A DNA stretch of 62,658 nucleotides from Poseidonibacter ostreae (GTDB taxonomy: Bacteria > Campylobacterota > Campylobacteria > Campylobacterales > Arcobacteraceae). The notes under the pieces were generated by a model, which saw nothing but the letters and a program-made list of their open reading frames with translations, was not told where the DNA came from and searched no databases. This document shows positions 1 through 62,658 of the stretch, one piece after another; position 1 is the stretch's first letter; every line of letters begins with the position of its first letter. The stretch covers positions 1-62,658 of the forward strand of contig NZ_WFKJ01000013.1 of the NCBI RefSeq assembly GCF_009208075.1. Reading direction: 5' to 3'. A program made the position numbers and the translations under genes.

Positions 1-1634
1 AATCTTTTTGGGGTACTAAGAGGTTTAGTTTTATGTACAAAGTTAAATCTAAGTTTATGAAAAGAACTATTCTTATCCCAAAACTCATCATACATAATTT
101 TCAGTTCTTCATTTTTACAATTTTCCATTACTTCATAATTTTCAAATAGAAAATCTTTTTTCTTATCTATCAATTCTTCATATTTTTCTTCATCTTCATA
201 TAAAGTTTTTGTAAAAGCATCAAGTTTTAAATCATAATTTGAAAAATCAAATACCTCATCAATCATATTTATCTTTAAAGCTTGGGTTGAGTTTATAGGT
301 AGGCATTTTTCTAATAGTTCTTTTGCTTTAAGTTCTCCTACTCTTTTTGGAAGTGTAAAGGTATGATATTCACTGCCACTAAGACCTAGAGTTTTATAAT
401 GAGGATTAAAAACTACATCTTCACATGCAAGAGCATAATCACAAGCTAGACCTAAAAAAACTCCACCTGCTCCAGAGTTTTTACAAAAAGATGCAATAGT
501 TAAAATTTCATCACAATTAATCACAGCTTGAACAGCTTCATTCATTGCATTTATATTACTCCAACCATCTTCTCCTTGCTTTTTACTATCTTCTAAAATA
601 TTTAAATGTATTCCATTACAAAAGAAGTCATCTCCTCCACATAAAACTAAAACTTTACAAGTCTCTTTTAAATACTCTATTGCGTACTTAAGTTTTATAC
701 ACTGTGCAGATGTCATTGCTCCATTGTGAAAATTAAAGAAAAGATACGCTACCTCATCTTTTCTATTTACACGAAGTTCATAAAAGGTATTTATTTCTTC
801 TTCTAATACAAGAGCTATTCTTTTTTCCTGTATACCTTTTATCTTCTCTTTTAGTACATATGTTGCAGGAAGTTTAAAAGAGTTCTCTTCTCTTATTTGA
901 GATATCCATATTGAACCATCACATGTTCCTATACATATAGCTCCATCTCTTTTTGCTATTACCTCTTTGGGTTTACCTTTTAGTGTATCTTCTATATATG
1001 CACTATATAAATAACATTTACTTCCTAATAGCTCATCTTTAACACCAGGATAGGAATCAGACATATTTATCTTTCTTAAAATCTCTTTATTTGTATCTTT
1101 ATCCCAATTTATTTTTCTATTCTCTTGTGTTAGTTTTGTATGTATAGGATTTAGTATTTGTTTTCTAGGAATAAAATCTTCATTCTTATAGTTAGTCAAA
1201 AATTCATCTAAGGCTTTTAGTGTTGCTTTATTTACTTCGTTTCTATATATAGATGCTTTTGAGGTATTTCTCATAGTAAAATTACTACTAGCATATATAT
1301 CTCCACCATCAAGTTCTTCATTTGCTTGAAGTATTACAACTCCCCATTGCTTTACTTCATTATTTATAGCATTATCTAAAGATTGCGGTCCTCTATCTCC
1401 TATTGGTCCTGGATGAAGAATAAATGTAGGCGTGTTTATATATATATCTTTACTTATATACTCTTTTAAATAAGGACAAAAGATTAAATCAGGATTTATT
1501 TCTTCTACTGCTTGTTTAGTCAACTCTTCTGATATTGCAAACTTTATATATACACTATAGTTTAACTCTACTAGTTTACAATATACACTTTGAGATAAGT
1601 TATTAAAAGATGAGATAAGAAGTAGTATTTTCAT
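1..1634 (-). CDS. hypX: Hydrogenase maturation factor HypX (HoxX), C-terminal part beyond the window edge
   Basis: I translated this partial frame by hand from an ATG at 1634 to the left edge; it stays open throughout. The N-terminal half resembles formyltetrahydrofolate transferases, with HPGPIGDRGPQSLDNA near residue 67, the usual formyl-transferase/HypX signature. The second half is enoyl-CoA-hydratase-like, with GGDDFFCNGIHL and a GAGGVFLGLACDYALA stretch followed by NPHYKTLGLSGSEYHTF. That domain order is the HypX family, which makes the CO ligand of the NiFe site from a formyl group carried by tetrahydrofolate, supporting maturation when oxygen is present. It lies 22 bp downstream of hypE on the same strand, so it is the distal part of the hyp operon. 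The last residues are cut off by the window edge. Confidence 0.88.
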   Translation of the reverse strand, partial: MKILLLISSFNNLSQSVYCKLVELNYSVYIKFAISEELTKQAVEEINPDLIFCPYLKEYISKDIYINTPTFILHPGPIGDRGPQSLDNAINNEVKQWGVVILQANEELDGGDIYASSNFTMRNTSKASIYRNEVNKATLKALDEFLTNYKNEDFIPRKQILNPIHTKLTQENRKINWDKDTNKEILRKINMSDSYPGVKDELLGSKCYLYSAYIEDTLKGKPKEVIAKRDGAICIGTCDGSIWISQIREENSFKLPATYVLKEKIKGIQEKRIALVLEEEINTFYELRVNRKDEVAYLFFNFHNGAMTSAQCIKLKYAIEYLKETCKVLVLCGGDDFFCNGIHLNILEDSKKQGEDGWSNINAMNEAVQAVINCDEILTIASFCKNSGAGGVFLGLACDYALACEDVVFNPHYKTLGLSGSEYHTFTLPKRVGELKAKELLEKCLPINSTQALKINMIDEVFDFSNYDLKLDAFTKTLYEDEEKYEELIDKKKDFLFENYEVMENCKNEELKIMYDEFWDKNSSFHKLRFNFVHKTKPLSTPKR

Positions 1635-1656
1635 ATATATACTTGAGTGTTTCTAT

Positions 1657-2655
1657 CTAACAAATTCTTGGTAATAACTCACCAGTTGGTGTATCTAAAA
1701 ATCTTTTTGTTCCCCATGGTGAATATAGTATTACTTTTTGTTCATACTGTTGTGTTACTTTTCCTATAACACTTGCATTTTGTGCCTCTTCAAAAGTATG
1801 TAGTACCTCTATAGCTTTTTGGGCATCCTCTTTTGGAATTGCTAAAACAAAAGTACCCTCATTTGCTAGACTCATAGCTTCAAACCCTAGCATCTCACAA
1901 ATACCTTTTACTTCATCACATATAGGTATTTTATCTTCTTCTACTTCTATACATATATTTGATTGTTTTGCCCATTCATTTAACACAGCACTTACTCCAC
2001 CTCTTGTAGCATCTCTTAAAGCTGTAATTTTAATACCTGCATTTATTAAAGCTTCAACTTGAGGATATAAAGAAGTACAATCACTTTTTAAAGATGTTTC
2101 TAAATCCATTCCCTCACGTGCTGCAAAAATCGTAGCTCCATGTGCTCCTATATCACGACTAACTAAAATCAAGTCATCTTCTGTGATATTATTTGAGCTA
2201 ATACCTTTATATTGTATCTCTCCAATTCCTGTAGTATTTATAAATATCTTATCAACACTACCTTTTGGCACTACTTTTGTATCACCACTTACAACAATAG
2301 CACCATTTTTTGCTAACTCTTCTTTCATACTACGTACTATTTTTTCTAAGCTTCTTATTTCAAAGCCCTCTTCTATTATCACTGAACATGTTAAGTACTT
2401 AGGTTTTGCACCCATCATGCTCAAATCATTACAAGTTCCACAAATAGCAAGTTTTCCAATATCAGCTCCATTAAAAAAAAGTGGGCTTACTGTAAAGGAA
2501 TCAGTTGAAAAAGCTAATTCTCCATTATGAATAACAGCAGCATCTTCGCTTTTTACTAAGATATCATTTTTAAAAGCTTTATAAAAAACTTTTGATATAA
2601 GTTCATTGTTTTCAGCACCACCATTTCCATGTGCTAGTGTTATTGTTTTACTCAT
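1657..2655 (-). CDS. hypE: Hydrogenase maturation protein HypE (carbamoyl dehydratase)
   Basis: 332 residues, the normal HypE length. HypE receives a carbamoyl group from HypF on its C-terminal cysteine and dehydrates it with ATP to a thiocyanate, the source of the CN ligands of NiFe hydrogenase. The sequence ends in PRIC, the diagnostic terminal cysteine tail. It also carries an AIR-synthase/PurM-like core with AHGNGGAENNELI near the start, GTCNDLSMMGA near residue 73 and RDATRGGVSAVLNEWA near residue 215. It is separated from hypD by two genes not normally part of a hyp operon, but all are on the minus strand with short gaps. Confidence 0.96.
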   Translation of the reverse strand: MSKTITLAHGNGGAENNELISKVFYKAFKNDILVKSEDAAVIHNGELAFSTDSFTVSPLFFNGADIGKLAICGTCNDLSMMGAKPKYLTCSVIIEEGFEIRSLEKIVRSMKEELAKNGAIVVSGDTKVVPKGSVDKIFINTTGIGEIQYKGISSNNITEDDLILVSRDIGAHGATIFAAREGMDLETSLKSDCTSLYPQVEALINAGIKITALRDATRGGVSAVLNEWAKQSNICIEVEEDKIPICDEVKGICEMLGFEAMSLANEGTFVLAIPKEDAQKAIEVLHTFEEAQNASVIGKVTQQYEQKVILYSPWGTKRFLDTPTGELLPRIC

Positions 2656-2699
2656 TTGTTTTCCTAGTATTAAAATATTTGGATTGTGTGTTCTATTTT

Positions 2700-3548
2700 T
2701 TACTCATAAAATTTACAAATAGCTTGAGTTCCTAAATCCCCATCACCATTTTTTTCTAAAGTTTCATACATCTCTAAAACATCTTTTAGTACTTTTAGTT
2801 GTGGTGCTTCATCTGAGGCTATTTTTAAATCTTTTACAATATGTTTTATATAAAAACCAGCTTTAAAATCTCTTTCTATCATTTTAGGTGCATTATTACT
2901 CATGTGCCAACTTGAAGCTGCGCCATTACTAATACTTTTTAACATGGTATCAATATTTAAATCTTTATCTTTTCCATAAGCAATAGCTTCACTAATTCCT
3001 GCCATTATTCCAGCAATTGCAATTTGGTTTGCCATTTTAGTATGTTGTCCACTTCCTGATTTACCTTCATAAATCACAGTTGTACCCAAGCTATCAAAAA
3101 TATCTTTACAAGAATTAAAATCCTCTTCATCTCCACCTACCATAATAGATAAAGTTCCATTTTTTGCACCAATATCTCCACCTGAAACAGGAGCATCTAA
3201 AAACTTCAATCCTTTTTCTTTTGCTTTGTTATATATATCAATGATTAAGTTTGGAGTTGTTGTTGTCATATCTATTAAATAAGTTCCACTTTTAGCGCTA
3301 TGTAAAATTGCATCTTTTGATAAATATACATCTTCTACATCTTTTGGATATGCTACGATTGTTATAACTACATCTTTATCTTTTACACAAGATTTAATAT
3401 CTTTAGAAAATACTGCTCCCTCTTTTAATATATCTTGAATCTTATCTTTATCTCTTGCATAAACATCTACTTCAAACCCTTTTTTAATTAGATTTAAAAT
3501 CATTGATTTTCCCATAACTCCAGCGCCTATAAAACCTATCTTTTTCAT
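2700..3548 (-). CDS. NAD(P)-dependent oxidoreductase of the 3-hydroxyisobutyrate dehydrogenase family
   Basis: 282 residues. The N terminus has a Rossmann fold, IGFIGAGVMGKSMILNL (GxGxMG), followed by the family signature DAPVSGGDIGAKNGTLSIMVGG near residue 118 and the catalytic-lysine region SGSGQHTKMANQIAIAG near residue 166. These mark beta-hydroxyacid dehydrogenases such as tartronate semialdehyde reductase, 3-hydroxyisobutyrate dehydrogenase or succinic-semialdehyde reductase. Sequence alone does not fix the substrate. It is unrelated to hydrogenase assembly by family, yet sits 44 bp from hypE and 22 bp from the upstream ATPase gene on the same strand, so it is probably cotranscribed with hypE and hypX. 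Confidence 0.85.
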   Translation of the reverse strand: MKKIGFIGAGVMGKSMILNLIKKGFEVDVYARDKDKIQDILKEGAVFSKDIKSCVKDKDVVITIVAYPKDVEDVYLSKDAILHSAKSGTYLIDMTTTTPNLIIDIYNKAKEKGLKFLDAPVSGGDIGAKNGTLSIMVGGDEEDFNSCKDIFDSLGTTVIYEGKSGSGQHTKMANQIAIAGIMAGISEAIAYGKDKDLNIDTMLKSISNGAASSWHMSNNAPKMIERDFKAGFYIKHIVKDLKIASDEAPQLKVLKDVLEMYETLEKNGDGDLGTQAICKFYE

Positions 3549-3570
3549 ACTCTTTCCTTATTCTTTAAAT

Positions 3571-4674
3571 CTATATATTATTTGAAAAGCTTTTTTGTAA
3601 CCAAAGCTCAAGTGTTCTATCTGGTATATATATAACATCACCATTTTTATCACAAATCTCTTTTTCATATAATGCTTTTATAGCTGACTGTAGTGTTTGT
3701 TTTTTGATATTAAATTCATTTAATACTTCTTGCGTATATATTTTACTTTTATATTTTGATAAGATTTTCAGTGCTATCTTTTGATTATTGTTTAACATAT
3801 CGTATATTAGTCTAAAGCTTGAATCTTTTGAATTTATTATTTGAAGTAAGACTTCATCTATATACTCTTTTGTTATCTGCTCATCTTTTTTTTCTAACCA
3901 TAAAATATGACAGATATTTTGTAATAGTTTTGTTTCACTATCTGTACGTTCATATATATAAGTCATTAGCTCTTTATCAATGTTTATATACTGCTTTGTA
4001 TAAGCATATACATCATCTAAAGATAAGGCTTGTAACTCTTTGTGTGTTGCCATTTCATATAATGGAGCTTTATACTCAAATAGTGAAGTTAAAAGATGTC
4101 TTTTAGAACCTAAAAATATCCAAGAAATATCACTGCCTTTTTGTATCTCTTTTCTTAAAAATGCATCTAATTTAACATCATTTATTGAAGATATTTGTTG
4201 AAACTCATCTATTGCAAATATAATCTTTTTTTCTTTTTGTAACTCTTCTAAAGCTCTAAAAAAATCTTCCATCATCTCTTCAAAAGTAAGAGTACTAACT
4301 ACTGGTTTTAAAGAAAACTTTGAACTATTTGGATCAAATGATGGTTCTACTCTAACACGCTTGAATATATCGCTAAATTTTTTGAACATATCTTTAAAAT
4401 CATTTTGTTCTACATTCGATATAGCTTTTAATAATAACTTTGCAAAATCCTCTTTAGAAGTAATATCAAAAATATCACAATATATACAAATATACTCTTC
4501 TTCTACTCTTCTAAAAAGTTCTTGGATAAGAGTGCTTTTACCCATTCTTCTTTTTGAATGAATAAGTATATTATTTGATGTTTTAAAGAACTTCTTTATC
4601 TCTTCTATCTCTTTATCTCTTCCATAAAAAGTAGAACTATTTGCTATGGTTTCATAAGGAAATGGTGATTTCAT
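3571..4674 (-). CDS. P-loop ATPase (archaeal-type AAA ATPase family)
   Basis: 367 residues. The start holds FYGRDKEIEEIKKFF, typical of the ATPase_2/AAA_14-like group, then a Walker A region ILIHSKRRMGKSTLIQEL near residue 36 and a Walker B strand KKIIFAIDEF near residue 148. A sensor-like strand ISWIFLGSKRHLL follows. The last 80 residues look like a winged helix (NNQKIALKILSKYKSKIYTQ), often found in this family. The function of such stand-alone ATPases is generally unknown. It lies between hypD and the dehydrogenase gene; a 50-bp nested inverted repeat precedes its start, hinting at separate control. Start ATG at 4674 is the first in frame. Confidence 0.75.
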   Translation of the reverse strand: MKSPFPYETIANSSTFYGRDKEIEEIKKFFKTSNNILIHSKRRMGKSTLIQELFRRVEEEYICIYCDIFDITSKEDFAKLLLKAISNVEQNDFKDMFKKFSDIFKRVRVEPSFDPNSSKFSLKPVVSTLTFEEMMEDFFRALEELQKEKKIIFAIDEFQQISSINDVKLDAFLRKEIQKGSDISWIFLGSKRHLLTSLFEYKAPLYEMATHKELQALSLDDVYAYTKQYINIDKELMTYIYERTDSETKLLQNICHILWLEKKDEQITKEYIDEVLLQIINSKDSSFRLIYDMLNNNQKIALKILSKYKSKIYTQEVLNEFNIKKQTLQSAIKALYEKEICDKNGDVIYIPDRTLELWLQKSFSNNI

Positions 4675-4702
4675 CGCTTTTACCTTTGGTATCTATTTTT
4701 TA

Positions 4703-4752
4703 ATACTTTTAGTATATTAACATTGATGATGTTAATTACATATTAAAAGTAT
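4703..4752. repeat. Nested inverted repeat upstream of the ATPase gene
   Basis: Outer arms ATACTTTTA (4703-4711) and TAAAAGTAT (4744-4752) enclose inner arms TTAACAT (4717-4723) and ATGTTAA (4729-4735) with a five-base loop. Both arm pairs are perfect. It fills most of the gap between the hypD stop and the ATPase start. There is no run of T on the minus strand after the structure, so on that strand it is not a normal terminator. An operator or mRNA hairpin is more likely. Confidence 0.55.
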
Positions 4753-4765
4753 TTTATTTTAAATA

Positions 4766-5911
4766 CTAAATTAAATTTCCATACTTATAATATGCCGCAC
4801 AAGCCCCCTCACTACTCACCATACAAGAACCTACTGGTTTTGTTGGTTTACAAGCAGTTCCAAAGATTGTACAATCTGGTGGAGAAGCAATTCCTCTTAA
4901 GATATCCCCACAAATACAAAGTTTATGGTCTTCTTTTTCTTCTAATGGTAATACTTCTTTATATATTACTTTTGCATTATATTTAGAAAACTCTGATTTA
5001 AGTTCTAATCCACTTTCAGGAATATTCCCTAAACCTCTCCATTTAAACATCTCTTTTGTAAAATACTTAGACATTAAATCCTGAGCTTTAATATTTCCAT
5101 CATATGAAACTAGTCTTTTATATTCAATCTCTAATTCACATCTATTTTCAACAAATTGTTTTACTATCATTGAAATTGCTTGCATAACATCAACTGGTTC
5201 AAAACCTGCAACTACTACTGGTTTTTTATAATGTTTTGGAAACTCTTCATATATTTTACTTCCACTTATAACACTTACATGAGAAGGTCCTAAGAAAGCA
5301 TCAATTTTGTGATTGTATGAATCCACATGTTCATCTCTACTATCTATTAACTCTCTCATTACTTCGGGAACTGTTACATGGTTTATATGTAAACAGATAT
5401 TTTTAATATCTTGTTTTATAATAGTTTGCAAAAGTGCTGCTGTCATTGGAGTTGTTGTTTCAAAACCAATAGCAAAAAATACTACTCTTTTATCTGGATT
5501 TTCATTTGCTATTTTAATACAATCCATTGGAGAGTATACAAATCTTACATCAGCACCTTTTGCACGTGCATCTTGCAGTGATGCTTTACTTCCTGGTACT
5601 TTTATCATATCTCCTAAAGTTACAAGTATTACATTTTCTTGCATACTTAAGATATAAGCATTATCAATTCTCTCTTTTGGCATAATACAAACAGGACAAC
5701 CAGGACCATGAATAAACTTAATATTTGAAGGAAGAAGTTGTGGTATTCCATACTTCATAATAGTATGAGTATGTCCACCACATACTTCCATAATATTTAT
5801 ATCTCGTCCTAATTTTAAAGCATCTTCTTTTATAATTTGGGCATAAGCTTTTATAGTCTTTGCATCTCTAAAACCATCATATAAATCTTTTAATTCTAAT
5901 TCATTCTTCAT
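4766..5911 (-). CDS. hypD: Hydrogenase maturation protein HypD
   Basis: 381 residues. HypD is the 4Fe-4S scaffold that, with HypC, carries the Fe(CN)2CO unit before its insertion into the hydrogenase large subunit. Visible motifs are EVCGGHTHTIMKYG near residue 42, FIHGPGCPVC near residue 67, and a C-terminal cysteine-rich segment (CICGD, then SPPDC, then FGTACKP) that binds the cluster. ATG at 5911 lies 3 bp after hypC, so the two are translationally linked. It is the last canonical hyp gene before the two foreign-looking genes. Confidence 0.97.
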   Translation of the reverse strand: MKNELELKDLYDGFRDAKTIKAYAQIIKEDALKLGRDINIMEVCGGHTHTIMKYGIPQLLPSNIKFIHGPGCPVCIMPKERIDNAYILSMQENVILVTLGDMIKVPGSKASLQDARAKGADVRFVYSPMDCIKIANENPDKRVVFFAIGFETTTPMTAALLQTIIKQDIKNICLHINHVTVPEVMRELIDSRDEHVDSYNHKIDAFLGPSHVSVISGSKIYEEFPKHYKKPVVVAGFEPVDVMQAISMIVKQFVENRCELEIEYKRLVSYDGNIKAQDLMSKYFTKEMFKWRGLGNIPESGLELKSEFSKYNAKVIYKEVLPLEEKEDHKLCICGDILRGIASPPDCTIFGTACKPTKPVGSCMVSSEGACAAYYKYGNLI

Positions 5912-5914
5912 AAT

Positions 5915-6199
5915 CTAGCCATTACTTGGACAGTTATCAGATTCTTTTATAGCAGCTAATCTATCATTTTCTTCCATTTTGTCTATGATTTCTTGGTAGA
6001 CTTTTAAAGATTCTAGGGCATCATATTCATCTATTTTATTCATTGCAAAACCTATATGAATAAGTACATAATCTCCTACAACTACATCTTGGTCTATTAA
6101 GTCCAAAGATGCTCCACGCTCAACTCCCATAGTATCAACTATACAAGTATTCATTTCTTCATCTATGCTTTTAATTTTTGAGGGTATTGATAAACACAT
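5915..6199 (-). CDS. hypC: Hydrogenase maturation chaperone HypC
   Basis: 94 residues. The start MCLSIPSKI carries the invariant Cys2 of the HypC/HupF family, which holds the Fe(CN)2CO unit with HypD and escorts it to the large subunit. The gene sits between hypB (4-bp gap) and hypD (3-bp gap), the usual order. The middle has VGDYVLIHIGFAMNKID, the normal OB-fold core of the family. The tail is slightly longer than in E. coli HypC. Confidence 0.95.
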   Translation of the reverse strand: MCLSIPSKIKSIDEEMNTCIVDTMGVERGASLDLIDQDVVVGDYVLIHIGFAMNKIDEYDALESLKVYQEIIDKMEENDRLAAIKESDNCPSNG

Positions 6200-6203
6200 A
6201 TTC

Positions 6204-7001
6204 TTATCTCAACTTTCTTTTAAATTCTATCCAGTCAATAACTCTTTGTAAAGAATCAATATCATTAATATTTACTTCTAAAATATCCACGTTTGGTTTT
6301 AGTTTTCTAGCTTCTGTTTTCTCTTTTTCAACATCATAATCAAAATAAGGAAGTAAATCTGTTTTTGTAATAAGTATTAAATCAGCAGTTCTAAACATAA
6401 CTGGATATTTTATAATTTTATCTTCACCCTCAGGTACACTTACTAGTACAATATTTAAATGAGTTCCTACATCATAAGAAGCTGGACATACTAAATTTCC
6501 TACATTTTCTACAAAACATACATCTAATTCATCTAAAGCAATATCATGTAAACCTTTATGAACCATAAAAGCATCCAAATGACATGCGCTTCCTGTTTGA
6601 ATCTGTACAGCTTCAATTCCTTTGCTCTTAAGTCTATCAGCGTCTCTTGATGTTTCTAAATCACCCTCAACTACTGCAAATTTAAAATCAACCATATCAG
6701 CCATATTTTCAAGTAAAGTAGTTTTTCCACTTCCTGGACTAGACATAAGATTAATACCTAATACTCCATGATTATCAAAATGTGCCCTATTATGAGAAGC
6801 TTCATGGTCATTTTTATCTAAAATCTTTTTGATAACAGAGATTGTTTTTTTATCATTTAACTGTGGGTTATGATGAAGTGTCTCATGTGCAGCTTGATGA
6901 CTTGCACTTTCATTTCCATGTGAATGCTCGTGTGAGTGTTCATGGTCATGAGAATGTCCGTGGTCGTGGTCTGTTATACTACATCCGCAATCTTTACACA
7001 T
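6204..7001 (-). CDS. hypB: Hydrogenase nickel-incorporation GTPase HypB
   Basis: 265 residues. HypB is a GTPase that delivers nickel with HypA to the immature hydrogenase large subunit. The first 45 residues contain CKDCGCS and a long histidine-rich stretch (HDHGHSHDHEHSHEHSHG), a nickel-storing region as in other long HypB proteins. The GTPase domain shows the P-loop SSPGSGKTTLLE near residue 87, VVEGDLETSRDADR, and VENVGNLVCPASYDVG with the metal-binding cysteine. The partner HypA is not encoded in this window. It is 14 bp downstream of the nickel-transporter-like gene. Confidence 0.97.
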   Translation of the reverse strand: MCKDCGCSITDHDHGHSHDHEHSHEHSHGNESASHQAAHETLHHNPQLNDKKTISVIKKILDKNDHEASHNRAHFDNHGVLGINLMSSPGSGKTTLLENMADMVDFKFAVVEGDLETSRDADRLKSKGIEAVQIQTGSACHLDAFMVHKGLHDIALDELDVCFVENVGNLVCPASYDVGTHLNIVLVSVPEGEDKIIKYPVMFRTADLILITKTDLLPYFDYDVEKEKTEARKLKPNVDILEVNINDIDSLQRVIDWIEFKRKLR

Positions 7002-7015
7002 ATTTTAATCCTTTT

Positions 7016-7657
7016 TTATCCAAGAAGTATATTTGTTCCAACTACTACTGATATAATACCAGCTGTTGTAAATACTCTTCTTATATTTTGTTTTGAGTTT
7101 AATAGATTTTTATTTATATATAATATACAAACACCAAAACCTAAGAAAATCACCATTACTCCAAGAGTAAAACTAAGTACTAAAGTAAAATCAACACTTG
7201 CACTTTGAACTAATCCTAAAGTTACAAGCATACCTCTTACACCACCTATTCCCATAAGTGTTCCTATTGTAAAAGCTGAAGCAACATCTTTATTTGAGTG
7301 AGAATGTTCACGCCCAAAATAGATATGAATATGCTCTACACCATCATGTATATGTTTATTTAAGTTTATTCTATTTGTAAATACTAAAAATAGTAAATAT
7401 ATACCCATTCCTAAAATAACTGATGCTGATAGTACATCACCATAAGCTAAGATTTCTGCAGATATAGTATATGTTTCTAATATCTTTGCAAAAATAAATA
7501 GCGATATACCATGCCCAAATGCAAACATTGTTGTAATAAGCATAGTTTTTCTTTTATTTTTACCAATAGAAAAATCAGCAATTGCAGTCAAGTGATCTGG
7601 ACCAAATGCATGAAGTATTCCATACCAAAAAATCAATAATAAACCTATAGATTCCAT
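7016..7657 (-). CDS. Probable nickel/cobalt transporter (NiCoT/NicO-like membrane protein), first gene of the hyp operon
   Basis: About 213 residues with six likely membrane helices. Near the start it has HAFGPDHLTAI, matching the HX4DH signature of nickel/cobalt permeases, and a second metal-site-like motif FGHGIS. A histidine-rich loop (HIHDGVEHIHIYFGREHSHS) lies mid-protein. I choose the ATG at 7657 rather than the GTG at 7666 because an AAGG ribosome site sits 8 bases upstream of the ATG. Placement immediately before hypB suggests it supplies nickel for hydrogenase assembly. A palindromic operator lies 14 bp upstream of the chosen start. An efflux role cannot be excluded. Confidence 0.72.
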   Translation of the reverse strand: MESIGLLLIFWYGILHAFGPDHLTAIADFSIGKNKRKTMLITTMFAFGHGISLFIFAKILETYTISAEILAYGDVLSASVILGMGIYLLFLVFTNRINLNKHIHDGVEHIHIYFGREHSHSNKDVASAFTIGTLMGIGGVRGMLVTLGLVQSASVDFTLVLSFTLGVMVIFLGFGVCILYINKNLLNSKQNIRRVFTTAGIISVVVGTNILLG

Positions 7658-7670
7658 ATTATCCACCTTG

Positions 7671-7684
7671 TGAATGAGTATTCA
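7671..7684. promoter_or_regulatory. Palindromic operator TGAAT-GAGT-ATTCA in front of the hyp operon
   Basis: Perfect inverted repeat TGAATGAGTATTCA with 5-bp arms and a 4-bp spacer, just upstream of the ribosome site of the nickel-transporter gene. A TATACT-like -10 box lies about ten bases further upstream on the minus strand, so the site would sit near or just after the transcription start. The same 14-bp pattern occurs three times in front of hydA (31587-31745). The size and form fit a TetR-family binding site. Confidence 0.65.
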
Positions 7685-7754
7685 ATTTTAGTCAGTATAT
7701 ATAAAAAGTATAAAGTTAAACTAATTTTTATTTACTCTTATGTATATTTAGAAC

Positions 7755-8387
7755 ATGAAATGTCAAAATTGTAACAATACAACTTTTTATAAACTACAAA
7801 ATGAGTATATAAAGTGCAAAAAGTGTGCAAAAAAATACTCATTAAAAAAGATACAAAAAGAGCAAGAAATAAGAAATACTTTCATTCAAAACCTTACAGC
7901 TTTAGAAAGCTCAAAGAGTTTAAAAGTAAACTATAGAACAATAAAAGATAGATATGATGAATACAGATATAAAATAGCCCTATTTTTAGAAGAAGAATAT
8001 AATAAAAGTATAAAAGATAATAGTGAATATGAAGAGTACTATTACTTTAATCAAAGGCAAAAAAACAAAAAGAAAAAATCTCTTTACAAAGCTATAAATA
8101 TTATGGGTTTTTACTCAAATGAAAAAGTATATACACTTCTCATGCCAAAACTAATACAAAAAACACTAGATGAAAATGATAGTTTCGAAAAATACCTAAA
8201 ATGGCATAAACTTCACTCAAAACAATCACACCAAACAAAACTATATGAGTTTTGGATATCACTAGAAGAGAACTTGAAAAAGTATAAGGGTGTGAAAGAA
8301 GAGCATTTTTTTTATTATTTAAAAGAGGCTGAGTTTAGGTTTAATTATACTAAAGAGGAACAAAGTGAGATTTTAGAAAAGATATAA
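7755..8387 (+). CDS. Unknown zinc-ribbon protein, possibly derived from an IS1595-type transposase
   Basis: 210 residues. It opens with a zinc ribbon (CQNC at residue 3 and CKKC at about residue 21), followed by a helical segment. The middle stretch YYYFNQRQ and GFYSNEKVYTLLMP, and the end FWISLEENLKKYKGV then YLKEAEFRFNY, resemble the layout of IS1595/ISXO2 transposases (DExYF, then H-N-x-x-E-x-FW, then KECEFRFN). The expected acidic catalytic positions look altered, and I saw no terminal inverted repeats. I infer a decayed or domesticated transposase; a plain hypothetical protein is the alternative. It stands alone, divergent from the hyp operon. Confidence 0.55.
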   Translation: MKCQNCNNTTFYKLQNEYIKCKKCAKKYSLKKIQKEQEIRNTFIQNLTALESSKSLKVNYRTIKDRYDEYRYKIALFLEEEYNKSIKDNSEYEEYYYFNQRQKNKKKKSLYKAINIMGFYSNEKVYTLLMPKLIQKTLDENDSFEKYLKWHKLHSKQSHQTKLYEFWISLEENLKKYKGVKEEHFFYYLKEAEFRFNYTKEEQSEILEKI

Positions 8388-8498
8388 GATATGAAAAAAG
8401 TATTAAACTTTGTGTCAAAATTTAAGGGGTCATTCTATTTTAAATAAACACTCTCTACACACAATTGATATATAATAAAACAATCAAAAGGATAAAAC

Positions 8499-9089
8499 AT
8501 GAACAAATATATTGTAATAGTAGCTGTTGGATTATTAGCTTTTATCTCTACAAATTTTAGCAAAGAGATTGTAGTACCAAAAAATAAAAATATCGATTAT
8601 ACAAATACTAAAAAAGCTTATTTTGCAGGTGGTTGTTTTTGGGGTGTGGAATACTTACTTGAAAAGCAAAAAGGTGTAAAAGATGTAATTAGTGGATATA
8701 TGGGTGGAACTGTAGAAAACCCTAACTATTATGGCGTAATAAAAGGTGATACAGGTCATGTTGAAACTGTAGAAGTTATTTATAATCCTGAAGAAATATC
8801 ATATGAAAGTTTAACAAAACTATTTTTTGAAATTCATGACCCAACTCAAAAGGATGGGCAAGGACCAGATATTGGTAGTCAATACTTATCTGTAATCTTT
8901 TATGGAAATGAAGAAGAGAAAAAAACAAGTGAAAAACTAATAGATATTCTTAGAATTAAAGGTTACGATGTGGCGACTACACTTAAACCTCATAGTCCTT
9001 TTTATGCAGCTGAAGGGTATCATCAAAACTATTACTTAAGAACAGGCAAAACTCCATACTGCCACGTTTATAAAAAAATCTTTGACTAG
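8499..9089 (+). CDS. msrA: Peptide methionine-S-sulfoxide reductase MsrA, probably exported
   Basis: 196 residues. The catalytic motif AGGCFWGVEYLLEK lies near residue 44, followed by GYMGGTVENPNY, GHVETVEV and the EIHDPTQKDGQGPDIGSQY block, all typical of MsrA. The enzyme reduces methionine-S-sulfoxide in proteins. The first 20 residues (MNKYIVIVAVGLLAFIST) form a hydrophobic signal or anchor, so it should act in the periplasm. The ATG at 8499 has an AAAGGA ribosome site. A 10-bp hairpin overlaps the stop codon. Confidence 0.93.
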   Translation: MNKYIVIVAVGLLAFISTNFSKEIVVPKNKNIDYTNTKKAYFAGGCFWGVEYLLEKQKGVKDVISGYMGGTVENPNYYGVIKGDTGHVETVEVIYNPEEISYESLTKLFFEIHDPTQKDGQGPDIGSQYLSVIFYGNEEEKKTSEKLIDILRIKGYDVATTLKPHSPFYAAEGYHQNYYLRTGKTPYCHVYKKIFD

Positions 9090-9102
9090 ATTTAGTCAAA
9101 GA
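9079..9102. terminator. Hairpin overlapping the msrA stop codon
   Basis: Perfect 10-bp stem TCTTTGACTA (9079-9088) and TAGTCAAAGA (9093-9102) with loop GATT. On the plus strand only TTT follows. On the minus strand a run of seven T follows, so the structure would terminate best in that direction. It probably ends the msrA transcript and blocks antisense reading. Confidence 0.55.
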
Positions 9103-9131
9103 TTTAAACAACACTTCTATATACTTCGCAA

Positions 9132-10271
9132 ATGAATAATATTAAAAAACTTACAATCTTTACACTTTTACTTCTTGCAATGACTACTAGTATGTCAAAC
9201 GTAGCAATAGTAACAGCTTTACCTCATCTAAAAGATCATTTTACAAATGTATCAAATATTGAATTTTACTCACGGCTTATGCTTACACTTCCTTCTTTTG
9301 TTATTGCTTTACTTGCTCCTATTTTAGGACACATTATATTTAAATATGGAAAAAAGAAATCAGTTATTATCGCACTTATAGTTTTTTCTATTTCAGGAAG
9401 TGCTGGTTTATATTTACAAACACTTGAAATGCTTCTTTTCTCACGAGCTATTTTTGGTATTGCAGTTGCTACACTTATGATTGTATCAACTTCACTTATT
9501 GGGGATTATTTTAAGCTTGAGCATAGACATAAGTTTATGGGATATCAAAGTGCTTTTATGGCTTTAGGTGGAGTTGTATTTGTAGTTGGTGGAGGAGTTT
9601 TATCTGATATTAACTGGCGTTACTCTTTTAGTATTTATTTAATTGGTTTTATTCTTCTTCCTTTTGTAATAACTCAAATTAAAGAAGTGATTGTAACAGA
9701 AGATAGTAGTGAGGAAATAGAAGTAGATTCTAATATGTACTTTATTTATTTTCTTGCATTTTTTTATATGATAATCTTTTTTATTCTTCCAACTCAAATA
9801 CCTTTTTTACTTATTGAGAAATTTAAAGCTAGTGGAAGTTTTGCAGGTACGATTATAGCAATTGCCTTTGCTTTTAATGCGCTTGGTGCTATAACATTTT
9901 CAAAGATTAAAAATAGATATTCTTATTCCACTATATACTTAATTGGACTTTTTATAATAGCTATTGGCTTTGCAGGAGTTGGACTAATAAAAGAAACATA
10001 TCTATTTTTTATAACTAGTCCACTTTTAGGTTTTGGTGGTGGTATTATGATGACAAATATAACTGCTTGGATGTTAAGTAAGACTAGTATTAAAAAAAGA
10101 GTTAAAACATCAGGGTATTTTACTTCAGCTATTTTCTTAGGTCAGTTTAGTTCACCTATAGTATTTCATCCTCTTGTTTCTTTTTTAGGAGTTCAAAGCT
10201 TCTTCTTTACTATAGGTATTTCTTTATTCGTTATTATAGTTTTTTCATTGCTTTATATAAAAATAAAATAG
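9132..10271 (+). CDS. Major facilitator superfamily transporter
   Basis: 379 residues with about twelve hydrophobic helices and no other domain. The first helix is followed by NVAIVTALPHLKDHF, and the loop after helix 2 has GHIIFKYGKKKSV, a form of the MFS motif A. RAIFGIAVATLMIVSTSLIGDYF fits helix 4 of drug-efflux type carriers. The substrate is unknown; a small-molecule efflux pump is the likeliest role. It starts 42 bp after msrA on the same strand, and its stop codon lies inside a bidirectional terminator shared with the convergent DsrE gene. Confidence 0.82.
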   Translation: MNNIKKLTIFTLLLLAMTTSMSNVAIVTALPHLKDHFTNVSNIEFYSRLMLTLPSFVIALLAPILGHIIFKYGKKKSVIIALIVFSISGSAGLYLQTLEMLLFSRAIFGIAVATLMIVSTSLIGDYFKLEHRHKFMGYQSAFMALGGVVFVVGGGVLSDINWRYSFSIYLIGFILLPFVITQIKEVIVTEDSSEEIEVDSNMYFIYFLAFFYMIIFFILPTQIPFLLIEKFKASGSFAGTIIAIAFAFNALGAITFSKIKNRYSYSTIYLIGLFIIAIGFAGVGLIKETYLFFITSPLLGFGGGIMMTNITAWMLSKTSIKKRVKTSGYFTSAIFLGQFSSPIVFHPLVSFLGVQSFFFTIGISLFVIIVFSLLYIKIK

Positions 10272-10293
10272 AAGTATCTTCTTCTATTTTATA
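10264..10293. terminator. Bidirectional terminator between convergent MFS and DsrE genes
   Basis: Perfect 12-bp stem ATAAAATAGAAG (10264-10275) and CTTCTATTTTAT (10282-10293) with a six-base loop. It includes the stop codons of both converging genes. The A/T-rich lower stem supplies a short T run in each direction. Confidence 0.7.
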
Positions 10294-10630
10294 CACTTAT
10301 AATACTATTACCCTCTTTTACCCATGAACTTAAAAGCTCACCTGTAAAATAAAGTTGTAAATCACAAGATTCCATAGCATCAACAACATCTAGATTTTGT
10401 GCACACTTTTTACATGCAATTACTTCTACACCATCTTTTACCATCTGTCTTATTTTTTCTTGCAGTTCTTCATCTTCACTAATTAGCTTTTGAGATGCAC
10501 CCCAAATAAGAATAGTTACATTTTCCATCCATCCTAATAGTTTTGCATTATGTGCATATAGACATATCATGTTCATTGCAGTTTCTTTATTATCACTTGT
10601 CCATAAAATCTTAGCTGTATTATTTTCCAT
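10289..10630 (-). CDS. DsrE-family cytoplasmic protein
   Basis: 113 residues, no signal peptide. The fold pattern AKILWTSDNKETAMNM, then NVTILIWGAS, then IACKKCAQNL is that of small DsrE/DsrF-like proteins. Some members relay sulfur through a conserved cysteine; here a CKKC pair is a candidate. Others have no known role. It starts 21 bp after the CLC channel gene on the same strand and could be cotranscribed with it. A second, exported DsrE-like protein occurs at 42046-42480. Confidence 0.75.
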   Translation of the reverse strand: MENNTAKILWTSDNKETAMNMICLYAHNAKLLGWMENVTILIWGASQKLISEDEELQEKIRQMVKDGVEVIACKKCAQNLDVVDAMESCDLQLYFTGELLSSWVKEGNSIISV

Positions 10631-10651
10631 TAGAATTTCCTTTTAGATTTA

Positions 10652-12067
10652 TTATACATTAGAATCCTCTTCTTTTTCTTTATCTTTATGAACTCTTCTA
10701 TGGGCTATTTTATTTTTAGATCTAAGTCTTTGTTTTAAATCTTTAAACTTTTGTTTATCTTGTTCTCTTACATTTATAGATGAGTGATCTATATCTTCTC
10801 CCATACTAATATCTAGCATTTCACTTTTTTTCATATTTAATATTTGTGATGGGAAAACACTTCTATGTCCTGTTATTAAAAAGGTAATTACAACAGATAC
10901 AGCAGCATAAGGAGCAATCTCTAAACCAAATAACTCTACAGCCATAATAATAGCTGCAATTGGTGCATTTGTTGCACCTGCTAGTAAACTAACAAATCCA
11001 ATCGCAGAAAAGAAAGCTATATGATCTCCCATTAAAGTACCAAATAAATTACCACTAGTAGCCCCCACAAAAAATAGAGGTGTTAAAACTCCTCCACTTC
11101 CACCAGCTCCTAAAGTAACAGAAGTAAATATAGTTTTTAAAAGAAATGCATACCAAGGAATATCTGAGGAAAGACTTTGATCTGAAAAGAAACTATCATT
11201 AACCATATCTAATCCTAAACCAAAATAAGCATCTCCAAAAATAAAAGATAAAGCAACTAAAAAAGCTCCTCCTAAAAAAGCTTTTAAATAAACATTCATC
11301 TTTATTGACTTAATTGATAATTCTGATCTTTTTAAAAAGGTGATAAAAAAGTCTGCAATAATTCCAAAAAATATTCCAGCAAGTACTACTTGTCCAATAA
11401 GAGTGATATCTAAAGGAATAGCTTGTGAAAATCTCATATCAAAATATGTATAGTTTAAACCTAAAAACTGGGCAGTTGTAAAAGCTGCAAATCCAGCTAT
11501 AAAAGATGGAAGTAAAACATCATACATAATAATTCCAACAATTAAAACCTCAACTCCAAAGATAGCACCTGAAATTGGTGTTCCAAATACAGCAGCAAAA
11601 CCTGCTGAAATCCCACAAATCACTATCTTTTTTCTATGCTCTTTTGAAAATCTAAATAAATCTGCAATAAAAGATGCAGCTCCAGCACCTATTTGTGCAG
11701 CTGGACCTTCTTTTCCTACAGATCCACCTGCAAAAATAGTAATTACTGTAGCTATTAATTTTACAGGCATTACCAAAATATCAATTTTTCCATGTTTTTT
11801 ATGAATTGCTTCAATTACTTTTTCAGTACCATGACCCTTTGCATTTGGTGCAAAGGTTTTAGTAAGCCAAACTGTAAATACCAAGGCAAAAGGAAGTAAA
11901 TAATAATATTTAAAGCCAAGTAAGTCTCTTGAGTCTTCTGCATACTCTAGAATATTTACAAAAAAGGTTACTATAGCACCTATTGTTATTCCTATAACTG
12001 TTGATATTATAAGCCATTTACTAACTGAAAAGAAGATTATTGATTGTTCGAGAAAGTGTTTTTTCAT
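10652..12067 (-). CDS. CLC-family chloride channel or H+/Cl- antiporter
   Basis: 471 residues with ten or more membrane helices. The ion-path motifs are present: GGSVGKEGPAAQIGA near residue 115 (the GKEGP filter with its gating glutamate) and GAGGSGGVLTPLFFVG near residue 322. The last 50 residues are a charged cytoplasmic tail (KKSEMLDIS through RRVHKDKEKEEDS) without CBS domains. Family members move chloride or fluoride; the gating glutamate favours an antiporter, but this cannot be settled here. ATG at 12067. Confidence 0.93.
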   Translation of the reverse strand: MKKHFLEQSIIFFSVSKWLIISTVIGITIGAIVTFFVNILEYAEDSRDLLGFKYYYLLPFALVFTVWLTKTFAPNAKGHGTEKVIEAIHKKHGKIDILVMPVKLIATVITIFAGGSVGKEGPAAQIGAGAASFIADLFRFSKEHRKKIVICGISAGFAAVFGTPISGAIFGVEVLIVGIIMYDVLLPSFIAGFAAFTTAQFLGLNYTYFDMRFSQAIPLDITLIGQVVLAGIFFGIIADFFITFLKRSELSIKSIKMNVYLKAFLGGAFLVALSFIFGDAYFGLGLDMVNDSFFSDQSLSSDIPWYAFLLKTIFTSVTLGAGGSGGVLTPLFFVGATSGNLFGTLMGDHIAFFSAIGFVSLLAGATNAPIAAIIMAVELFGLEIAPYAAVSVVITFLITGHRSVFPSQILNMKKSEMLDISMGEDIDHSSINVREQDKQKFKDLKQRLRSKNKIAHRRVHKDKEKEEDSNV

Positions 12068-12226
12068 GAATTTACTTTTAAAGTTTTAGATTAATTATTA
12101 TAGTATATAAGAACTTAAGTTTTAAGAAAAGTATGAATAAATAATAAACAGTCTTAAAGTTTAAATGGAGTGTAAGTTTCATAAGATATAATTATAAAAA
12201 TAAACTTTATATAATAAGGAAAACTT

Positions 12227-12424
12227 ATGAATTTTTTTGAAAAAATGAGAGCTTTTTGTAGACCATTTAGAATTGTATTAGGTATTGTATTAATTGCTGT
12301 TGGATTCTTTACTAGTAATCCATGGTTTTATTTAGGTGTTATTCCTTTAATTGCAGGAATTGCTAATTTCTGTCCAGCTTGTATTATTTCAAAACAGTGT
12401 GACTTAGATAAAAAAGAAGATTAA
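12227..12424 (+). CDS. Small DUF2892 (YgaP-like) inner-membrane protein
   Basis: 65 residues with two hydrophobic helices (FRIVLGIVLIAVGFF and FYLGVIPLIAGIANF) and a cysteine-containing tail CPACIISKQC. This matches the membrane half of YgaP and stand-alone DUF2892 proteins common in sulfur-handling bacteria. The role is unknown. The ATG has an AAGGAAAA ribosome site. It is monocistronic, followed by a possible minus-strand RNA gene. Confidence 0.75.
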   Translation: MNFFEKMRAFCRPFRIVLGIVLIAVGFFTSNPWFYLGVIPLIAGIANFCPACIISKQCDLDKKED

Positions 12425-12434
12425 TTCTTCTTTT

Positions 12435-12494
12435 TTAAAAAAAATAAGTTTTAGCCATATCTGCTAGTATATACAATACTAACAAGGCTAAAAC
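12435..12494 (-). terminator. Terminator-like nested hairpin with T8 tract (possible small RNA end)
   Basis: On the minus strand the outer arms GTTTTAGCC and GGCTAAAAC (12486-12494 and 12448-12456) are perfect. Inner arms TAGTAT and ATACTA (12476-12481, 12465-12470) also pair. The structure is followed by TTA and eight T (12437-12444). With the upstream -10-like box near 12530 this would define an RNA of roughly 95 nt, between two plus-strand genes. Confidence 0.5.
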
Positions 12495-12512
12495 AATCTT
12501 ACTTGTATCCAT
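12435..12512 (-). CDS. Possible 25-residue membrane microprotein
   Basis: A minus-strand frame from ATG at 12512 to TAA at 12435 encodes MDTSKIVLALLVLYILADMA plus KTYFF. It has a single hydrophobic helix and a lysine/tyrosine/phenylalanine tail. An AAAGAG element lies about seven bases before the ATG, and a TATAAT-like box (GATATAATTG) about 20 bp further upstream. The frame is very short and overlaps a terminator-like hairpin, so a noncoding RNA is an equal alternative. Confidence 0.35.
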   Translation of the reverse strand: MDTSKIVLALLVLYILADMAKTYFF

Positions 12513-12611
12513 ATTAACTCTTTTATTACAATTATATCATTTAAAGCAAAATATTTATTCAATCATTAAGTATATTTTCATATAATCAAGACTTTAATTA
12601 AAAGGAATAAA

Positions 12612-12908
12612 ATGTTAAAAACAGCATTTGGAAGATTTAGACTTATTTCAATAATAGAAGGTCTTTCATATTTATTATTAGTTTTTGTAGCAATGCCTAT
12701 AAAATATTTAGGAGATAACCCTTATCCTGTAAAAATCGTAGGAATGGGTCATGGTGTATTATTTATACTGTTTTGTATGGCTTTATTTCATGTAATGAGT
12801 AAATGCAAATGGGATAAAGGTCTTGGCTTTCAATTATTTGTATATTCATTAATTCCATTTGGTTTTATTATTATTGAAAATGCAATAAAAAAACAGAATA
12901 AAGACTAA
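12612..12908 (+). CDS. DUF3817 small integral membrane protein
   Basis: 98 residues with three hydrophobic helices. FRLISIIEGLSYLLLVFVAMPIK near residue 10, VGMGHGVLFILFCMAL and a short basic end are the recognisable DUF3817 (YdzA-like) pattern. Function is unknown. It lies 2 bp before the next membrane-protein gene, so the two are probably cotranscribed. The ATG has an AAAAGGAAT ribosome site. Confidence 0.8.
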   Translation: MLKTAFGRFRLISIIEGLSYLLLVFVAMPIKYLGDNPYPVKIVGMGHGVLFILFCMALFHVMSKCKWDKGLGFQLFVYSLIPFGFIIIENAIKKQNKD

Positions 12909-12910
12909 AT

Positions 12911-13384
12911 ATGTTATTTGAACCCGGTTTTTTAGGAACATCTGCACCATTTTATATGGATTTTATAACGATTTTTTTCACAGTTTTTCCTTTATTAATG
13001 GGGTTTAGTGTATTTTTAGCAATAAAAAGAAAATATAAACATCATTTTATCTCTCAAGCAGTTCTTTTAGCTGTAACTTCAATCATAATTATAATCTTTG
13101 AAATTGGTCTTAGAATTTCTGGGGGATTTACTGAGTATGCAAAGGGAAGTGATATTTCATATAACTTTATGCTTGTTTTTCTAACTATTCATATAGTTAT
13201 TGCTGTTATATCTTTAATGGCTTGGATTTATTTATTCTTCTCTTCTTTTAAAGCTTACAAAGCAAACAACATAAATACTATTATAAACTCAAATCATAAA
13301 CAAATTGGAGAATTAGTATTCTTTGGACTATCTATTAGCTCACTAATGGGAGTATGTATTTACCTATTTTTATTTTTATTCTAA
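12911..13384 (+). CDS. DUF420-like integral membrane protein
   Basis: 157 residues with four hydrophobic helices. The sequence FTVFPLLMGFSVFLAIKRKYKHH, then FEIGLRISGGF and LTIHIVIAVISLMAWIYLF, resembles DUF420 (YozB) proteins, some of which are linked to cytochrome oxidase assembly. Histidines at the helix ends (KYKHHF, IHIVIA) could bind metal or heme, but this is speculative. It follows the DUF3817 gene by 2 bp. Confidence 0.65.
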   Translation: MLFEPGFLGTSAPFYMDFITIFFTVFPLLMGFSVFLAIKRKYKHHFISQAVLLAVTSIIIIIFEIGLRISGGFTEYAKGSDISYNFMLVFLTIHIVIAVISLMAWIYLFFSSFKAYKANNINTIINSNHKQIGELVFFGLSISSLMGVCIYLFLFLF

Positions 13385-13461
13385 ATAAAAACTTGATTCT
13401 TTACAATTTTTAAATCTATATTTTTTGATATTATAAATCATAATAAAAGATAGGTTTAAAA

Positions 13462-14298
13462 ATGAATTCAAAAAAAGTAGTTTTAATAAGCGGTGCTAGT
13501 GCTGGAATGGGACGAGAAACTGCTATTTTTTTAGAAAAGAATGGTTTTATTGTTTATGCAGGATCAAGAACTCCTGAGAAACTAAATGATATCAAGAATA
13601 CAAACTTAATCCCAATAAACCTAGATATAACAAAACAATCAAATATTAAAACAGCAATAGAGCAAATAAAAAAAGAACATACAAGTGTTGATATTTTAAT
13701 AAATAACGCTGGATATGGTTTGGTATCAACTATTGAAGATTTTAATGAAGATGAAATGTTTAATCAATTTAATATAAATGTATTTGGACTTCTTAGATTA
13801 ACAAAAGAAATTATACCTCTTATGAGAAAACAAAATAGTGGTATTATTATAAATATTTCCTCTTTTCTAGGAAAGATTGGTCTTCCACTACTAACTTTAT
13901 ACAACTCAAGTAAATATGCAGTTGAAGGAGTTACTGATTCATTAAGATATGAATTAGCTCCTTTTAATATAAGAGTTCACTCAATCATGCCAGGCTTTTT
14001 TAATACACAATTTGCAAAAGAAAACTTAGTAACAAATCTGAATACTTTTGATGAACACTCACCTTATAAAAAAATGGTATCAAATTTAGCACCTATGATA
14101 GTTGAACAAATAAACAAAGGAAATGACCCAAAAGAAGTAGCTTTAATGATCTTAGAAATTATAGAAAATAAAAACTTTAAAGCAAGGGCTACTATTGGAG
14201 AAAAGGCAAAGAAGTTTTTACCTATGAAAAAAGAGTTAAGTGATGAAGACTTTGAAAGACGGGTTAAAGAGTATTACCAAATAGATAACTTAGGTTAA
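13462..14298 (+). CDS. Short-chain dehydrogenase/reductase, paralogue 1
   Basis: 278 residues. A classical SDR: cofactor motif SGASAGMGRETAIFL (TGxxxGxG type) near residue 9, NNAGYG near residue 82, catalytic serine in INISSFLGK near residue 134, and YNSSKYAVEG (YxxxK) near residue 150. The substrate is not known; close relatives reduce ketones or aldehydes. The gene lies 2 bp before an AraC-type regulator, and a paralogue follows at 15324-16139. Much of the two proteins aligns by eye, including the C-terminal KKELSDEDFE block. Confidence 0.88.
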   Translation: MNSKKVVLISGASAGMGRETAIFLEKNGFIVYAGSRTPEKLNDIKNTNLIPINLDITKQSNIKTAIEQIKKEHTSVDILINNAGYGLVSTIEDFNEDEMFNQFNINVFGLLRLTKEIIPLMRKQNSGIIINISSFLGKIGLPLLTLYNSSKYAVEGVTDSLRYELAPFNIRVHSIMPGFFNTQFAKENLVTNLNTFDEHSPYKKMVSNLAPMIVEQINKGNDPKEVALMILEIIENKNFKARATIGEKAKKFLPMKKELSDEDFERRVKEYYQIDNLG

Positions 14299-14300
14299 GC

Positions 14301-15221
14301 ATGGATAGTTTCTTTTTTAATCTAACAGATACAAAATACAAAACTACAAAACTTTTTGAAAAAAAAACAGAGTATATTACAAGAGTAGATATATCTAACT
14401 CTATTGTATTTTTTGATATAAACTTGACTAATAATAAAGATATGAAGTTTCCTGTAAAAAACCTTGATAGAATGCTTGTAATCTCTGTAATTCAAGATGG
14501 AGAATTTTCAATTCATGATAATGTTAAAAATAAAGATTTTTCTTCTAAAAAAGATGATATAAATATTTATTGTTCTTCAAAACAAAATTTTATTCTTAAT
14601 ATAAAAGAATCAAAAGAATCAAAAATATTTATTCTATTTATTGCAGACTTTTTTTTAAAAAGATATTTAAGTTTTAGTAAAACAGAACCTATTGATTTTT
14701 TATATGAGAAAATACAAGAAGATATATCTTTAGAGCAAATAAATTCACAACCTCTTGATGCTTTTAGTCTTTATATTATTGATAAAATCATAAATTCAAA
14801 ACAATATCCTAATATGAATAGTATAAGATATGAACATAATATAATAGAGTTTATTATTCATAGATTTACTCTTCTTGATATGTCTGATGAGAATATAAAT
14901 GAAGAAGAACTTCAAATTGCAAAAAGGGCAAAAGAACATCTTCTTAAAAATTTTGTCCAAGCTCCTACTATAAATATACTAGCTCATCTTTGTGCTACAA
15001 ATGAATCTAAACTAAAAAAGATATTTAAAAAAGTTTATAAGATGACTATTTATAACTATATTCAAAAACTACGCTTAGAAAAAGCAAACTTACTTTTAAA
15101 AGATAGAGTTCTTAATATTGGTGAAATAGCAAGAGATGTTGGATATAAACATCAAGGTCACTTTTCAAAACTGTTCTTTGAAACTTATGGTATATATCCA
15201 AAAGATTTATTAAAAAATTAA
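14301..15221 (+). CDS. AraC-family transcriptional regulator
   Basis: 306 residues. The last 100 carry the two helix-turn-helix motifs of AraC/XylS proteins: INILAHLCATNESKLKKIFK and IGEIARDVGYKHQGHFSKLF, ending FFETYGIYPKDLL. The first 200 residues form an effector domain without clear similarity. It is placed between two paralogous SDR genes, and a pair of direct repeats lies just downstream before the second SDR, so the second SDR operon is its likely target. Confidence 0.88.
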   Translation: MDSFFFNLTDTKYKTTKLFEKKTEYITRVDISNSIVFFDINLTNNKDMKFPVKNLDRMLVISVIQDGEFSIHDNVKNKDFSSKKDDINIYCSSKQNFILNIKESKESKIFILFIADFFLKRYLSFSKTEPIDFLYEKIQEDISLEQINSQPLDAFSLYIIDKIINSKQYPNMNSIRYEHNIIEFIIHRFTLLDMSDENINEEELQIAKRAKEHLLKNFVQAPTINILAHLCATNESKLKKIFKKVYKMTIYNYIQKLRLEKANLLLKDRVLNIGEIARDVGYKHQGHFSKLFFETYGIYPKDLLKN

Positions 15222-15229
15222 AAAAATCT

Positions 15230-15264
15230 TTTATTGCTAAAATTTATTTCCTTTATTGCTAAAA
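15230..15264 (+). promoter_or_regulatory. Tandem direct repeats, probable AraC-type binding site
   Basis: The 13-bp sequence TTTATTGCTAAAA occurs exactly twice, at 15230-15242 and 15252-15264, with a 22-bp period (two helical turns). It sits between the AraC gene and the second SDR, upstream of an AT-rich promoter region (TTGATATACTTATAAA). The spacing and arrangement match the half-sites bound by AraC-family activators. Confidence 0.6.
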
Positions 15265-15323
15265 GCTTCTTGAAAACCTAGGAGATGGATTGATATACTT
15301 ATAAAAAATTTGAAGGAAATATC

Positions 15324-16139
15324 ATGTCTAAAGTAGTTTTAATAACAGGTGCAACATCAGGAATGGGTGAATTAACAGCAAAGAACCTTGCACGTGAAGG
15401 TTATATTGTATATGCAGGAACTAGAGATATAGAAAATACTACATCAAATATAGAAAATATTAACAATATCTATTTAGATGTAACAAAAACACAATCAATA
15501 AAAGATGCAGTTTCTATTATCATTCAAAATGAAGGGAAAATTGATGTTCTTGTGAATAATGCTGGATATGGATTATTAGCAACACTTGAAGAAGGAACAG
15601 ATGAAGAAATCTTTAATCAATTTGATGTAAATGTTTTTGGACTTATTAAAACTACTAGAGAAGTTCTACCTTTTATGAGAAAAGCAAAAAGTGGTGTTAT
15701 TATAAATATTAGCTCATTTTTAGGAAAAATGGGATTGCCATTACTTTCTCATTATAATGCTTCAAAATACGCTGTTGAAGGAATAGTGGATTCATTAAGA
15801 TTTGAAGTAGCACCTTTTAATATCAGAGTTCACTCTATTCAATCTGGTTTATTTGGTACTAACTTTGTAAAAAAAGGTTTAGTAGCAAATGCTCAAACAA
15901 CTAGTGAAGATTCACCTTATAAAGACTTAGTTGCACATTTTGTACCAATTGTTGCAAAAGCTATAAATGAAGGTCCAAGTCCAGAGCCTATTTCAAATGC
16001 TGTTCAAAATATAATTGAAGATGAGAATTCAGATATTGCAATTGCTGTTGGAGGTGAAGCCCAAACTTTTGTTCCAATGAGAAAAGAACTAAGTGATGAA
16101 GATTTTGAAAACAAAGTTAAACAGACATTTGGACTATAA
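15324..16139 (+). CDS. Short-chain dehydrogenase/reductase, paralogue 2
   Basis: 271 residues. The same classical SDR pattern as paralogue 1: TGATSGMGELTAKNL near residue 8, NNAGYG near residue 77, ISSFLGKMG, and YNASKYAVEG with the catalytic Tyr and Lys. The strong match to 13462-14298 implies a tandem duplication around the regulator. A ribosome site GAAGGAAATATC precedes the ATG. The cytochrome genes follow 39 bp downstream and may be in the same transcript. Confidence 0.88.
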   Translation: MSKVVLITGATSGMGELTAKNLAREGYIVYAGTRDIENTTSNIENINNIYLDVTKTQSIKDAVSIIIQNEGKIDVLVNNAGYGLLATLEEGTDEEIFNQFDVNVFGLIKTTREVLPFMRKAKSGVIINISSFLGKMGLPLLSHYNASKYAVEGIVDSLRFEVAPFNIRVHSIQSGLFGTNFVKKGLVANAQTTSEDSPYKDLVAHFVPIVAKAINEGPSPEPISNAVQNIIEDENSDIAIAVGGEAQTFVPMRKELSDEDFENKVKQTFGL

Positions 16140-16178
16140 AAGACAAAAAATTAAAGATAAAAGAGAGTTAAAATAAAA

Positions 16179-17312
16179 ATGAACACATTAGTCCAAAGTA
16201 TAATTCTTGCCTTTATATTTATATCTATTTTATTATCACTTCCCTCAATATTAAAAGATAGAGATTTTAAAAAATATTCAGATGAACAGTTAAGAGCAAC
16301 TGCAATAGCTAAGGGTTTAAAAGCAATTCCTAATACATATGAAGAACTTTTAGAAATATCTGATTCAAAAGACAATCCAATAAATAAAGAAAAAATAGCT
16401 TTAGGAAAAGAGCTATTTTTCAACCCTAATCTTTCATTAAATAAAAATACTTCATGTGCTACTTGTCACTCTATTAGTAAAAATGAAACAACTTCAAAAG
16501 AAGAGAAAGAACTAATGGATACCAATAACTGTGTTAGGTGTCATTTAAAAGATGAAAGTGGCACAGATAGACTAAGCTCATCAATTGGCGATGGAAACAG
16601 TTTAAATCCACATCACTTAAATACTATGACTATTTTAAACTCATCTTTAGCAAAGTTTTTAACATGGAGTGGTGAAGTTAGAACTTTAAAAGAGCATATA
16701 AAACAATCTATTCAAGCACCATATAAATTAAATATGAATAAAGAAGAAATAGGAAAAAGGTTTGATAAAGATTATGAAGAAATCATAAATTCGCTTGAAG
16801 TATATATTAAAACACTTTTAACAAGAAGTAGTTTTGATAGATTCTTAGAAGGTGATAACCATGCTATTAATGCTAATGCAAAACAAGGATTAGTAAACTT
16901 TATGAATTTTGGATGTAGTGGTTGTCATACGGGTATGAGTGTAGGAGGACAAAGTGTACAAAGATTTCCTTTGAGAAATTTTGCAGGAATACATGACTTA
17001 AGACCAAATCTAGGACCACCACCTGAATTTAAGATTATTGATAATACTTTTCCTTTTGAAAACAAAGGTGAATATATGGGACGAGCAGGAACTAGTTTTT
17101 TTAGAGTTCCTATTTTAAGAAACGTTACTAAAACATCTCCTTATTTTCATAATGGTTCAGTTGACAAAATAAGAAAAGCAGTTGAGATTATGGGAAGACA
17201 TCAATTAGGAATAAACCTTACAAATGTACAGATTGATGATATTGTAGCTTTTCTAAAAACACTTGAAGGTGATATTGTAGATTATACAAATGAGAAAGGA
17301 GAGCTAAAATGA
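16179..17312 (+). CDS. Cytochrome c peroxidase/MauG-family protein with three heme sites
   Basis: 377 residues. An N-terminal hydrophobic segment acts as signal or anchor. Heme motifs are CATCH at 93-97, CVRCH at 118-122 and CSGCH at 246-250. Bacterial peroxidases of this family normally have two; the CVRCH site sits in an insertion just after the first. The remainder follows the family, with FLTWSGEVRTL near residue 164, RVPILRNVTKTSPYFHNGSV near residue 310 (distal region) and a C-terminal helix FLKTLEGD. It should act in the periplasm as a peroxidase or oxidase. It overlaps the next cytochrome gene by 4 bp. Confidence 0.85.
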   Translation: MNTLVQSIILAFIFISILLSLPSILKDRDFKKYSDEQLRATAIAKGLKAIPNTYEELLEISDSKDNPINKEKIALGKELFFNPNLSLNKNTSCATCHSISKNETTSKEEKELMDTNNCVRCHLKDESGTDRLSSSIGDGNSLNPHHLNTMTILNSSLAKFLTWSGEVRTLKEHIKQSIQAPYKLNMNKEEIGKRFDKDYEEIINSLEVYIKTLLTRSSFDRFLEGDNHAINANAKQGLVNFMNFGCSGCHTGMSVGGQSVQRFPLRNFAGIHDLRPNLGPPPEFKIIDNTFPFENKGEYMGRAGTSFFRVPILRNVTKTSPYFHNGSVDKIRKAVEIMGRHQLGINLTNVQIDDIVAFLKTLEGDIVDYTNEKGELK

Positions 17313-19141
17313 TGAAACTATTAAATATAAAAGTATTAATTCTAATAATATTTTTAACAGGTATTTTACAAATTGATATTTTAAATATATCATGGAAGTA
17401 CCTTACAACTATATCTATAGTCCATGCTTTTGCTTCAATTGTATTATCTATATTTTATATCATTCCTTTTGTAAATAAACACGCTTATAAATATATAGTA
17501 GTAAAAAGAGTTAATAGTAAAATAGGATGGACTTTAGGTTTTATTTTACTTCTTTGTATTTTAAGTGGCTTTTATCTTTTCTTTATAGGAAATACAGGTG
17601 GGGATATATTAGGAGTTTACTCTTTTAATATTCACTTATATAGTTCTTTTATTTTAATAGCTTTTTTACTATATCACACTAAAAATCCTCATAAAAATGC
17701 ACTTAAATCAATGGCTAGTATTTTTGTATTATTAAGTATATTAAATCCTACAAATTCATACTCGTATGAAACAAAACTAGTTGGCTTTGAACTTGAAGAT
17801 GGAAAAACTATGTATCATAGTGAAGATTGGACAAATTCAACAAAATGTAAATCTTGTCATACTGAAATATTTAATCAATGGGCAGACTCAAATCACAAAA
17901 ACATGGTTGATTCAAATCCTTATTATATGGTTATGGAAAACCTAGCAGGAGAAGTTGAAGGACAAGAGTTTAGACAATGGTGTATGTCATGTCATAATCC
18001 AAGTGGAGTTACAACAGGACTTACAAAATCCTCACACTATATGAACGAAAATTCATTAGCAAATACCTTATTTGATAAACAAGCTAAAACACTTAGAGAT
18101 AATTATAAACAACATGGTAATTCAAGATTAGAAGAAGGTGTATCATGTCTTACATGTCATAGAATATCTGATGCAACAAGCCAAGGGAATGCTTCTTATA
18201 AATTAGATATAACAAATAGGAAGAAATATCCTTTTGAAGATGATGAATCAAGTCTTGGTTCATATTTAGGCGAAAAGTTTATAAATGCAAAACCAAAAGT
18301 ACACAAAGATAGTTATATGAAACCACTTTATAAAAAAAGTGCTTACTGTGCTTCATGTCACGATGAAACATCACCAATTACTGGAAAACAAATAGTTTCT
18401 ACTTTTAAAGAGTGGGAAAACTCACCTTATAATAACTTAGCAGACAAAACAAAACATAAATCATGTATAGATTGTCATATGACTAATTTAGAAAATGATA
18501 AATTCTCACCACTTAAAGGAACATCAACAAACGGTGGAGTTTTAAAAGATGATGTTAAAGTACACTATTTTTCAGGCTCAAATCATTTTCTTTCAGGACT
18601 TAAAAGTAAGAAACATGAAGATCAAACTTTACAATTACTAAGAACGGCTGCAAAATTAGATATAGATATTAAAAACAATGCCTTAGAAGTTGCAGTTACA
18701 AATATAGGAGCTGGACATCACTTACCAACTGGAGTCGCTGATTTTAGAGAGCTATGGCTTGATATAACAGTAAAAGATCTACAAGGTAATATAGTCTTTT
18801 CATCTGGGAAGTTAAAAGAAGATGGAAATCTAGATATTGATGCAAGACCTTTTATGAAAGTTTTTGGTGATGAAAAGGGCAAAGAAGTTGGGTTACTATT
18901 TTGGAAATATAAAACTTTATTAAGTGATACAAGAATTAAAGCAAAAGAAAGAAGAGTTCATAAATATAATCTAAAAGAGAATCTAAACTATCCACTTAAA
19001 GCAGAAGTAAAACTAAACTTTAGAATATATCCTCAATGGGTAACAAATATAGTTCAAAAATCATACCCAGCTCTTCCATCTCCTCCTGTTATAACAATAG
19101 AAGAGATAAGCCAAGTATTTAAAAAAGAGCTTAGAAAATAA
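17309..19141 (+). CDS. Membrane-anchored pentaheme cytochrome c with a cytochrome-b-like N terminus
   Basis: 610 residues. The first 150 hold four membrane helices with histidines at 39, 58, 109 and 123; the 109/123 pair and His39 are placed like heme b ligands. The rest is periplasmic with five CxxCH sites starting at residues 180, 225, 280, 347 and 386 (CKSCH, CMSCH, CLTCH, CASCH, CIDCH). A beta-rich end contains GAGHHLPTGVADFRELWLDI, seen in multiheme c554-like proteins. It probably moves electrons between the quinone pool and the periplasm, with the three-heme peroxidase-like protein, whose gene overlaps it by 4 bp, as partner. Confidence 0.82.
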   Translation: MMKLLNIKVLILIIFLTGILQIDILNISWKYLTTISIVHAFASIVLSIFYIIPFVNKHAYKYIVVKRVNSKIGWTLGFILLLCILSGFYLFFIGNTGGDILGVYSFNIHLYSSFILIAFLLYHTKNPHKNALKSMASIFVLLSILNPTNSYSYETKLVGFELEDGKTMYHSEDWTNSTKCKSCHTEIFNQWADSNHKNMVDSNPYYMVMENLAGEVEGQEFRQWCMSCHNPSGVTTGLTKSSHYMNENSLANTLFDKQAKTLRDNYKQHGNSRLEEGVSCLTCHRISDATSQGNASYKLDITNRKKYPFEDDESSLGSYLGEKFINAKPKVHKDSYMKPLYKKSAYCASCHDETSPITGKQIVSTFKEWENSPYNNLADKTKHKSCIDCHMTNLENDKFSPLKGTSTNGGVLKDDVKVHYFSGSNHFLSGLKSKKHEDQTLQLLRTAAKLDIDIKNNALEVAVTNIGAGHHLPTGVADFRELWLDITVKDLQGNIVFSSGKLKEDGNLDIDARPFMKVFGDEKGKEVGLLFWKYKTLLSDTRIKAKERRVHKYNLKENLNYPLKAEVKLNFRIYPQWVTNIVQKSYPALPSPPVITIEEISQVFKKELRK

Positions 19142-19145
19142 GAGT

Positions 19146-20606
19146 TTATGGTCTATAAACTCTTATATTTGTATAGTTTTCTGCATCACGTAAGTATTGT
19201 GCATGGAGTTGACTTAATATTCCTTTATCACAATAAAATAAATACTCTTTATCCTGAGGAAGCTTTTTAAATTCACTTTTTAGTTTAAAGAATGGAATTT
19301 TAATAGTTTCACAAGCAGTTTCAATACAATGATCACTTTGTCTAATATCAATAATAGTATATTTTCCACTTGAAATATCACTTATAGTTTCCATTTGACC
19401 AATATCTGAAATATCATTTACTATTTCATGTACTTTTATACTAACAGCATTTTCAACAGCTGTATCTAAAACTGAATAATCAAACTTTTTAGCTTCTACT
19501 TCCATTCTTTTATATGAACCATGAATAACAGGGTTTTTTGAAATAACTCCACAATACTCTGGCATAGTTTCAGCAAATCTTCTTGTACCTATATCATTTG
19601 CTATATTCATAATATCTTGTTTATGCATAGTTGAAAGAGGTCTTAATATAAGTTTACTTGTAACTTGGTCTATTAAAGCAAGATTTCTTAATGTTTGACT
19701 AGATACTTGTGCAACACTTTCTCCTGTTAATAAGGCATCTATCCCCATCTCATCAGCAATTTTTTCTGAAGCTTTTAACATTAATCTTTTTAAAGTTACA
19801 CCCATATATGTTTCTGCTGTTGATCTAAAGATTTCAGTAACAACATCGTCAAAAGGTACAGAGATAAATGAAACATTATGAGAAGAGCCAAATTTACTCC
19901 AAAGATATAAAGCTACTTGTTTAACACCGATTTCATGAGCTATTCCACCTAAATTAAAGAAAATAAAGTGAGTTTTAATACCTCTTTTCATCGTAAGATA
20001 TGATGCAACTGTTGAATCAAAGCCACCGGACATTAAAGATAATATTTCTCCTTGACATCCAATAGGGAAACCACCAAGTCCATTATGTTTTAAAGTAATT
20101 ATATATAATTGATTATGAACTAATTCAATATTGATAGTAACTTCTGCAGTTCTTAAATCAACACCTTTAGTATCATTATGTGCAAGCATATATCCACCAA
20201 CAGTTTGTTCAATTTGTGTAGATTTAAAATCATGAGTTCCTGTACGTTTAGCACGAACTACAAAAGTTTTTCCAATAATTTCATGATGCATTGCATCATT
20301 TACTAAAACTTTTATTTGATCTAAAGTATCAATTTTATTAAATTGTATTGCTTCTTGAACAATACCAACACCTGGCGTTTGAAGAAGTATTTGTCTTGTT
20401 TCAGTAGTAAAATCTATTGGGCATAATATTTCAATTTTATCTGAAAACTTTTGTAATTCAATATCTTCATTAATTTGTTTTAAAAGTTTTTTTAAATTAT
20501 TTGAAAGTTGATTAATCATCTGCCGTTTAGCAGATGGACCTTTTATCATAATTTCTGGGAAAAATTTTACTATAAATTTTTGTGTTTTTACTTCTGTTGT
20601 TTCCAT
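19146..20606 (-). CDS. thiI: tRNA 4-thiouridine synthase ThiI with rhodanese domain
   Basis: 486 residues. Order: an N-terminal ferredoxin-like and THUMP region (PEIMIKGPSAKRQM, then FVVRAKRTGTHDF), the PP-loop ATP site LMSGGFDSTVASY near residue 195, and a C-terminal rhodanese domain from about residue 395 with YCDKG carrying the active cysteine. ThiI moves sulfur to uridine 8 of tRNA and, in proteins with a rhodanese tail, also to thiamine synthesis. It converges on the cytochrome gene with a 4-bp gap. ATG at 20606. Confidence 0.95.
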   Translation of the reverse strand: METTEVKTQKFIVKFFPEIMIKGPSAKRQMINQLSNNLKKLLKQINEDIELQKFSDKIEILCPIDFTTETRQILLQTPGVGIVQEAIQFNKIDTLDQIKVLVNDAMHHEIIGKTFVVRAKRTGTHDFKSTQIEQTVGGYMLAHNDTKGVDLRTAEVTINIELVHNQLYIITLKHNGLGGFPIGCQGEILSLMSGGFDSTVASYLTMKRGIKTHFIFFNLGGIAHEIGVKQVALYLWSKFGSSHNVSFISVPFDDVVTEIFRSTAETYMGVTLKRLMLKASEKIADEMGIDALLTGESVAQVSSQTLRNLALIDQVTSKLILRPLSTMHKQDIMNIANDIGTRRFAETMPEYCGVISKNPVIHGSYKRMEVEAKKFDYSVLDTAVENAVSIKVHEIVNDISDIGQMETISDISSGKYTIIDIRQSDHCIETACETIKIPFFKLKSEFKKLPQDKEYLFYCDKGILSQLHAQYLRDAENYTNIRVYRP

Positions 20607-20685
20607 AATACATAAGCCTTAATTTTTAATAGGCGGCATTATAGCATAACAGATGTAAAGGATAGAATATTAAAAAAAGAGTTTT

Positions 20686-21102
20686 TTAAAAAACAAAGGA
20701 AATATCTACAATACTTAAATTATAAATATCTATTTTTACACCTGCGCTATCTAAAACACTATAGTTTAAAGTAAGTTCATTTGGATTTGCTATTTCAGCA
20801 TTTGATTCTACAAATTTTGTATATTTATCAAAATCAACAACTGAATAAATAAACATTGCTTTTGCTTTAAAATTTTCATTATTAATATATTTTTCATATA
20901 CCTCTTTATAACTTGCTTCATCATATTTATCATAAAAATTTTTCTTATATAATGATTCACATAACTCTTGCTTTTTAAAGTCTTTGCTTGCATAAGTAAA
21001 ATAATCATCTGCAATTATTGATTCTAAATCAGGATGTATTTCAAAAAAATTATACTTAATATATCCATCTTCATTTGATATTTCATGAGTAGTTTTTATC
21101 AT
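20686..21102 (-). CDS. Protein of unknown function
   Basis: 138 residues, acidic, no membrane helix or signal. It begins MIKTTHEISNEDGYIKYNFFEIHPDLESII and has a central tyrosine- and lysine-rich helical part (YKKNFYDKYDEASYKEVYEKY) and a beta-like end. I recognise no family. The ATG at 21102 has an AAAGAAAATATG-type weak ribosome site. It lies 79 bp upstream of thiI on the same strand. Confidence 0.6.
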   Translation of the reverse strand: MIKTTHEISNEDGYIKYNFFEIHPDLESIIADDYFTYASKDFKKQELCESLYKKNFYDKYDEASYKEVYEKYINNENFKAKAMFIYSVVDFDKYTKFVESNAEIANPNELTLNYSVLDSAGVKIDIYNLSIVDISFVF

Positions 21103-21219
21103 ATTTTCTTTACCTTAAATGTTTTTGTAATTTTACCATATACTAATTTTATCTATCTTATGTACAAATATTATAAATTTTTATTTTATTTTTGTATATG
21201 CTTTTATATAAATAAAGAC

Positions 21220-21335
21220 TATACATAATGTATATTTTTAATATCAAATTGATATACTTAAAATAATTTATTTATTTACTTTTATTTCAAAAAATTATTA
21301 ATTCTATAGAACCTATACAATAGGTCTTATAGAAT
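21220..21335. repeat. Cluster of three palindromes in a gene-free AT-rich gap
   Basis: The gap 21103-21499 has no convincing gene. It holds TATACATAATGTATA (21220-21234, 7-bp arms), ATATCAAATTGATAT (21241-21255, 7-bp arms) and a long hairpin with 16-bp arms at 21301-21316 and 21320-21335 that differ at two central positions, with a 3-base loop. No T run follows the long hairpin. Copies of TGTACA occur at 21161 and 21341. The role is not known. Confidence 0.5.
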
Positions 21336-21440
21336 ATTTATGTACATATTATAATCATTTTATATATAGTTTATATGTAATCATTATGTATAATATTTAA
21401 AATTAGAACAATAGATTTATTTAGATTAACTTTATTAAAA

Positions 21441-21470
21441 ATACAAAAAGCTTTGAAAATACTTCAAAGC
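21441..21470 (-). terminator. Rho-independent terminator of hypF
   Basis: On the minus strand, perfect 8-bp arms GCTTTGAA and TTCAAAGC (21463-21470 and 21450-21457) with a 5-base loop are followed by TTTTTGTATTTTT. It lies 30 bp after the hypF stop codon, so hypF transcription ends here. Confidence 0.8.
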
Positions 21471-21499
21471 CCTCCCCTATTTCTTTTATAGATGTGTAA

Positions 21500-23731
21500 T
21501 TAAAGTTGTGAATATATTTGTCCGACAGAAATTCCACCATCATTTAAAGGAATATTTTTTGAGTAGTAATACTCTTTATTTAAAGAGTCTAATTTTGAGA
21601 TTAGTAATTCAAAAAGTGTTTTATTTTGAAAGACTCCCCCACTTAAAACTAAAGGTAAATCTTTATAACTACTTGAAATTTCTAAGATGATATTTACTAA
21701 AGTATTTATAAATTTTGAACAAATAAGAGTCTTATTTTTATCTTTTACTATTTCTTTAATCATAGAGGAAATATCTATTTCTTCATCATTGATATTATAA
21801 GAATAACTATCTTTTATAGAAGAATCATACTCTTGTTCTATTAAGAGACCAGTTTCTCCCTCATAACTTTGTATTTGGCAAATATCAGCTAATGATGCAA
21901 CTGCATCAAATAGACGTCCTATTGAGCTTGTAAGTGGTGAGTTTAAACCTTTTTGCCACATAGTATAAAGCATAGATATTTCACTTGCTTTAAAAGCTTT
22001 TACACACTCTAAATCTAGTGTTTTTATCTCATCTAAACTATATATATCAAATAATAAAGATAAGGCGACTCTTTTTGGCTCTTTAACCGATACTTCCCCA
22101 CCTAAAAGTTTAAAATATTTTAAGTGCTTAACTCTTTTGTATTTTTTATTATCACATACAAAAACTTCTCCACCCCAAATATTTTTATCATCACCATAGC
22201 CAGTTCCATCAAATGCAAAACCTATAACTTCTTTTTTAAGATTATATTCTGCCATACAACTTAAAATATGTGCATAGTGATGTTGTATTTGAACTATTGT
22301 TTTTGTTTCAAAAGTTTTAGCAAATTTAGTACTTTCATAATTTGGGTGTTTATCACAAATAATCACATCAGGTTCAAAGTCATAAAAGTCTTTAAAAGTT
22401 TGAATAGTTCTTTTAAAATATTCTATAGATTCTATAGAGTTTAAATCAGCAATATGAGGTGATAAAATTAAATTATTTTCAAAAGCTATTGAGATTGTAG
22501 ATTTTTGATTTGCACCTAAGGCTAAAATCTTTTTATCAAAAGACTTTTCTAGTTTTAAAGCAGTAGGAGCATAAGCTCTTGCATTTCGCAAACTTAAGAT
22601 ATCATTATTCACAACTTGTATAACAGAATCATCACATGAGTTGATAATATCTCTGTTAAAGTCTAGAATATATTCAACTACTAAAGGAAGTTTTTCTATA
22701 ATTTCATCTTTAAATCTAATAATTGGTTCATCTTTTAAATTTGCACTTGTTGCAATAATTGGATTATCTAAGTATCTAAAAAGAATATTATGTAAAGGTG
22801 TATAAGCTATAAAGCACCCTAGTCTTGAAATATCAGGAGCCACAAAATGACTTAAACTTGTATTTTCTTTTCTTTTAACTAAGACAATTGGCTTTTCTTT
22901 TGAGTTTAAAAACTCTTCTTCTTTTTTTGTTATATTTGTATACTCTTTAATGCTCTGTATATTTTTAAACATAACAGCTAATGGTTTGCTTGGTCTACTT
23001 TTTCTAATTCTTAATTCTTCTACAGTTTTAGTGTTTTTTGCATCACAAATCAGATGAAAACCACCTATTCCTTTTATAGCTACAATAGCACCATTATTGA
23101 TATATTTAGCTATACTTTTAATAGCTTCTATATCGCGTGCAAGTTTTTCATTTTTATTATTATACAAACTTACATTTGGACCACACTTAGAGCAAGAAAC
23201 TGGCTGTGCATGATATCTTCTATTTGTCGGATCTTCATACTCTTTTTTACAAGTGGGACATAAATCAAACTCTTTCATTGAAGTATTTACTCTATCATAA
23301 GGAACTGTTTTAATAATAGAATATCTTGGTCCACAATTTGTACAGTTTGTTAAAGCATAATTGTATCTATGATTTGATTTATCATTGATATCATCAATAC
23401 AATCATCACAAATTGCTATATCGCTTGAGATTATTGTAGATTTTTTATTTGAAGTTTGACTTTGAATAATTTCAAAGTTTTCATAGATTTTTGATGACGT
23501 TATTTCTTTTATTTCAATACTATTTATTTTTGATAAAACAGGAGGGTTTTCTTCTAGTTCTTTTAAGAATAAATCACAGTTTTTACTACTTGAATATAGA
23601 AGAATATTAACTCCCCTATCGTCATTATTTACCCAGCCATTTATTTTATATTTTAAGGCTAGATTATAAACAAAAGGACGAAATCCAACACCTTGTACAA
23701 TACCTTTTATTTTTACTTTAAACGTAAGCAT
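21500..23731 (-). CDS. hypF: Carbamoyltransferase HypF
   Basis: 743 residues, full length. HypF makes carbamoyl-adenylate from carbamoyl phosphate and ATP and passes the carbamoyl group to HypE for CN ligand synthesis. Domains in order: acylphosphatase (GIVQGVGFRPFVYNLAL near residue 10), two zinc fingers (CDDCIDD to CTNCGPRYS, CPTCKKEYEDP to CSKCGP), YrdC-like (IAKYINNGAIVAIKGIGGFH near residue 212) and Kae1-like (QIQHHYAHILSCMAE with metal histidines; LSGGVFQNKTL near the end). It is transcribed apart from the hyp operon, divergent from a histidine kinase (72-bp gap), and ends at its own terminator. Confidence 0.97.
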   Translation of the reverse strand: MLTFKVKIKGIVQGVGFRPFVYNLALKYKINGWVNNDDRGVNILLYSSSKNCDLFLKELEENPPVLSKINSIEIKEITSSKIYENFEIIQSQTSNKKSTIISSDIAICDDCIDDINDKSNHRYNYALTNCTNCGPRYSIIKTVPYDRVNTSMKEFDLCPTCKKEYEDPTNRRYHAQPVSCSKCGPNVSLYNNKNEKLARDIEAIKSIAKYINNGAIVAIKGIGGFHLICDAKNTKTVEELRIRKSRPSKPLAVMFKNIQSIKEYTNITKKEEEFLNSKEKPIVLVKRKENTSLSHFVAPDISRLGCFIAYTPLHNILFRYLDNPIIATSANLKDEPIIRFKDEIIEKLPLVVEYILDFNRDIINSCDDSVIQVVNNDILSLRNARAYAPTALKLEKSFDKKILALGANQKSTISIAFENNLILSPHIADLNSIESIEYFKRTIQTFKDFYDFEPDVIICDKHPNYESTKFAKTFETKTIVQIQHHYAHILSCMAEYNLKKEVIGFAFDGTGYGDDKNIWGGEVFVCDNKKYKRVKHLKYFKLLGGEVSVKEPKRVALSLLFDIYSLDEIKTLDLECVKAFKASEISMLYTMWQKGLNSPLTSSIGRLFDAVASLADICQIQSYEGETGLLIEQEYDSSIKDSYSYNINDEEIDISSMIKEIVKDKNKTLICSKFINTLVNIILEISSSYKDLPLVLSGGVFQNKTLFELLISKLDSLNKEYYYSKNIPLNDGGISVGQIYSQL

Positions 23732-23803
23732 TTACTCTCTTTATTTATAAAACATTTTTACATTATTATACCAAATTCATACAAATGTAGTATACTTATT
23801 ATT

Positions 23804-25720
23804 ATGAACTTTAAAAATGAAAAACAATTAATAAGAGTAATAAGATTTGCTGTACCCATAATAATATTACTTTTATCAATAATCATATCTACTTTCCTTT
23901 ATTTTGAGAATAATTCAGATATTGAAAGAATTAAATATAATGTAGAAAAAGAGTTTATCGAGAATAAAAAACACATTATAAAAGAACAAATTGAAAATAT
24001 TTATGACTATATTATTGAAGAACAAAAAGATACAGAACAAAATTTAAAAAACTCCCTTATAAAAAGAGTTCATGAAGCTCATACAATAATTACAAATATT
24101 AATACACAATATAAAGATACTCATACTAAAGAAGAGATAGCTTTAATGGTTAAAACATCATTAAAAGATATTAGATTCAATAACAATAGAGGCTATTTTT
24201 TTGTATATGACAAAAAAGCAATTAACATTATCCATCCATTAAATCCAAAACTTGAGGGTAAAAACCTTATTAACTATCAAGATACAAAAGGTATTTACGT
24301 ATTAAGAGAGTCTCTTGAATTATTAAAAAACAAGAAAGAGTCTTATCAAGAGTGGCACTGGAGAAAAATCAAAGGTGATAATACAGAGTTTAAAAAAATT
24401 GGTTTTGTAAAAAATATATATGAATTAGACTGGTTTTTAGGTACTGGTGAATATGTAGAAGATTTTACAAAAGATATACAAAATAAAGTTTTATCACAAA
24501 TTAACAAATTTAGATTTGGGGAAAATGGCTATTTTATAGTTACAGATAGAAATAACAACTATATAAGTCATATTAACAAAGAACTAATAGGAAAAAATGC
24601 TTTAGTAAAATTAAAAGATATGAATGATTTAAAATCTTTAGAAAAAATTCAAAATGTAATTAATAATAAAAAAGGTTTTGTATATTTAGATTTTTATAAA
24701 CCAGGATCAAAAGATATTTCTTCAAAAATCATATACCTAAAAACAATTCCTAAATGGGGTTGGGTTATTAGTACAGGTTTTTATAAAGATGATATTTCAG
24801 AAATTATTAATAAAAGAAAAAATGAGATAACTATAAAATATAATGAAAACTTAAAAAATTTACTTATTTTTACCATAATAATTACAATAATTTTGTTGAT
24901 TTTATCTTTTTATTTATCAACTATTATTGAAATAAAATTTAAAAACTATAAAAGCAGTATAGAAGCAAAAATAAAAGAAAATGAAAAACAACATGATTTA
25001 TTAGCACAAAAGACGAAACTTGCAGCAATGGGAGAAATGATTGAAAATATTGCTCATCAGTGGAGACAACCTTTATCTGTTATTACAACATCCTCTTCAG
25101 GAATAAAAATACAAAAAGAGATGAATACTCTTAGTGATGAATTCTTAGATAATTCTATAAATAGTATTACTAATTCTGCAAATCATCTCTCTAATACAAT
25201 AGAAGATTTTAAAGACTTTTTTAGACCAGATAAAGAGAAGGTTACATTTGAATTAAAAAATGCAATTGAAAAAACAATAAAACTTCTTGGTTCTAATTTA
25301 AAAGTAAATAACATAAATATTATTCAAAATATTGAAGATATTACTATTAATAGTTATGAAAGAGAGTTATTACAAATATTATTGAATATTATTAACAATG
25401 CACAAGATGCTTTGCTTTCTACAACTAATATGAAAAGATATATCTTTATAGACATATACAAAGAAGATAAGCTAGTTTATATAAAAATTAAAGATAATGC
25501 AAAAGGAATTGATAAAGATATTATACAAAGAGTTTTTGAGCCTTATTTTACTACAAAACATAAAGCTCAAGGAACGGGTATTGGTTTATATATGTCTCAA
25601 GAGATAATCTCAAGACATATAAAAGGTTCATTAGAAGTTGATAATATTACTTATAAGTATGAAGATGAAACTTATACAGGTGCAATTTTTACTGTAATAC
25701 TTCCTATTACACATTCTTAA
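23804..25720 (+). CDS. Cache-domain sensor histidine kinase, no adjacent response regulator
   Basis: 638 residues from the ATG at 23804; an upstream in-frame ATG at 23693 would overlap hypF and add a non-conserved stretch. A membrane helix near residue 20 is followed by a periplasmic double Cache-type sensor (GYFFVYDKKAINIIHPLN, then GENGYFIVTDRNNNYISHI), a second helix near residue 360, and a kinase core: H box IAHQWRQPLSVITT, N box NIINNAQDAL, G box KGID and GTGIGLYMSQEI. Cache kinases sense small organic molecules. The gene is convergent with hydE (6-bp gap) and divergent from hypF; a hydrogenase role is only suggested by position. Confidence 0.87.
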   Translation: MNFKNEKQLIRVIRFAVPIIILLLSIIISTFLYFENNSDIERIKYNVEKEFIENKKHIIKEQIENIYDYIIEEQKDTEQNLKNSLIKRVHEAHTIITNINTQYKDTHTKEEIALMVKTSLKDIRFNNNRGYFFVYDKKAINIIHPLNPKLEGKNLINYQDTKGIYVLRESLELLKNKKESYQEWHWRKIKGDNTEFKKIGFVKNIYELDWFLGTGEYVEDFTKDIQNKVLSQINKFRFGENGYFIVTDRNNNYISHINKELIGKNALVKLKDMNDLKSLEKIQNVINNKKGFVYLDFYKPGSKDISSKIIYLKTIPKWGWVISTGFYKDDISEIINKRKNEITIKYNENLKNLLIFTIIITIILLILSFYLSTIIEIKFKNYKSSIEAKIKENEKQHDLLAQKTKLAAMGEMIENIAHQWRQPLSVITTSSSGIKIQKEMNTLSDEFLDNSINSITNSANHLSNTIEDFKDFFRPDKEKVTFELKNAIEKTIKLLGSNLKVNNINIIQNIEDITINSYERELLQILLNIINNAQDALLSTTNMKRYIFIDIYKEDKLVYIKIKDNAKGIDKDIIQRVFEPYFTTKHKAQGTGIGLYMSQEIISRHIKGSLEVDNITYKYEDETYTGAIFTVILPITHS

Positions 25721-25726
25721 CATTTA

Positions 25727-27259
25727 CTAATAGTCTAAAGGATACTCTTTAGGAATCATTAGCTTATAGCTTTTAGATAAAGTTTTATTTACTTTTGAAA
25801 GTAAAATTGCATTAGAAAACATATCTCCACAAAGAACAACATCCTTTGATTTTGTTTTTGTAGATATTTCATTTACATAATTACATACAAATTCACTCAA
25901 ACTTTCATAAAACGAATATGCTAGAGTTCCTGTATCTACATCAGCCATCTTATATGACATCAAAGATTGAACAGTTCTTCTATAATCTAAATAATTAATT
26001 CCATCCATCTCCAGTAGTTTCATATCTATTTGTATTCCACTTTTTACATTTACACTTAAAGCAATATCTTCAAACTCTTTTGCATCATTTAATCCAAGTA
26101 CTTTTGCACACATATTTAAAATTGATTCAAAGCCATTAGTATTTTTATCTACATCTTTAGATAAATATTCACAAAATTTATTTGTATAATTAGTAACTAA
26201 TCGTTGGCAATGTTCATCAATTGTAGCTATTTCATCCATACAGTTTTCAATACTATTATGAATATTAGGAATTACAATAACTTCTTTTAAACCTGTTGAG
26301 GGCATATTTATAGATATAGTACTACTCTTACTTTTTAAAGAAAAGTATACACCTATTGTAGGAACTAATCTTTTAGCATACTGTGCCAATGTAGCTTTAT
26401 ATACTCCACCATTTTCATCAAAATACTCTTTTGAAGAATTAAACTTTTTATTTGCTGTATAATCAAACTTTGGAAATAATCCTTTATCTCCATGAATGAT
26501 TATATTTTTATCATTAAAATATGTTGTTTTTAAACCATCTTGATAAACTTCATCATTTACATATAAAACCCAATTTATATTATTCTCTTTTAATGCTTTT
26601 GAAAATAAAACTGTCTCTTTATCGTCTGGAATCTTTGCATAAATAAAGTTTGTAGAAGAAAAATCTTTTTGTGCATTTTGTAATAGTTTAAACTTTAACT
26701 TAACTAAGGGTCTTTCAATTGAGCATAAAAGTTGTAAGTCCTTATTACTTATATCAAATAAGTCTGTTAACTTGTCTATATTTGTAATTAATAGTTTTAC
26801 TTCAAAACCATCTTTTTCAAAACGTTTTCTAATCTCTTTATTTGGTAGAAATAGATCTTTTAATCCATTATGAGTTTCAAATCTAGAAACCTCACCTTTT
26901 GATATTTTTACAATATCATTTAAAAAATCTATATCATTATTTTCAATAATATTTCTTATTGATTCATTAGTAAGTAAAGATAAGTTTTGCTTTACATCTT
27001 TTTCTTCAAGTTCTTCAATTGTTTCATCAAACTCTTCTATTACATAAGATTTTCCCAAAAAGATAGAAACAGGAAGTTTGCTTTCTAAAAGGGCAAAAAA
27101 GCTCTCTATTGCTTCTGCTTTAGCATCAAATCTTAGGATTAAACAGGATCGATATTGTTTACATGTTGCATTAATATTTGCTTCTTTTATTAAGTCTTCT
27201 ATTATATGTTTAAAATAAGGGTTAGTTGTATTAAATTCAATTTTATAAATTAGTTGCAT
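25727..27259 (-). CDS. hydE: Hydrogenase accessory protein HydE (HypF C-terminal-like)
   Basis: 510 residues from the chosen ATG at 27259, which has GAAGAAG upstream; upstream ATGs at 27304 and 27277 lie further inside hydD. The C-terminal part LDYRRTVQSLMSYKMADVDTG and VVLCGDMFSNAILLSKV resembles the end of HypF, but the acylphosphatase and zinc-finger domains are absent. The last gene of the Wolinella-type hydABCDE operon encodes such a protein; its exact role in maturation of the uptake hydrogenase is not settled. It overlaps hydD by 17 bp. Confidence 0.75.
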   Translation of the reverse strand: MQLIYKIEFNTTNPYFKHIIEDLIKEANINATCKQYRSCLILRFDAKAEAIESFFALLESKLPVSIFLGKSYVIEEFDETIEELEEKDVKQNLSLLTNESIRNIIENNDIDFLNDIVKISKGEVSRFETHNGLKDLFLPNKEIRKRFEKDGFEVKLLITNIDKLTDLFDISNKDLQLLCSIERPLVKLKFKLLQNAQKDFSSTNFIYAKIPDDKETVLFSKALKENNINWVLYVNDEVYQDGLKTTYFNDKNIIIHGDKGLFPKFDYTANKKFNSSKEYFDENGGVYKATLAQYAKRLVPTIGVYFSLKSKSSTISINMPSTGLKEVIVIPNIHNSIENCMDEIATIDEHCQRLVTNYTNKFCEYLSKDVDKNTNGFESILNMCAKVLGLNDAKEFEDIALSVNVKSGIQIDMKLLEMDGINYLDYRRTVQSLMSYKMADVDTGTLAYSFYESLSEFVCNYVNEISTKTKSKDVVLCGDMFSNAILLSKVNKTLSKSYKLMIPKEYPLDY

Positions 27260-27830
27260 ATCTGATATCTTCTTCATTTGGGATTCTTGATAAATGTTCA
27301 CCATTATAACTACCTATCATACTTTTTACTATGTCAGGTATCAAGATATTATCAATTTTTTTAGCTTTTATATCTAAGGATTCTATTTCTTTTACTGCAT
27401 GAGCAATAAACTCTTCAAATCTATCTTCCATAATTTTAGTCAAACCAATACCTACACTCATTATATCTTCTGGAACTATCCCTAAAATAGTTATATTTGC
27501 ATGAGAATTTAAAGCTGAAACAATTTCTAACATTTCTACTATTTCTACTTCATGTGCAGTTTTTCTATAACTACCAAGTCCTAAAAGTACTTCTGATGGT
27601 AACCTATAAATTTCTCCTGGTTTATCTTCAATAGACACAGTATCTAAAATAATAACATTTTCATACTCTTGAAAGTATGTCATTAGTTTAAACCCTAATG
27701 TTCCACCATCAATAATCTCAATATCACCTTCAAATGAATAGTTTTGTTTTAAAAACTCTGAAGCATAAATACCTACACCCTCATCTTTAAAAAGCATATT
27801 TCCCACACCAATTATGATATTTTTTTTCAT
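27243..27830 (-). CDS. hydD: Hydrogenase maturation endopeptidase HydD (HyaD family)
   Basis: 195 residues. It begins IIGVGNMLFKDEGVGIYASEFL, the HyaD/HupD signature with the metal-binding Glu/Asp, followed by IIDGGTLGFKLM and ILDTVSIEDKPGEIYRL; a conserved His lies in AHEVEIVEM. The protease removes the C-terminal peptide of the large subunit HydB after nickel insertion. Only HydB in this window has such a peptide. It is separated from hydC by a 46-bp gap with a perfect 18-bp palindrome. Confidence 0.94.
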   Translation of the reverse strand: MKKNIIIGVGNMLFKDEGVGIYASEFLKQNYSFEGDIEIIDGGTLGFKLMTYFQEYENVIILDTVSIEDKPGEIYRLPSEVLLGLGSYRKTAHEVEIVEMLEIVSALNSHANITILGIVPEDIMSVGIGLTKIMEDRFEEFIAHAVKEIESLDIKAKKIDNILIPDIVKSMIGSYNGEHLSRIPNEEDIRYATNL

Positions 27831-27848
27831 TTTTATCTCCTAAATGAC

Positions 27849-27866
27849 TGAAGCTTTAAAGCTTCA
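27849..27866 (-). repeat. Intercistronic hairpin between hydC and hydD
   Basis: TGAAGCTTTAAAGCTTCA is a perfect 18-bp palindrome, extended by flanking pairs (GAC/ATC with a G-U pair). It lies after the hydC stop and before the hydD ribosome site (AGGAGA). No T run follows, so it is more likely an mRNA processing or stability element than a terminator. It may set the ratio of structural subunits to maturation proteins. Confidence 0.5.
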
Positions 27867-27876
27867 ATCAATATGT

Positions 27877-28596
27877 TTACTTTTCGTCTTCTTTATCGTC
27901 TTTTTTTTCTTTTGCAAATTTACTACCACTAATTACAATAGCAATATCACCCTCTTGCCAGTAAATTGTTCTCCAAATTTGATAATAAACATGGCACATA
28001 ACCCAAACAATAATGAAATACATTGCAGTATGATGAGCCATTCTAACACCCATATTTCCACCAAATACAACTAAAGTCCAATCTGTTGTAAAATGTAGCA
28101 TAGTAGGCCACCAAGTTCCAATTGAACTTAAACCTGATGCTAAACCATGTACATATAACTGTAACCCAGTTAAAAGCATAAATACTAGCAATAAATGGAA
28201 TATTGTAAAAAATACAATATTATAAGAATCACTATGTGTAGAATCAAACTTTTTTCTTCTATTAAATGTAACTAAGTTAAAAAACACTTCGAAAAATTCA
28301 ACAATATTTTGTTTATTTGGTATTAACTTTTTATAAGGTTTTTCAAATCTTGAGAAAAAGTATAAATATCCAATTAATATTGCTGTTACATCAAAAATAA
28401 TGGCAACCATAAAATGTCCCCATCTATTCCAAGCCATAACATACTTATCAACAGCAGAATCTGCTATAAAAGATTGATAATAAGGATGTCCTATATATAA
28501 ACCGGTTGCAACTGCAGCAATCATACAAAAAGCATTCATCCAATGAATAATTCGTATAGTGGCAGTCATTCGCTCAACCTTTTTTCTATTAGGCAC
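27877..28596 (-). CDS. hydC: Hydrogenase cytochrome b subunit HydC
   Basis: 239 residues with four membrane helices. Histidines placed as heme b ligands occur in IRIIHWMNAFCMIAAVATGL (helix 1), TIFHLLLVFMLLTGLQLYVHG (helix 3) and AMYFIIVWVMCHVYYQIWR (helix 4). This is the HydC/HupC/HyaC family that anchors the periplasmic hydrogenase and passes electrons to quinone. It overlaps hydB by 8 bp. The C-terminal 15 residues are lysine and aspartate rich. Confidence 0.94.
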   Translation of the reverse strand: MPNRKKVERMTATIRIIHWMNAFCMIAAVATGLYIGHPYYQSFIADSAVDKYVMAWNRWGHFMVAIIFDVTAILIGYLYFFSRFEKPYKKLIPNKQNIVEFFEVFFNLVTFNRRKKFDSTHSDSYNIVFFTIFHLLLVFMLLTGLQLYVHGLASGLSSIGTWWPTMLHFTTDWTLVVFGGNMGVRMAHHTAMYFIIVWVMCHVYYQIWRTIYWQEGDIAIVISGSKFAKEKKDDKEDEK

Positions 28597-30331
28597 GGCT
28601 AGTTCCTCCTATTGGGTCTACTTTGTAAACACCTAATTCTTTTCCATTAGTATCAATAATATGTACAGCACAAGCAATACAAGGATCAAAACTATGAACG
28701 GTTCTTAAGATTTCTAAAGGTTGGTCTGGATTTGCTACTTTTGTACCAATTAAAGATGATTCATAAGCACCAAGTCTTCCTTTATAATCTCTTGGAGCTG
28801 CATTCCATGTTGAAGGAACTACTGCTTGATAATTAGCTACTTTTCCATCTTTAATTTTAATCCAATGTCCTAATCCACCTCTTGGAGCTTCTTCCATTCC
28901 AAAACCTTCAGCATTAGCAGATACATTATCAAAATCAAATTCAGTCCAAGTTGATAAATCACCATTTGCAGTATTAGCTGCTAATTCATCAACCCATTCC
29001 ATCATAACATCTGCCATCATTTCAGTTTCAACTGCCCTTGCAGCTGTTCTTCCTACAGTTGAAAATAATACTTTAATTGGTAAATTACCTTGCTTTAAGA
29101 ATGTAGTTACATACTTAGTAATTCTTTCATCACCTTTAGCAACTCCTACAATCATCCTTGCAAGTGGTCCAACTTCCATTCTTTCATCATCATATAATGG
29201 TGATTTAATCCAAGAGTATTTATTCTCAGTATCTAAATAAGCAATATTGTCTTCTTTTTTACCAAAACCAGTATAGTTTGGTATTGTTTTCCCCTCATAA
29301 GGATGTAAATTCGTTTCACCCTCGTACCAAGCATGTGTCACATCTTCTGTAATTTTTGTTTGGTCAACTTCAAAGACTTTTGATAAATCTTTATTCATTA
29401 CTATTCCTGATGGAAATAATTTTGAAGATTCATAGAAAGGTAAATCATCTTGGTTAAATCCACCATAAGACATATAGTTTCCTAAACCACCACCAATTCC
29501 TTCTAAAGCTTCATCCGCATACATAGTTCCAGCCATATAAACATCAGGTAAATATGATTGCTTACAAAACTTTGTAGCTTTTTTAAGTAGTTGCTTAAAC
29601 TCAGCAATTCTTGCAGGATTTTTTATATCTTGCACACAAGTTACACCACCTACAACAAAAGACTGTGGATGTGGGTTTTTACCACCAAAGATAGCCATCA
29701 TTTTTCCAAGTTCTCTTTGAACTTCAAGGGCATCTAAATAGTGAGATAAACCAATTAAGTTTTGCTCAGGAGTAAGTTTAAAACCTTTTGAACCCCAATA
29801 TGCATTTCCAAAAATTCCAAGTCTTCCTTGTTTTACATATCTTGTAACTCTTGATTGAACTTCTGCATAAACATCCTCACTTGCATTCCAAGGTCTCTGT
29901 CCTGATAATCCTGCCCATTTTTGAGCTTCTTTTACTGTTGCTTTTGGGTCAGCTTTTAAAGCCTCTGTAATGTCAACCCAATCAAGTGCATGTAAATGAT
30001 AGAAGTGAACAATATGGTCATGTAAATATAGTGCCCCTTGAACTAAGTTTCGCACTAATCTTGCATTTTTAGGAATTGTTACATTAAAAGCATGTTCAAC
30101 AGCTTCAATACTTCTTTGATAGTGAGTTCCTGTACAAACACCACAAATTCTCATAGCAAGTAAACCACAATCTCGTGGATCTCTGCCTTTTAAAATCTCT
30201 TCAATTCCTCTAAACATTGTAGAAGAAGCATAAGCATCAGTAACAACATTGTTTTCATCAATGATTGCTTCGATTCTTAAGTGTCCTTCAATTCTTGTAA
30301 TTGGATCAACTACTAAGTGTTTTTTTGCCAT
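28589..30331 (-). CDS. hydB: NiFe uptake hydrogenase large subunit HydB
   Basis: 580 residues. The Ni-Fe ligands are all there: L1 RICGVCTGTH at 61-70 and L2 DPCIACAVH at 549-557. A 23-residue tail follows the final His and would be removed by HydD. The intact ligand sets and the neighbours hydA and hydC indicate a group 1 membrane-bound, H2-oxidising enzyme working in the periplasm and feeding electrons to the quinone pool. It follows hydA by 2 bp. Confidence 0.97.
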   Translation of the reverse strand: MAKKHLVVDPITRIEGHLRIEAIIDENNVVTDAYASSTMFRGIEEILKGRDPRDCGLLAMRICGVCTGTHYQRSIEAVEHAFNVTIPKNARLVRNLVQGALYLHDHIVHFYHLHALDWVDITEALKADPKATVKEAQKWAGLSGQRPWNASEDVYAEVQSRVTRYVKQGRLGIFGNAYWGSKGFKLTPEQNLIGLSHYLDALEVQRELGKMMAIFGGKNPHPQSFVVGGVTCVQDIKNPARIAEFKQLLKKATKFCKQSYLPDVYMAGTMYADEALEGIGGGLGNYMSYGGFNQDDLPFYESSKLFPSGIVMNKDLSKVFEVDQTKITEDVTHAWYEGETNLHPYEGKTIPNYTGFGKKEDNIAYLDTENKYSWIKSPLYDDERMEVGPLARMIVGVAKGDERITKYVTTFLKQGNLPIKVLFSTVGRTAARAVETEMMADVMMEWVDELAANTANGDLSTWTEFDFDNVSANAEGFGMEEAPRGGLGHWIKIKDGKVANYQAVVPSTWNAAPRDYKGRLGAYESSLIGTKVANPDQPLEILRTVHSFDPCIACAVHIIDTNGKELGVYKVDPIGGTSRA

Positions 30332-30333
30332 TT

Positions 30334-31566
30334 TTATTCTTCTCCTTCATCTGATTTTTTACCAGCAACTGCAGATGCAATTGCATGAACACCAATACCA
30401 ACAGTAGTTGCTGTTAATAATCCTAAACCAAACTCATCTACAGTTTTTTCAACTCCACCAGTTGGTGCTTTAATTTTTGCATCTGCCATTGGTCTTTCAT
30501 ATGCATATTTATCCCAAAAATCTGGTTCAGAACAACCAATACAACCACGTCCTACACCAATAGGCCAGTTTGTACCCTCGTTATATCGTACAATTGAACA
30601 GTTATTAAAAGTCATAGGACCTTTACATCCTACTTTATATAAACAGAAGTTATTTTTAGCACCTTCATCACCCCACTCTTCTACAAATTCTCCAGCATCA
30701 AAGTGTGCTCTTCTTTCACAGTTATCATGGATTCTATAACCAAAGGCAAACTTTGGTCTTAATAATGAATCAAGTTCAGGAATTTGTCCAGTTAAAACAA
30801 AGTGTAAAATAACACCAACCATATTTGCAGGGTTTGCAGGACATGCTGGAATATTTACAATAGGCTTACCTTTTACTAAATCCATAACACCTACAGCACC
30901 TGTTGGATTTGGAGCAGCCGCTGGAACTCCACCAAAAGTAGCACATGTTCCAACTGCTACAACTGCAGCTGAATCTTTAGCCATTCTAATTAAGTGGTCA
31001 TGGAATGTTTCACCCATTGCACCAATTGTTCCATATTGACCATTATTAGCCATAGGAATAGCACCCTCAACAAATAAAAGATATTTTCCTTTAAAGTGAT
31101 GAACTGCTTCTTCTAGTTGCTTGTCAGCATCATGACCTGCTGCTGCTTGTAATGTTTCTTGAAACTCTAAACTTAATACATCAAATAATAAATCATCAAC
31201 TGTAGGAGCGGCTGACCTTAAAAGTGCTTCTGAATTACCCGCACAATCTTGAAGCTCAATCCAAATAACTGGAACTCTATTCATAAGCTCAGTAGCTTCT
31301 GCAACAAGTGGAGCAAACATAGGAGGAAGCATAAGTGTAGCAGTTGTAGCACTAACCCACTTCATAAAATCTCTTCTATTTACACCCTCACTCTCAATTA
31401 CATCCATCATATCAATATCTTTAAGAGGTTCTTGTGCTCTTAAACTTGATAATCTCTTTTTTGCTTGATCAAATAAATCGTTATAGAATTTATCACCTTT
31501 ATTTGTTTCAACTCTTCCTGATTTTTGGGTAAAAACTTTTTTTACCATTTCTGCAGAATCTATCAT
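30334..31566 (-). CDS. hydA: NiFe uptake hydrogenase small subunit HydA with Tat signal
   Basis: 410 residues from ATG at 31566, which has AGGAGAG six bases upstream (a TTG at 31572 is too close to it). A twin-arginine signal RRDFMKW lies at 64-70, unusually far in because of a roughly 60-residue charged N-terminal part. Cluster ligands include the medial/distal region NFCLYKVGCKGP and GRGCIGC. The usual proximal CxxC is here CAGN (Cys108, Asn111). A C-terminal membrane helix (LGLLTATTVGIGVHAIASAV) anchors it. First gene of hydABCDE; three copies of a TetR-like operator lie upstream. Confidence 0.95.
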   Translation of the reverse strand: MIDSAEMVKKVFTQKSGRVETNKGDKFYNDLFDQAKKRLSSLRAQEPLKDIDMMDVIESEGVNRRDFMKWVSATTATLMLPPMFAPLVAEATELMNRVPVIWIELQDCAGNSEALLRSAAPTVDDLLFDVLSLEFQETLQAAAGHDADKQLEEAVHHFKGKYLLFVEGAIPMANNGQYGTIGAMGETFHDHLIRMAKDSAAVVAVGTCATFGGVPAAAPNPTGAVGVMDLVKGKPIVNIPACPANPANMVGVILHFVLTGQIPELDSLLRPKFAFGYRIHDNCERRAHFDAGEFVEEWGDEGAKNNFCLYKVGCKGPMTFNNCSIVRYNEGTNWPIGVGRGCIGCSEPDFWDKYAYERPMADAKIKAPTGGVEKTVDEFGLGLLTATTVGIGVHAIASAVAGKKSDEGEE

Positions 31567-31586
31567 ATACAACTCTCCTTTAAAAA

Positions 31587-31600
31587 TGAATGTTCATTTA
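31587..31600. promoter_or_regulatory. TetR-like operator copy 1 near the hydA transcription start
   Basis: TGAAT-GTTC-ATTTA, one mismatch from the TGAAT-N4-ATTCA pattern. On the minus strand a TATAGT -10-like box (31605-31600) touches it, and the hydA ribosome site follows, so a bound repressor would block initiation. Same relative placement as the hyp operator at 7671-7684. Confidence 0.55.
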
Positions 31601-31645
31601 CTATAGAAAAGTTAACAAGTCTAAACTTAAGCAATACTTAAAAGA

Positions 31646-31659
31646 TGAATGACTATTCA
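31646..31659. promoter_or_regulatory. TetR-like operator copy 2 upstream of hydA
   Basis: Perfect inverted repeat TGAAT-GACT-ATTCA, extended by ATG/CAT symmetry to a 16-bp palindromic block. It lies about 40-50 bp upstream of the -10-like box at 31600-31605. Confidence 0.6.
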
Positions 31660-31710
31660 TAGCATCAAAATAGCATTTATTTATTATGTAAGATTATAGT
31701 TTTAAGGATT

Positions 31711-31724
31711 ACCTAAGCTTAGGT
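31711..31724. repeat. Perfect 14-bp palindrome between operators 2 and 3
   Basis: ACCTAAGCTTAGGT reads the same on both strands with no spacer. It differs from the TGAAT sites and may be a second regulator's site or the end hairpin of the hupL-like transcript; no T run follows in either direction. Confidence 0.4.
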
Positions 31725-31731
31725 TTTCAAG

Positions 31732-31745
31732 TGAATAAGTATTCA
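31732..31745. promoter_or_regulatory. TetR-like operator copy 3 upstream of hydA
   Basis: Perfect inverted repeat TGAAT-AAGT-ATTCA, followed by an extra half-site TGAAT at 31752. It is about 170 bp upstream of the hydA start, inside the 278-bp gap between hydA and the hupL-like stop. Confidence 0.6.
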
Positions 31746-31844
31746 TTTATATGAATAAAATAATATAGTTTTATAAAATTTAATATTTTTACTTTATTTT
31801 ATAAACTGTTACTTTTATATACAGTTTTAGTAATATAATTTATA

Positions 31845-33200
31845 TTAGTGAGTAGTACAAACTGAACAAACATCAAAACTTCTAAGAACTATTTTAGCTA
31901 TTTCAATACTTGGTGAGCCAATTATTGCTTCTTGAGCTATACCATTTTCATCTTTTTTTCTAGGACCTAAGTTCCACACAGTTGGTGTTATTACATCATA
32001 CTTTTTTATTTTTCCTTTTTCTATATCAACTTTATGATACAAAGAACCACGACAAGCTTCAACTACTGAAGTTCCACTTGCTTTTTCTACATCTTTTAAA
32101 GAATACTTTGGTTTTATAAAAGATTCTTCAGAGATATCAATTTGAGATAATAAAGATTTAGTATTTTCTAGTAGATGAGCTAATTCATCCATTCTTGCAA
32201 ATACTCTAGTCATACAAGAATCATCATAAGTTTTATGAAGATCTTTAATAAAACTTCTATTAGAAATTAATGCACGTGAAAGAGGACCTGTCTCAAAAAA
32301 TGAGTTATCATAACTTACACTCTTTGACCAAGTTGTTTTTTTACTTGTATTCTCTTCTTTATTTATTGAAAAAGTATGCTCACTACTCTCTTTAATTTTA
32401 TTTAAGTCAAGTTTGTGAACTGTTCTTTGTCTAATTTTTCCCGTTTCAAATAAAGATGAAGAACCTAAAGATATAAATCTATCATGTGACTTACCTAGTT
32501 TTTCAAGTGAGTGTGTAAAGGAGTTATCTTTAAAGTATTTTAAATCACCTTTAACTAACTCTAAATCACTAATATTATTAAAAGATAAGTACTTATCAAA
32601 ATCAAGTCCTGAAATTGAGTTTTCAAAGAATCTAATTGCATAATCCATATAATTTTGAATTGAAGTGATTTCTAAAAGTGTAGGATCACTCATAACACCA
32701 CCTGGAATCATATACGATGTATGTGGCCACTGTCCTCCTATTAAAGCTAGTGCTTTTATAGTTTCACTTGCAGTTTTAGAAGCTTCTAACCATCTTCTTC
32801 CTCTTAAAGGTTGATATATTCCTAAGTCATTTGTTTCAAGTTTCACAATATCTGGCATAATAAACATATAAAACCATTTTATATGAGAATCGATAATCTC
32901 AATATTTAAACCAATTTCTCGTAAAAGTAAAGCTTTAGGAGTTATAGTTAAAGGTTCATTTATATTTTTATATACATCTTCTAGTGCATCAACTGTAGCT
33001 TTAAGATGTGCTTGTCCACAAATACCGCAGATTCTAGGTGTATATACAAGAGCGTCAAGAGGCTCTTTATTTTCTAAAATAAATTCAAAACCTCTAAAGT
33101 TTAAAAAATCAATAGAGGCATCATTTACAATTCCATTTTTCCATGAACAGCTTAATTTAGCTTCACCCTCAATTCTTTCAACTAAGTCTATTGTTTTCAT
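31845..33200 (-). CDS. Second NiFe hydrogenase large subunit, sensor-like (no C-terminal peptide)
   Basis: 451 residues. L1 is RICGICGQAH at 56-65. The protein ends exactly at DVCSVCTTH (443-451), so the peptide normally cut off during maturation is missing; Pro of the usual DPC is Val. Absence of this peptide is typical of H2-sensing HupV/HoxC proteins and a few others. The partner small subunit (4-bp overlap) has no export signal, so the enzyme is cytoplasmic. Group 2 (sensor or Aquifex-type) is the best assignment; the exact subgroup needs an alignment. The operon starts with a TetR gene. Confidence 0.85.
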   Translation of the reverse strand: MKTIDLVERIEGEAKLSCSWKNGIVNDASIDFLNFRGFEFILENKEPLDALVYTPRICGICGQAHLKATVDALEDVYKNINEPLTITPKALLLREIGLNIEIIDSHIKWFYMFIMPDIVKLETNDLGIYQPLRGRRWLEASKTASETIKALALIGGQWPHTSYMIPGGVMSDPTLLEITSIQNYMDYAIRFFENSISGLDFDKYLSFNNISDLELVKGDLKYFKDNSFTHSLEKLGKSHDRFISLGSSSLFETGKIRQRTVHKLDLNKIKESSEHTFSINKEENTSKKTTWSKSVSYDNSFFETGPLSRALISNRSFIKDLHKTYDDSCMTRVFARMDELAHLLENTKSLLSQIDISEESFIKPKYSLKDVEKASGTSVVEACRGSLYHKVDIEKGKIKKYDVITPTVWNLGPRKKDENGIAQEAIIGSPSIEIAKIVLRSFDVCSVCTTH

Positions 33201-34096
33201 TTATTATCCATTAGCTTTTTATTTAATCTATCAATTTTAAAAGTCTTTGCAATTCCTGTAATAGAAAGGTATGCACGCTTTGAAATCCCAAGTGGCACTT
33301 CAAGTGGAATACCAATATTCTTTTTTGTTTCTAACATATTACTTCTTGGAAAGTCACTTTCCGTACATCCAATACAGGGCATTCCTGCTCTTGTTTTTGA
33401 ACTTACATCATTCCATAATATTTTATTACAAGAGCTTTTTGTCATAGGACCACGACAACCTTGATCGTAAAATAGACATCCTTCTTTTTCTCCAAAAGCA
33501 CCCTCTATTTTCCATTCAAAATATTCATTTCTTGTACAACCATGATGAGCTAAGGTACTATATAATTCAATAGGTCTTCCCTCATCATCAATTTGAATTT
33601 TTCCATAAGCCTCTAAAGTAAAAAGAGTTTGAAGTATCCATTCTGGATGAACTGGACAGCCGTTTAAGTTTATAATTTCATGCTTTAAATTTTTGAGAGT
33701 TTTGTGTTTTATATTATCTTTTATTCCTGATACATCTTTATGTTGTTCAAACTTTGCATGAATACCACCATAAGCAGCACAAGAACCAACAGCTATTATG
33801 TGATTTGATTTTGAAGCTAGTTTATTTAATATATTGTTTGTATTGTCATTTGATAATGCAAAAATATCACTATTTGAAGATATCGCACCCTCAACTAATA
33901 AATAATCAATTTTTTCTTTTTGACTTAATATATCTTCTAAACTTTTATCAATTGTTAAAGAAGGATGATAAATAAGATTGAAACTATTTAAAAATAGTTC
34001 TAATCTTGCAGAGTTAGCACTTAATAAAGAGTGAGTATTACCATTACATGTAATTGCTTGAAACCATACAATCGTAGGTTTATTTTTATTCGTCAT
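33197..34096 (-). CDS. Second NiFe hydrogenase small subunit, cytoplasmic
   Basis: 299 residues, no Tat signal and no C-terminal anchor. The first motif is TCNGNTHSLL with Cys17 and Asn20 where many relatives have CxxC. Later ligands are present: GSCAAYGG, NGCPVHP, HHGCTRNEYFEW, CLFYDQGCRGP and GMPCIGCTE, enough for three clusters. This is a HupS/HupU-like small subunit of a soluble group 2 enzyme. The start overlaps the tetR end by 11 bp, and the stop overlaps the large subunit by 4 bp, so the three genes form one operon. Confidence 0.88.
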   Translation of the reverse strand: MTNKNKPTIVWFQAITCNGNTHSLLSANSARLELFLNSFNLIYHPSLTIDKSLEDILSQKEKIDYLLVEGAISSNSDIFALSNDNTNNILNKLASKSNHIIAVGSCAAYGGIHAKFEQHKDVSGIKDNIKHKTLKNLKHEIINLNGCPVHPEWILQTLFTLEAYGKIQIDDEGRPIELYSTLAHHGCTRNEYFEWKIEGAFGEKEGCLFYDQGCRGPMTKSSCNKILWNDVSSKTRAGMPCIGCTESDFPRSNMLETKKNIGIPLEVPLGISKRAYLSITGIAKTFKIDRLNKKLMDNK

Positions 34097-34679
34097 ACTT
34101 TAATGCACGATATATATTATCAGCAATCGAATCTGAATATGAAAGTAAATCTTTTTCAAGTACATTTTCACCACTTAAAAAAGCAAAACCTCCAAGACAT
34201 CCCATAATCATTGCAAATGCAGGGAAAAAATCTTGTTCTCTAAACTCTTTATTTTGAGCTCCTTCATCTAAAAGAATCATAACTTCTGTTACAAAATCTC
34301 CTACACAAATAAAACCCTCACAACCTTGATTAAATACCTCTCTATTAGATAAATATACTCTTAAAAAGTACTCAACAACTTCAGGAGAGTTTGACACATT
34401 TTCAAAATATTTTCTTGTAAATAGATAAATTTTTTCTTTTGAACTTATATCCATCTCATTTACTGATTTTAACTCTTGAGCTAAAACATTTGTTGAATAC
34501 TTTATTGCATATTTTGCAAGTTCTTCTTTTGATGAAAAATAGTTATACATATTACCAACACTCATTTTCATTGCTTTTGCAATATCTGGAATTGTTGTAT
34601 TATAAAAACCTTTTTTAGAAAATAATTTAAGTGAGTTTTCAATTATAGAGTTTTTTTTACTCTCTTTAGCTGTAGAAAT
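34086..34679 (-). CDS. TetR-family regulator, probably starting at an ATT codon
   Basis: The first ATG (34571) would leave 161 residues and cut the DNA-binding domain in half. The open frame continues upstream and gives a complete TetR helix-turn-helix: IENSLKLFSKKGFYNTT, then IPDIAKAMKMSVGNMYNYF and SSKEELAKYAI. A stop lies at 34690, and the only start with a ribosome site (AAGGA, six bases before) is ATT at 34679, giving 197 residues, the family's normal size. It heads the operon with the sensor-like hydrogenase. The TGAAT-N4-ATTCA sites at hyp and hydA are its likely targets. Confidence 0.78.
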   Translation of the reverse strand: MSTAKESKKNSIIENSLKLFSKKGFYNTTIPDIAKAMKMSVGNMYNYFSSKEELAKYAIKYSTNVLAQELKSVNEMDISSKEKIYLFTRKYFENVSNSPEVVEYFLRVYLSNREVFNQGCEGFICVGDFVTEVMILLDEGAQNKEFREQDFFPAFAMIMGCLGGFAFLSGENVLEKDLLSYSDSIADNIYRALKYDE

Positions 34680-34720
34680 AACGAATCCTTAGAAATATAT
34701 TTTTTCTTATGATAATACAT

Positions 34721-34750
34721 TTTTGATTAATAAAAGATGATTAATCAAAA
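34721..34750. promoter_or_regulatory. Inverted repeat between divergent tetR and DUF2062 genes
   Basis: Perfect 11-bp arms TTTTGATTAAT (34721-34731) and ATTAATCAAAA (34740-34750) around an 8-bp spacer. It lies about 45 bp upstream of the tetR start and 60 bp before the plus-strand gene. It differs from the TGAAT sites, so another regulator is more likely than autoregulation. Confidence 0.5.
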
Positions 34751-34811
34751 TAGTTATAAAATTTAATAGATTTAATATTATAATACTAAACTCAAGCGAA
34801 AAAGAGGGAAA

Positions 34812-35297
34812 ATGCCAAGAGCTAGATTAAGAAAAGTCTTACCAACACATGAAAAAATAAAAGATCAAAAGATATTAAAAATTTTTGGTAAATTACTTTA
34901 TAAAAAAGAGATATGGAGCTTATCAAGAAAAAAAGTTCTTGGTGGTGTTTTTATTGGAGTTTTTGTAGCCTTTATTCCAATGCCCTTTCAAATGCTTTTA
35001 GTAGCTCTTTTAGCTATTATTTTTAATGTTAATCTTCCTATTACAATTTTATTAGTTTGGGTCTCAAATCCTTTAACTATGCCTTTTATATACTACTTTG
35101 AATATGAATTAGGAAATTTAGTTCTAAATGTAAAAGACCCCATAGAGTTTAGTTTTGAAACCATGAATGAAAATATAAATGAAATAGCATTATCTTTATA
35201 CGTAGGAACTGCTATAACATCTACTGTTTTGGCTTTTTTATCAGTATTTATATTAAATATATTATGGATTAAAGATGTCAGAAATAAAAGGAAATAA
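34812..35297 (+). CDS. DUF2062 membrane protein
   Basis: 161 residues. The family pattern SRKKVLGGVFIGVFVAFIPMPFQMLLVALLA near residue 37, then NLPITILLVWVSNPLTMPFIYYFEYELG, marks DUF2062; there are three hydrophobic helices. Function is unknown. The ATG at 34812 has an AGAGGGAAA ribosome site. It converges with the DUF389 gene, 11 bp apart. Confidence 0.85.
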   Translation: MPRARLRKVLPTHEKIKDQKILKIFGKLLYKKEIWSLSRKKVLGGVFIGVFVAFIPMPFQMLLVALLAIIFNVNLPITILLVWVSNPLTMPFIYYFEYELGNLVLNVKDPIEFSFETMNENINEIALSLYVGTAITSTVLAFLSVFILNILWIKDVRNKRK

Positions 35298-35308
35298 AAC
35301 CTTTTTTT

Positions 35309-37219
35309 CTAATTTAATAAAATTACAGGACTAACTTTTAAAACAATTTTTTTATCACAAGTATCTTCTAACTTGTTTTTAATAAGATTATAATCTAGAA
35401 GACTTAAAGGTTTACTTGACACTACTTCAAGATTTACTAAAATCATATCTTTTTTATTATCTATTGTTTTTATATTTAAATCAACTTTTTCATTATTCAA
35501 AATTAAAACTTTTAAACTATTTAATTCATCAAAATACTTATTTCTATCTACAACTTTTATAAAAGATAAAAATAAAGGAATAGCAACAATTGCCATTATT
35601 ATAGATGTATAAAACACTCCTTTTTTTGCTTTCATAACAGGTGCAAAACCTAAAACAATGAAAGTTAAAGCTGCACTTAATGTAATACCAACTAAGTTTG
35701 TAATAAATAGTAGAAAAGAACCATAAATAACATCTATATTTCCAAGACCTAAGCCAATACCTGTAACACTTAAAGGAGGTACAAGAGCAACAGCAATAGC
35801 AACACCTGCAAGTGATTTTGAAATTTCATCTTTAGATGTAGCATAAGCTCCTGCAATTCCTGAAAAAACTGCTACTAATAAATCCAATAAATTAGGATGT
35901 AATCTTCCTTGCATTTCACTTGTTATCTGCTCTAAAGGAATAAATAGTGTATAAACGCAAGAGAATAATAAAGCCATAAAAATACCAATTATTAAAGTAT
36001 TAATACTTTTAAATAATAAAAACTTGTCTGTTCTAATAACACCCATTGATAGTGAAATAATAGGAGCCATTAAAGGTGCTAATATCATTGCACCTATAAT
36101 TACAGGTGCCGAGTTTGCAAAAAGTCCTGTAGTTGCAAGTAAAGTACTTAATATCATTAATATTAAATATGTAGATGAAAATTTTGCATTATCTTTTAAT
36201 GCTGTTAATAAATCTTTAAAATCATCATCACTTGCTTTTTTAAATAATGGTATCTTATTATTAATCAAAATGTTTTTTAATTCACCTTTTGGTAATAAAT
36301 TTACTTTAATAACATCTTTTTCTTCCATATTATTACTATCAATATTTACAATATCTAATAAAACTCTACCTACATGTATATTTATAGAATCTTTTAATAC
36401 CTCAAGTTCAATATTTTGTGATTGAAAAACTACTTTATTATCTATTTTATAATCTAAATTATCATCTGAAGAAATTGAAAGTTTTGTACTTTTTATAAAA
36501 CCTAAACTTTTGGGTAAAGAAACTAAAGATATTTTTTGATAAAAAAATATGGCTATTAGATACCAAATATAAGAAAGAAGTGAAGTAGGAGCTAAGATAT
36601 AAGCATTAAGCTTTCCATCATGAATAGATAATTCATCTCTTATTGCTGAGTCTTTATTTAATTTACTTGAGTGTTCAAGAATTGTGATACCAGAAGCTAC
36701 AGTTTGAATCGAGTGTTCTTTTGATGTAGTTAAAGTATAATTTCTAAAAGTTAAATCTTTTAAATTTCTATAAAATATTTTAAACTTTTGAAACCTACTA
36801 TTTTTATTATAATCAAGTCTATTCATTCCATGCATATCACCAATAGAAACACGGTTAATTGCAATCATATCATTACACTTTAATAAATCTATTTTTGTTA
36901 ATAATTCAGGATTCAATGCATCATCAATAGCCTCAAAAATATCTGTACAAATTCCATAATTATTAAGAATATTTGAACACTCTTCATGGGGTAAGATTCC
37001 AATATTTATATTAGAATTAATATGATTTTTAAAAAACTCTTTAACATTTTTATCATCTAAGAATAAAAGAAAAAGAGTGTTAGCATTCTCTTTATCATTA
37101 AAAATCTTATTTAGAGAAACTTTTGTTTGAATATTTTCTTTTTCTTTTATATAATCTATTATCTTATTAAGAACTTCTTCATCATTCTCATTTGTAATTA
37201 AATGTATTTCTTTATACAC
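35309..37219 (-). CDS. DUF389 (TIGR00341-type) membrane protein
   Basis: 636 residues. The N-terminal half is soluble; it contains a diacylglycerol-kinase-like stretch, less certain. From about residue 345 a run of helices carries GAMILAPLMAPIISLSMG and AVFSGIAGAYATSK with ALVPPLSVTGIGLGLGN, the DUF389 hallmark. Function unknown. ATG at 37219. Confidence 0.82.
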   Translation of the reverse strand: MYKEIHLITNENDEEVLNKIIDYIKEKENIQTKVSLNKIFNDKENANTLFLLFLDDKNVKEFFKNHINSNINIGILPHEECSNILNNYGICTDIFEAIDDALNPELLTKIDLLKCNDMIAINRVSIGDMHGMNRLDYNKNSRFQKFKIFYRNLKDLTFRNYTLTTSKEHSIQTVASGITILEHSSKLNKDSAIRDELSIHDGKLNAYILAPTSLLSYIWYLIAIFFYQKISLVSLPKSLGFIKSTKLSISSDDNLDYKIDNKVVFQSQNIELEVLKDSINIHVGRVLLDIVNIDSNNMEEKDVIKVNLLPKGELKNILINNKIPLFKKASDDDFKDLLTALKDNAKFSSTYLILMILSTLLATTGLFANSAPVIIGAMILAPLMAPIISLSMGVIRTDKFLLFKSINTLIIGIFMALLFSCVYTLFIPLEQITSEMQGRLHPNLLDLLVAVFSGIAGAYATSKDEISKSLAGVAIAVALVPPLSVTGIGLGLGNIDVIYGSFLLFITNLVGITLSAALTFIVLGFAPVMKAKKGVFYTSIIMAIVAIPLFLSFIKVVDRNKYFDELNSLKVLILNNEKVDLNIKTIDNKKDMILVNLEVVSSKPLSLLDYNLIKNKLEDTCDKKIVLKVSPVILLN

Positions 37220-37287
37220 TGTTTTAAAATCCTTTTATATAGAAGTTCTTTTGAACTATTTTAAGTTAGTAATATTTAATTTTATAT

Positions 37288-38505
37288 CTAAAAAAATCTC
37301 TCTAAGCGTGTAAATAATCCATGCCAAGTTTTATCTTTTAAGCAATCAATTACTTCATTAATTTTATATTCATCTTCGTTTATTATCTCTAAACTAGCTT
37401 CATCAATACTTTTAGTAATACTATTTTCAAAAGCTTCTATATCTTCTTCATATGGAGTATCAACATTTTTAAGTCTTGGCATTTTTATATATCTTATTGC
37501 ATTTAAGCTTTTTAATTTTTCACCTAAAAAATCATCAAGACCTGGCAAATCAGTACAAATCACTTTAGCTCCTGAAGCTAAAGATTCTATTACAACAAGA
37601 GGTAAACCCTCAAAAAATGATGGAAGAATAAAGATATCTGTTGTTCTTAAAAACTCAGCTAATTTATCTTGTGATATTGCTCCTAAATAATTAACTTCAG
37701 TTTTTCTATTTTTTATACTTTTAATTATGATATCACTCTCTTCAACATTTCCATGACCAACTAGATTTAACTCAATATTTTTATAATTATCTGTTTTATC
37801 AATTGCATTTAAAAGATTTGGAACACCTTTATAGTTACAAATTTTTCCAATATATACAACTCTTACTTTTTTATTTTTCTCTTTTTTGATTGGATAAAAC
37901 ATATCCGGGTTATAACCACTTCCTGAGGTAATAACTTGTTCTTTTTTTATATCATGTAATTGAAATATTTCTTCTGCTTGTGCTGAATTTAAAGCAAAAA
38001 AGTAATCACAGCTTGGTACTTTATTCTTTACTATTGGAGTTAATCTTACAGCTCGTTCTAGTTGTCGTAAGTCCGTTCCATGACATAAAACTAAGACTTT
38101 TAAATTAGGGTATAAATCTTTTATAAAACCACATAAAAGCCAAATATGATTACAAATAACAACATCAGGTTTAAACTCATCAACTGCTTTTTTGATAACT
38201 TTTTTAAACTCTTTTTCGTATACTTTAAACATTTCTTCATCTAAATCACTATACTTAGTACTTGAATAAGGCATTACATCACTCATTCCAACAACAGGAA
38301 AGTTTAATTCATTTGTTTCAAATAATACAGGATAAAAATTATTCATATCTAAGTTATCAATATCAGGATTTTGTTCACTAAAAGGTACACCTGCTAAAAC
38401 AGCTTGTTCATATTTTTTTTCATGTCCAGTTTTAAATAATTGTTGTAAAAAGACACCACTTCCAGTCTTTCCTGGTCTTTGTGCTAATGCATGTAAAATT
38501 CTCAT
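37288..38505 (-). CDS. Glycosyltransferase, GT4-type fold
   Basis: 405 residues. The N-terminal Rossmann domain begins MRILHALAQRPGKTGSGVFL. The C-terminal donor-binding domain has VRVVYIGKICNYKGVPNLLNAI near residue 218 and PSFFEGLPLVVIESLASGAK near residue 297, containing the EX7E motif of GT4 retaining enzymes. The sugar and acceptor are unknown; polysaccharide or glycan assembly is usual. It is a stand-alone gene. Confidence 0.85.
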   Translation of the reverse strand: MRILHALAQRPGKTGSGVFLQQLFKTGHEKKYEQAVLAGVPFSEQNPDIDNLDMNNFYPVLFETNELNFPVVGMSDVMPYSSTKYSDLDEEMFKVYEKEFKKVIKKAVDEFKPDVVICNHIWLLCGFIKDLYPNLKVLVLCHGTDLRQLERAVRLTPIVKNKVPSCDYFFALNSAQAEEIFQLHDIKKEQVITSGSGYNPDMFYPIKKEKNKKVRVVYIGKICNYKGVPNLLNAIDKTDNYKNIELNLVGHGNVEESDIIIKSIKNRKTEVNYLGAISQDKLAEFLRTTDIFILPSFFEGLPLVVIESLASGAKVICTDLPGLDDFLGEKLKSLNAIRYIKMPRLKNVDTPYEEDIEAFENSITKSIDEASLEIINEDEYKINEVIDCLKDKTWHGLFTRLERFF

Positions 38506-38653
38506 AATAACCTCAATTTTAGTACTTATAATAAATGAGATTTTAGCGAATTATTGCTTTTCTTTTAATTCTAAAAAATTGAATGTATGGGATTGAGTAT
38601 AAAGAAGAAGAGAAATATTAAGTTGGGAAATCCCAACTTAATATATATAGTTC

Positions 38654-41227
38654 TTAAGAGTGAACTAAGTTTGTTAATTGATCACCAGTAACTTGGTGGA
38701 AGTTTAAGTATTTATAAACACCCTCTTTGTTATCTTCAGTAATTTTCTTAGGTACAATTTCCATGTACTCAGCTTTAGTTGGAAGTCTTCCTAAAAGTGC
38801 AGCAACTGCAGCAACTTCAGCAGATCCAAGATAAACTTGAGAACCTTTTCCTAATCTATTATCAAAGTTTCTTGTAGATGTTGAGAATACAGCAGCACCT
38901 TCAGAAACTGACGCTTGGTTACCCATACATAAAGAACATCCAGGGATTTCAAGTCTTGCACCCGCAGCTGCGAAGATTGAGTAGTAACCCTCTTCAGTTA
39001 ATTGTTCTTTATCCATTTTTGTTGGTGGTGCAACCCATAGTTTAGTTGGAACTTCACCCTCACCTTTAAGTACTTCACCTAAAGCTCTAAATAATCCGAT
39101 ATTAGTCATACAAGAACCTACGAATACTTCATCAATATTCTTAATTCTTTTGTCATCAGCTAAAATATTAGTTAATGTATCAACATCATCTGGATCATTT
39201 GGACAAGCTAAGATTGGTTCAGTAATTGTATTTAAATCAATTTCAATTGTAGCTGCATATTCTGCATCTGCATCTGGAGTTAATAACTCTGGATTTGCAA
39301 TCCATTCTCTCATTTTATCTGCTCTTCTTTGTAAAGTTCTAGCATCTTCGTAACCTTCCTCAATCATCTTTTCAATTAAAGCGATATTTGAAGATAAGTA
39401 CTCAATGATTGGTTCTTTATCTAATTGAACAGAACAAGCTGCTGCTGATCTCTCTGCTGCAGAATCTGATAATTCGAATGCTTGCTCAACTTTTAAGTCA
39501 GGTAAACCAGCGATTTCAATGATTGTTCCAGCGAATACATTCTTTTTACCTTTTTTCTCAACAGTTAATAAACCATCTTGAATAGCTTGGTAAGGAATAG
39601 CATTAACTAAATCTCTTAAAGTAATTCCAGGTTGCATTTCACCTTTGAATTTAACAAGAACAGACTCAGGCATAGTTAAAGGCATAGCACCAGTAACACC
39701 AGCGAATGCAATTAGTCCAGAACCAGCTGGGAATGAAATACCAATTGGGAATCTAGTATGAGAATCTCCACCAGTACCAACAGTATCAGGTAAACATAAT
39801 CTATTTAACCATGAGTGAATAACACCATCACCTGGTCTTAATGTAACTCCACCTCTTGATGAAATGAACTCAGGTAAAGTATGTCTTAATTTAATATCTG
39901 CTGGTTTTGGGTAAGCAGCAGTATGACAGAATGATTGCATAACCATATCAGCACCAAAAGAAAGTGCAGCAAGTTCTTTAATCTCATCTCTAGTCATTGG
40001 TCCAGTTGTATCTTGAGACCCAACAGTTGTAGCAATTGGCTCAACATACATACCTGGTTTAACACCTTCAATACCACAAGCACGTCCTACCATTTTTTGT
40101 GCTTGAGTAAATCCTTTACCGTTATCAGCAGGTTGAGTAGGAGAAACAAATGCAGTAGTTGCATCTAATCCTAAAGTTTCTCTAGCTTTAACAGTAAGAC
40201 CTTTACCAATAATTAATGGAATTCTTCCACCAGCTCTCATTTCATCTGTTAATGTATTAGGAGCTAAATCAAATTCAGAAACAACTGAACCATTTTTCTC
40301 AATTACACCAGCATATGGTTTAACAGTAATAACATCACCAGTTTCTAAAGCATCAACAGAAGCTTCAATTGGTAAACATCCTGAATCTTCTGCAGTATTG
40401 AAGAAAATTGGAGCAATAATAGAACCAATTACAACACCACCAGTTCTTTTATTAGGAACACCAGGAATATCTCTACCCATGTGCCATTGAACTGAGTTAA
40501 TTCCAGATTTTCTAGATGAACCAGTACCAACAACATCACCAACGTATGCTAAAGGGTGACCTTTTGCTTTTAATTCTTCCATTGTTTCAAGTGGGTTTTC
40601 CATTCTTGATTGTAACATTGCAGTTGCATGTAATGGAATATCAGATCTAGTAAATGCAACAGTAGCAGGAGATAAATCATCTGTATTTGTTTCACCAGGA
40701 ATTTTATATACAGTTAAAGTCATTTCTTCTTCTAATGCAGGTTTGTTAGTAAACCATTCAGCATTTGCCCAAGATTCGATAACTTCTTTAGCATAAGAGT
40801 TTCCAGCATCCATTAAATCTTTAACATCATTAAATGAATCATATACTAAGATAGTATTTTTTAATTCAGTTGCAGCAGCAGCAGCTACTTCATCAATTTT
40901 AAGTGCATCAATTAATGGAGTAACATTAAATCCACCCATCATTGTTCCTAAAATTTCAACAGCTTGAACTTTTGAAATTACTGAACATGAAACATTCCCT
41001 TGAACAATATCATTTAAAAATGCAGCTTTAACATAAGCAGCGTCATCAACACCTGGGTTGATTTTGTTATTGAATAAATCTAATACATACTCAGATTCAG
41101 CAACTGTATCAGCTTTTAATAATTCTACTAAATCAGCAACTTGCTCTGGTGTTAATGCTAATGGAGGTAATCCACCTTCGCTAGCTCTTTCTTGTGCATG
41201 TGCTTTATAATCTACTAATAAACTCAT
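38654..41227 (-). CDS. acnB: Aconitate hydratase B
   Basis: 857 residues, the standard AcnB length and start ([19 protein letters not shown] with a HEAT-like domain first). Iron-sulfur ligands appear in VGSCMTNIG and [11 protein letters not shown]. Substrate-binding features include [19 protein letters not shown] and [16 protein letters not shown]. It isomerises citrate to isocitrate in the TCA cycle (oxidative or reductive). A 344-bp gap upstream carries repeated TTGTACAA boxes. Base composition is slightly less AT-rich than its neighbours, as expected for a highly expressed gene. Confidence 0.97.
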
Positions 41228-41571
41228 ATATTGTCTCCTATTTGATTTAATTTTATTGTTAAGATTATAGCATAAAGCATAAAATTAGTATGTACAATTA
41301 TTGTAAACAGTTGTACAAGTTTTTGTTTTTGTAAATAAAAGTTACAATATATCTATTTCTTAAGTATTAAAGTATATAAAAATCTCTATTTTTAGGCGAT
41401 AAGCCTATTTTAAAGTGTTAATTAAAATAGCTACTTTTATACACACTTTTATTTTCAATTGTTATTTTAATGCATATATTTTACAATTGTACAACTTTTG
41501 TCATTTAGATAAAGAGATAATTTTAAGCTTTTATTATTATAATTTCAATATTAATAATCAGAAGGATTACT
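41228..41571. promoter_or_regulatory. Gene-free acnB upstream region with TTGTACAA boxes
   Basis: This 344-bp gap separates divergent acnB and a thioesterase gene. TTGTACAA, an 8-bp palindrome, occurs at 41311-41318 and 41487-41494, and a 7/8 match (ATGTACAA) at 41290-41297. A short hairpin TAGGC-GATAA-GCCTA lies at 41393-41407. The boxes look like operators for an unidentified regulator of acnB. I see no gene or RNA with a clear boundary. Confidence 0.5.
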
Positions 41572-42012
41572 TTGATAAAAGAATTAGAAAATAAATTACA
41601 TGAAGAAATTCCTCTAACAAAACTAATGAAACTAAAGATTAATTCATATAATAAGAATGAATTAATTACATCTGCACCTTTAGATATAAATATAAATGAT
41701 AAAGGTACTGCTTTTGGTGGAAGCTTAAGTACAATTACAATCATTTCTTCATGGAGTTTATGTTGGTTGATTTCAAAAGAGCTTAATATTGACAGTAAAA
41801 ATATCGTAGTTATAAAAAATGAAAATTCTTATTTAAAACCTGTAAAAAAAGATATCTACTGTTATACAAAAAAACCATCAAAAGAGGAAATACAAATACT
41901 AAAAGAGAAAATAGATAAAAAAGGTAGTGCTTCTATAAAAATAGAATCTAAAATAATTGAAGATAATGAAATATGTGTTGACTTTAAGGGTACCTATGTA
42001 ATTAAACTTTAG
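41572..42012 (+). CDS. Putative hotdog thioesterase (YiiD C-terminal type), TTG start
   Basis: 146 residues. The frame begins at TTG (41572) with an AGAAGGA ribosome site five bases upstream. The core APLDININDKGTAFGGSLSTI and SSWSLCWLI resembles the YiiD C-terminal thioesterase fold, then a basic lysine-rich second half. Substrate unknown. It ends in a strong bidirectional terminator. Confidence 0.65.
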   Translation: MIKELENKLHEEIPLTKLMKLKINSYNKNELITSAPLDININDKGTAFGGSLSTITIISSWSLCWLISKELNIDSKNIVVIKNENSYLKPVKKDIYCYTKKPSKEEIQILKEKIDKKGSASIKIESKIIEDNEICVDFKGTYVIKL

Positions 42013-42015
42013 TTT

Positions 42016-42042
42016 TTAATAAGTAGAGAATCTACTTATTAA
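42016..42042. terminator. Bidirectional terminator, 12-bp stem
   Basis: Perfect arms TTAATAAGTAGA (42016-42027) and TCTACTTATTAA (42031-42042) with loop GAA, followed by TTTTTA on the plus strand and by TTTTT on the minus strand. It lies between the convergent thioesterase and DsrE-like genes. Confidence 0.8.
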
Positions 42043-42045
42043 TTT

Positions 42046-42480
42046 TTATGGCCTTATATATGAATATCCATCTTCTTGTAATTCTATAATTCTAGCAACA
42101 CCTGCTGTAACTTTTTGAACACCTTCTAATAAAACAACTTTTGAACCTGTTTTCTTTTCAACCTTTTTGATTGAATTTGTGCATGCTGAAAAAGAAATAT
42201 CTTGTAAAGCAAGACTTTCTACTCTTTTATTTTGATTACTCTTACTTGTTAATAAATTAAGACCTGGCCCAAAAGCAACTATTTCAATTTCTACATTATC
42301 TAGGCCATAAAGTTTTTGTAAATTAACAGCATTGTTTAATGCAATCTTTTGAGTTCTTAAATCATCTGTACTTACTTGTATTACAACTTTATGAATTTTC
42401 TTTTCACTTATTTCTTCTGCATTTAATGTAGTAAAAAATGTAATTAATCCTACAAATAAAAGTGTTAATATTTTCTTCAT
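42046..42480 (-). CDS. Periplasmic DsrE/DsrF-like protein
   Basis: 144 residues with a signal peptide (MKKILTLLFVGLITFFTTLNA). The mature part KVVIQVSTDDLRTQKIALNN, then VEIEIVAFGPGLNLL, and FSACTNSIKK fits the DsrE-like fold. The single cysteine in SACTNS is at the position used for sulfur transfer in relatives. Its partner is unknown; it could be linked to periplasmic sulfur chemistry. Monocistronic, 100 bp from the DUF1501 gene. Confidence 0.72.
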   Translation of the reverse strand: MKKILTLLFVGLITFFTTLNAEEISEKKIHKVVIQVSTDDLRTQKIALNNAVNLQKLYGLDNVEIEIVAFGPGLNLLTSKSNQNKRVESLALQDISFSACTNSIKKVEKKTGSKVVLLEGVQKVTAGVARIIELQEDGYSYIRP

Positions 42481-42580
42481 TATATGTCCTTTTTTAGGAC
42501 AATGTTACATGATAAAAAATAAAAAGTCAAAGGCTTGAATATTTGATTCTTTACCAATATAACTAATTCTTATAAAACTT

Positions 42581-43729
42581 TTATAAGAAGTTAATAGTTT
42601 TATAAGCTTTGAAACTATTATCTTTTGATTTAAACCATTTACTCAAAATTGTATTATATAATTCTTTATAATCATGCGTATATTTCAAGTTGTTTTTCTT
42701 TAAATCATTTAAATTAACATCTCCATAAACTCCACCTTTAACAGCTCCTCCTAAAACAAACTGAACACTTGCTGTTCCATGATCTGTTCCATTACTACCA
42801 TTTTCTTTTACCCTACGCCCAAATTCACTATAAGTCATAATTAAAACATCATTATATAAATCTGATTGCTTTAATTCTTTTATAAAGCTTCCAAGACTAA
42901 GGTCTAAGTTTTTTAATAATTCACTTTGTCTTAAAACTTGATTTGAATGGGTATCATAACCTTTTTGTGAAATTTTAATTACTGGAATATCTAAAGGTGA
43001 TTTGATGATTTTAGCAGCTTCTTTAAAATCCTTTGATAAATCATTACTTGAAAAACTTGTTTTTATAGATATGTTTTTTGTATATTTTTCTAAACTTTTT
43101 GAAGCATTTAATATAGATTCTTCTTGTTTAAATAAGAAGTCCAAATTATCATTTACCTTTCCTATTTTTCTACTACTTTTTAATTTTGAAGATTTTTTAA
43201 TAAAATTATCTATATTTCTTAATTGAAGAACCGTTAAATCAGGAGCATACAAATAGCCTTTTTTTCTTTTTCCAATCAGCATGGCATTTGCTGGCGTTTT
43301 TTCATCTAGTTTATACTTTCGTAGATGAGATGATATCCAGCCTTCTTTTCCTAAACTTTTTCCATTTCCAGCTGTTTCAACTATTTGTATTGATTTAAAA
43401 TGAGATAGATTTGGTTTTTCATATCCTAATGCATTTATTATAGCTACACTTTTTTCTTTATATAAAGTATGCAGATTTAGCAGATTTTTATTTAATGCAT
43501 AATTTTCATCTATTATATTTATATCATCATTTTTCAAAGCTATTGTTGGCCTTAAATCATAATATTTTTTACTTTTATATGGAATCACCGTATTTAAACC
43601 ATCATTTCCTCCATCTAATTCTATTAAGACCAATGTCTTTTTATTTGTACTTTTAGCCATTATTTTTACAGGAGAAAGTATAAAAAGAGCTGTTGATATT
43701 GATAATTTTATAAAGTTTCTTCTTTTCAT
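42581..43729 (-). CDS. DUF1501 protein with Tat-like signal
   Basis: 382 residues. It begins MKRRNFIKLSISTALFI, a twin-arginine export signal. The mature core LVLIELDGGNDGLNTVIPY is the DUF1501 start (alkaline-phosphatase-like fold), followed by YSEFGRRVKENGSNGTDHGTA and VLGGAVKGG near the end, all typical. It works outside the cytoplasm; the function is unknown. It starts 9 bp after the DUF1800 gene, the standard pair. Confidence 0.88.
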   Translation of the reverse strand: MKRRNFIKLSISTALFILSPVKIMAKSTNKKTLVLIELDGGNDGLNTVIPYKSKKYYDLRPTIALKNDDINIIDENYALNKNLLNLHTLYKEKSVAIINALGYEKPNLSHFKSIQIVETAGNGKSLGKEGWISSHLRKYKLDEKTPANAMLIGKRKKGYLYAPDLTVLQLRNIDNFIKKSSKLKSSRKIGKVNDNLDFLFKQEESILNASKSLEKYTKNISIKTSFSSNDLSKDFKEAAKIIKSPLDIPVIKISQKGYDTHSNQVLRQSELLKNLDLSLGSFIKELKQSDLYNDVLIMTYSEFGRRVKENGSNGTDHGTASVQFVLGGAVKGGVYGDVNLNDLKKNNLKYTHDYKELYNTILSKWFKSKDNSFKAYKTINFL

Positions 43730-43737
43730 ATTAAGTC

Positions 43738-44979
43738 CTATTTTATTTGATAATCTAAGGTTTTAAAATTTTTTACTTGTAATTCATTTTGCTGTTTTGT
43801 ATTTAGTTTCTTTTTTATTAATTTATTGATTAACTCTTTTCTTATTATTAAAGATGTTGTATCAATCCAATCTTTTCCACTTTTCCATCCATTTACATTT
43901 GGAGGATTAAATAAGTCTTGATCTAAATCTTTTCCATATTTTAATATCAAGTTATACTCTTTAGGTTTTAATTTTATATCACTAATTTTAAGAAAAGATA
44001 CAATTAATTCAACCGGAGATTTAATCATATTTGATTTATTTCTCCAAAAACTTTTACTTAATAAAATATTTCTCATCAATACTGAAATATCGTAATTTGA
44101 ATCTCTAAACTTTTTGGCAAATTCTAGAACCTCTTTTTTATTAATATCTTCACTAATAAACTCTTGATAAAGCTTTGTAGTAATAAAAATAGCAGTTTGT
44201 TTTTGCTTTAAAATTATATCAATAATAGAAGAACCATTAAAATTACCCTTTTCATTTAAAAAAGTTTTAACTCCATAATCATGATGTTTTTTTAATATTT
44301 TAAAAGTAGCTTTTCTTTTATTTACTCTATATCCTGTAAAAGCTCTTGCTGCTTCTTTTACATCATCTTCACTATAATTCCCCTCACCTAATGTAAATAG
44401 TTCTAAAAGCTCTCTTGCAAAGTTTTCATTTGGATGAGATTTTTTATTTGAATTATTATCTAAATATATTAGCATTGCTAAATCATGTGAACTTTTATGA
44501 AGTAAAGTAGAAAAACTGTCAAGTGCATTTTCTCTAAACAACATATTTTGTTCAAACATCATGTATGGAGACTTTACAACTTTATATTCACTTACAAAAT
44601 GGTTATGCCAAAAAAGTGTCATCTTTTCACGAAAAGAAAATCTAGGATTAATCATCATTTCATACCACCAAGATTTTATCTCTTGCATTTTTTTATTCTT
44701 CTGTTTTCTTAATTTTTTTCTTTTTTCTTTTGAAATTTCTTTTATTTTTTTGTTTATAATTGAAACATCTTTAATATTTTTTGGTTTTTTATAAATATCT
44801 TTTGAATTTCCTTTTTGCAGTAATAAATCAACTGCTTCTTCCTTTGTAAGTTTTTGAAATAATTTTATTTCATCTTTAGTAAAGCCAAAAGAAGTACGAT
44901 TTAACAAATGTTTTGATTCTTCTAAGCTCAAAGAAAATAATGAAAGTGTAAAAAATAAAAGAATAAATAAACTCTTCAT
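43738..44979 (-). CDS. DUF1800 exported protein
   Basis: 413 residues from ATG at 44979. A longer frame up to 45225 runs through the opposite-strand 84-residue gene and looks like a shadow. From this ATG there is a clean signal peptide (MKSLFILLFFTLSLFSLS). The family marks are HLLNRTSFGFTKDEI, MTLFWHNHFVS, NENFARELLELFTLGEG and PPNVNGWKSGKDWID. It is paired with DUF1501 in one operon; the biochemical role is unknown. Confidence 0.85.
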   Translation of the reverse strand: MKSLFILLFFTLSLFSLSLEESKHLLNRTSFGFTKDEIKLFQKLTKEEAVDLLLQKGNSKDIYKKPKNIKDVSIINKKIKEISKEKRKKLRKQKNKKMQEIKSWWYEMMINPRFSFREKMTLFWHNHFVSEYKVVKSPYMMFEQNMLFRENALDSFSTLLHKSSHDLAMLIYLDNNSNKKSHPNENFARELLELFTLGEGNYSEDDVKEAARAFTGYRVNKRKATFKILKKHHDYGVKTFLNEKGNFNGSSIIDIILKQKQTAIFITTKLYQEFISEDINKKEVLEFAKKFRDSNYDISVLMRNILLSKSFWRNKSNMIKSPVELIVSFLKISDIKLKPKEYNLILKYGKDLDQDLFNPPNVNGWKSGKDWIDTTSLIIRKELINKLIKKKLNTKQQNELQVKNFKTLDYQIK

Positions 44980-45076
44980 AACTAGCCTTTTAAAATTGAT
45001 ATTAAAAGTATAATAAAAAATTGTGATAAAAAGTATAATTTTTTTTGATATACTTTCAAAAAAATTAGGAAAATTT

Positions 45077-45331
45077 ATGAGTAAGATAACAGAACTTGAA
45101 AAACTATTAAAAGAAGATGTGATACCTGAAATTGATGAAAATATTGATGAATTAATGGATATAGTAGATGGTAAAAAAAGTACAAAAGAAGATAAAGACG
45201 AATTAAAATACATGGAAGATATCAAATTATATTTTGATGAAGTACTTCTAGATATTGAAAGTAATAACTTAAAAGATGAAGATGCAGTTGAAATCTTAGA
45301 AGTTTTAGAAGAAATGAGAATAGATAAATAA
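45077..45331 (+). CDS. Small acidic helical protein of unknown function
   Basis: 84 residues from ATG at 45077, preceded by a TAGGAAAATTT ribosome site; an in-frame ATG at 45023 adds an unlikely hydrophobic stretch. The protein is acidic and predicted mostly helical (TELEKLLKEDVIPEIDENI, YMEDIKLYFDEVLLDIESNN). No family recognised. Its stop is 1 bp before the YeeE-type transporter start, so the two are translated together. Confidence 0.65.
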   Translation: MSKITELEKLLKEDVIPEIDENIDELMDIVDGKKSTKEDKDELKYMEDIKLYFDEVLLDIESNNLKDEDAVEILEVLEEMRIDK

Positions 45332-45332
45332 T

Positions 45333-46412
45333 ATGTTTGAATTAGAAATATTTGAAACCGTAAATATCTTAGGATTAGTACTTGGTACTATTTTTGGAAT
45401 GGTTGCACAAAAACAACAATTTTGTTTTTCTGGTTCTATTAAAGATTATATTCTTACAAAGTCAACAAAAAGAGGAGCTTCTGTAATAATGGCAATGATA
45501 GTTGCAATTATTGCAACTGCTATTATGTCTTCTATTTTTGAACTTGATTTAAGTGAGTCAAAATACTATAAAGAAAATATTAACTACTTTGTAATTATTG
45601 CTGGTGGAATATTATTTGGTATTGGTATGATGTTAGCAGATGGTTGTGGAAATAGACAATTAATCAAATTTGCACAAGGGGATAATAACTCTTTAATCAC
45701 TATTATTTTTATTGGTATTTTTGCTTATGCAACGACTAAAGGACTATTATATGGTGTAATGTCACCTATTATAAATAATGAAACTTTGATTCAATTATCT
45801 TCTTATATACCAAATATCACTATGAATATATACTTAGTTTTAGCTGTTTTAGTAGCTATATTATTATTTATAATCAAAAAAGTTAAAAGAATATTCACTC
45901 TTTGGGATGGTGTTGTAGTCGGTATTTTAATTTCACTAGCATGGTATATCTCAGGTGTTGTAGGTGCTGAGAGTATGGAAAGAGAGATCGCCCTTGATGG
46001 AATAACTTTTGTTTATCCAACTGCTAAAACTGTTGAGCTATTTATGTATTATGAAGTAAATGAATTTTCATTTCCTATTGCATTAGTATGTGGTGTTTTA
46101 CTAGGTACTTTTATAATGTCATTTATAAATAAAAAATATAGCTTTGGATGTACAGCAGCTCAAAATATCAATAGAACAAAATACAATATGATAGGTGGAG
46201 CACTTATGGGAACAGGTGGTGTTTTATCAATTGGTTGTACAGTAGGACAAGGGCTTACAGGTCTTTCAACACTTGCTTTTGCATCTGCTTTAGCTATTAT
46301 TTCAATAATGGTTTCAGGTACAATAACAGCACTTATTTTAAATAGAAAAAATAAATTACCAATGTGTTTTATTTTCGAATGGGAAGATAATCCAACTGAT
46401 TATCAAATATAA
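45333..46412 (+). CDS. YeeE/YedE-family membrane transporter
   Basis: 359 residues with about ten helices. Motifs are KQQFCFSGSIKDYI near residue 27, MMLADGCGNRQLIKFAQGD near residue 98, and YSFGCTAAQNINRTKYNMIGG with GGVLSIGCTVGQGLTGLS near the end. Cysteines in these repeated motifs relay thiosulfate or other sulfur species in YeeE. It is likely a sulfur-compound importer. A palindromic terminator follows at 46415. Confidence 0.85.
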   Translation: MFELEIFETVNILGLVLGTIFGMVAQKQQFCFSGSIKDYILTKSTKRGASVIMAMIVAIIATAIMSSIFELDLSESKYYKENINYFVIIAGGILFGIGMMLADGCGNRQLIKFAQGDNNSLITIIFIGIFAYATTKGLLYGVMSPIINNETLIQLSSYIPNITMNIYLVLAVLVAILLFIIKKVKRIFTLWDGVVVGILISLAWYISGVVGAESMEREIALDGITFVYPTAKTVELFMYYEVNEFSFPIALVCGVLLGTFIMSFINKKYSFGCTAAQNINRTKYNMIGGALMGTGGVLSIGCTVGQGLTGLSTLAFASALAIISIMVSGTITALILNRKNKLPMCFIFEWEDNPTDYQI

Positions 46413-46414
46413 AT

Positions 46415-46432
46415 AAAAGGTTTAAACCTTTT
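46415..46432 (+). terminator. Terminator hairpin after the YeeE-type gene
   Basis: Perfect 18-bp palindrome AAAAGGTTTAAACCTTTT followed by GTTTATAT. The usable stem is 6 bp with a TTTAAA loop. It lies 3 bp after the stop codon. Confidence 0.6.
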
Positions 46433-46555
46433 GTTTATATATTAATTAATTTTCGGTCTTCATTATTTCTACTTAATAACTTTTTAAATAATTACAACTT
46501 GCTTTTTTTCCAGTTTTCCCATAAAATAAATATAATTAAAAATAGGGAAAATAAA

Positions 46556-47557
46556 ATGAAGAATATTATAGATTTTAGAAGTGATACGGTAACAAAACCT
46601 TCTAAAAAAATGAAAAAGTTTATGTTTAAAGCTCCCCTTGGTGATGATGTATATAAAGAAGACCCAAGTGTAAATAAACTTGAAAAAACTATGAAAAAGA
46701 TGGCTAAAAAAGAAGCTGCTTTATTTGTAAGCTCTGGTACTTTATCTAATCTATTAGCCTTATTATCGCATTGTAAAAGAGGTGATGAATACATTTGTGG
46801 ACAAGATGCTCATATATATAAATATGAAGCTGGTGGTGGAGCAGTCGTAGGAAGTATACAACCCCAACCAATAGAGTTTGAAGAAAATGCAACTTTAGAT
46901 ATCAATAAAATAAAAGAAAAAATAAAACCCGATGATGCACATTTTGCAAAAACAAAACTTTTATGTTTGGAAAACACTCACCATGGACAAAGTCTTAGTT
47001 TAGACTATATAAAAGAAGTATCAGCTTTTGCTAAAGAAAATAAACTTTTATTACATTTAGATGGGGCAAGAATCTTTAATGCTTTAATAGAAGAAGATTT
47101 ACAATTAGATGAAATATGTGAACATTTTGATTCTATTTCTATATGTTTATCAAAAGGTTTAGGCACTCCTGCTGGTTCTATACTTTTAGGTTCTAAAAAA
47201 TTTATAAAAAAAGCTATAAAATATAGAAAAATGTTAGGTGGAGGTATGAGGCAAGCTGGTATTTTAGCCGCTGCTGGAATATATGCTTTAAAATATAATA
47301 TGCAAGGTTTAGAAAAAGATCATCTAAAAGCTTCTTTATTATCAAAAGAATTAAATAAACTAAAAGATATAGAGGTTTTATCTCATCATACAAATATGAT
47401 TTTTATAAAAGTAAAAAATGAAGATTTACTAAAAAAATATTTAAAAGAAAATGACATTTTAGTAGGTGGTTCTTATAATAAACTACGATTAGTATGTCAT
47501 AGAGATATTAGCCAAGAAGATATAGATAAAACAATAGAAGTATTTAAAGCCTTTTAA
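46556..47557 (+). CDS. ltaE: Low-specificity L-threonine aldolase-like PLP enzyme
   Basis: 333 residues from ATG at 46556 (AGGGAAAATAAA upstream; an earlier ATG at 46499 adds a non-conserved tail). It begins IIDFRSDTVTKPSKKM, the GLY1/LtaE start. The active lysine is in SICLSKGLGTPAGSILLGS near residue 203, and HLDGARIFNAL near residue 163 binds the cofactor. It splits L-threonine or L-allo-threonine to glycine and acetaldehyde. Monocistronic, ending before a hairpin. Confidence 0.88.
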   Translation: MKNIIDFRSDTVTKPSKKMKKFMFKAPLGDDVYKEDPSVNKLEKTMKKMAKKEAALFVSSGTLSNLLALLSHCKRGDEYICGQDAHIYKYEAGGGAVVGSIQPQPIEFEENATLDINKIKEKIKPDDAHFAKTKLLCLENTHHGQSLSLDYIKEVSAFAKENKLLLHLDGARIFNALIEEDLQLDEICEHFDSISICLSKGLGTPAGSILLGSKKFIKKAIKYRKMLGGGMRQAGILAAAGIYALKYNMQGLEKDHLKASLLSKELNKLKDIEVLSHHTNMIFIKVKNEDLLKKYLKENDILVGGSYNKLRLVCHRDISQEDIDKTIEVFKAF

Positions 47558-47580
47558 GAATTTAAAAGAGAATTAAGATA

Positions 47581-47613
47581 ACACTTTACTTAGTTGACTA
47601 ATAAGTAAAGTGT
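47581..47613. terminator. Hairpin between convergent ltaE-like and TPR genes
   Basis: Perfect 12-bp arms ACACTTTACTTA (47581-47592) and TAAGTAAAGTGT (47602-47613) with a 9-base loop. No clear T run follows on either strand, so termination efficiency is uncertain, but the position between convergent genes supports it. Confidence 0.55.
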
Positions 47614-47631
47614 CTCAGAAATTTTAAAATT

Positions 47632-50091
47632 TTAAATAATTTTTCTAAGAATCTCTATTGAACTTATAAAACATAAATCAGATTTAGTTTTATCTAAATG
47701 ATTTTTTAATTCTACACCTGGGTGAATAAAATTTCGATAGACTCTAGACAAATTTGTAAGTGGGAAAAAGTCATTACCAAAATACTTCTTATCATCAATA
47801 AATGAAATTAAATCAAATAGAACACAATCATAAAGATTTTTCTTTATAATTTTACCAGATGTATTTTTATACTCAACTTTTTTGATTTTTTTTCTTTCAC
47901 AATAATAAGTAAGTATTAATTCAACAAATGAACCAGATAAGATAATTGTAGATTTTTTATTTCCGACAAGATAATTAAAGATTAACTCATTGTAATCACG
48001 ACTTATCAAAGGGCGATATTTTTTATTAATTTTAATAATTCTTTTAGAAGTTTCTGTATAATTAAGTTCATTTAATTGAAATATTGAAATATTATTTAAC
48101 CCTGTTAGCCATTCTTGAGGTAGATTTATTTCAGATACCATATCCCTTAATATAGTTACTTCTCTATCAATATACGGATTTATTTGGAAATATGGAATAT
48201 CATATTCATCAGTTTCTTCTACTTTAATAATATAATTTTTAGAAATCCAGTTATTCTTTAATTCCATTGCTTTTTTCTCATTAGTACTCATTAAAATAGG
48301 AAACATTTCATTTTGAATTGGTAAATTCCAATTGTCAAAATCATCCTCTTTTCTACAATTTAATAGAAAGATATAAAGAGATTCTAAAGTAAAGAAATTT
48401 TCAGATTTTAATAATTCCACCGCATTTAAAAAAATCTTATTTAGTGCATCTTTCTTATGAGTTTGATTTATCATTTTTTTTTGCTTATCTAAAGTGTTTT
48501 CTAAATTAGTTTTTATTAAAGTATCATCACTTTCCAAAGACAATGCTTTTTGGTACATATCTATTGCTTCATCAAATTTATCTTCTTTCTCATAAAGATT
48601 TGCAAGATTATTTAAGAGAGCACTTGATTCTCCTTTTATTCTAAGATTCTTATGATAAGCATATTTAGCTTTATCGACTTTCTCTAACTTATTAAAAGCA
48701 TAAGCAACCTCAAACCAAATATCTAGTTTATCAACTTCTTCCGTTGAAAAGTTCTCATAAAGTTCGATAATTAATTCATATTCTTTTTGATTGTGAAGTT
48801 CTTGAATAATAAACTCTAAACTTGATAAGAAAACTTTTCGAAATGAATATTCTTCTTTTAATATTGCACTTAAGTCTATGATTAAATCATCAATACTTTT
48901 ATCTGATTCAATAAGATTATAAAATACACTATGATATGCCTCCCTTAACTCAATAAATAAGAAGTCATAGTGATATGTATTGAGATATTTAATTGATTTT
49001 TTAATTGTATTTAAACATAAGGTTTCTTCTCCAATATTTTTATAAAGAGAATATTTCAATAGTTCAATTTTTCCTAAAATATCTTTATCAGTTTGTCTTT
49101 TCTTAAGGACATTTAATTTTTTAATTACATCCTTTTCATTTTCAAGTAAATATATTCCAACACATATTGAAGAATCAAAATAGATTGGCATATCACCAAA
49201 CCAATCATCAATGATAAATTGTTTAGTAATTTCCATTTTACTTAGAAGAATTGTAAAATCATCATAATCTTTATTATCTACACACATTAATACTCCAATC
49301 AATCCAAACCAGAAGTTATCAGTATTTTTCTCTTTATTAAAGTTATCAAAGAAAATTTCTTTTGCTTTATTTATATTTCCTTCTGAATAATAAATATTTG
49401 CTAATTCTAATTGTAATGCAAATTCAGATTTAGGATTGACATTAATACCTTTTGCTTGATTAATTAATTCACGTGATTTTTCAAAATTCTTTATTGATAA
49501 CTCTATTTTAGATAATTTATATAATAGATGAGTCGAATTAAATTTATTTTTTACAGCCAAAAGAACTTTCTTCTGATTGTCAACTTCCCCAATCTTAAGA
49601 TATATATCAGAAAGAGTAATTACAAAATCTAAATTTTCTGGAAACTTTTTAATTGCATCTTTAAATAATTGTATAATTTTGTAATTATTTTGATATATAT
49701 AATGTAATTCAGTTATAGTATTCTCAGGATACTTTTCATATTCTAATGCTTGCTCAAAGTATTTTCGAGAGAGATCTTTATCATACAGTGGGTTTTCATT
49801 TCCTATATATGTTTGTTTCCCATAATTTCTTCCTAAGGTGTAATTTATAAACCCACCAGCATTTTTTTCATAATCTTTAGTAAGAGCAATTTTCAACTCT
49901 TTTGAAGAATCAATAAACTTATCTTCATCAAGGTAAATTATTCCAAGTAGATAGTTAGCTCCAAGTTTATCTGGAAAGTCATTATTAATCTGAATACAAA
50001 TCTTTTTAGCACCTACAAAGTCTTTTTTATTGTACTTCTCCCAAGCACTTGCAATCATAATCTTATATTTATCATCAACTTTATTTGTCAT
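47632..50091 (-). CDS. Large TPR-repeat protein with a possible HEPN-like C-terminal domain
   Basis: 819 residues, no signal or membrane helix. Tetratricopeptide-like repeats run through most of the first 550 residues (for example GANYLLGIIYLDEDKFIDSS near residue 39 and LLNNLANLYEKEDKFDEAID near residue 497). The last 200 residues are different and end with LTNLSRVYRNFIHPGVELKN, whose RNxxH pattern resembles HEPN RNase-type domains. The TPR part suggests protein binding. Function unknown. It stands alone between convergent and same-strand genes. Confidence 0.68.
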   Translation of the reverse strand: MTNKVDDKYKIMIASAWEKYNKKDFVGAKKICIQINNDFPDKLGANYLLGIIYLDEDKFIDSSKELKIALTKDYEKNAGGFINYTLGRNYGKQTYIGNENPLYDKDLSRKYFEQALEYEKYPENTITELHYIYQNNYKIIQLFKDAIKKFPENLDFVITLSDIYLKIGEVDNQKKVLLAVKNKFNSTHLLYKLSKIELSIKNFEKSRELINQAKGINVNPKSEFALQLELANIYYSEGNINKAKEIFFDNFNKEKNTDNFWFGLIGVLMCVDNKDYDDFTILLSKMEITKQFIIDDWFGDMPIYFDSSICVGIYLLENEKDVIKKLNVLKKRQTDKDILGKIELLKYSLYKNIGEETLCLNTIKKSIKYLNTYHYDFLFIELREAYHSVFYNLIESDKSIDDLIIDLSAILKEEYSFRKVFLSSLEFIIQELHNQKEYELIIELYENFSTEEVDKLDIWFEVAYAFNKLEKVDKAKYAYHKNLRIKGESSALLNNLANLYEKEDKFDEAIDMYQKALSLESDDTLIKTNLENTLDKQKKMINQTHKKDALNKIFLNAVELLKSENFFTLESLYIFLLNCRKEDDFDNWNLPIQNEMFPILMSTNEKKAMELKNNWISKNYIIKVEETDEYDIPYFQINPYIDREVTILRDMVSEINLPQEWLTGLNNISIFQLNELNYTETSKRIIKINKKYRPLISRDYNELIFNYLVGNKKSTIILSGSFVELILTYYCERKKIKKVEYKNTSGKIIKKNLYDCVLFDLISFIDDKKYFGNDFFPLTNLSRVYRNFIHPGVELKNHLDKTKSDLCFISSIEILRKII

Positions 50092-50255
50092 AATTTAAAC
50101 TATCCTCTGAAATATTTTGATTAATACTCTTTATTTAAAGGAAAGTATAGTCCTATGTAACTTAAAATAAATTATTTAATAATTTTTTATTTAATATAAT
50201 TTGTTTTATTTTAAGAGCTAATCATGGTTAGAAAACTATTTTCTATTTTTAAATA

Positions 50256-51026
50256 TTAACTACTCATTTTAAACAAAATAATAGATGTAGCAATAGCTGC
50301 ATTTAAGCTTGTAACTTCTTCATGAATATCAATTTTTAGTATATTATCTGATAATTCAAAAATCTCTTCATCAACTCCAAAACCTTCATTTCCAATAACA
50401 ATACCAGCTTTAGTAGGGAAAGTATAATCTTTTAAACTAATTGCATTTTCAGCATTTGCAGTTGTTGATATAGTATACCCCTGCTCTTTCAGTTTTACCA
50501 AATCATCTTTTAAAGCACTTGACTTATAAACGTTTACATTAAATAAATTTCCAGTAGAAACTCTAATACATCTTCTTATAAATGGTGAACAAGTTTTTTC
50601 ATCAATGATTAAAGTCCCAATATCAAAAGCAGCACAAGAACGTACTATTGAACCTACATTTTCAGGAGATGTAAGTCCGTTTAAAACTACTATATTTCCT
50701 TTGATCTCATCAAAGCTAATAAACTGCGGTTTATCAATAAGAGCTAACATTCCTTGATGAATTTTATGTCCTACTATTTCTTTCATTAGTTCAGTTGATG
50801 CTGTTAGTATTGGGAAGTTTATATCTTTACAATTTTGTTGTAGAAAATCTAAATGCTCAGGAGTTATAAAAACTTTATGTATTTTAATATTTGCACTAAA
50901 TAGTTTTTTAAAAACTGTTGTACTCTCAACAACTACATACTTTTCATCATGAGCTGATTTTCGTAAAGAGATAAACTCTTTTATTTGTGGGTCATTAATA
51001 TCTTTAATATTTGTAATCTCTTGCAT
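50256..51026 (-). CDS. TrmH/SpoU-family RNA 2'-O-methyltransferase
   Basis: 256 residues. The first 100 form a substrate-binding domain. The SPOUT knot begins VLNGLTSPENVGSIVRSCAAF near residue 120 (motif 1) and continues with IVIGNEGFGVDEEI (motif 2) and IDIHEEVTSLNAAIATSIILF (motif 3), all intact. It methylates ribose in rRNA or tRNA using SAM; the target is unknown. Monocistronic. Confidence 0.88.
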   Translation of the reverse strand: MQEITNIKDINDPQIKEFISLRKSAHDEKYVVVESTTVFKKLFSANIKIHKVFITPEHLDFLQQNCKDINFPILTASTELMKEIVGHKIHQGMLALIDKPQFISFDEIKGNIVVLNGLTSPENVGSIVRSCAAFDIGTLIIDEKTCSPFIRRCIRVSTGNLFNVNVYKSSALKDDLVKLKEQGYTISTTANAENAISLKDYTFPTKAGIVIGNEGFGVDEEIFELSDNILKIDIHEEVTSLNAAIATSIILFKMSS

Positions 51027-51119
51027 AATTTATATAAACCTTTTTTCTTAATAAGAATGGATTATAACAAAAGTTTAATATAAAGAGTATACTCAATCAT
51101 TCAAATAAAGGCTAAAAAA

Positions 51120-51647
51120 ATGTTTAATAAAAATGATATGAAAATTGCAAAACTAGGAGAGCCGGTTCTTAGGAAGAAAGCAAAGAAAATAAAAGATATT
51201 CAAAGTATAGAAACGCAAAAACTAATATCAGCTATGTTAACTTGCGTAAAAAAATCAAATGGCGTAGGATTAGCTGCACCTCAAATATTTATTTCTAAAC
51301 AAATTATGATTATTTCATCAAAACCAAATGCAAGATATCCACATGCTCCACATATGGAAGATACTGTGATTATAAATCCAAAGATTATCAAAACATCTAA
51401 GGCTATGACAAAAGATTGGGAAGGATGTTTAAGTATTCCTGGAATTAGAGCTAAAGTTCCAAGATTTAATAAAATCAAAATTCAATATGAAACAAGAGAA
51501 GGACAAATAGAAAGACGAACTTTCAAAGGTTTCATAGCAAGAGTCTTTCAACATGAATATGATCATTTAATAGGTTTAGTTTTCATTGATAGAGTAGAAA
51601 CTACAAAAGATATAATTACAGAAGAAGTTTATTTTAGAACTATCTAA
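51120..51647 (+). CDS. def: Peptide deformylase
   Basis: 175 residues. The three motifs are present: GVGLAAPQIF near residue 48, EGCLSIPGIRA near residue 101 (metal Cys) and QHEYDHLIG near residue 143 (HExxH metal and catalytic site). It removes the formyl group from new proteins. The start has MKIAKLGEPVLRKKAKKI, as in Campylobacterota enzymes. It converges on the DMT gene with an 8-bp overlap. Confidence 0.93.
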   Translation: MFNKNDMKIAKLGEPVLRKKAKKIKDIQSIETQKLISAMLTCVKKSNGVGLAAPQIFISKQIMIISSKPNARYPHAPHMEDTVIINPKIIKTSKAMTKDWEGCLSIPGIRAKVPRFNKIKIQYETREGQIERRTFKGFIARVFQHEYDHLIGLVFIDRVETTKDIITEEVYFRTI

Positions 51648-52527
51648 AAAAGAACTTCTTTATAGCTTTTAAATATGAGGCTGAACTTACAAAAGAACCT
51701 ACAATAATAAAGATACAAGCTAATGTAATAGCCGTAGTAAACTGTGCATATCCTAAGACTACAAGTAAAAGAGTAGACAACAATGGCGTAAAATATGATA
51801 TTGAACCAAGTAGTTTTATATCTGCATTTTTAACCGCATAATCCCATAAGTAAAATGCCCCACCAACAGGTCCAAGTCCTAGTAATAATATTCCGAAAAG
51901 TTCTGTAGCATCTGGAATAACCGTAGTTTCAAATATAAAATGACAAATACCAGATAATACAGCCGTTGCTATACAAAAGCCAGTAACGGCAAAAGTAGGA
52001 ACATGAGCTAATGTTCTAGAGATAACTGAATATGATGACCAGATTAAAGCTGCAATTACTGCAAATATATATCCCCACATGTATTGAGTTTCAAAAGAAA
52101 AACTTCCACCTTTTGAAACTAAAAGAAAGGCACCAAATAATCCTAATAATGCTCCTAAGATATGAAACCATCTTAACCTTTCATTTGGTAAAAAAGATGA
52201 AAAAAGAACTATTAATAATGGCCATAAATAGTTTATCAAGTTTGCCTCAACAGCAGGAGCATTTTTAATTGCTAAAAAATAAAAAAAGTGATATCCGAAT
52301 AAACCACTTATTCCAATAATCCAAGCTTTTGAAGGAACTTTAAATAATTCTTTTACATGTACTTTTTGTTTTTTGAATATTATAAGTCCAACAATAGATG
52401 CTACAACAAAAGACATTGAAGTTAATTCAAATGCTGGAATATCTGTAGTAAATATTGAAAAAAGTGCAAGTGATGAATACAATAGAATAGTAAGAACTCC
52501 GTATATATTTCCTCTTCTTGCTTGCAC
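51640..52527 (-). CDS. EamA-type drug/metabolite transporter
   Basis: 295 residues with ten helices in two EamA repeats. Recognisable are ALFSIFTTDIPAFELTSMSFVVA (helix 2 of repeat one), NAPAVEANLINYLWPLLIVL and ALIWSSYSVISRTLA, typical of DMT carriers. The substrate is not known; amino acid or metabolite export is likely. It follows the zinc-ribbon membrane protein with a 1-bp overlap. Confidence 0.85.
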   Translation of the reverse strand: MQARRGNIYGVLTILLYSSLALFSIFTTDIPAFELTSMSFVVASIVGLIIFKKQKVHVKELFKVPSKAWIIGISGLFGYHFFYFLAIKNAPAVEANLINYLWPLLIVLFSSFLPNERLRWFHILGALLGLFGAFLLVSKGGSFSFETQYMWGYIFAVIAALIWSSYSVISRTLAHVPTFAVTGFCIATAVLSGICHFIFETTVIPDATELFGILLLGLGPVGGAFYLWDYAVKNADIKLLGSISYFTPLLSTLLLVVLGYAQFTTAITLACIFIIVGSFVSSASYLKAIKKFFFR

Positions 52528-52841
52528 TAGTCAACTTTAATTGTTGGCATATTATTTTCAAGTTTTCTATCAATATAACAAAAAGCAAAGAATAATAAAA
52601 CTAACCAAGAAGCAAATATTACACCTGAAAAAGTTGTTGTTTGAGCAAAATTCATTACATAATATGAATCTAAGAAAGCTACTGCAATAGCTATTAATAC
52701 CCAAATATAGTATTTTATTCCTCTTTTTAACTTAAACTTATTATTACATGAGGGACAAGTATATCTTCCTAAAAAACTTTTAAAATATAACTTTGAATCT
52801 AATTTAACTTTTGCATCACAATGTGGGCATTTCATAGGCAA
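52527..52841 (-). CDS. Zinc-ribbon membrane protein of unknown function
   Basis: 104 residues. The first 40 have a four-cysteine ribbon (CPHC at residue 5 and CPSC at about residue 29), then two membrane helices (YYIWVLIAIAVAFLDSYYVM and FASWLVLLFFAFCYI). Such small proteins are common but uncharacterised. It shares one base with the DMT gene's start and is probably its operon partner. Confidence 0.7.
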   Translation of the reverse strand: MPMKCPHCDAKVKLDSKLYFKSFLGRYTCPSCNNKFKLKRGIKYYIWVLIAIAVAFLDSYYVMNFAQTTTFSGVIFASWLVLLFFAFCYIDRKLENNMPTIKVD

Positions 52842-52994
52842 TCTTTATAATAATTTCTGTAAGGATACTATATTAATTATTACTGATAGCTTTTATTAAA
52901 CTAAACTTAATAATTAAAACTAGAATAAAATCTTCTTGGTTTTTTTATTTATCTTGATAAACTATAATAATTATTTTAATAAAAAGGATAAATT

Positions 52995-54728
52995 ATGAAT
53001 CCTTACAATTTTAAAACATATTCTGAACTATTCTTACATACTACAGAAAACTACAATAATCCAAAATTTTTAAACTATTTATATAATGACAAATATAAAA
53101 GTATTTCAAGTGAAGACTTCAAAAATAAAGTTATTTGCTTAAGTCTTGCGCTTAGAAGTTTAGGAATGAAGAAAAATGATACTGTAGCAATCTTTGCGAA
53201 ATCTTCACCTTTTTGGTTGATTTTTGATTTTGCAATTCATCAAATAGGAGCTATTTCAGTTCCTATCTTTGCAAATATTTCAACAACAAATCTAAACTTT
53301 CAAATCAATGATGCAAATATTAAATATATGTTTATTGACTCAGAAGAAAGACTTCAAGATATTGAAGATGAAAATAAAAGCCTCATTTTTATAACTCATA
53401 ATTTTTGTATAAAAGAAGAGAACTTTTACAATTATGATGAAGTACTAGTAACTGGTCAAGATATCTGTTTTGCTTATGGATTTGAACCTCATATTCCAAA
53501 AGAAGATGAAGTTTTTTCTATCATATATACAAGTGGAAACACTGGAACTCCAAAAGGTGTGATGCTTACACATAAAAATATAATTTCTCAACTTCATGAT
53601 ATTAATCAACTTATTAATTTAGAGAAAGAAGAGATTGCACTTTCACTTCTTCCCTTAGCTCATATTTTCGAGCGAACTGTTATGAGTTATTATCTTAGTC
53701 GTGGTGTTAGTATTTATTTTGTTGATGATATTCAAAATACTGCAAATTTATTAAAAGTAGTTTATCCTACAATTATGTCAGCAGTTCCAAGATTACTTGA
53801 AAAGATATTTTATAAGATAAAAGTAAATATAGATAAAAAATCTTTTATAGGAAGAACAATTGCTACTTGCGCATTTGAGTATGCTTTAAGTGATGAATTT
53901 AATAAAAATTCATTCTTATTTAAAATATATGACAAAATAGTTTATTCAAAATTAAGAGATATTTTTGGTTCAAAACTAACTAAGTTAATCTCAGGAGGAG
54001 CTCCACTTTCAAAACAGATATATCTATTTTTTGTAAATATAAATGTAAACATTTATCAAGGTTATGGTTTAACAGAATTCTCACCTGTTATTTCTACAAA
54101 TTATCCAGGAGTAAATAAAGTAGGAACTTGTGGAAAAGCAATTCCAAGTGCCCAAATTAAAATATCTAATGAAAATGAAATTTTAGTAAAAGGACCTTCT
54201 TTAATGAAAGGATATTTAAATCATCCAGAGTTAACAGCAAAAACTATTGATTCTGAGGGGTGGCTTCATACAGGAGATGTTGGTTTTTTAGATGATGAGG
54301 GATTTTTATCAATTAAAAGTAGAAAAAAAGAGATATTTAAAACTTCAACAGGTGAGTATGTAAATGCTGTCTCAATTGAACAAGAATTATCAAAAAACCA
54401 ATATATTGAATTTGCAGTAATAATTGCCCAAAATAGAAAGTATACTACAACCCTACTTTTTGTTGATAAAGATAAATATCAAGAAAAACAAGTACTAAAT
54501 AAAAGCTTAACAATTGAAGAATATTATAAAGATGAAAAAATACAAAAAGAGATACAAAATCATATAGATAATGTAAACTCTAATCTTAATGAATGGGAGA
54601 GAATAGTTCAATTTAAATTAATTACCAAAGATATTTCAGTAGAAAATGGAGAATTAACTCCTTCTATGAAAATCTGTAGAGCAAAAATTGAAGAGAAATA
54701 TGAAGATGTTATAAATACTATGTATTAG
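52995..54728 (+). CDS. fadD: Long-chain acyl-CoA synthetase (AMP-forming)
   Basis: 577 residues. The AMP-binding motif IIYTSGNTGTPKGVMLTHKN lies near residue 176, LLPLAHIFERTVMS follows, YQGYGLTEFSPVIS near residue 354 and LHTGDVGFLDDEGFLSIKSRKKEIF near residue 418. The enzyme activates fatty acids to acyl-CoA. It heads a tightly coupled beta-oxidation operon. The ATG has an AAAAGGATAAATT ribosome site. Long-chain preference is inferred from family and context. Confidence 0.88.
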   Translation: MNPYNFKTYSELFLHTTENYNNPKFLNYLYNDKYKSISSEDFKNKVICLSLALRSLGMKKNDTVAIFAKSSPFWLIFDFAIHQIGAISVPIFANISTTNLNFQINDANIKYMFIDSEERLQDIEDENKSLIFITHNFCIKEENFYNYDEVLVTGQDICFAYGFEPHIPKEDEVFSIIYTSGNTGTPKGVMLTHKNIISQLHDINQLINLEKEEIALSLLPLAHIFERTVMSYYLSRGVSIYFVDDIQNTANLLKVVYPTIMSAVPRLLEKIFYKIKVNIDKKSFIGRTIATCAFEYALSDEFNKNSFLFKIYDKIVYSKLRDIFGSKLTKLISGGAPLSKQIYLFFVNINVNIYQGYGLTEFSPVISTNYPGVNKVGTCGKAIPSAQIKISNENEILVKGPSLMKGYLNHPELTAKTIDSEGWLHTGDVGFLDDEGFLSIKSRKKEIFKTSTGEYVNAVSIEQELSKNQYIEFAVIIAQNRKYTTTLLFVDKDKYQEKQVLNKSLTIEEYYKDEKIQKEIQNHIDNVNSNLNEWERIVQFKLITKDISVENGELTPSMKICRAKIEEKYEDVINTMY

Positions 54729-54738
54729 GAGAACTGTG

Positions 54739-56013
54739 ATGAAAGATAGAATAGCAATAATCGATGGACTAAGAAGTCCAATAGCAAAAGCTAGTGGAAA
54801 ATTAAACAATGTAAGTGCTGATACTTTAGGTGCGATTATTACAAAAGAATTGATTTTAAGAAATGGTTTAGATTATAGTTTATTTGATGAAGTCATACTT
54901 GGTAATGTTGCACAACCTGCAAATGCTGCAAATATAGCAAGAGTTATTGCTATTCGTGCAGGGTTTCCACAAAGTACACCTGCTTATACTGTTCATAGAA
55001 ACTGTGCCTCAGGTATGCAATCAATATCATCTGCAATTGAAAAAATACACTCAAATCAAGGTGATTTATATTTAGTTGGAGGTGTTGAATCTATGAGTAA
55101 TATTCCCCTTCTTCATAATGATAAGTTTAGAAATTTTCTAACAAGACTCACCTATTCTAGAAATATAGGAGATAAACTTCACCTATTATCATCTTTTAGA
55201 CCTTCATTTTTAAAACCAGTAATTGGTTTAATTTCTGGTCTTACTGATCCAATTTCTGGGAAAATTATGGGAATTACAGCTGAGAACTTAGCAAATGAAT
55301 TTAAAATTAGCAGAGAGCATCAAGATGAATATGCTTTAAATTCACACTTAAAAGCACAAAAAGCAATAGAAGATGGTGTATTTAAAGATGAAATTCACGA
55401 AATCATGACTAAAGATTCATCTATTATTGATGATGATGGAGTTAGATTTAATCAAACAATTGAAGCTCTTTTTAAACTTCGTCCAATATTTGATAGATTA
55501 AGTGGAACTGTAACTGCAGGAAACTCATCACAAGTATCAGATGGGGCTTGTTCACTAATAGTTACAACTGAGTCAAAAGCAAAAGAGTTAAATCTTGAAC
55601 CACTTGGATTTATAAGTGATTATGCTTATGCTGGTCTTGATGCTCATAGAATGGGATTAGGTCCTATTTATGCTACGAAGAAACTCTTTGATAAAACTAA
55701 AACTAAACTAGAAGAGATAGATGTAATTGAGTTAAATGAAGCCTTTGCAGCTCAAGTAATTGCAAATCTAGAAGCCTTTAAATCAGACTCATTTTGTAAA
55801 AAAACTTTTGGCTCTTCAGCCATTGGAGAAATAGATGAAAGCATTTTAAATATAAATGGTGGAGCAATTGCTCTTGGTCATCCAGTTGGAATGAGTGGTT
55901 CTAGAATTGTACTAACAGCTCTTAAAGAATTAAAAAGAAGAAAGGGTAAAAAAGCTTTGGCAACACTATGTATTGGTGGTGGTCAAGGTGCAGCTTTTTT
56001 ATTGGAGGTGTAA
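54739..56013 (+). CDS. fadI: 3-ketoacyl-CoA thiolase
   Basis: 424 residues. I start at ATG 54739 (AGGAG seven bases upstream); a GTG at 54736 precedes it. The active cysteine is in HRNCASGMQSI near residue 95, followed by NGGAIALGHPVGMSGSRI with the catalytic His near residue 380 and TLCIGGGQGAA with the second Cys at the end. It cleaves 3-ketoacyl-CoA in the last step of beta-oxidation. Length and start are closer to FadI than FadA. 10 bp after fadD. Confidence 0.9.
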   Translation: MKDRIAIIDGLRSPIAKASGKLNNVSADTLGAIITKELILRNGLDYSLFDEVILGNVAQPANAANIARVIAIRAGFPQSTPAYTVHRNCASGMQSISSAIEKIHSNQGDLYLVGGVESMSNIPLLHNDKFRNFLTRLTYSRNIGDKLHLLSSFRPSFLKPVIGLISGLTDPISGKIMGITAENLANEFKISREHQDEYALNSHLKAQKAIEDGVFKDEIHEIMTKDSSIIDDDGVRFNQTIEALFKLRPIFDRLSGTVTAGNSSQVSDGACSLIVTTESKAKELNLEPLGFISDYAYAGLDAHRMGLGPIYATKKLFDKTKTKLEEIDVIELNEAFAAQVIANLEAFKSDSFCKKTFGSSAIGEIDESILNINGGAIALGHPVGMSGSRIVLTALKELKRRKGKKALATLCIGGGQGAAFLLEV

Positions 56014-56014
56014 G

Positions 56015-58120
56015 ATGAGTAATTTAAAACTAGAAATAAATGATAATATTGCAAGATTAACATTTGATTTAGAAAATGAAAAGGTAAATAAATTATCGAT
56101 AAAAGTTTTAGAAGAACTTGATGAGAGATTAAATGAAATAAAAGATAATTTATCAATTAAAGCATTGTTAATACAAAGTGCAAAAAGCGTATTTATTGCA
56201 GGTGCGGATATTGAAGAGATTGAAAAACTTAATAATGAAAAAGAAGTAAACTCTTTACTTATGAAAGTTCATGAAATTTTTAATAAACTAGAAAACTTGC
56301 CCTTCCCCTCAATTGCTTATATAAATGGTGCTTGTATGGGTGGAGGACTAGAACTAGCCTTAGCTTGTACATATAGGGTTGCAAGTACAAGTCCTAAAAC
56401 TAAACTAGCCTTTCCAGAAATTAAACTAGGAATTTTCCCAGGTTTTGCAGGAACTCTAAGAGCTCCTAAAATTGTAGGACTAATAAGTGCTCTTGATTTA
56501 ATACTATCAGGCAAAACAATTGATGCTAAAAAAGCATACAGAATAAAACTTGTTGATGAAGTTTTTCATGATGGGCAAAAAGATTTTAAACTTGAATCTT
56601 TTATACAAAGAGTTATAAATAAAAAGATTAGAAAAAGAAGTACTTTTTCTATATTAGAAACTTGGCCACTAAGAGAGATAATTTTCTCAAAAACATATAA
56701 AACTTTGGAAACAAAAGTAAATAAAGATTTTAAAGCTCCTTATGTAGCACTTGAAGTTATAAAAGATACATATAAAAGAGATTTTACTCAAGGATTAAAA
56801 GTAGAGCGAAGAGAGTTTTCTAAGCTTGCAGTTACTAAAGAGTCAAAAAATATGATTAAACTATTTTTTACTTTCCAAAAATTAAATAAAAACTATGAGA
56901 AAACTACAAATCCAATTTCAAACGTAACAATCCTAGGAAATGGAGTTATGGGAAAAGGAATAATTTGGCTATTCTCAAAATACGCAAAAGAAGTAAGAAT
57001 AAAGGTACGAAAAGTTGAACAAGTTCAAGGTATATTAAAAGATGTGGCAAAAATATATGACTTTTTAACAAAACAGCGAAAAATGACTCAAAGTGAAGTT
57101 GATTTAAAACTAAATAAAATTTCTTATACACAACACTTTGATGGCCTAAAATCAACACAATTTGCAATAGAAGCAATTATTGAAGATGAAAAAGCAAAAA
57201 AAGAAACTTATGCAAAACTAGAAGAAAAACTAAATAAACATGCGATTATTGCTACAAATACCTCATCAATATCTATAAATACTCTAAGTAGTGAACTTAA
57301 AAATAAAGAAAACTTCATAGGTGTTCATTTTTTTAACCCTGTAAATATGATGCCTTTAGTTGAAGTAATACCTTCAAAAGAAACTTCAAAAGAAACTATA
57401 AATAAAACAATGGAGCTTTTAATATCTTGTGGTAAAACTCCAATTATTGTAGGAGATTGTGCTGGGTTTATTGTAAATAGAATTTTACTTCCTTACTTAA
57501 ATGAAGCAGCTGTTATTTTAGAAAAAAATCCTGATATTAAACATATTGATAAAGTAATCAAAGATTTTGGAATGCCAATGGGTCCTTTTACACTTGCAGA
57601 TACAGTTGGTATTGATATTGGATATAAAGTTGCACATATACTAAATGAATCTTATGGAAGGAGAATGCCAATAGCTTCACTTCTTACAAAAATATATAAG
57701 GATTTAAAACTTTTAGGTAAGAAATCTAATGAAGGTTTTTACACATATAAAGGAGATAAAAAAGAAGTTAATAAAAATGTTACGGCATTGCTAGATACTA
57801 ATACTAAAATAATTGATGATAAAGAGATTATTGAAAGATGTATCTATATTATGATAAATGAAGCATCAAGATGTCTTGAAGAAGGTATCGTAGAAGATGC
57901 AAATATAATAGATTTTGCAATGATTACAGGAACTGGTTTTCCACCATATAAAGGTGGCTTATGTGCATTAGCTAATGAATTAGGAATCAATCATATAGTA
58001 ACAAGACTGTTAGAATATGAAAAAGAGTATGGAGAAAGATTTACTCCAAGTAATTTACTTGTAAGATTAAATGAAGCTAATGAAGATTTTAATACAGGAG
58101 AAGCACAATGGAAGCATTAA
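56015..58120 (+). CDS. fadJ: Fatty-acid oxidation multifunctional enzyme (enoyl-CoA hydratase / 3-hydroxyacyl-CoA dehydrogenase)
   Basis: 701 residues from ATG at 56015 (TTGGAGG upstream; the longer frame begins inside the thiolase gene). The hydratase half has AGADIEEI near residue 64, CMGGGLELALAC near residue 105 and PEIKLGIFPGFAGT, with both catalytic Glu residues. The dehydrogenase half has the Rossmann motif LGNGVMGKGI near residue 307, VHFFNPVNMMPLVEVI (catalytic His) and DCAGFIVNRIL. It catalyses steps two and three of beta-oxidation together with the thiolase. Confidence 0.92.
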   Translation: MSNLKLEINDNIARLTFDLENEKVNKLSIKVLEELDERLNEIKDNLSIKALLIQSAKSVFIAGADIEEIEKLNNEKEVNSLLMKVHEIFNKLENLPFPSIAYINGACMGGGLELALACTYRVASTSPKTKLAFPEIKLGIFPGFAGTLRAPKIVGLISALDLILSGKTIDAKKAYRIKLVDEVFHDGQKDFKLESFIQRVINKKIRKRSTFSILETWPLREIIFSKTYKTLETKVNKDFKAPYVALEVIKDTYKRDFTQGLKVERREFSKLAVTKESKNMIKLFFTFQKLNKNYEKTTNPISNVTILGNGVMGKGIIWLFSKYAKEVRIKVRKVEQVQGILKDVAKIYDFLTKQRKMTQSEVDLKLNKISYTQHFDGLKSTQFAIEAIIEDEKAKKETYAKLEEKLNKHAIIATNTSSISINTLSSELKNKENFIGVHFFNPVNMMPLVEVIPSKETSKETINKTMELLISCGKTPIIVGDCAGFIVNRILLPYLNEAAVILEKNPDIKHIDKVIKDFGMPMGPFTLADTVGIDIGYKVAHILNESYGRRMPIASLLTKIYKDLKLLGKKSNEGFYTYKGDKKEVNKNVTALLDTNTKIIDDKEIIERCIYIMINEASRCLEEGIVEDANIIDFAMITGTGFPPYKGGLCALANELGINHIVTRLLEYEKEYGERFTPSNLLVRLNEANEDFNTGEAQWKH

Positions 58121-60468
58121 TATTTTTATTAATAATTTTAATCTTAGGATTTTTTTCCTTTCCCTTATACTCTTATTTTGCAATAATTGGAGTTTTTGCA
58201 TATGTTTTAACAGACTTAGGTTTTATATTTTGGACAATATTTACAGTATCAGCACTAATATTCTTAATTCAACCCTTAAGAATAAAACTTGTAACTTCTA
58301 AGATAGTAGCATTTATAAAAAACAATGGCTTATTACCAAAGATTTCAAAAACTGAAGAGGCTGCACTTCAAGCTGGTACAAACTGGGTTGAATCAAACTT
58401 TTTTAAAGCAGAAGTTAATTTTGATGAAATTTATGGTGAAAAAGTTACAGAACTAAGTGAAGAAGAACAATCTTTTTTAGATAATGAAGTAAATGAGCTT
58501 TGTGAAATGACAACAGACTGGCAAATCTTTCAAGATAGAGATTTAAGTAAAGAGGTTTGGCAGTTTATAAAAGAGAAAAAGTTCTTTGGGATGATAATTC
58601 CAAAAGAGTATGGAGGACTTGGATTTTCTGCTACTGCACATTCACATATAATTGAAAAACTAGTTTCTAGATCTCAAGTTTTAGCTATTACAATTATGGT
58701 TCCAAATTCACTAGGACCTGCTGAGTTAATACTAAAACACGGTACACAAGCTCAAAAAGATAAATACTTAGATGATTTAGCAAATGGTAGAGAAGTTCCT
58801 TGTTTTGGACTTACTGAACCAAATGCAGGAAGTGATGCAACATCTCTTACATCAAATGGTGTTTTATTTAAAGATGATGATGGAAAAATTAAAATCAGAC
58901 TTAACTTTGAAAAAAGATATATTACACTTGGTAATGTTGCAACTTTAATAGGACTTGCATTTACACTTTCTGATCCAGATTCATTATTAGGAGATAAAAA
59001 AGATTTAGGTATTACATTTGGATTAATTAATTCAAAACTAAAAGGTGTTGATAATTCAAGACGTCATGATCCATTAGGTATTCCTTTTGTTAACTCACCT
59101 TTATATGGTAAAAATGTTGTTATTGGACTTGAAGATATCATAGGTGAAAAAGATGGTATTGGAAAAGGTTGGCAAATGCTTGTTGAGTCTTTATCAATAG
59201 GTCGAGGTATTTCACTTCCTAGTGTATCTTTAGGTGGAAGTAAATTCGCTTTAAATATCGTATCATCATACACAAGTTTAAGAGAACAATTTGGATTAAG
59301 TATTAAAAACTTTGAGGGTGTTGAAGAAAAGATTGCAAAGATTGCAGCTTTTACTTATATGTTAAATTCAGCTCGTAACTATACTATTGATGCAATTGAT
59401 AATGGTGTTAAACCAGGTGTTATTAACTCTGTTATGAAATATCATGCAACAGAGAAGTTTAGAGAAGTTATAAATGACTCAATGGATGTATTAGGTGGAA
59501 GTGCAATTATAAGAGGTGAAAACAATCTTTTAGCACATGCATATTTTGCAATTCCTATTTCTATTACTGTTGAAGGTGCAAATATTTTAACTAGAAATTT
59601 AATGCAGTTTGGACAAGGATTAATAAAATCACATCCATATATTTATAAGCAAATAAATGCTTTAAATAGTAATAACGTAGAGAGTTTTGATAAAGGTTTC
59701 TTTGCTCATATAGGATTAGTTCATACAGCTTTTGCTAAATCTATATTCTATTACTTCTCAAGAGCTAAAATAAATTGTCAAAGAGGTGAATTTGCAAGAT
59801 ATAAACAAAAACTTACATGGGTAAGTGCTGAGTTTACACTTCTTACAAATGTAGCTTTAGGAATTTTAGGACCAAACTTAAAACAAAGAGAAAATATTAG
59901 TGCAAGGTTTGGAGATATTCTTTCTTATTCATATTTAATTACTGCAACATTAAGAGAGTTTGAAAATAATCCAAAAAAAGAAGATAAAATCTTAGTTGAT
60001 TATGTTTGTAATTACTGTTTTAATGAAATACAAAAAGCAAGAGAAGAGATAATTTCAAATCTTGGATATATTGGATTCTTATTACCTCTAGTAAAAGTTA
60101 ATCCTTTTGGGGTAAAAGCTGAAGATAAATTAAATGCAAAAATTGTATCTTCATTAAGTGATAAAGAAAGACTTGATGACTTAACTAAAAATGTATTTAT
60201 TTCAGAGAATAAAAAAGATAGATTTACAAAATTACAAGAAGCAGTTTTATTAAATAAAGAGAATAAAGATAGTTTTAAAGTTCTTAAAATAGCACTTAAA
60301 AAAGGAGTTATTCAAAAAGCTTCAATAGAAGAAATGGTAAAAGAATTAGAAGAAAAAGAGTTACTTTCAAAAGAAGCTAGTATTAAAGTTAAAAAAGCAC
60401 ATAAGGCTAAACAAGAAGTAATTTCTGTAGATTCATATAAAGTAAGAACATATAAAGCAGCAAGATGA
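58108..60468 (+). CDS. fadE: Membrane-associated acyl-CoA dehydrogenase FadE
   Basis: 786 residues, near the E. coli FadE length. Two membrane helices open the protein (LIFLLIILILGFFSFPLYSYF and the next). The acyl-CoA dehydrogenase core shows IPKEYGGLGFSATAHSHII near residue 166, CFGLTEPNAGSDATS near residue 232 and the FAD-binding VLGGSAIIRG near residue 462. The C-terminal third is the FadE-specific region. It makes the first double bond in fatty acid breakdown. It overlaps the previous gene by 13 bp. Confidence 0.92.
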   Translation: MEALIFLLIILILGFFSFPLYSYFAIIGVFAYVLTDLGFIFWTIFTVSALIFLIQPLRIKLVTSKIVAFIKNNGLLPKISKTEEAALQAGTNWVESNFFKAEVNFDEIYGEKVTELSEEEQSFLDNEVNELCEMTTDWQIFQDRDLSKEVWQFIKEKKFFGMIIPKEYGGLGFSATAHSHIIEKLVSRSQVLAITIMVPNSLGPAELILKHGTQAQKDKYLDDLANGREVPCFGLTEPNAGSDATSLTSNGVLFKDDDGKIKIRLNFEKRYITLGNVATLIGLAFTLSDPDSLLGDKKDLGITFGLINSKLKGVDNSRRHDPLGIPFVNSPLYGKNVVIGLEDIIGEKDGIGKGWQMLVESLSIGRGISLPSVSLGGSKFALNIVSSYTSLREQFGLSIKNFEGVEEKIAKIAAFTYMLNSARNYTIDAIDNGVKPGVINSVMKYHATEKFREVINDSMDVLGGSAIIRGENNLLAHAYFAIPISITVEGANILTRNLMQFGQGLIKSHPYIYKQINALNSNNVESFDKGFFAHIGLVHTAFAKSIFYYFSRAKINCQRGEFARYKQKLTWVSAEFTLLTNVALGILGPNLKQRENISARFGDILSYSYLITATLREFENNPKKEDKILVDYVCNYCFNEIQKAREEIISNLGYIGFLLPLVKVNPFGVKAEDKLNAKIVSSLSDKERLDDLTKNVFISENKKDRFTKLQEAVLLNKENKDSFKVLKIALKKGVIQKASIEEMVKELEEKELLSKEASIKVKKAHKAKQEVISVDSYKVRTYKAAR

Positions 60469-62582
60469 TGAAAAAAAGTGATTTACTAATAAATACAAAT
60501 GGATATGTATTAAGTCTTCTAGAAAAGGTTCTAGATGCTAATATAGAAGTAAAAGGAAGAGAAAATATTCCTAAAAACAATCCACGAATATTTATAGCAA
60601 ATCACTTCACAAGAACAGAAGCTATGTTAGTACCCTACTCCTTATTTAATATTACAGGGAAAAAAGTTGGTGTTATTGCTGATGAATCACTATTTAAATC
60701 ATACTTTGGAAGTTTTCTAGAAAATTTAGGAGCCATGAGTACGACAAACCCAAATAGAAATAATCATATTATTGGTGATTTGATAACTTCATGTAAAGAT
60801 TGGATGATATTTCCAGAAGGAAGAATGGTAAAAGCAAAAGATATTACAAAAATTGATAATAACTTCTGTGTTAAGATTGACAATGTTTGTCAAAGAGTTT
60901 ATACAGGAGCATCTTTTTTTGCCCTATCTTCTCAAATATTAAGACAAAACTATTTTAACCATAAAATAAAAGATTCTAAAAAGTTTCAACGAAAATATTT
61001 TGTAAATGAATGTAGTGATATTAAAAAAGAAGAAACTATGATAGTTCCTATAAATATATCATATTCAAAACTTCGAACAGGTAGAAACTTTCTTCTTGAT
61101 ATGGCCGAAAAACTAGTTAGCCAAATGGGTGATAATTTTAAAGAAGAGATTGAAATAGAGAGTAATATAATATTAAACTCTAAAATAACAATTCAAATAC
61201 TAAAACCTATTAGTACAAAAGATATTTTAAAAGAGTACTATGAAAAACAAGTTAATCAAAAAACAATAATCGATAGTCTAAGATATCAAGTTACTCATGA
61301 GTTAATGAATAAAATCTATGAAAGCTTAACAATAAATTTTGATCATATTTTTATACTAGTACTATCTTTATATCCAAAAGAACAATTAGATTTAAATCAT
61401 TTTAAAAGATTGATTTATTTAACAATTGAGAAAATAAAAAAGGAAATTTTATATCTTGATGAAGAGATTGATAAAGATTTAATATATCTGATTTCTTACG
61501 AGAAATATAAAAAGTTTGAGGAAGTTTTAGAACTAGCTATAAAAGATAATATTATAAAAATACAAAATGATTTATATTTTATAGAAAAGAAAATATTATT
61601 AAATAGTCATACTCATCATACAATTAGATTAAAAAACATTTTAAAAGTAATTCTAAATGAGATTCAAATTAATGAAAAAGTTACAAATATTGTTAAAACT
61701 CTTTGTAATAAAAAAAATGATGAAATTGATTTAGAGTTATTACTACTTCTTATTGAAGAAGAGAAACAAGAGTTTGAACAAGATTATAAAATAGCATCTA
61801 ATAATAAAGATTTAAAAGCAAAAGATATTGGTCAAGCTTTTCATTTGTTTAATAAAGATTCAAATACTTGTGTTATTACTATTCATGGCTTTAGTTCTAC
61901 GCCAAAAGAGGTAGAACAATTAGCAAAATTTTTAAATACAAAAGATTTAAATGCATATGCTCCAAGATTAGCAGGACATGGAACAATTCCAGAAGATTTG
62001 AAAAATACCCTATGGCAAGATTGGTATAAAAGTGTTTCAAGAGCAATAACAATAGCTTCATTACAGTATGAAAAAGTCTATGTTCTTGGTTTTTCTACAG
62101 GAGGATTATTAGCTTTACTTAGTACAAAAAAATGCTTTGTAGAGTTTCAAGGAATAATATGTATTAATGCAGCACTTCATTTAAATGACATAAGAATTAA
62201 AACACTACTTCCTGCACTATCTTTTTGGAATGATATTGTAAAAGCTTTTAATGAAGATGAGTATGCTAAAGAGTATGTTGAAAATATTGCTGAAAACCCT
62301 GAAATAAACTATGATAAATTTTATATTGATGCAATTGAACAGTTAAATATACTTATGCATAAAACAAAAAAAAATCTAGAAAAAATCAAAAGCCCTATTT
62401 TAATAATACAATCAAAAGATGACCCTGTTGTAAACCCTAGTTCTGCATATGAAATTTATGAAAAAATTCAATCAGAAAATAAAACAATTAAAATTATTGA
62501 TTCTTCAAAACATGTAATTATAAAAGGAAAGAAAACTAAAGAGTTATATAATCTCATCTACAAATTCATAAATAAAAACTAA
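60465..62582 (+). CDS. Fusion of PlsC-like acyltransferase and alpha/beta hydrolase
   Basis: 705 residues. The N-terminal part is a 1-acylglycerol-3-phosphate acyltransferase-like domain: IFIANHFTRTEAM near residue 42 (HX4E in place of the usual HX4D) and MIFPEGRMVKAKD near residue 109 (FPEG motif). A long lysine-rich linker spans 280-450. The C-terminal part is an alpha/beta hydrolase with CVITIHGFSSTPKEV near residue 466, nucleophile elbow VLGFSTGGLLAL near residue 541, and DDPVVNPSSAYEIYEKI with a late His (SSKHVI). Overlap ATGA with fadE couples it to beta-oxidation; probably it acts on lipids. Confidence 0.82.
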   Translation: MMKKSDLLINTNGYVLSLLEKVLDANIEVKGRENIPKNNPRIFIANHFTRTEAMLVPYSLFNITGKKVGVIADESLFKSYFGSFLENLGAMSTTNPNRNNHIIGDLITSCKDWMIFPEGRMVKAKDITKIDNNFCVKIDNVCQRVYTGASFFALSSQILRQNYFNHKIKDSKKFQRKYFVNECSDIKKEETMIVPINISYSKLRTGRNFLLDMAEKLVSQMGDNFKEEIEIESNIILNSKITIQILKPISTKDILKEYYEKQVNQKTIIDSLRYQVTHELMNKIYESLTINFDHIFILVLSLYPKEQLDLNHFKRLIYLTIEKIKKEILYLDEEIDKDLIYLISYEKYKKFEEVLELAIKDNIIKIQNDLYFIEKKILLNSHTHHTIRLKNILKVILNEIQINEKVTNIVKTLCNKKNDEIDLELLLLLIEEEKQEFEQDYKIASNNKDLKAKDIGQAFHLFNKDSNTCVITIHGFSSTPKEVEQLAKFLNTKDLNAYAPRLAGHGTIPEDLKNTLWQDWYKSVSRAITIASLQYEKVYVLGFSTGGLLALLSTKKCFVEFQGIICINAALHLNDIRIKTLLPALSFWNDIVKAFNEDEYAKEYVENIAENPEINYDKFYIDAIEQLNILMHKTKKNLEKIKSPILIIQSKDDPVVNPSSAYEIYEKIQSENKTIKIIDSSKHVIIKGKKTKELYNLIYKFINKN

Positions 62583-62591
62583 AAAAAGTTT

Positions 62592-62612
62592 ATTATAACT
62601 TATATAGTTATA
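62592..62612 (+). terminator. Short hairpin after the beta-oxidation operon
   Basis: Perfect 8-bp arms TTATAACT (62592-62599) and AGTTATAA (62605-62612) with a 5-base loop, only AT pairs except one GC. It is 9 bp after the operon stop and is followed by ATTATAG, so it is a weak terminator at best. Confidence 0.4.
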
Positions 62613-62641
62613 AATTATAGTTTAGGATAATCTTCTTTTGC

Positions 62642-62647
62642 TATAAT
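62642..62647 (+). promoter_or_regulatory. TATAAT -10-like box at the right edge
   Basis: The sequence TTTTGCTATAATATT contains a perfect TATAAT preceded by a T-rich region, the usual look of sigma-70 promoters in Campylobacterota. The gene it would serve lies beyond the window. Confidence 0.4.
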
Positions 62648-62658
62648 ATTATTAATAC

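Follow-up and report, generated by a model that had tools for sequence, protein, structure and literature searches.

A group 2d [NiFe] hydrogenase encoded with a TetR-family regulator as a candidate H2 sensor for hydrogenase gene control in Campylobacterota

By comparing a 62,658-nt stretch of Poseidonibacter ostreae DNA (contig NZ_WFKJ01000013.1, hereafter the window) with related genomes, we arrive at a model in which the group 2d [NiFe] hydrogenase HupSL senses H2 and relieves the repression of the hyd and hyp genes by an adjacently encoded TetR-family protein, a reading to which we assign a probability of roughly 0.7. Across the genomes compared, the lack of a C-terminal tail in HupL is conserved, TetR and HupSL co-occur, and a palindrome is associated with TetR, with the promoters of its predicted targets and with a repressor-like position. 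This comparative evidence argues strongly for the predicted regulatory wiring of hyd and hyp; we further infer that HupSL would signal to TetR, that H2 would be the signal, and by which physical route it might pass. The module is encoded as follows:

31845-33200, minus strand: HupL/HuaL, group 2d [NiFe] hydrogenase large subunit, 451 aa, without C-terminal extension (PF00374, E 5e-46; clade 2d, 100/100; end at motif)
31848-31874, minus strand: DVCSVCTTH Ni-ligand motif, extreme C-terminus of HupL, kept in relatives
33197-34096, minus strand: HupS/HuaS, group 2d small subunit, 299 aa (PF01058, PF14720; aligned with 2a and 2b small subunits)
34086-34679, minus strand: TetR-family regulator, 197 aa, ATT start preceded by AAGGA, invariant C120 and C125 (PF00440; start-codon comparison; AF2)

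The HupL reading frame closes with the residues ...LRSFDVCSVCTTH and a TAA stop codon at 31845-31847 (minus strand), leaving zero residues after the Ni-ligand motif. An earlier, sequence-only reading of this DNA had the frame stopping right after DVCSVCTTH and a valine replacing the proline of DPCxxC; both observations hold, although its coordinates for the motif (31845-31871) are off by one codon, the nine motif codons occupying 31848-31874. All readable and complete 2d relatives from Campylobacterota and Aquificota end at the same motif with zero extra residues, and the motif takes the form D-V/I/L/E-C-S/A-V/I-C... across them, with V, I, L or E but never P between D and C. Because every complete 2d relative ends at the same place, a sequencing error at the HupL stop, the objection foreseen in that reading, is excluded. 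HydB (28589-30331), the other large subunit of the window, carries DPCIACAVH plus the usual extension, and the group 2a enzymes from the same search every one extend 15 residues past the motif, nearly always with a protease gene adjacent. HupL would be expected to mature via the Hyp proteins with no protease, like HoxC, which agrees with the sequence-only suggestion of maturation independent of HydD. The loss of the tail in 2d is not new, since groups 2b and 2d were already known to be tail-less (PMC7294309), and it does not by itself prove H2 sensing, because the non-sensor groups 4c and 4e likewise have no tails (PMC7294309).

In a maximum-likelihood tree of 40 large subunits, HupL falls in one clade with Campylobacterota and Aquificota enzymes, including those of Aquifex and Hydrogenobacter (support 100/100), and the published name of this clade is 2d (PMC10052474; PMC12286921), which bears out the suggestion made from the sequence alone that the enzyme might be of group 2d type. 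The group 2a clade (100/99) and the HoxC/HupV (2b) clade (100/100) are both separate from it, so that HupUV (2b) membership is ruled out by the tree, and HupL lies outside the tailed 2a clade rather than among tailed energy-conserving enzymes. Group 2a (Huc/HupSL) contains the best solved relative of HupL (7uus) and shares the Cys-to-Asn exchange in the proximal-cluster motif, but differs by a cleaved tail of 15 aa or longer, present in the 2a references, and by a dedicated protease gene, and HupL has no tail. On alignment, the proximal-cluster motif of HupS is CNGN, akin to the Asn-bearing 2a motif and unlike CGGC of 2b; HupS overlaps the HupL start by 4 nt, and no Tat signal or signal peptide was found in it. 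At what we take, following the D. fructosovorans numbering, to be the gas-channel gates, the window HupL has Ile and Phe, and both positions match HoxC after the alignment that the sequence-only reading had called for (CGIC and WFYMF align with HoxC CGIC and HFYLF). The Phe gate is also found in most Aquificaceae, but Thr, Val, Ser or Ile replaces it in the majority of other Campylobacterota.

HupSL resembles the HupUV/HoxBC (2b) sensors, which act with HoxJ/HupT and HoxA/HupR, in being a cytoplasmic dimer whose large subunit ends at the CxxC motif, in the Ile and Phe gates (for the window protein) and in being encoded beside an energy-gaining hydrogenase. It differs from them in its separate clade, in CNGN as opposed to CGGC, and in its partner, a TetR-family DNA-binding protein where theirs are a kinase plus an NtrC-type activator. 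Aquifex Hase III, Hydrogenobacter Hup2 and A. butzleri HuaSL, all of group 2d, have the same clade and tail-less end as HupL; the 2d enzymes of Campylobacterota and some Hydrogenothermaceae are found with TetR, whereas those of Aquificaceae lie mostly between hypB and hypE and have no TetR neighbour. Aquificaceae-type hupSL between hypB and hypE without TetR is seen in loci L129, L132, L138 and L142, and its role may differ.

The tetR gene, which overlaps the HupS start by 11 nt, is overlooked by standard start calling because its start codon is ATT. Of the surroundings that point to a sensor it is the strongest clue, and the sequence-only reading did not pick it up. Read from this codon (34679), the product contains the N-terminal TetR_N helix-turn-helix (PF00440, 52.6 bits, E 4e-14). 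The 161-aa frame from an internal ATG (34571) matched no TetR model in the profile search, because the helix-turn-helix lies upstream of that ATG. A start-codon comparison finds ATT or ATA in the species nearest the window where other genera have ATG or TTG, preceded by a purine-rich site and by nearby in-frame stops. The rare start (34677-34679, minus strand), apparently ATT here and ATT or ATA in five related species, could lead annotation pipelines to truncate the protein and lose its DNA-binding domain. The predicted structure is all-helical with a TetR-type fold (AF2 pLDDT 89.8), its best PDB matches are to the TetR-family protein FadR (Foldseek, TM about 0.8), and Cys120 and Cys125 are invariant in 72/72 TetRs of the module. 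Upstream of the gene, an 11-bp inverted repeat, TTTTGATTAAT-N8-ATTAATCAAAA (34721-34750, minus strand), may be a terminator or another operator.

Among 60 relatives, TetR is present in 31/32 genomes with HupL, the sole exception falling at a contig edge, and in 0/28 without it. Across 249 near-complete Campylobacterota genomes, and after a check of one borderline case, the counts are 52/52 with HupL and 1/197 without (Fisher p 3e-53, a value that, like the p-value for the palindrome given below, is optimistic because the counts take related genomes as independent). The single TetR without HupSL belongs to genome G185, in which HupSL has been lost and both TetR and the palindrome at hydA are kept, indicating that the palindrome tracks TetR. 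Where the contig extends far enough, nearly all loci preserve the gene order tetR-hupS-hupL; the module almost always adjoins the group 1 hydABC operon and also occurs in Persephonella (phylum Aquificota). Its genes travel together, by inheritance or transfer, and do so even when plasmid-borne: a 49.8-kb plasmid of Sulfurimonas paralvinellae (L088, G051:C2) carries tetR-hupSL, hydABC, hypF and nicO-hypBCD, with palindromes at hydA and nicO. In the window's own genus, Poseidonibacter lekithochrous (L104) has a different module lineage that groups with Sulfurimonas, which suggests block transfer of tetR-hupSL-hyd. Extra TetR paralogues are found in L053 (G058:C3), there beside a divergently arranged hyd operon, and in G044.

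The predicted targets of TetR, together with the operator-like sites upstream of them, are positioned as follows:

31732-31745, minus strand: operator-like palindrome TGAATACTTATTCA, upstream of hydA
31646-31659, minus strand: operator-like palindrome TGAATAGTCATTCA, upstream of hydA
31587-31596, minus strand: short form TGAACATTCA, just upstream of the hydA start (position conserved in Arcobacteraceae)
30334-31572, minus strand: HydA, small subunit of the membrane-bound group 1b hydrogenase, predicted TetR target
28589-30331, minus strand: HydB, group 1b large subunit with normal C-terminal tail (PF00374)
27877-28596, minus strand: HydC, cytochrome b subunit (position and conservation)
27243-27830, minus strand: HydD, maturation protease, serving HydB; HupL has no substrate tail (PF01750)
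25727-27304, minus strand: HydE-like protein of the hyd operon, HypF_C_2 domain (PF22521)
7671-7684, minus strand: operator-like palindrome TGAATACTCATTCA, upstream of the nicO-hypBCD operon (arrangement shared with other genomes)
7016-7666, minus strand: NicO-like nickel transporter opening the hyp operon, ATG start probably at 7657 (PF03824 weak, below cut-off)
4766-7001, minus strand: hypB, hypC and hypD maturation genes (HypB, PF02492)

The palindrome has the consensus TGAATRNNYATTCA, and TGAAY-N4-RTTCA is matched 38 times in 9.7 kb of hydA-upstream sequence, twice in 21.7 kb of other intergenic sequence and 9 times in 566 kb of coding sequence; among the other spacings only the shorter N0 form shows enrichment as well. 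It occurs in 34/37 hydA upstream regions accompanied by TetR-HupSL versus 0/13 without (p 1.6e-9, kinship uncorrected), and the latter set includes hydA genes 85-89% identical to that of the window, still without a palindrome. Among loci from GTDB genomes, a set partly overlapping the previous one, it is found in 39/44, including Persephonella. Nautiliaceae and a few others yielded no exact match in the region upstream of hydA. In 15/51 regions the operator begins exactly 2 nt past the -10 box, and in 20 of the 51 it lies 0-5 nt from it, against 3.9 expected; a site 2 nt after the -10 box is a repressor position, and a repressor bound there would block initiation. In the 2.96-Mb genome of the window the strict palindrome has three copies, two upstream of hydA and one upstream of nicO-hypBCD, the last recurring in six other genomes. 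The raw genome-wide count proves nothing alone, because in some genomes, this one included, a reversed control pattern matches as often as the palindrome does (here 6 control versus 3 real matches), and the count of the short form TGAACATTCA in the window is by itself unremarkable. Taken together, these associations suggest that TetR binds the palindrome.

Upstream of tetR itself there are only 3 matches, all short or variant, and on this near-absence of sites we reject autoregulation of tetR-hupSL through the same palindrome. A generic promoter scan of the window gave nothing above shuffles, and no Rfam match for RNA regulators was found near the genes. In several Sulfurovum-type loci the hydA upstream region holds paired palindromes exactly 45 bp apart (L102, L103, L109, L110, L112, L115 and L133). 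One further locus (L188, G087:C31) has a second group 2 hydrogenase, ending in DPCLVCTVH plus a short tail, inside a hyp operon with a palindrome upstream of its first gene.

The module could operate as follows. HupSL would serve as a cytoplasmic H2 sensor and not as an energy-gaining enzyme. Without H2, a TetR dimer would occupy the TGAATRNNYATTCA palindromes that overlap the presumed points of transcription initiation of hydABCDE and nicO-hypBCD, and would hold down expression of the respiratory hydrogenase and of the genes for its assembly. Once HupSL binds or oxidises H2, it would alter the state of TetR, either through direct contact or by passing it electrons, perhaps via the invariant Cys120/Cys125 pair, whereupon TetR would leave the DNA. 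A one-step version, in which electrons taken from H2 by HupSL reach TetR directly via the cysteines of C-E-G-x-x-C and so switch its DNA binding without kinase or second messenger, strikes us as conceivable but doubtful.

We found no paper in the open-licence literature in which TetR is suggested to carry the output of an H2-sensing hydrogenase, and as far as found this wiring is apparently new. The same gene pair was seen in one species, S. multivorans, as hupSL with an upstream TetR (Kruse et al. 2017, PMC5357620); that TetR was proposed to repress hupSL, whereas we predict hyd and hyp as its targets and find the pair across the phylum. The role of group 2d is called unresolved in the literature, several papers assuming that it feeds carbon fixation, and a conserved hydrogenase and repressor module with predicted operators makes this role directly testable. 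If true, the model would account for the way in which Campylobacterota of vents, sediments and hosts adjust their principal H2-oxidising enzyme. The best-studied route of H2 sensing, in which HupUV/HoxBC acts with a two-component system, would be joined by an output through a repressor; TetR-HupSL is also a compact candidate part for H2 biosensors.

The usual reading of 2d is that HupSL is an anabolic uptake hydrogenase reducing ferredoxin for the reductive TCA cycle, an idea put forward for Aquifex Hase III and taken up again for Campylobacterota (PMC5401914, PMC11406935), and TetR would then merely be its repressor, as suggested for the upstream TetR of S. multivorans by Kruse et al. (PMC5357620). 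We consider this combination quite unlikely, since the palindromes lie at hydA and hyp and are nearly missing upstream of tetR, and since transcripts or protein are scarce in S. multivorans (PMC5357620) and Aquifex (PMC10052474). In A. butzleri RNA-seq, H2 raised hynAB and lowered huaSL (PMC12286921); under the sensor model the rise of hyn is expected because H2 would release the repressor from hyd, and hua need not follow hyn because its operon has no operator, but the fall of huaSL is not accounted for by repressor release. In S. multivorans, said to have no H2 sensor (Kruse et al. 2017, PMC5357620), hydB is constitutive, with no increase under H2, and hupL is hardly expressed at the transcript level (PMC5357620), a pattern that fits an absent or unexpressed repressor and lends no positive support to H2 control. 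As a general role of HupSL, reductant supply to the reductive TCA cycle is further disfavoured by its lack of association with ATP-citrate lyase, which occurs at much the same frequency with HupL (13/32 genomes) and without it (13/28; p 0.79) and was not found in the genome of the window.

Most TetR proteins bind small ligands, and the top structural matches of this one are to FadR, which binds acyl-CoA; TetR might accordingly control hyd and hyp in answer to a small ligand or the general redox state, with HupSL a co-transcribed passenger, as the TetR without HupSL in G185 would allow. Retention of HupSL in 52/53 TetR-bearing genomes, the overlap of the genes and their inheritance or movement as one block make this explanation unlikely. 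Signalling through a histidine kinase in the manner of HupUV-HupT, with TetR as a separate layer, has a precedent in HoxBC acting through HoxJ-HoxA (PMC10073562), and the window does contain a dCache histidine kinase between hydE and hypF (23693-25720, plus strand). Outside the window species and its nearest relative, however, no kinase was seen at that place, no conserved kinase was found beside the tetR-hupSL module across the compared loci, and nearly every module includes TetR; we therefore reject this kinase, the sole one nearby, as a partner within the cluster, and a kinase route appears highly improbable. Beyond the H2-sensor model for 2d, many Bacteroidota 2a operons (L146-L168) have weakly TetR-like genes (about 30 bits) directly upstream, suggesting that TetR beside group 2 hydrogenases may reach wider than 2d.
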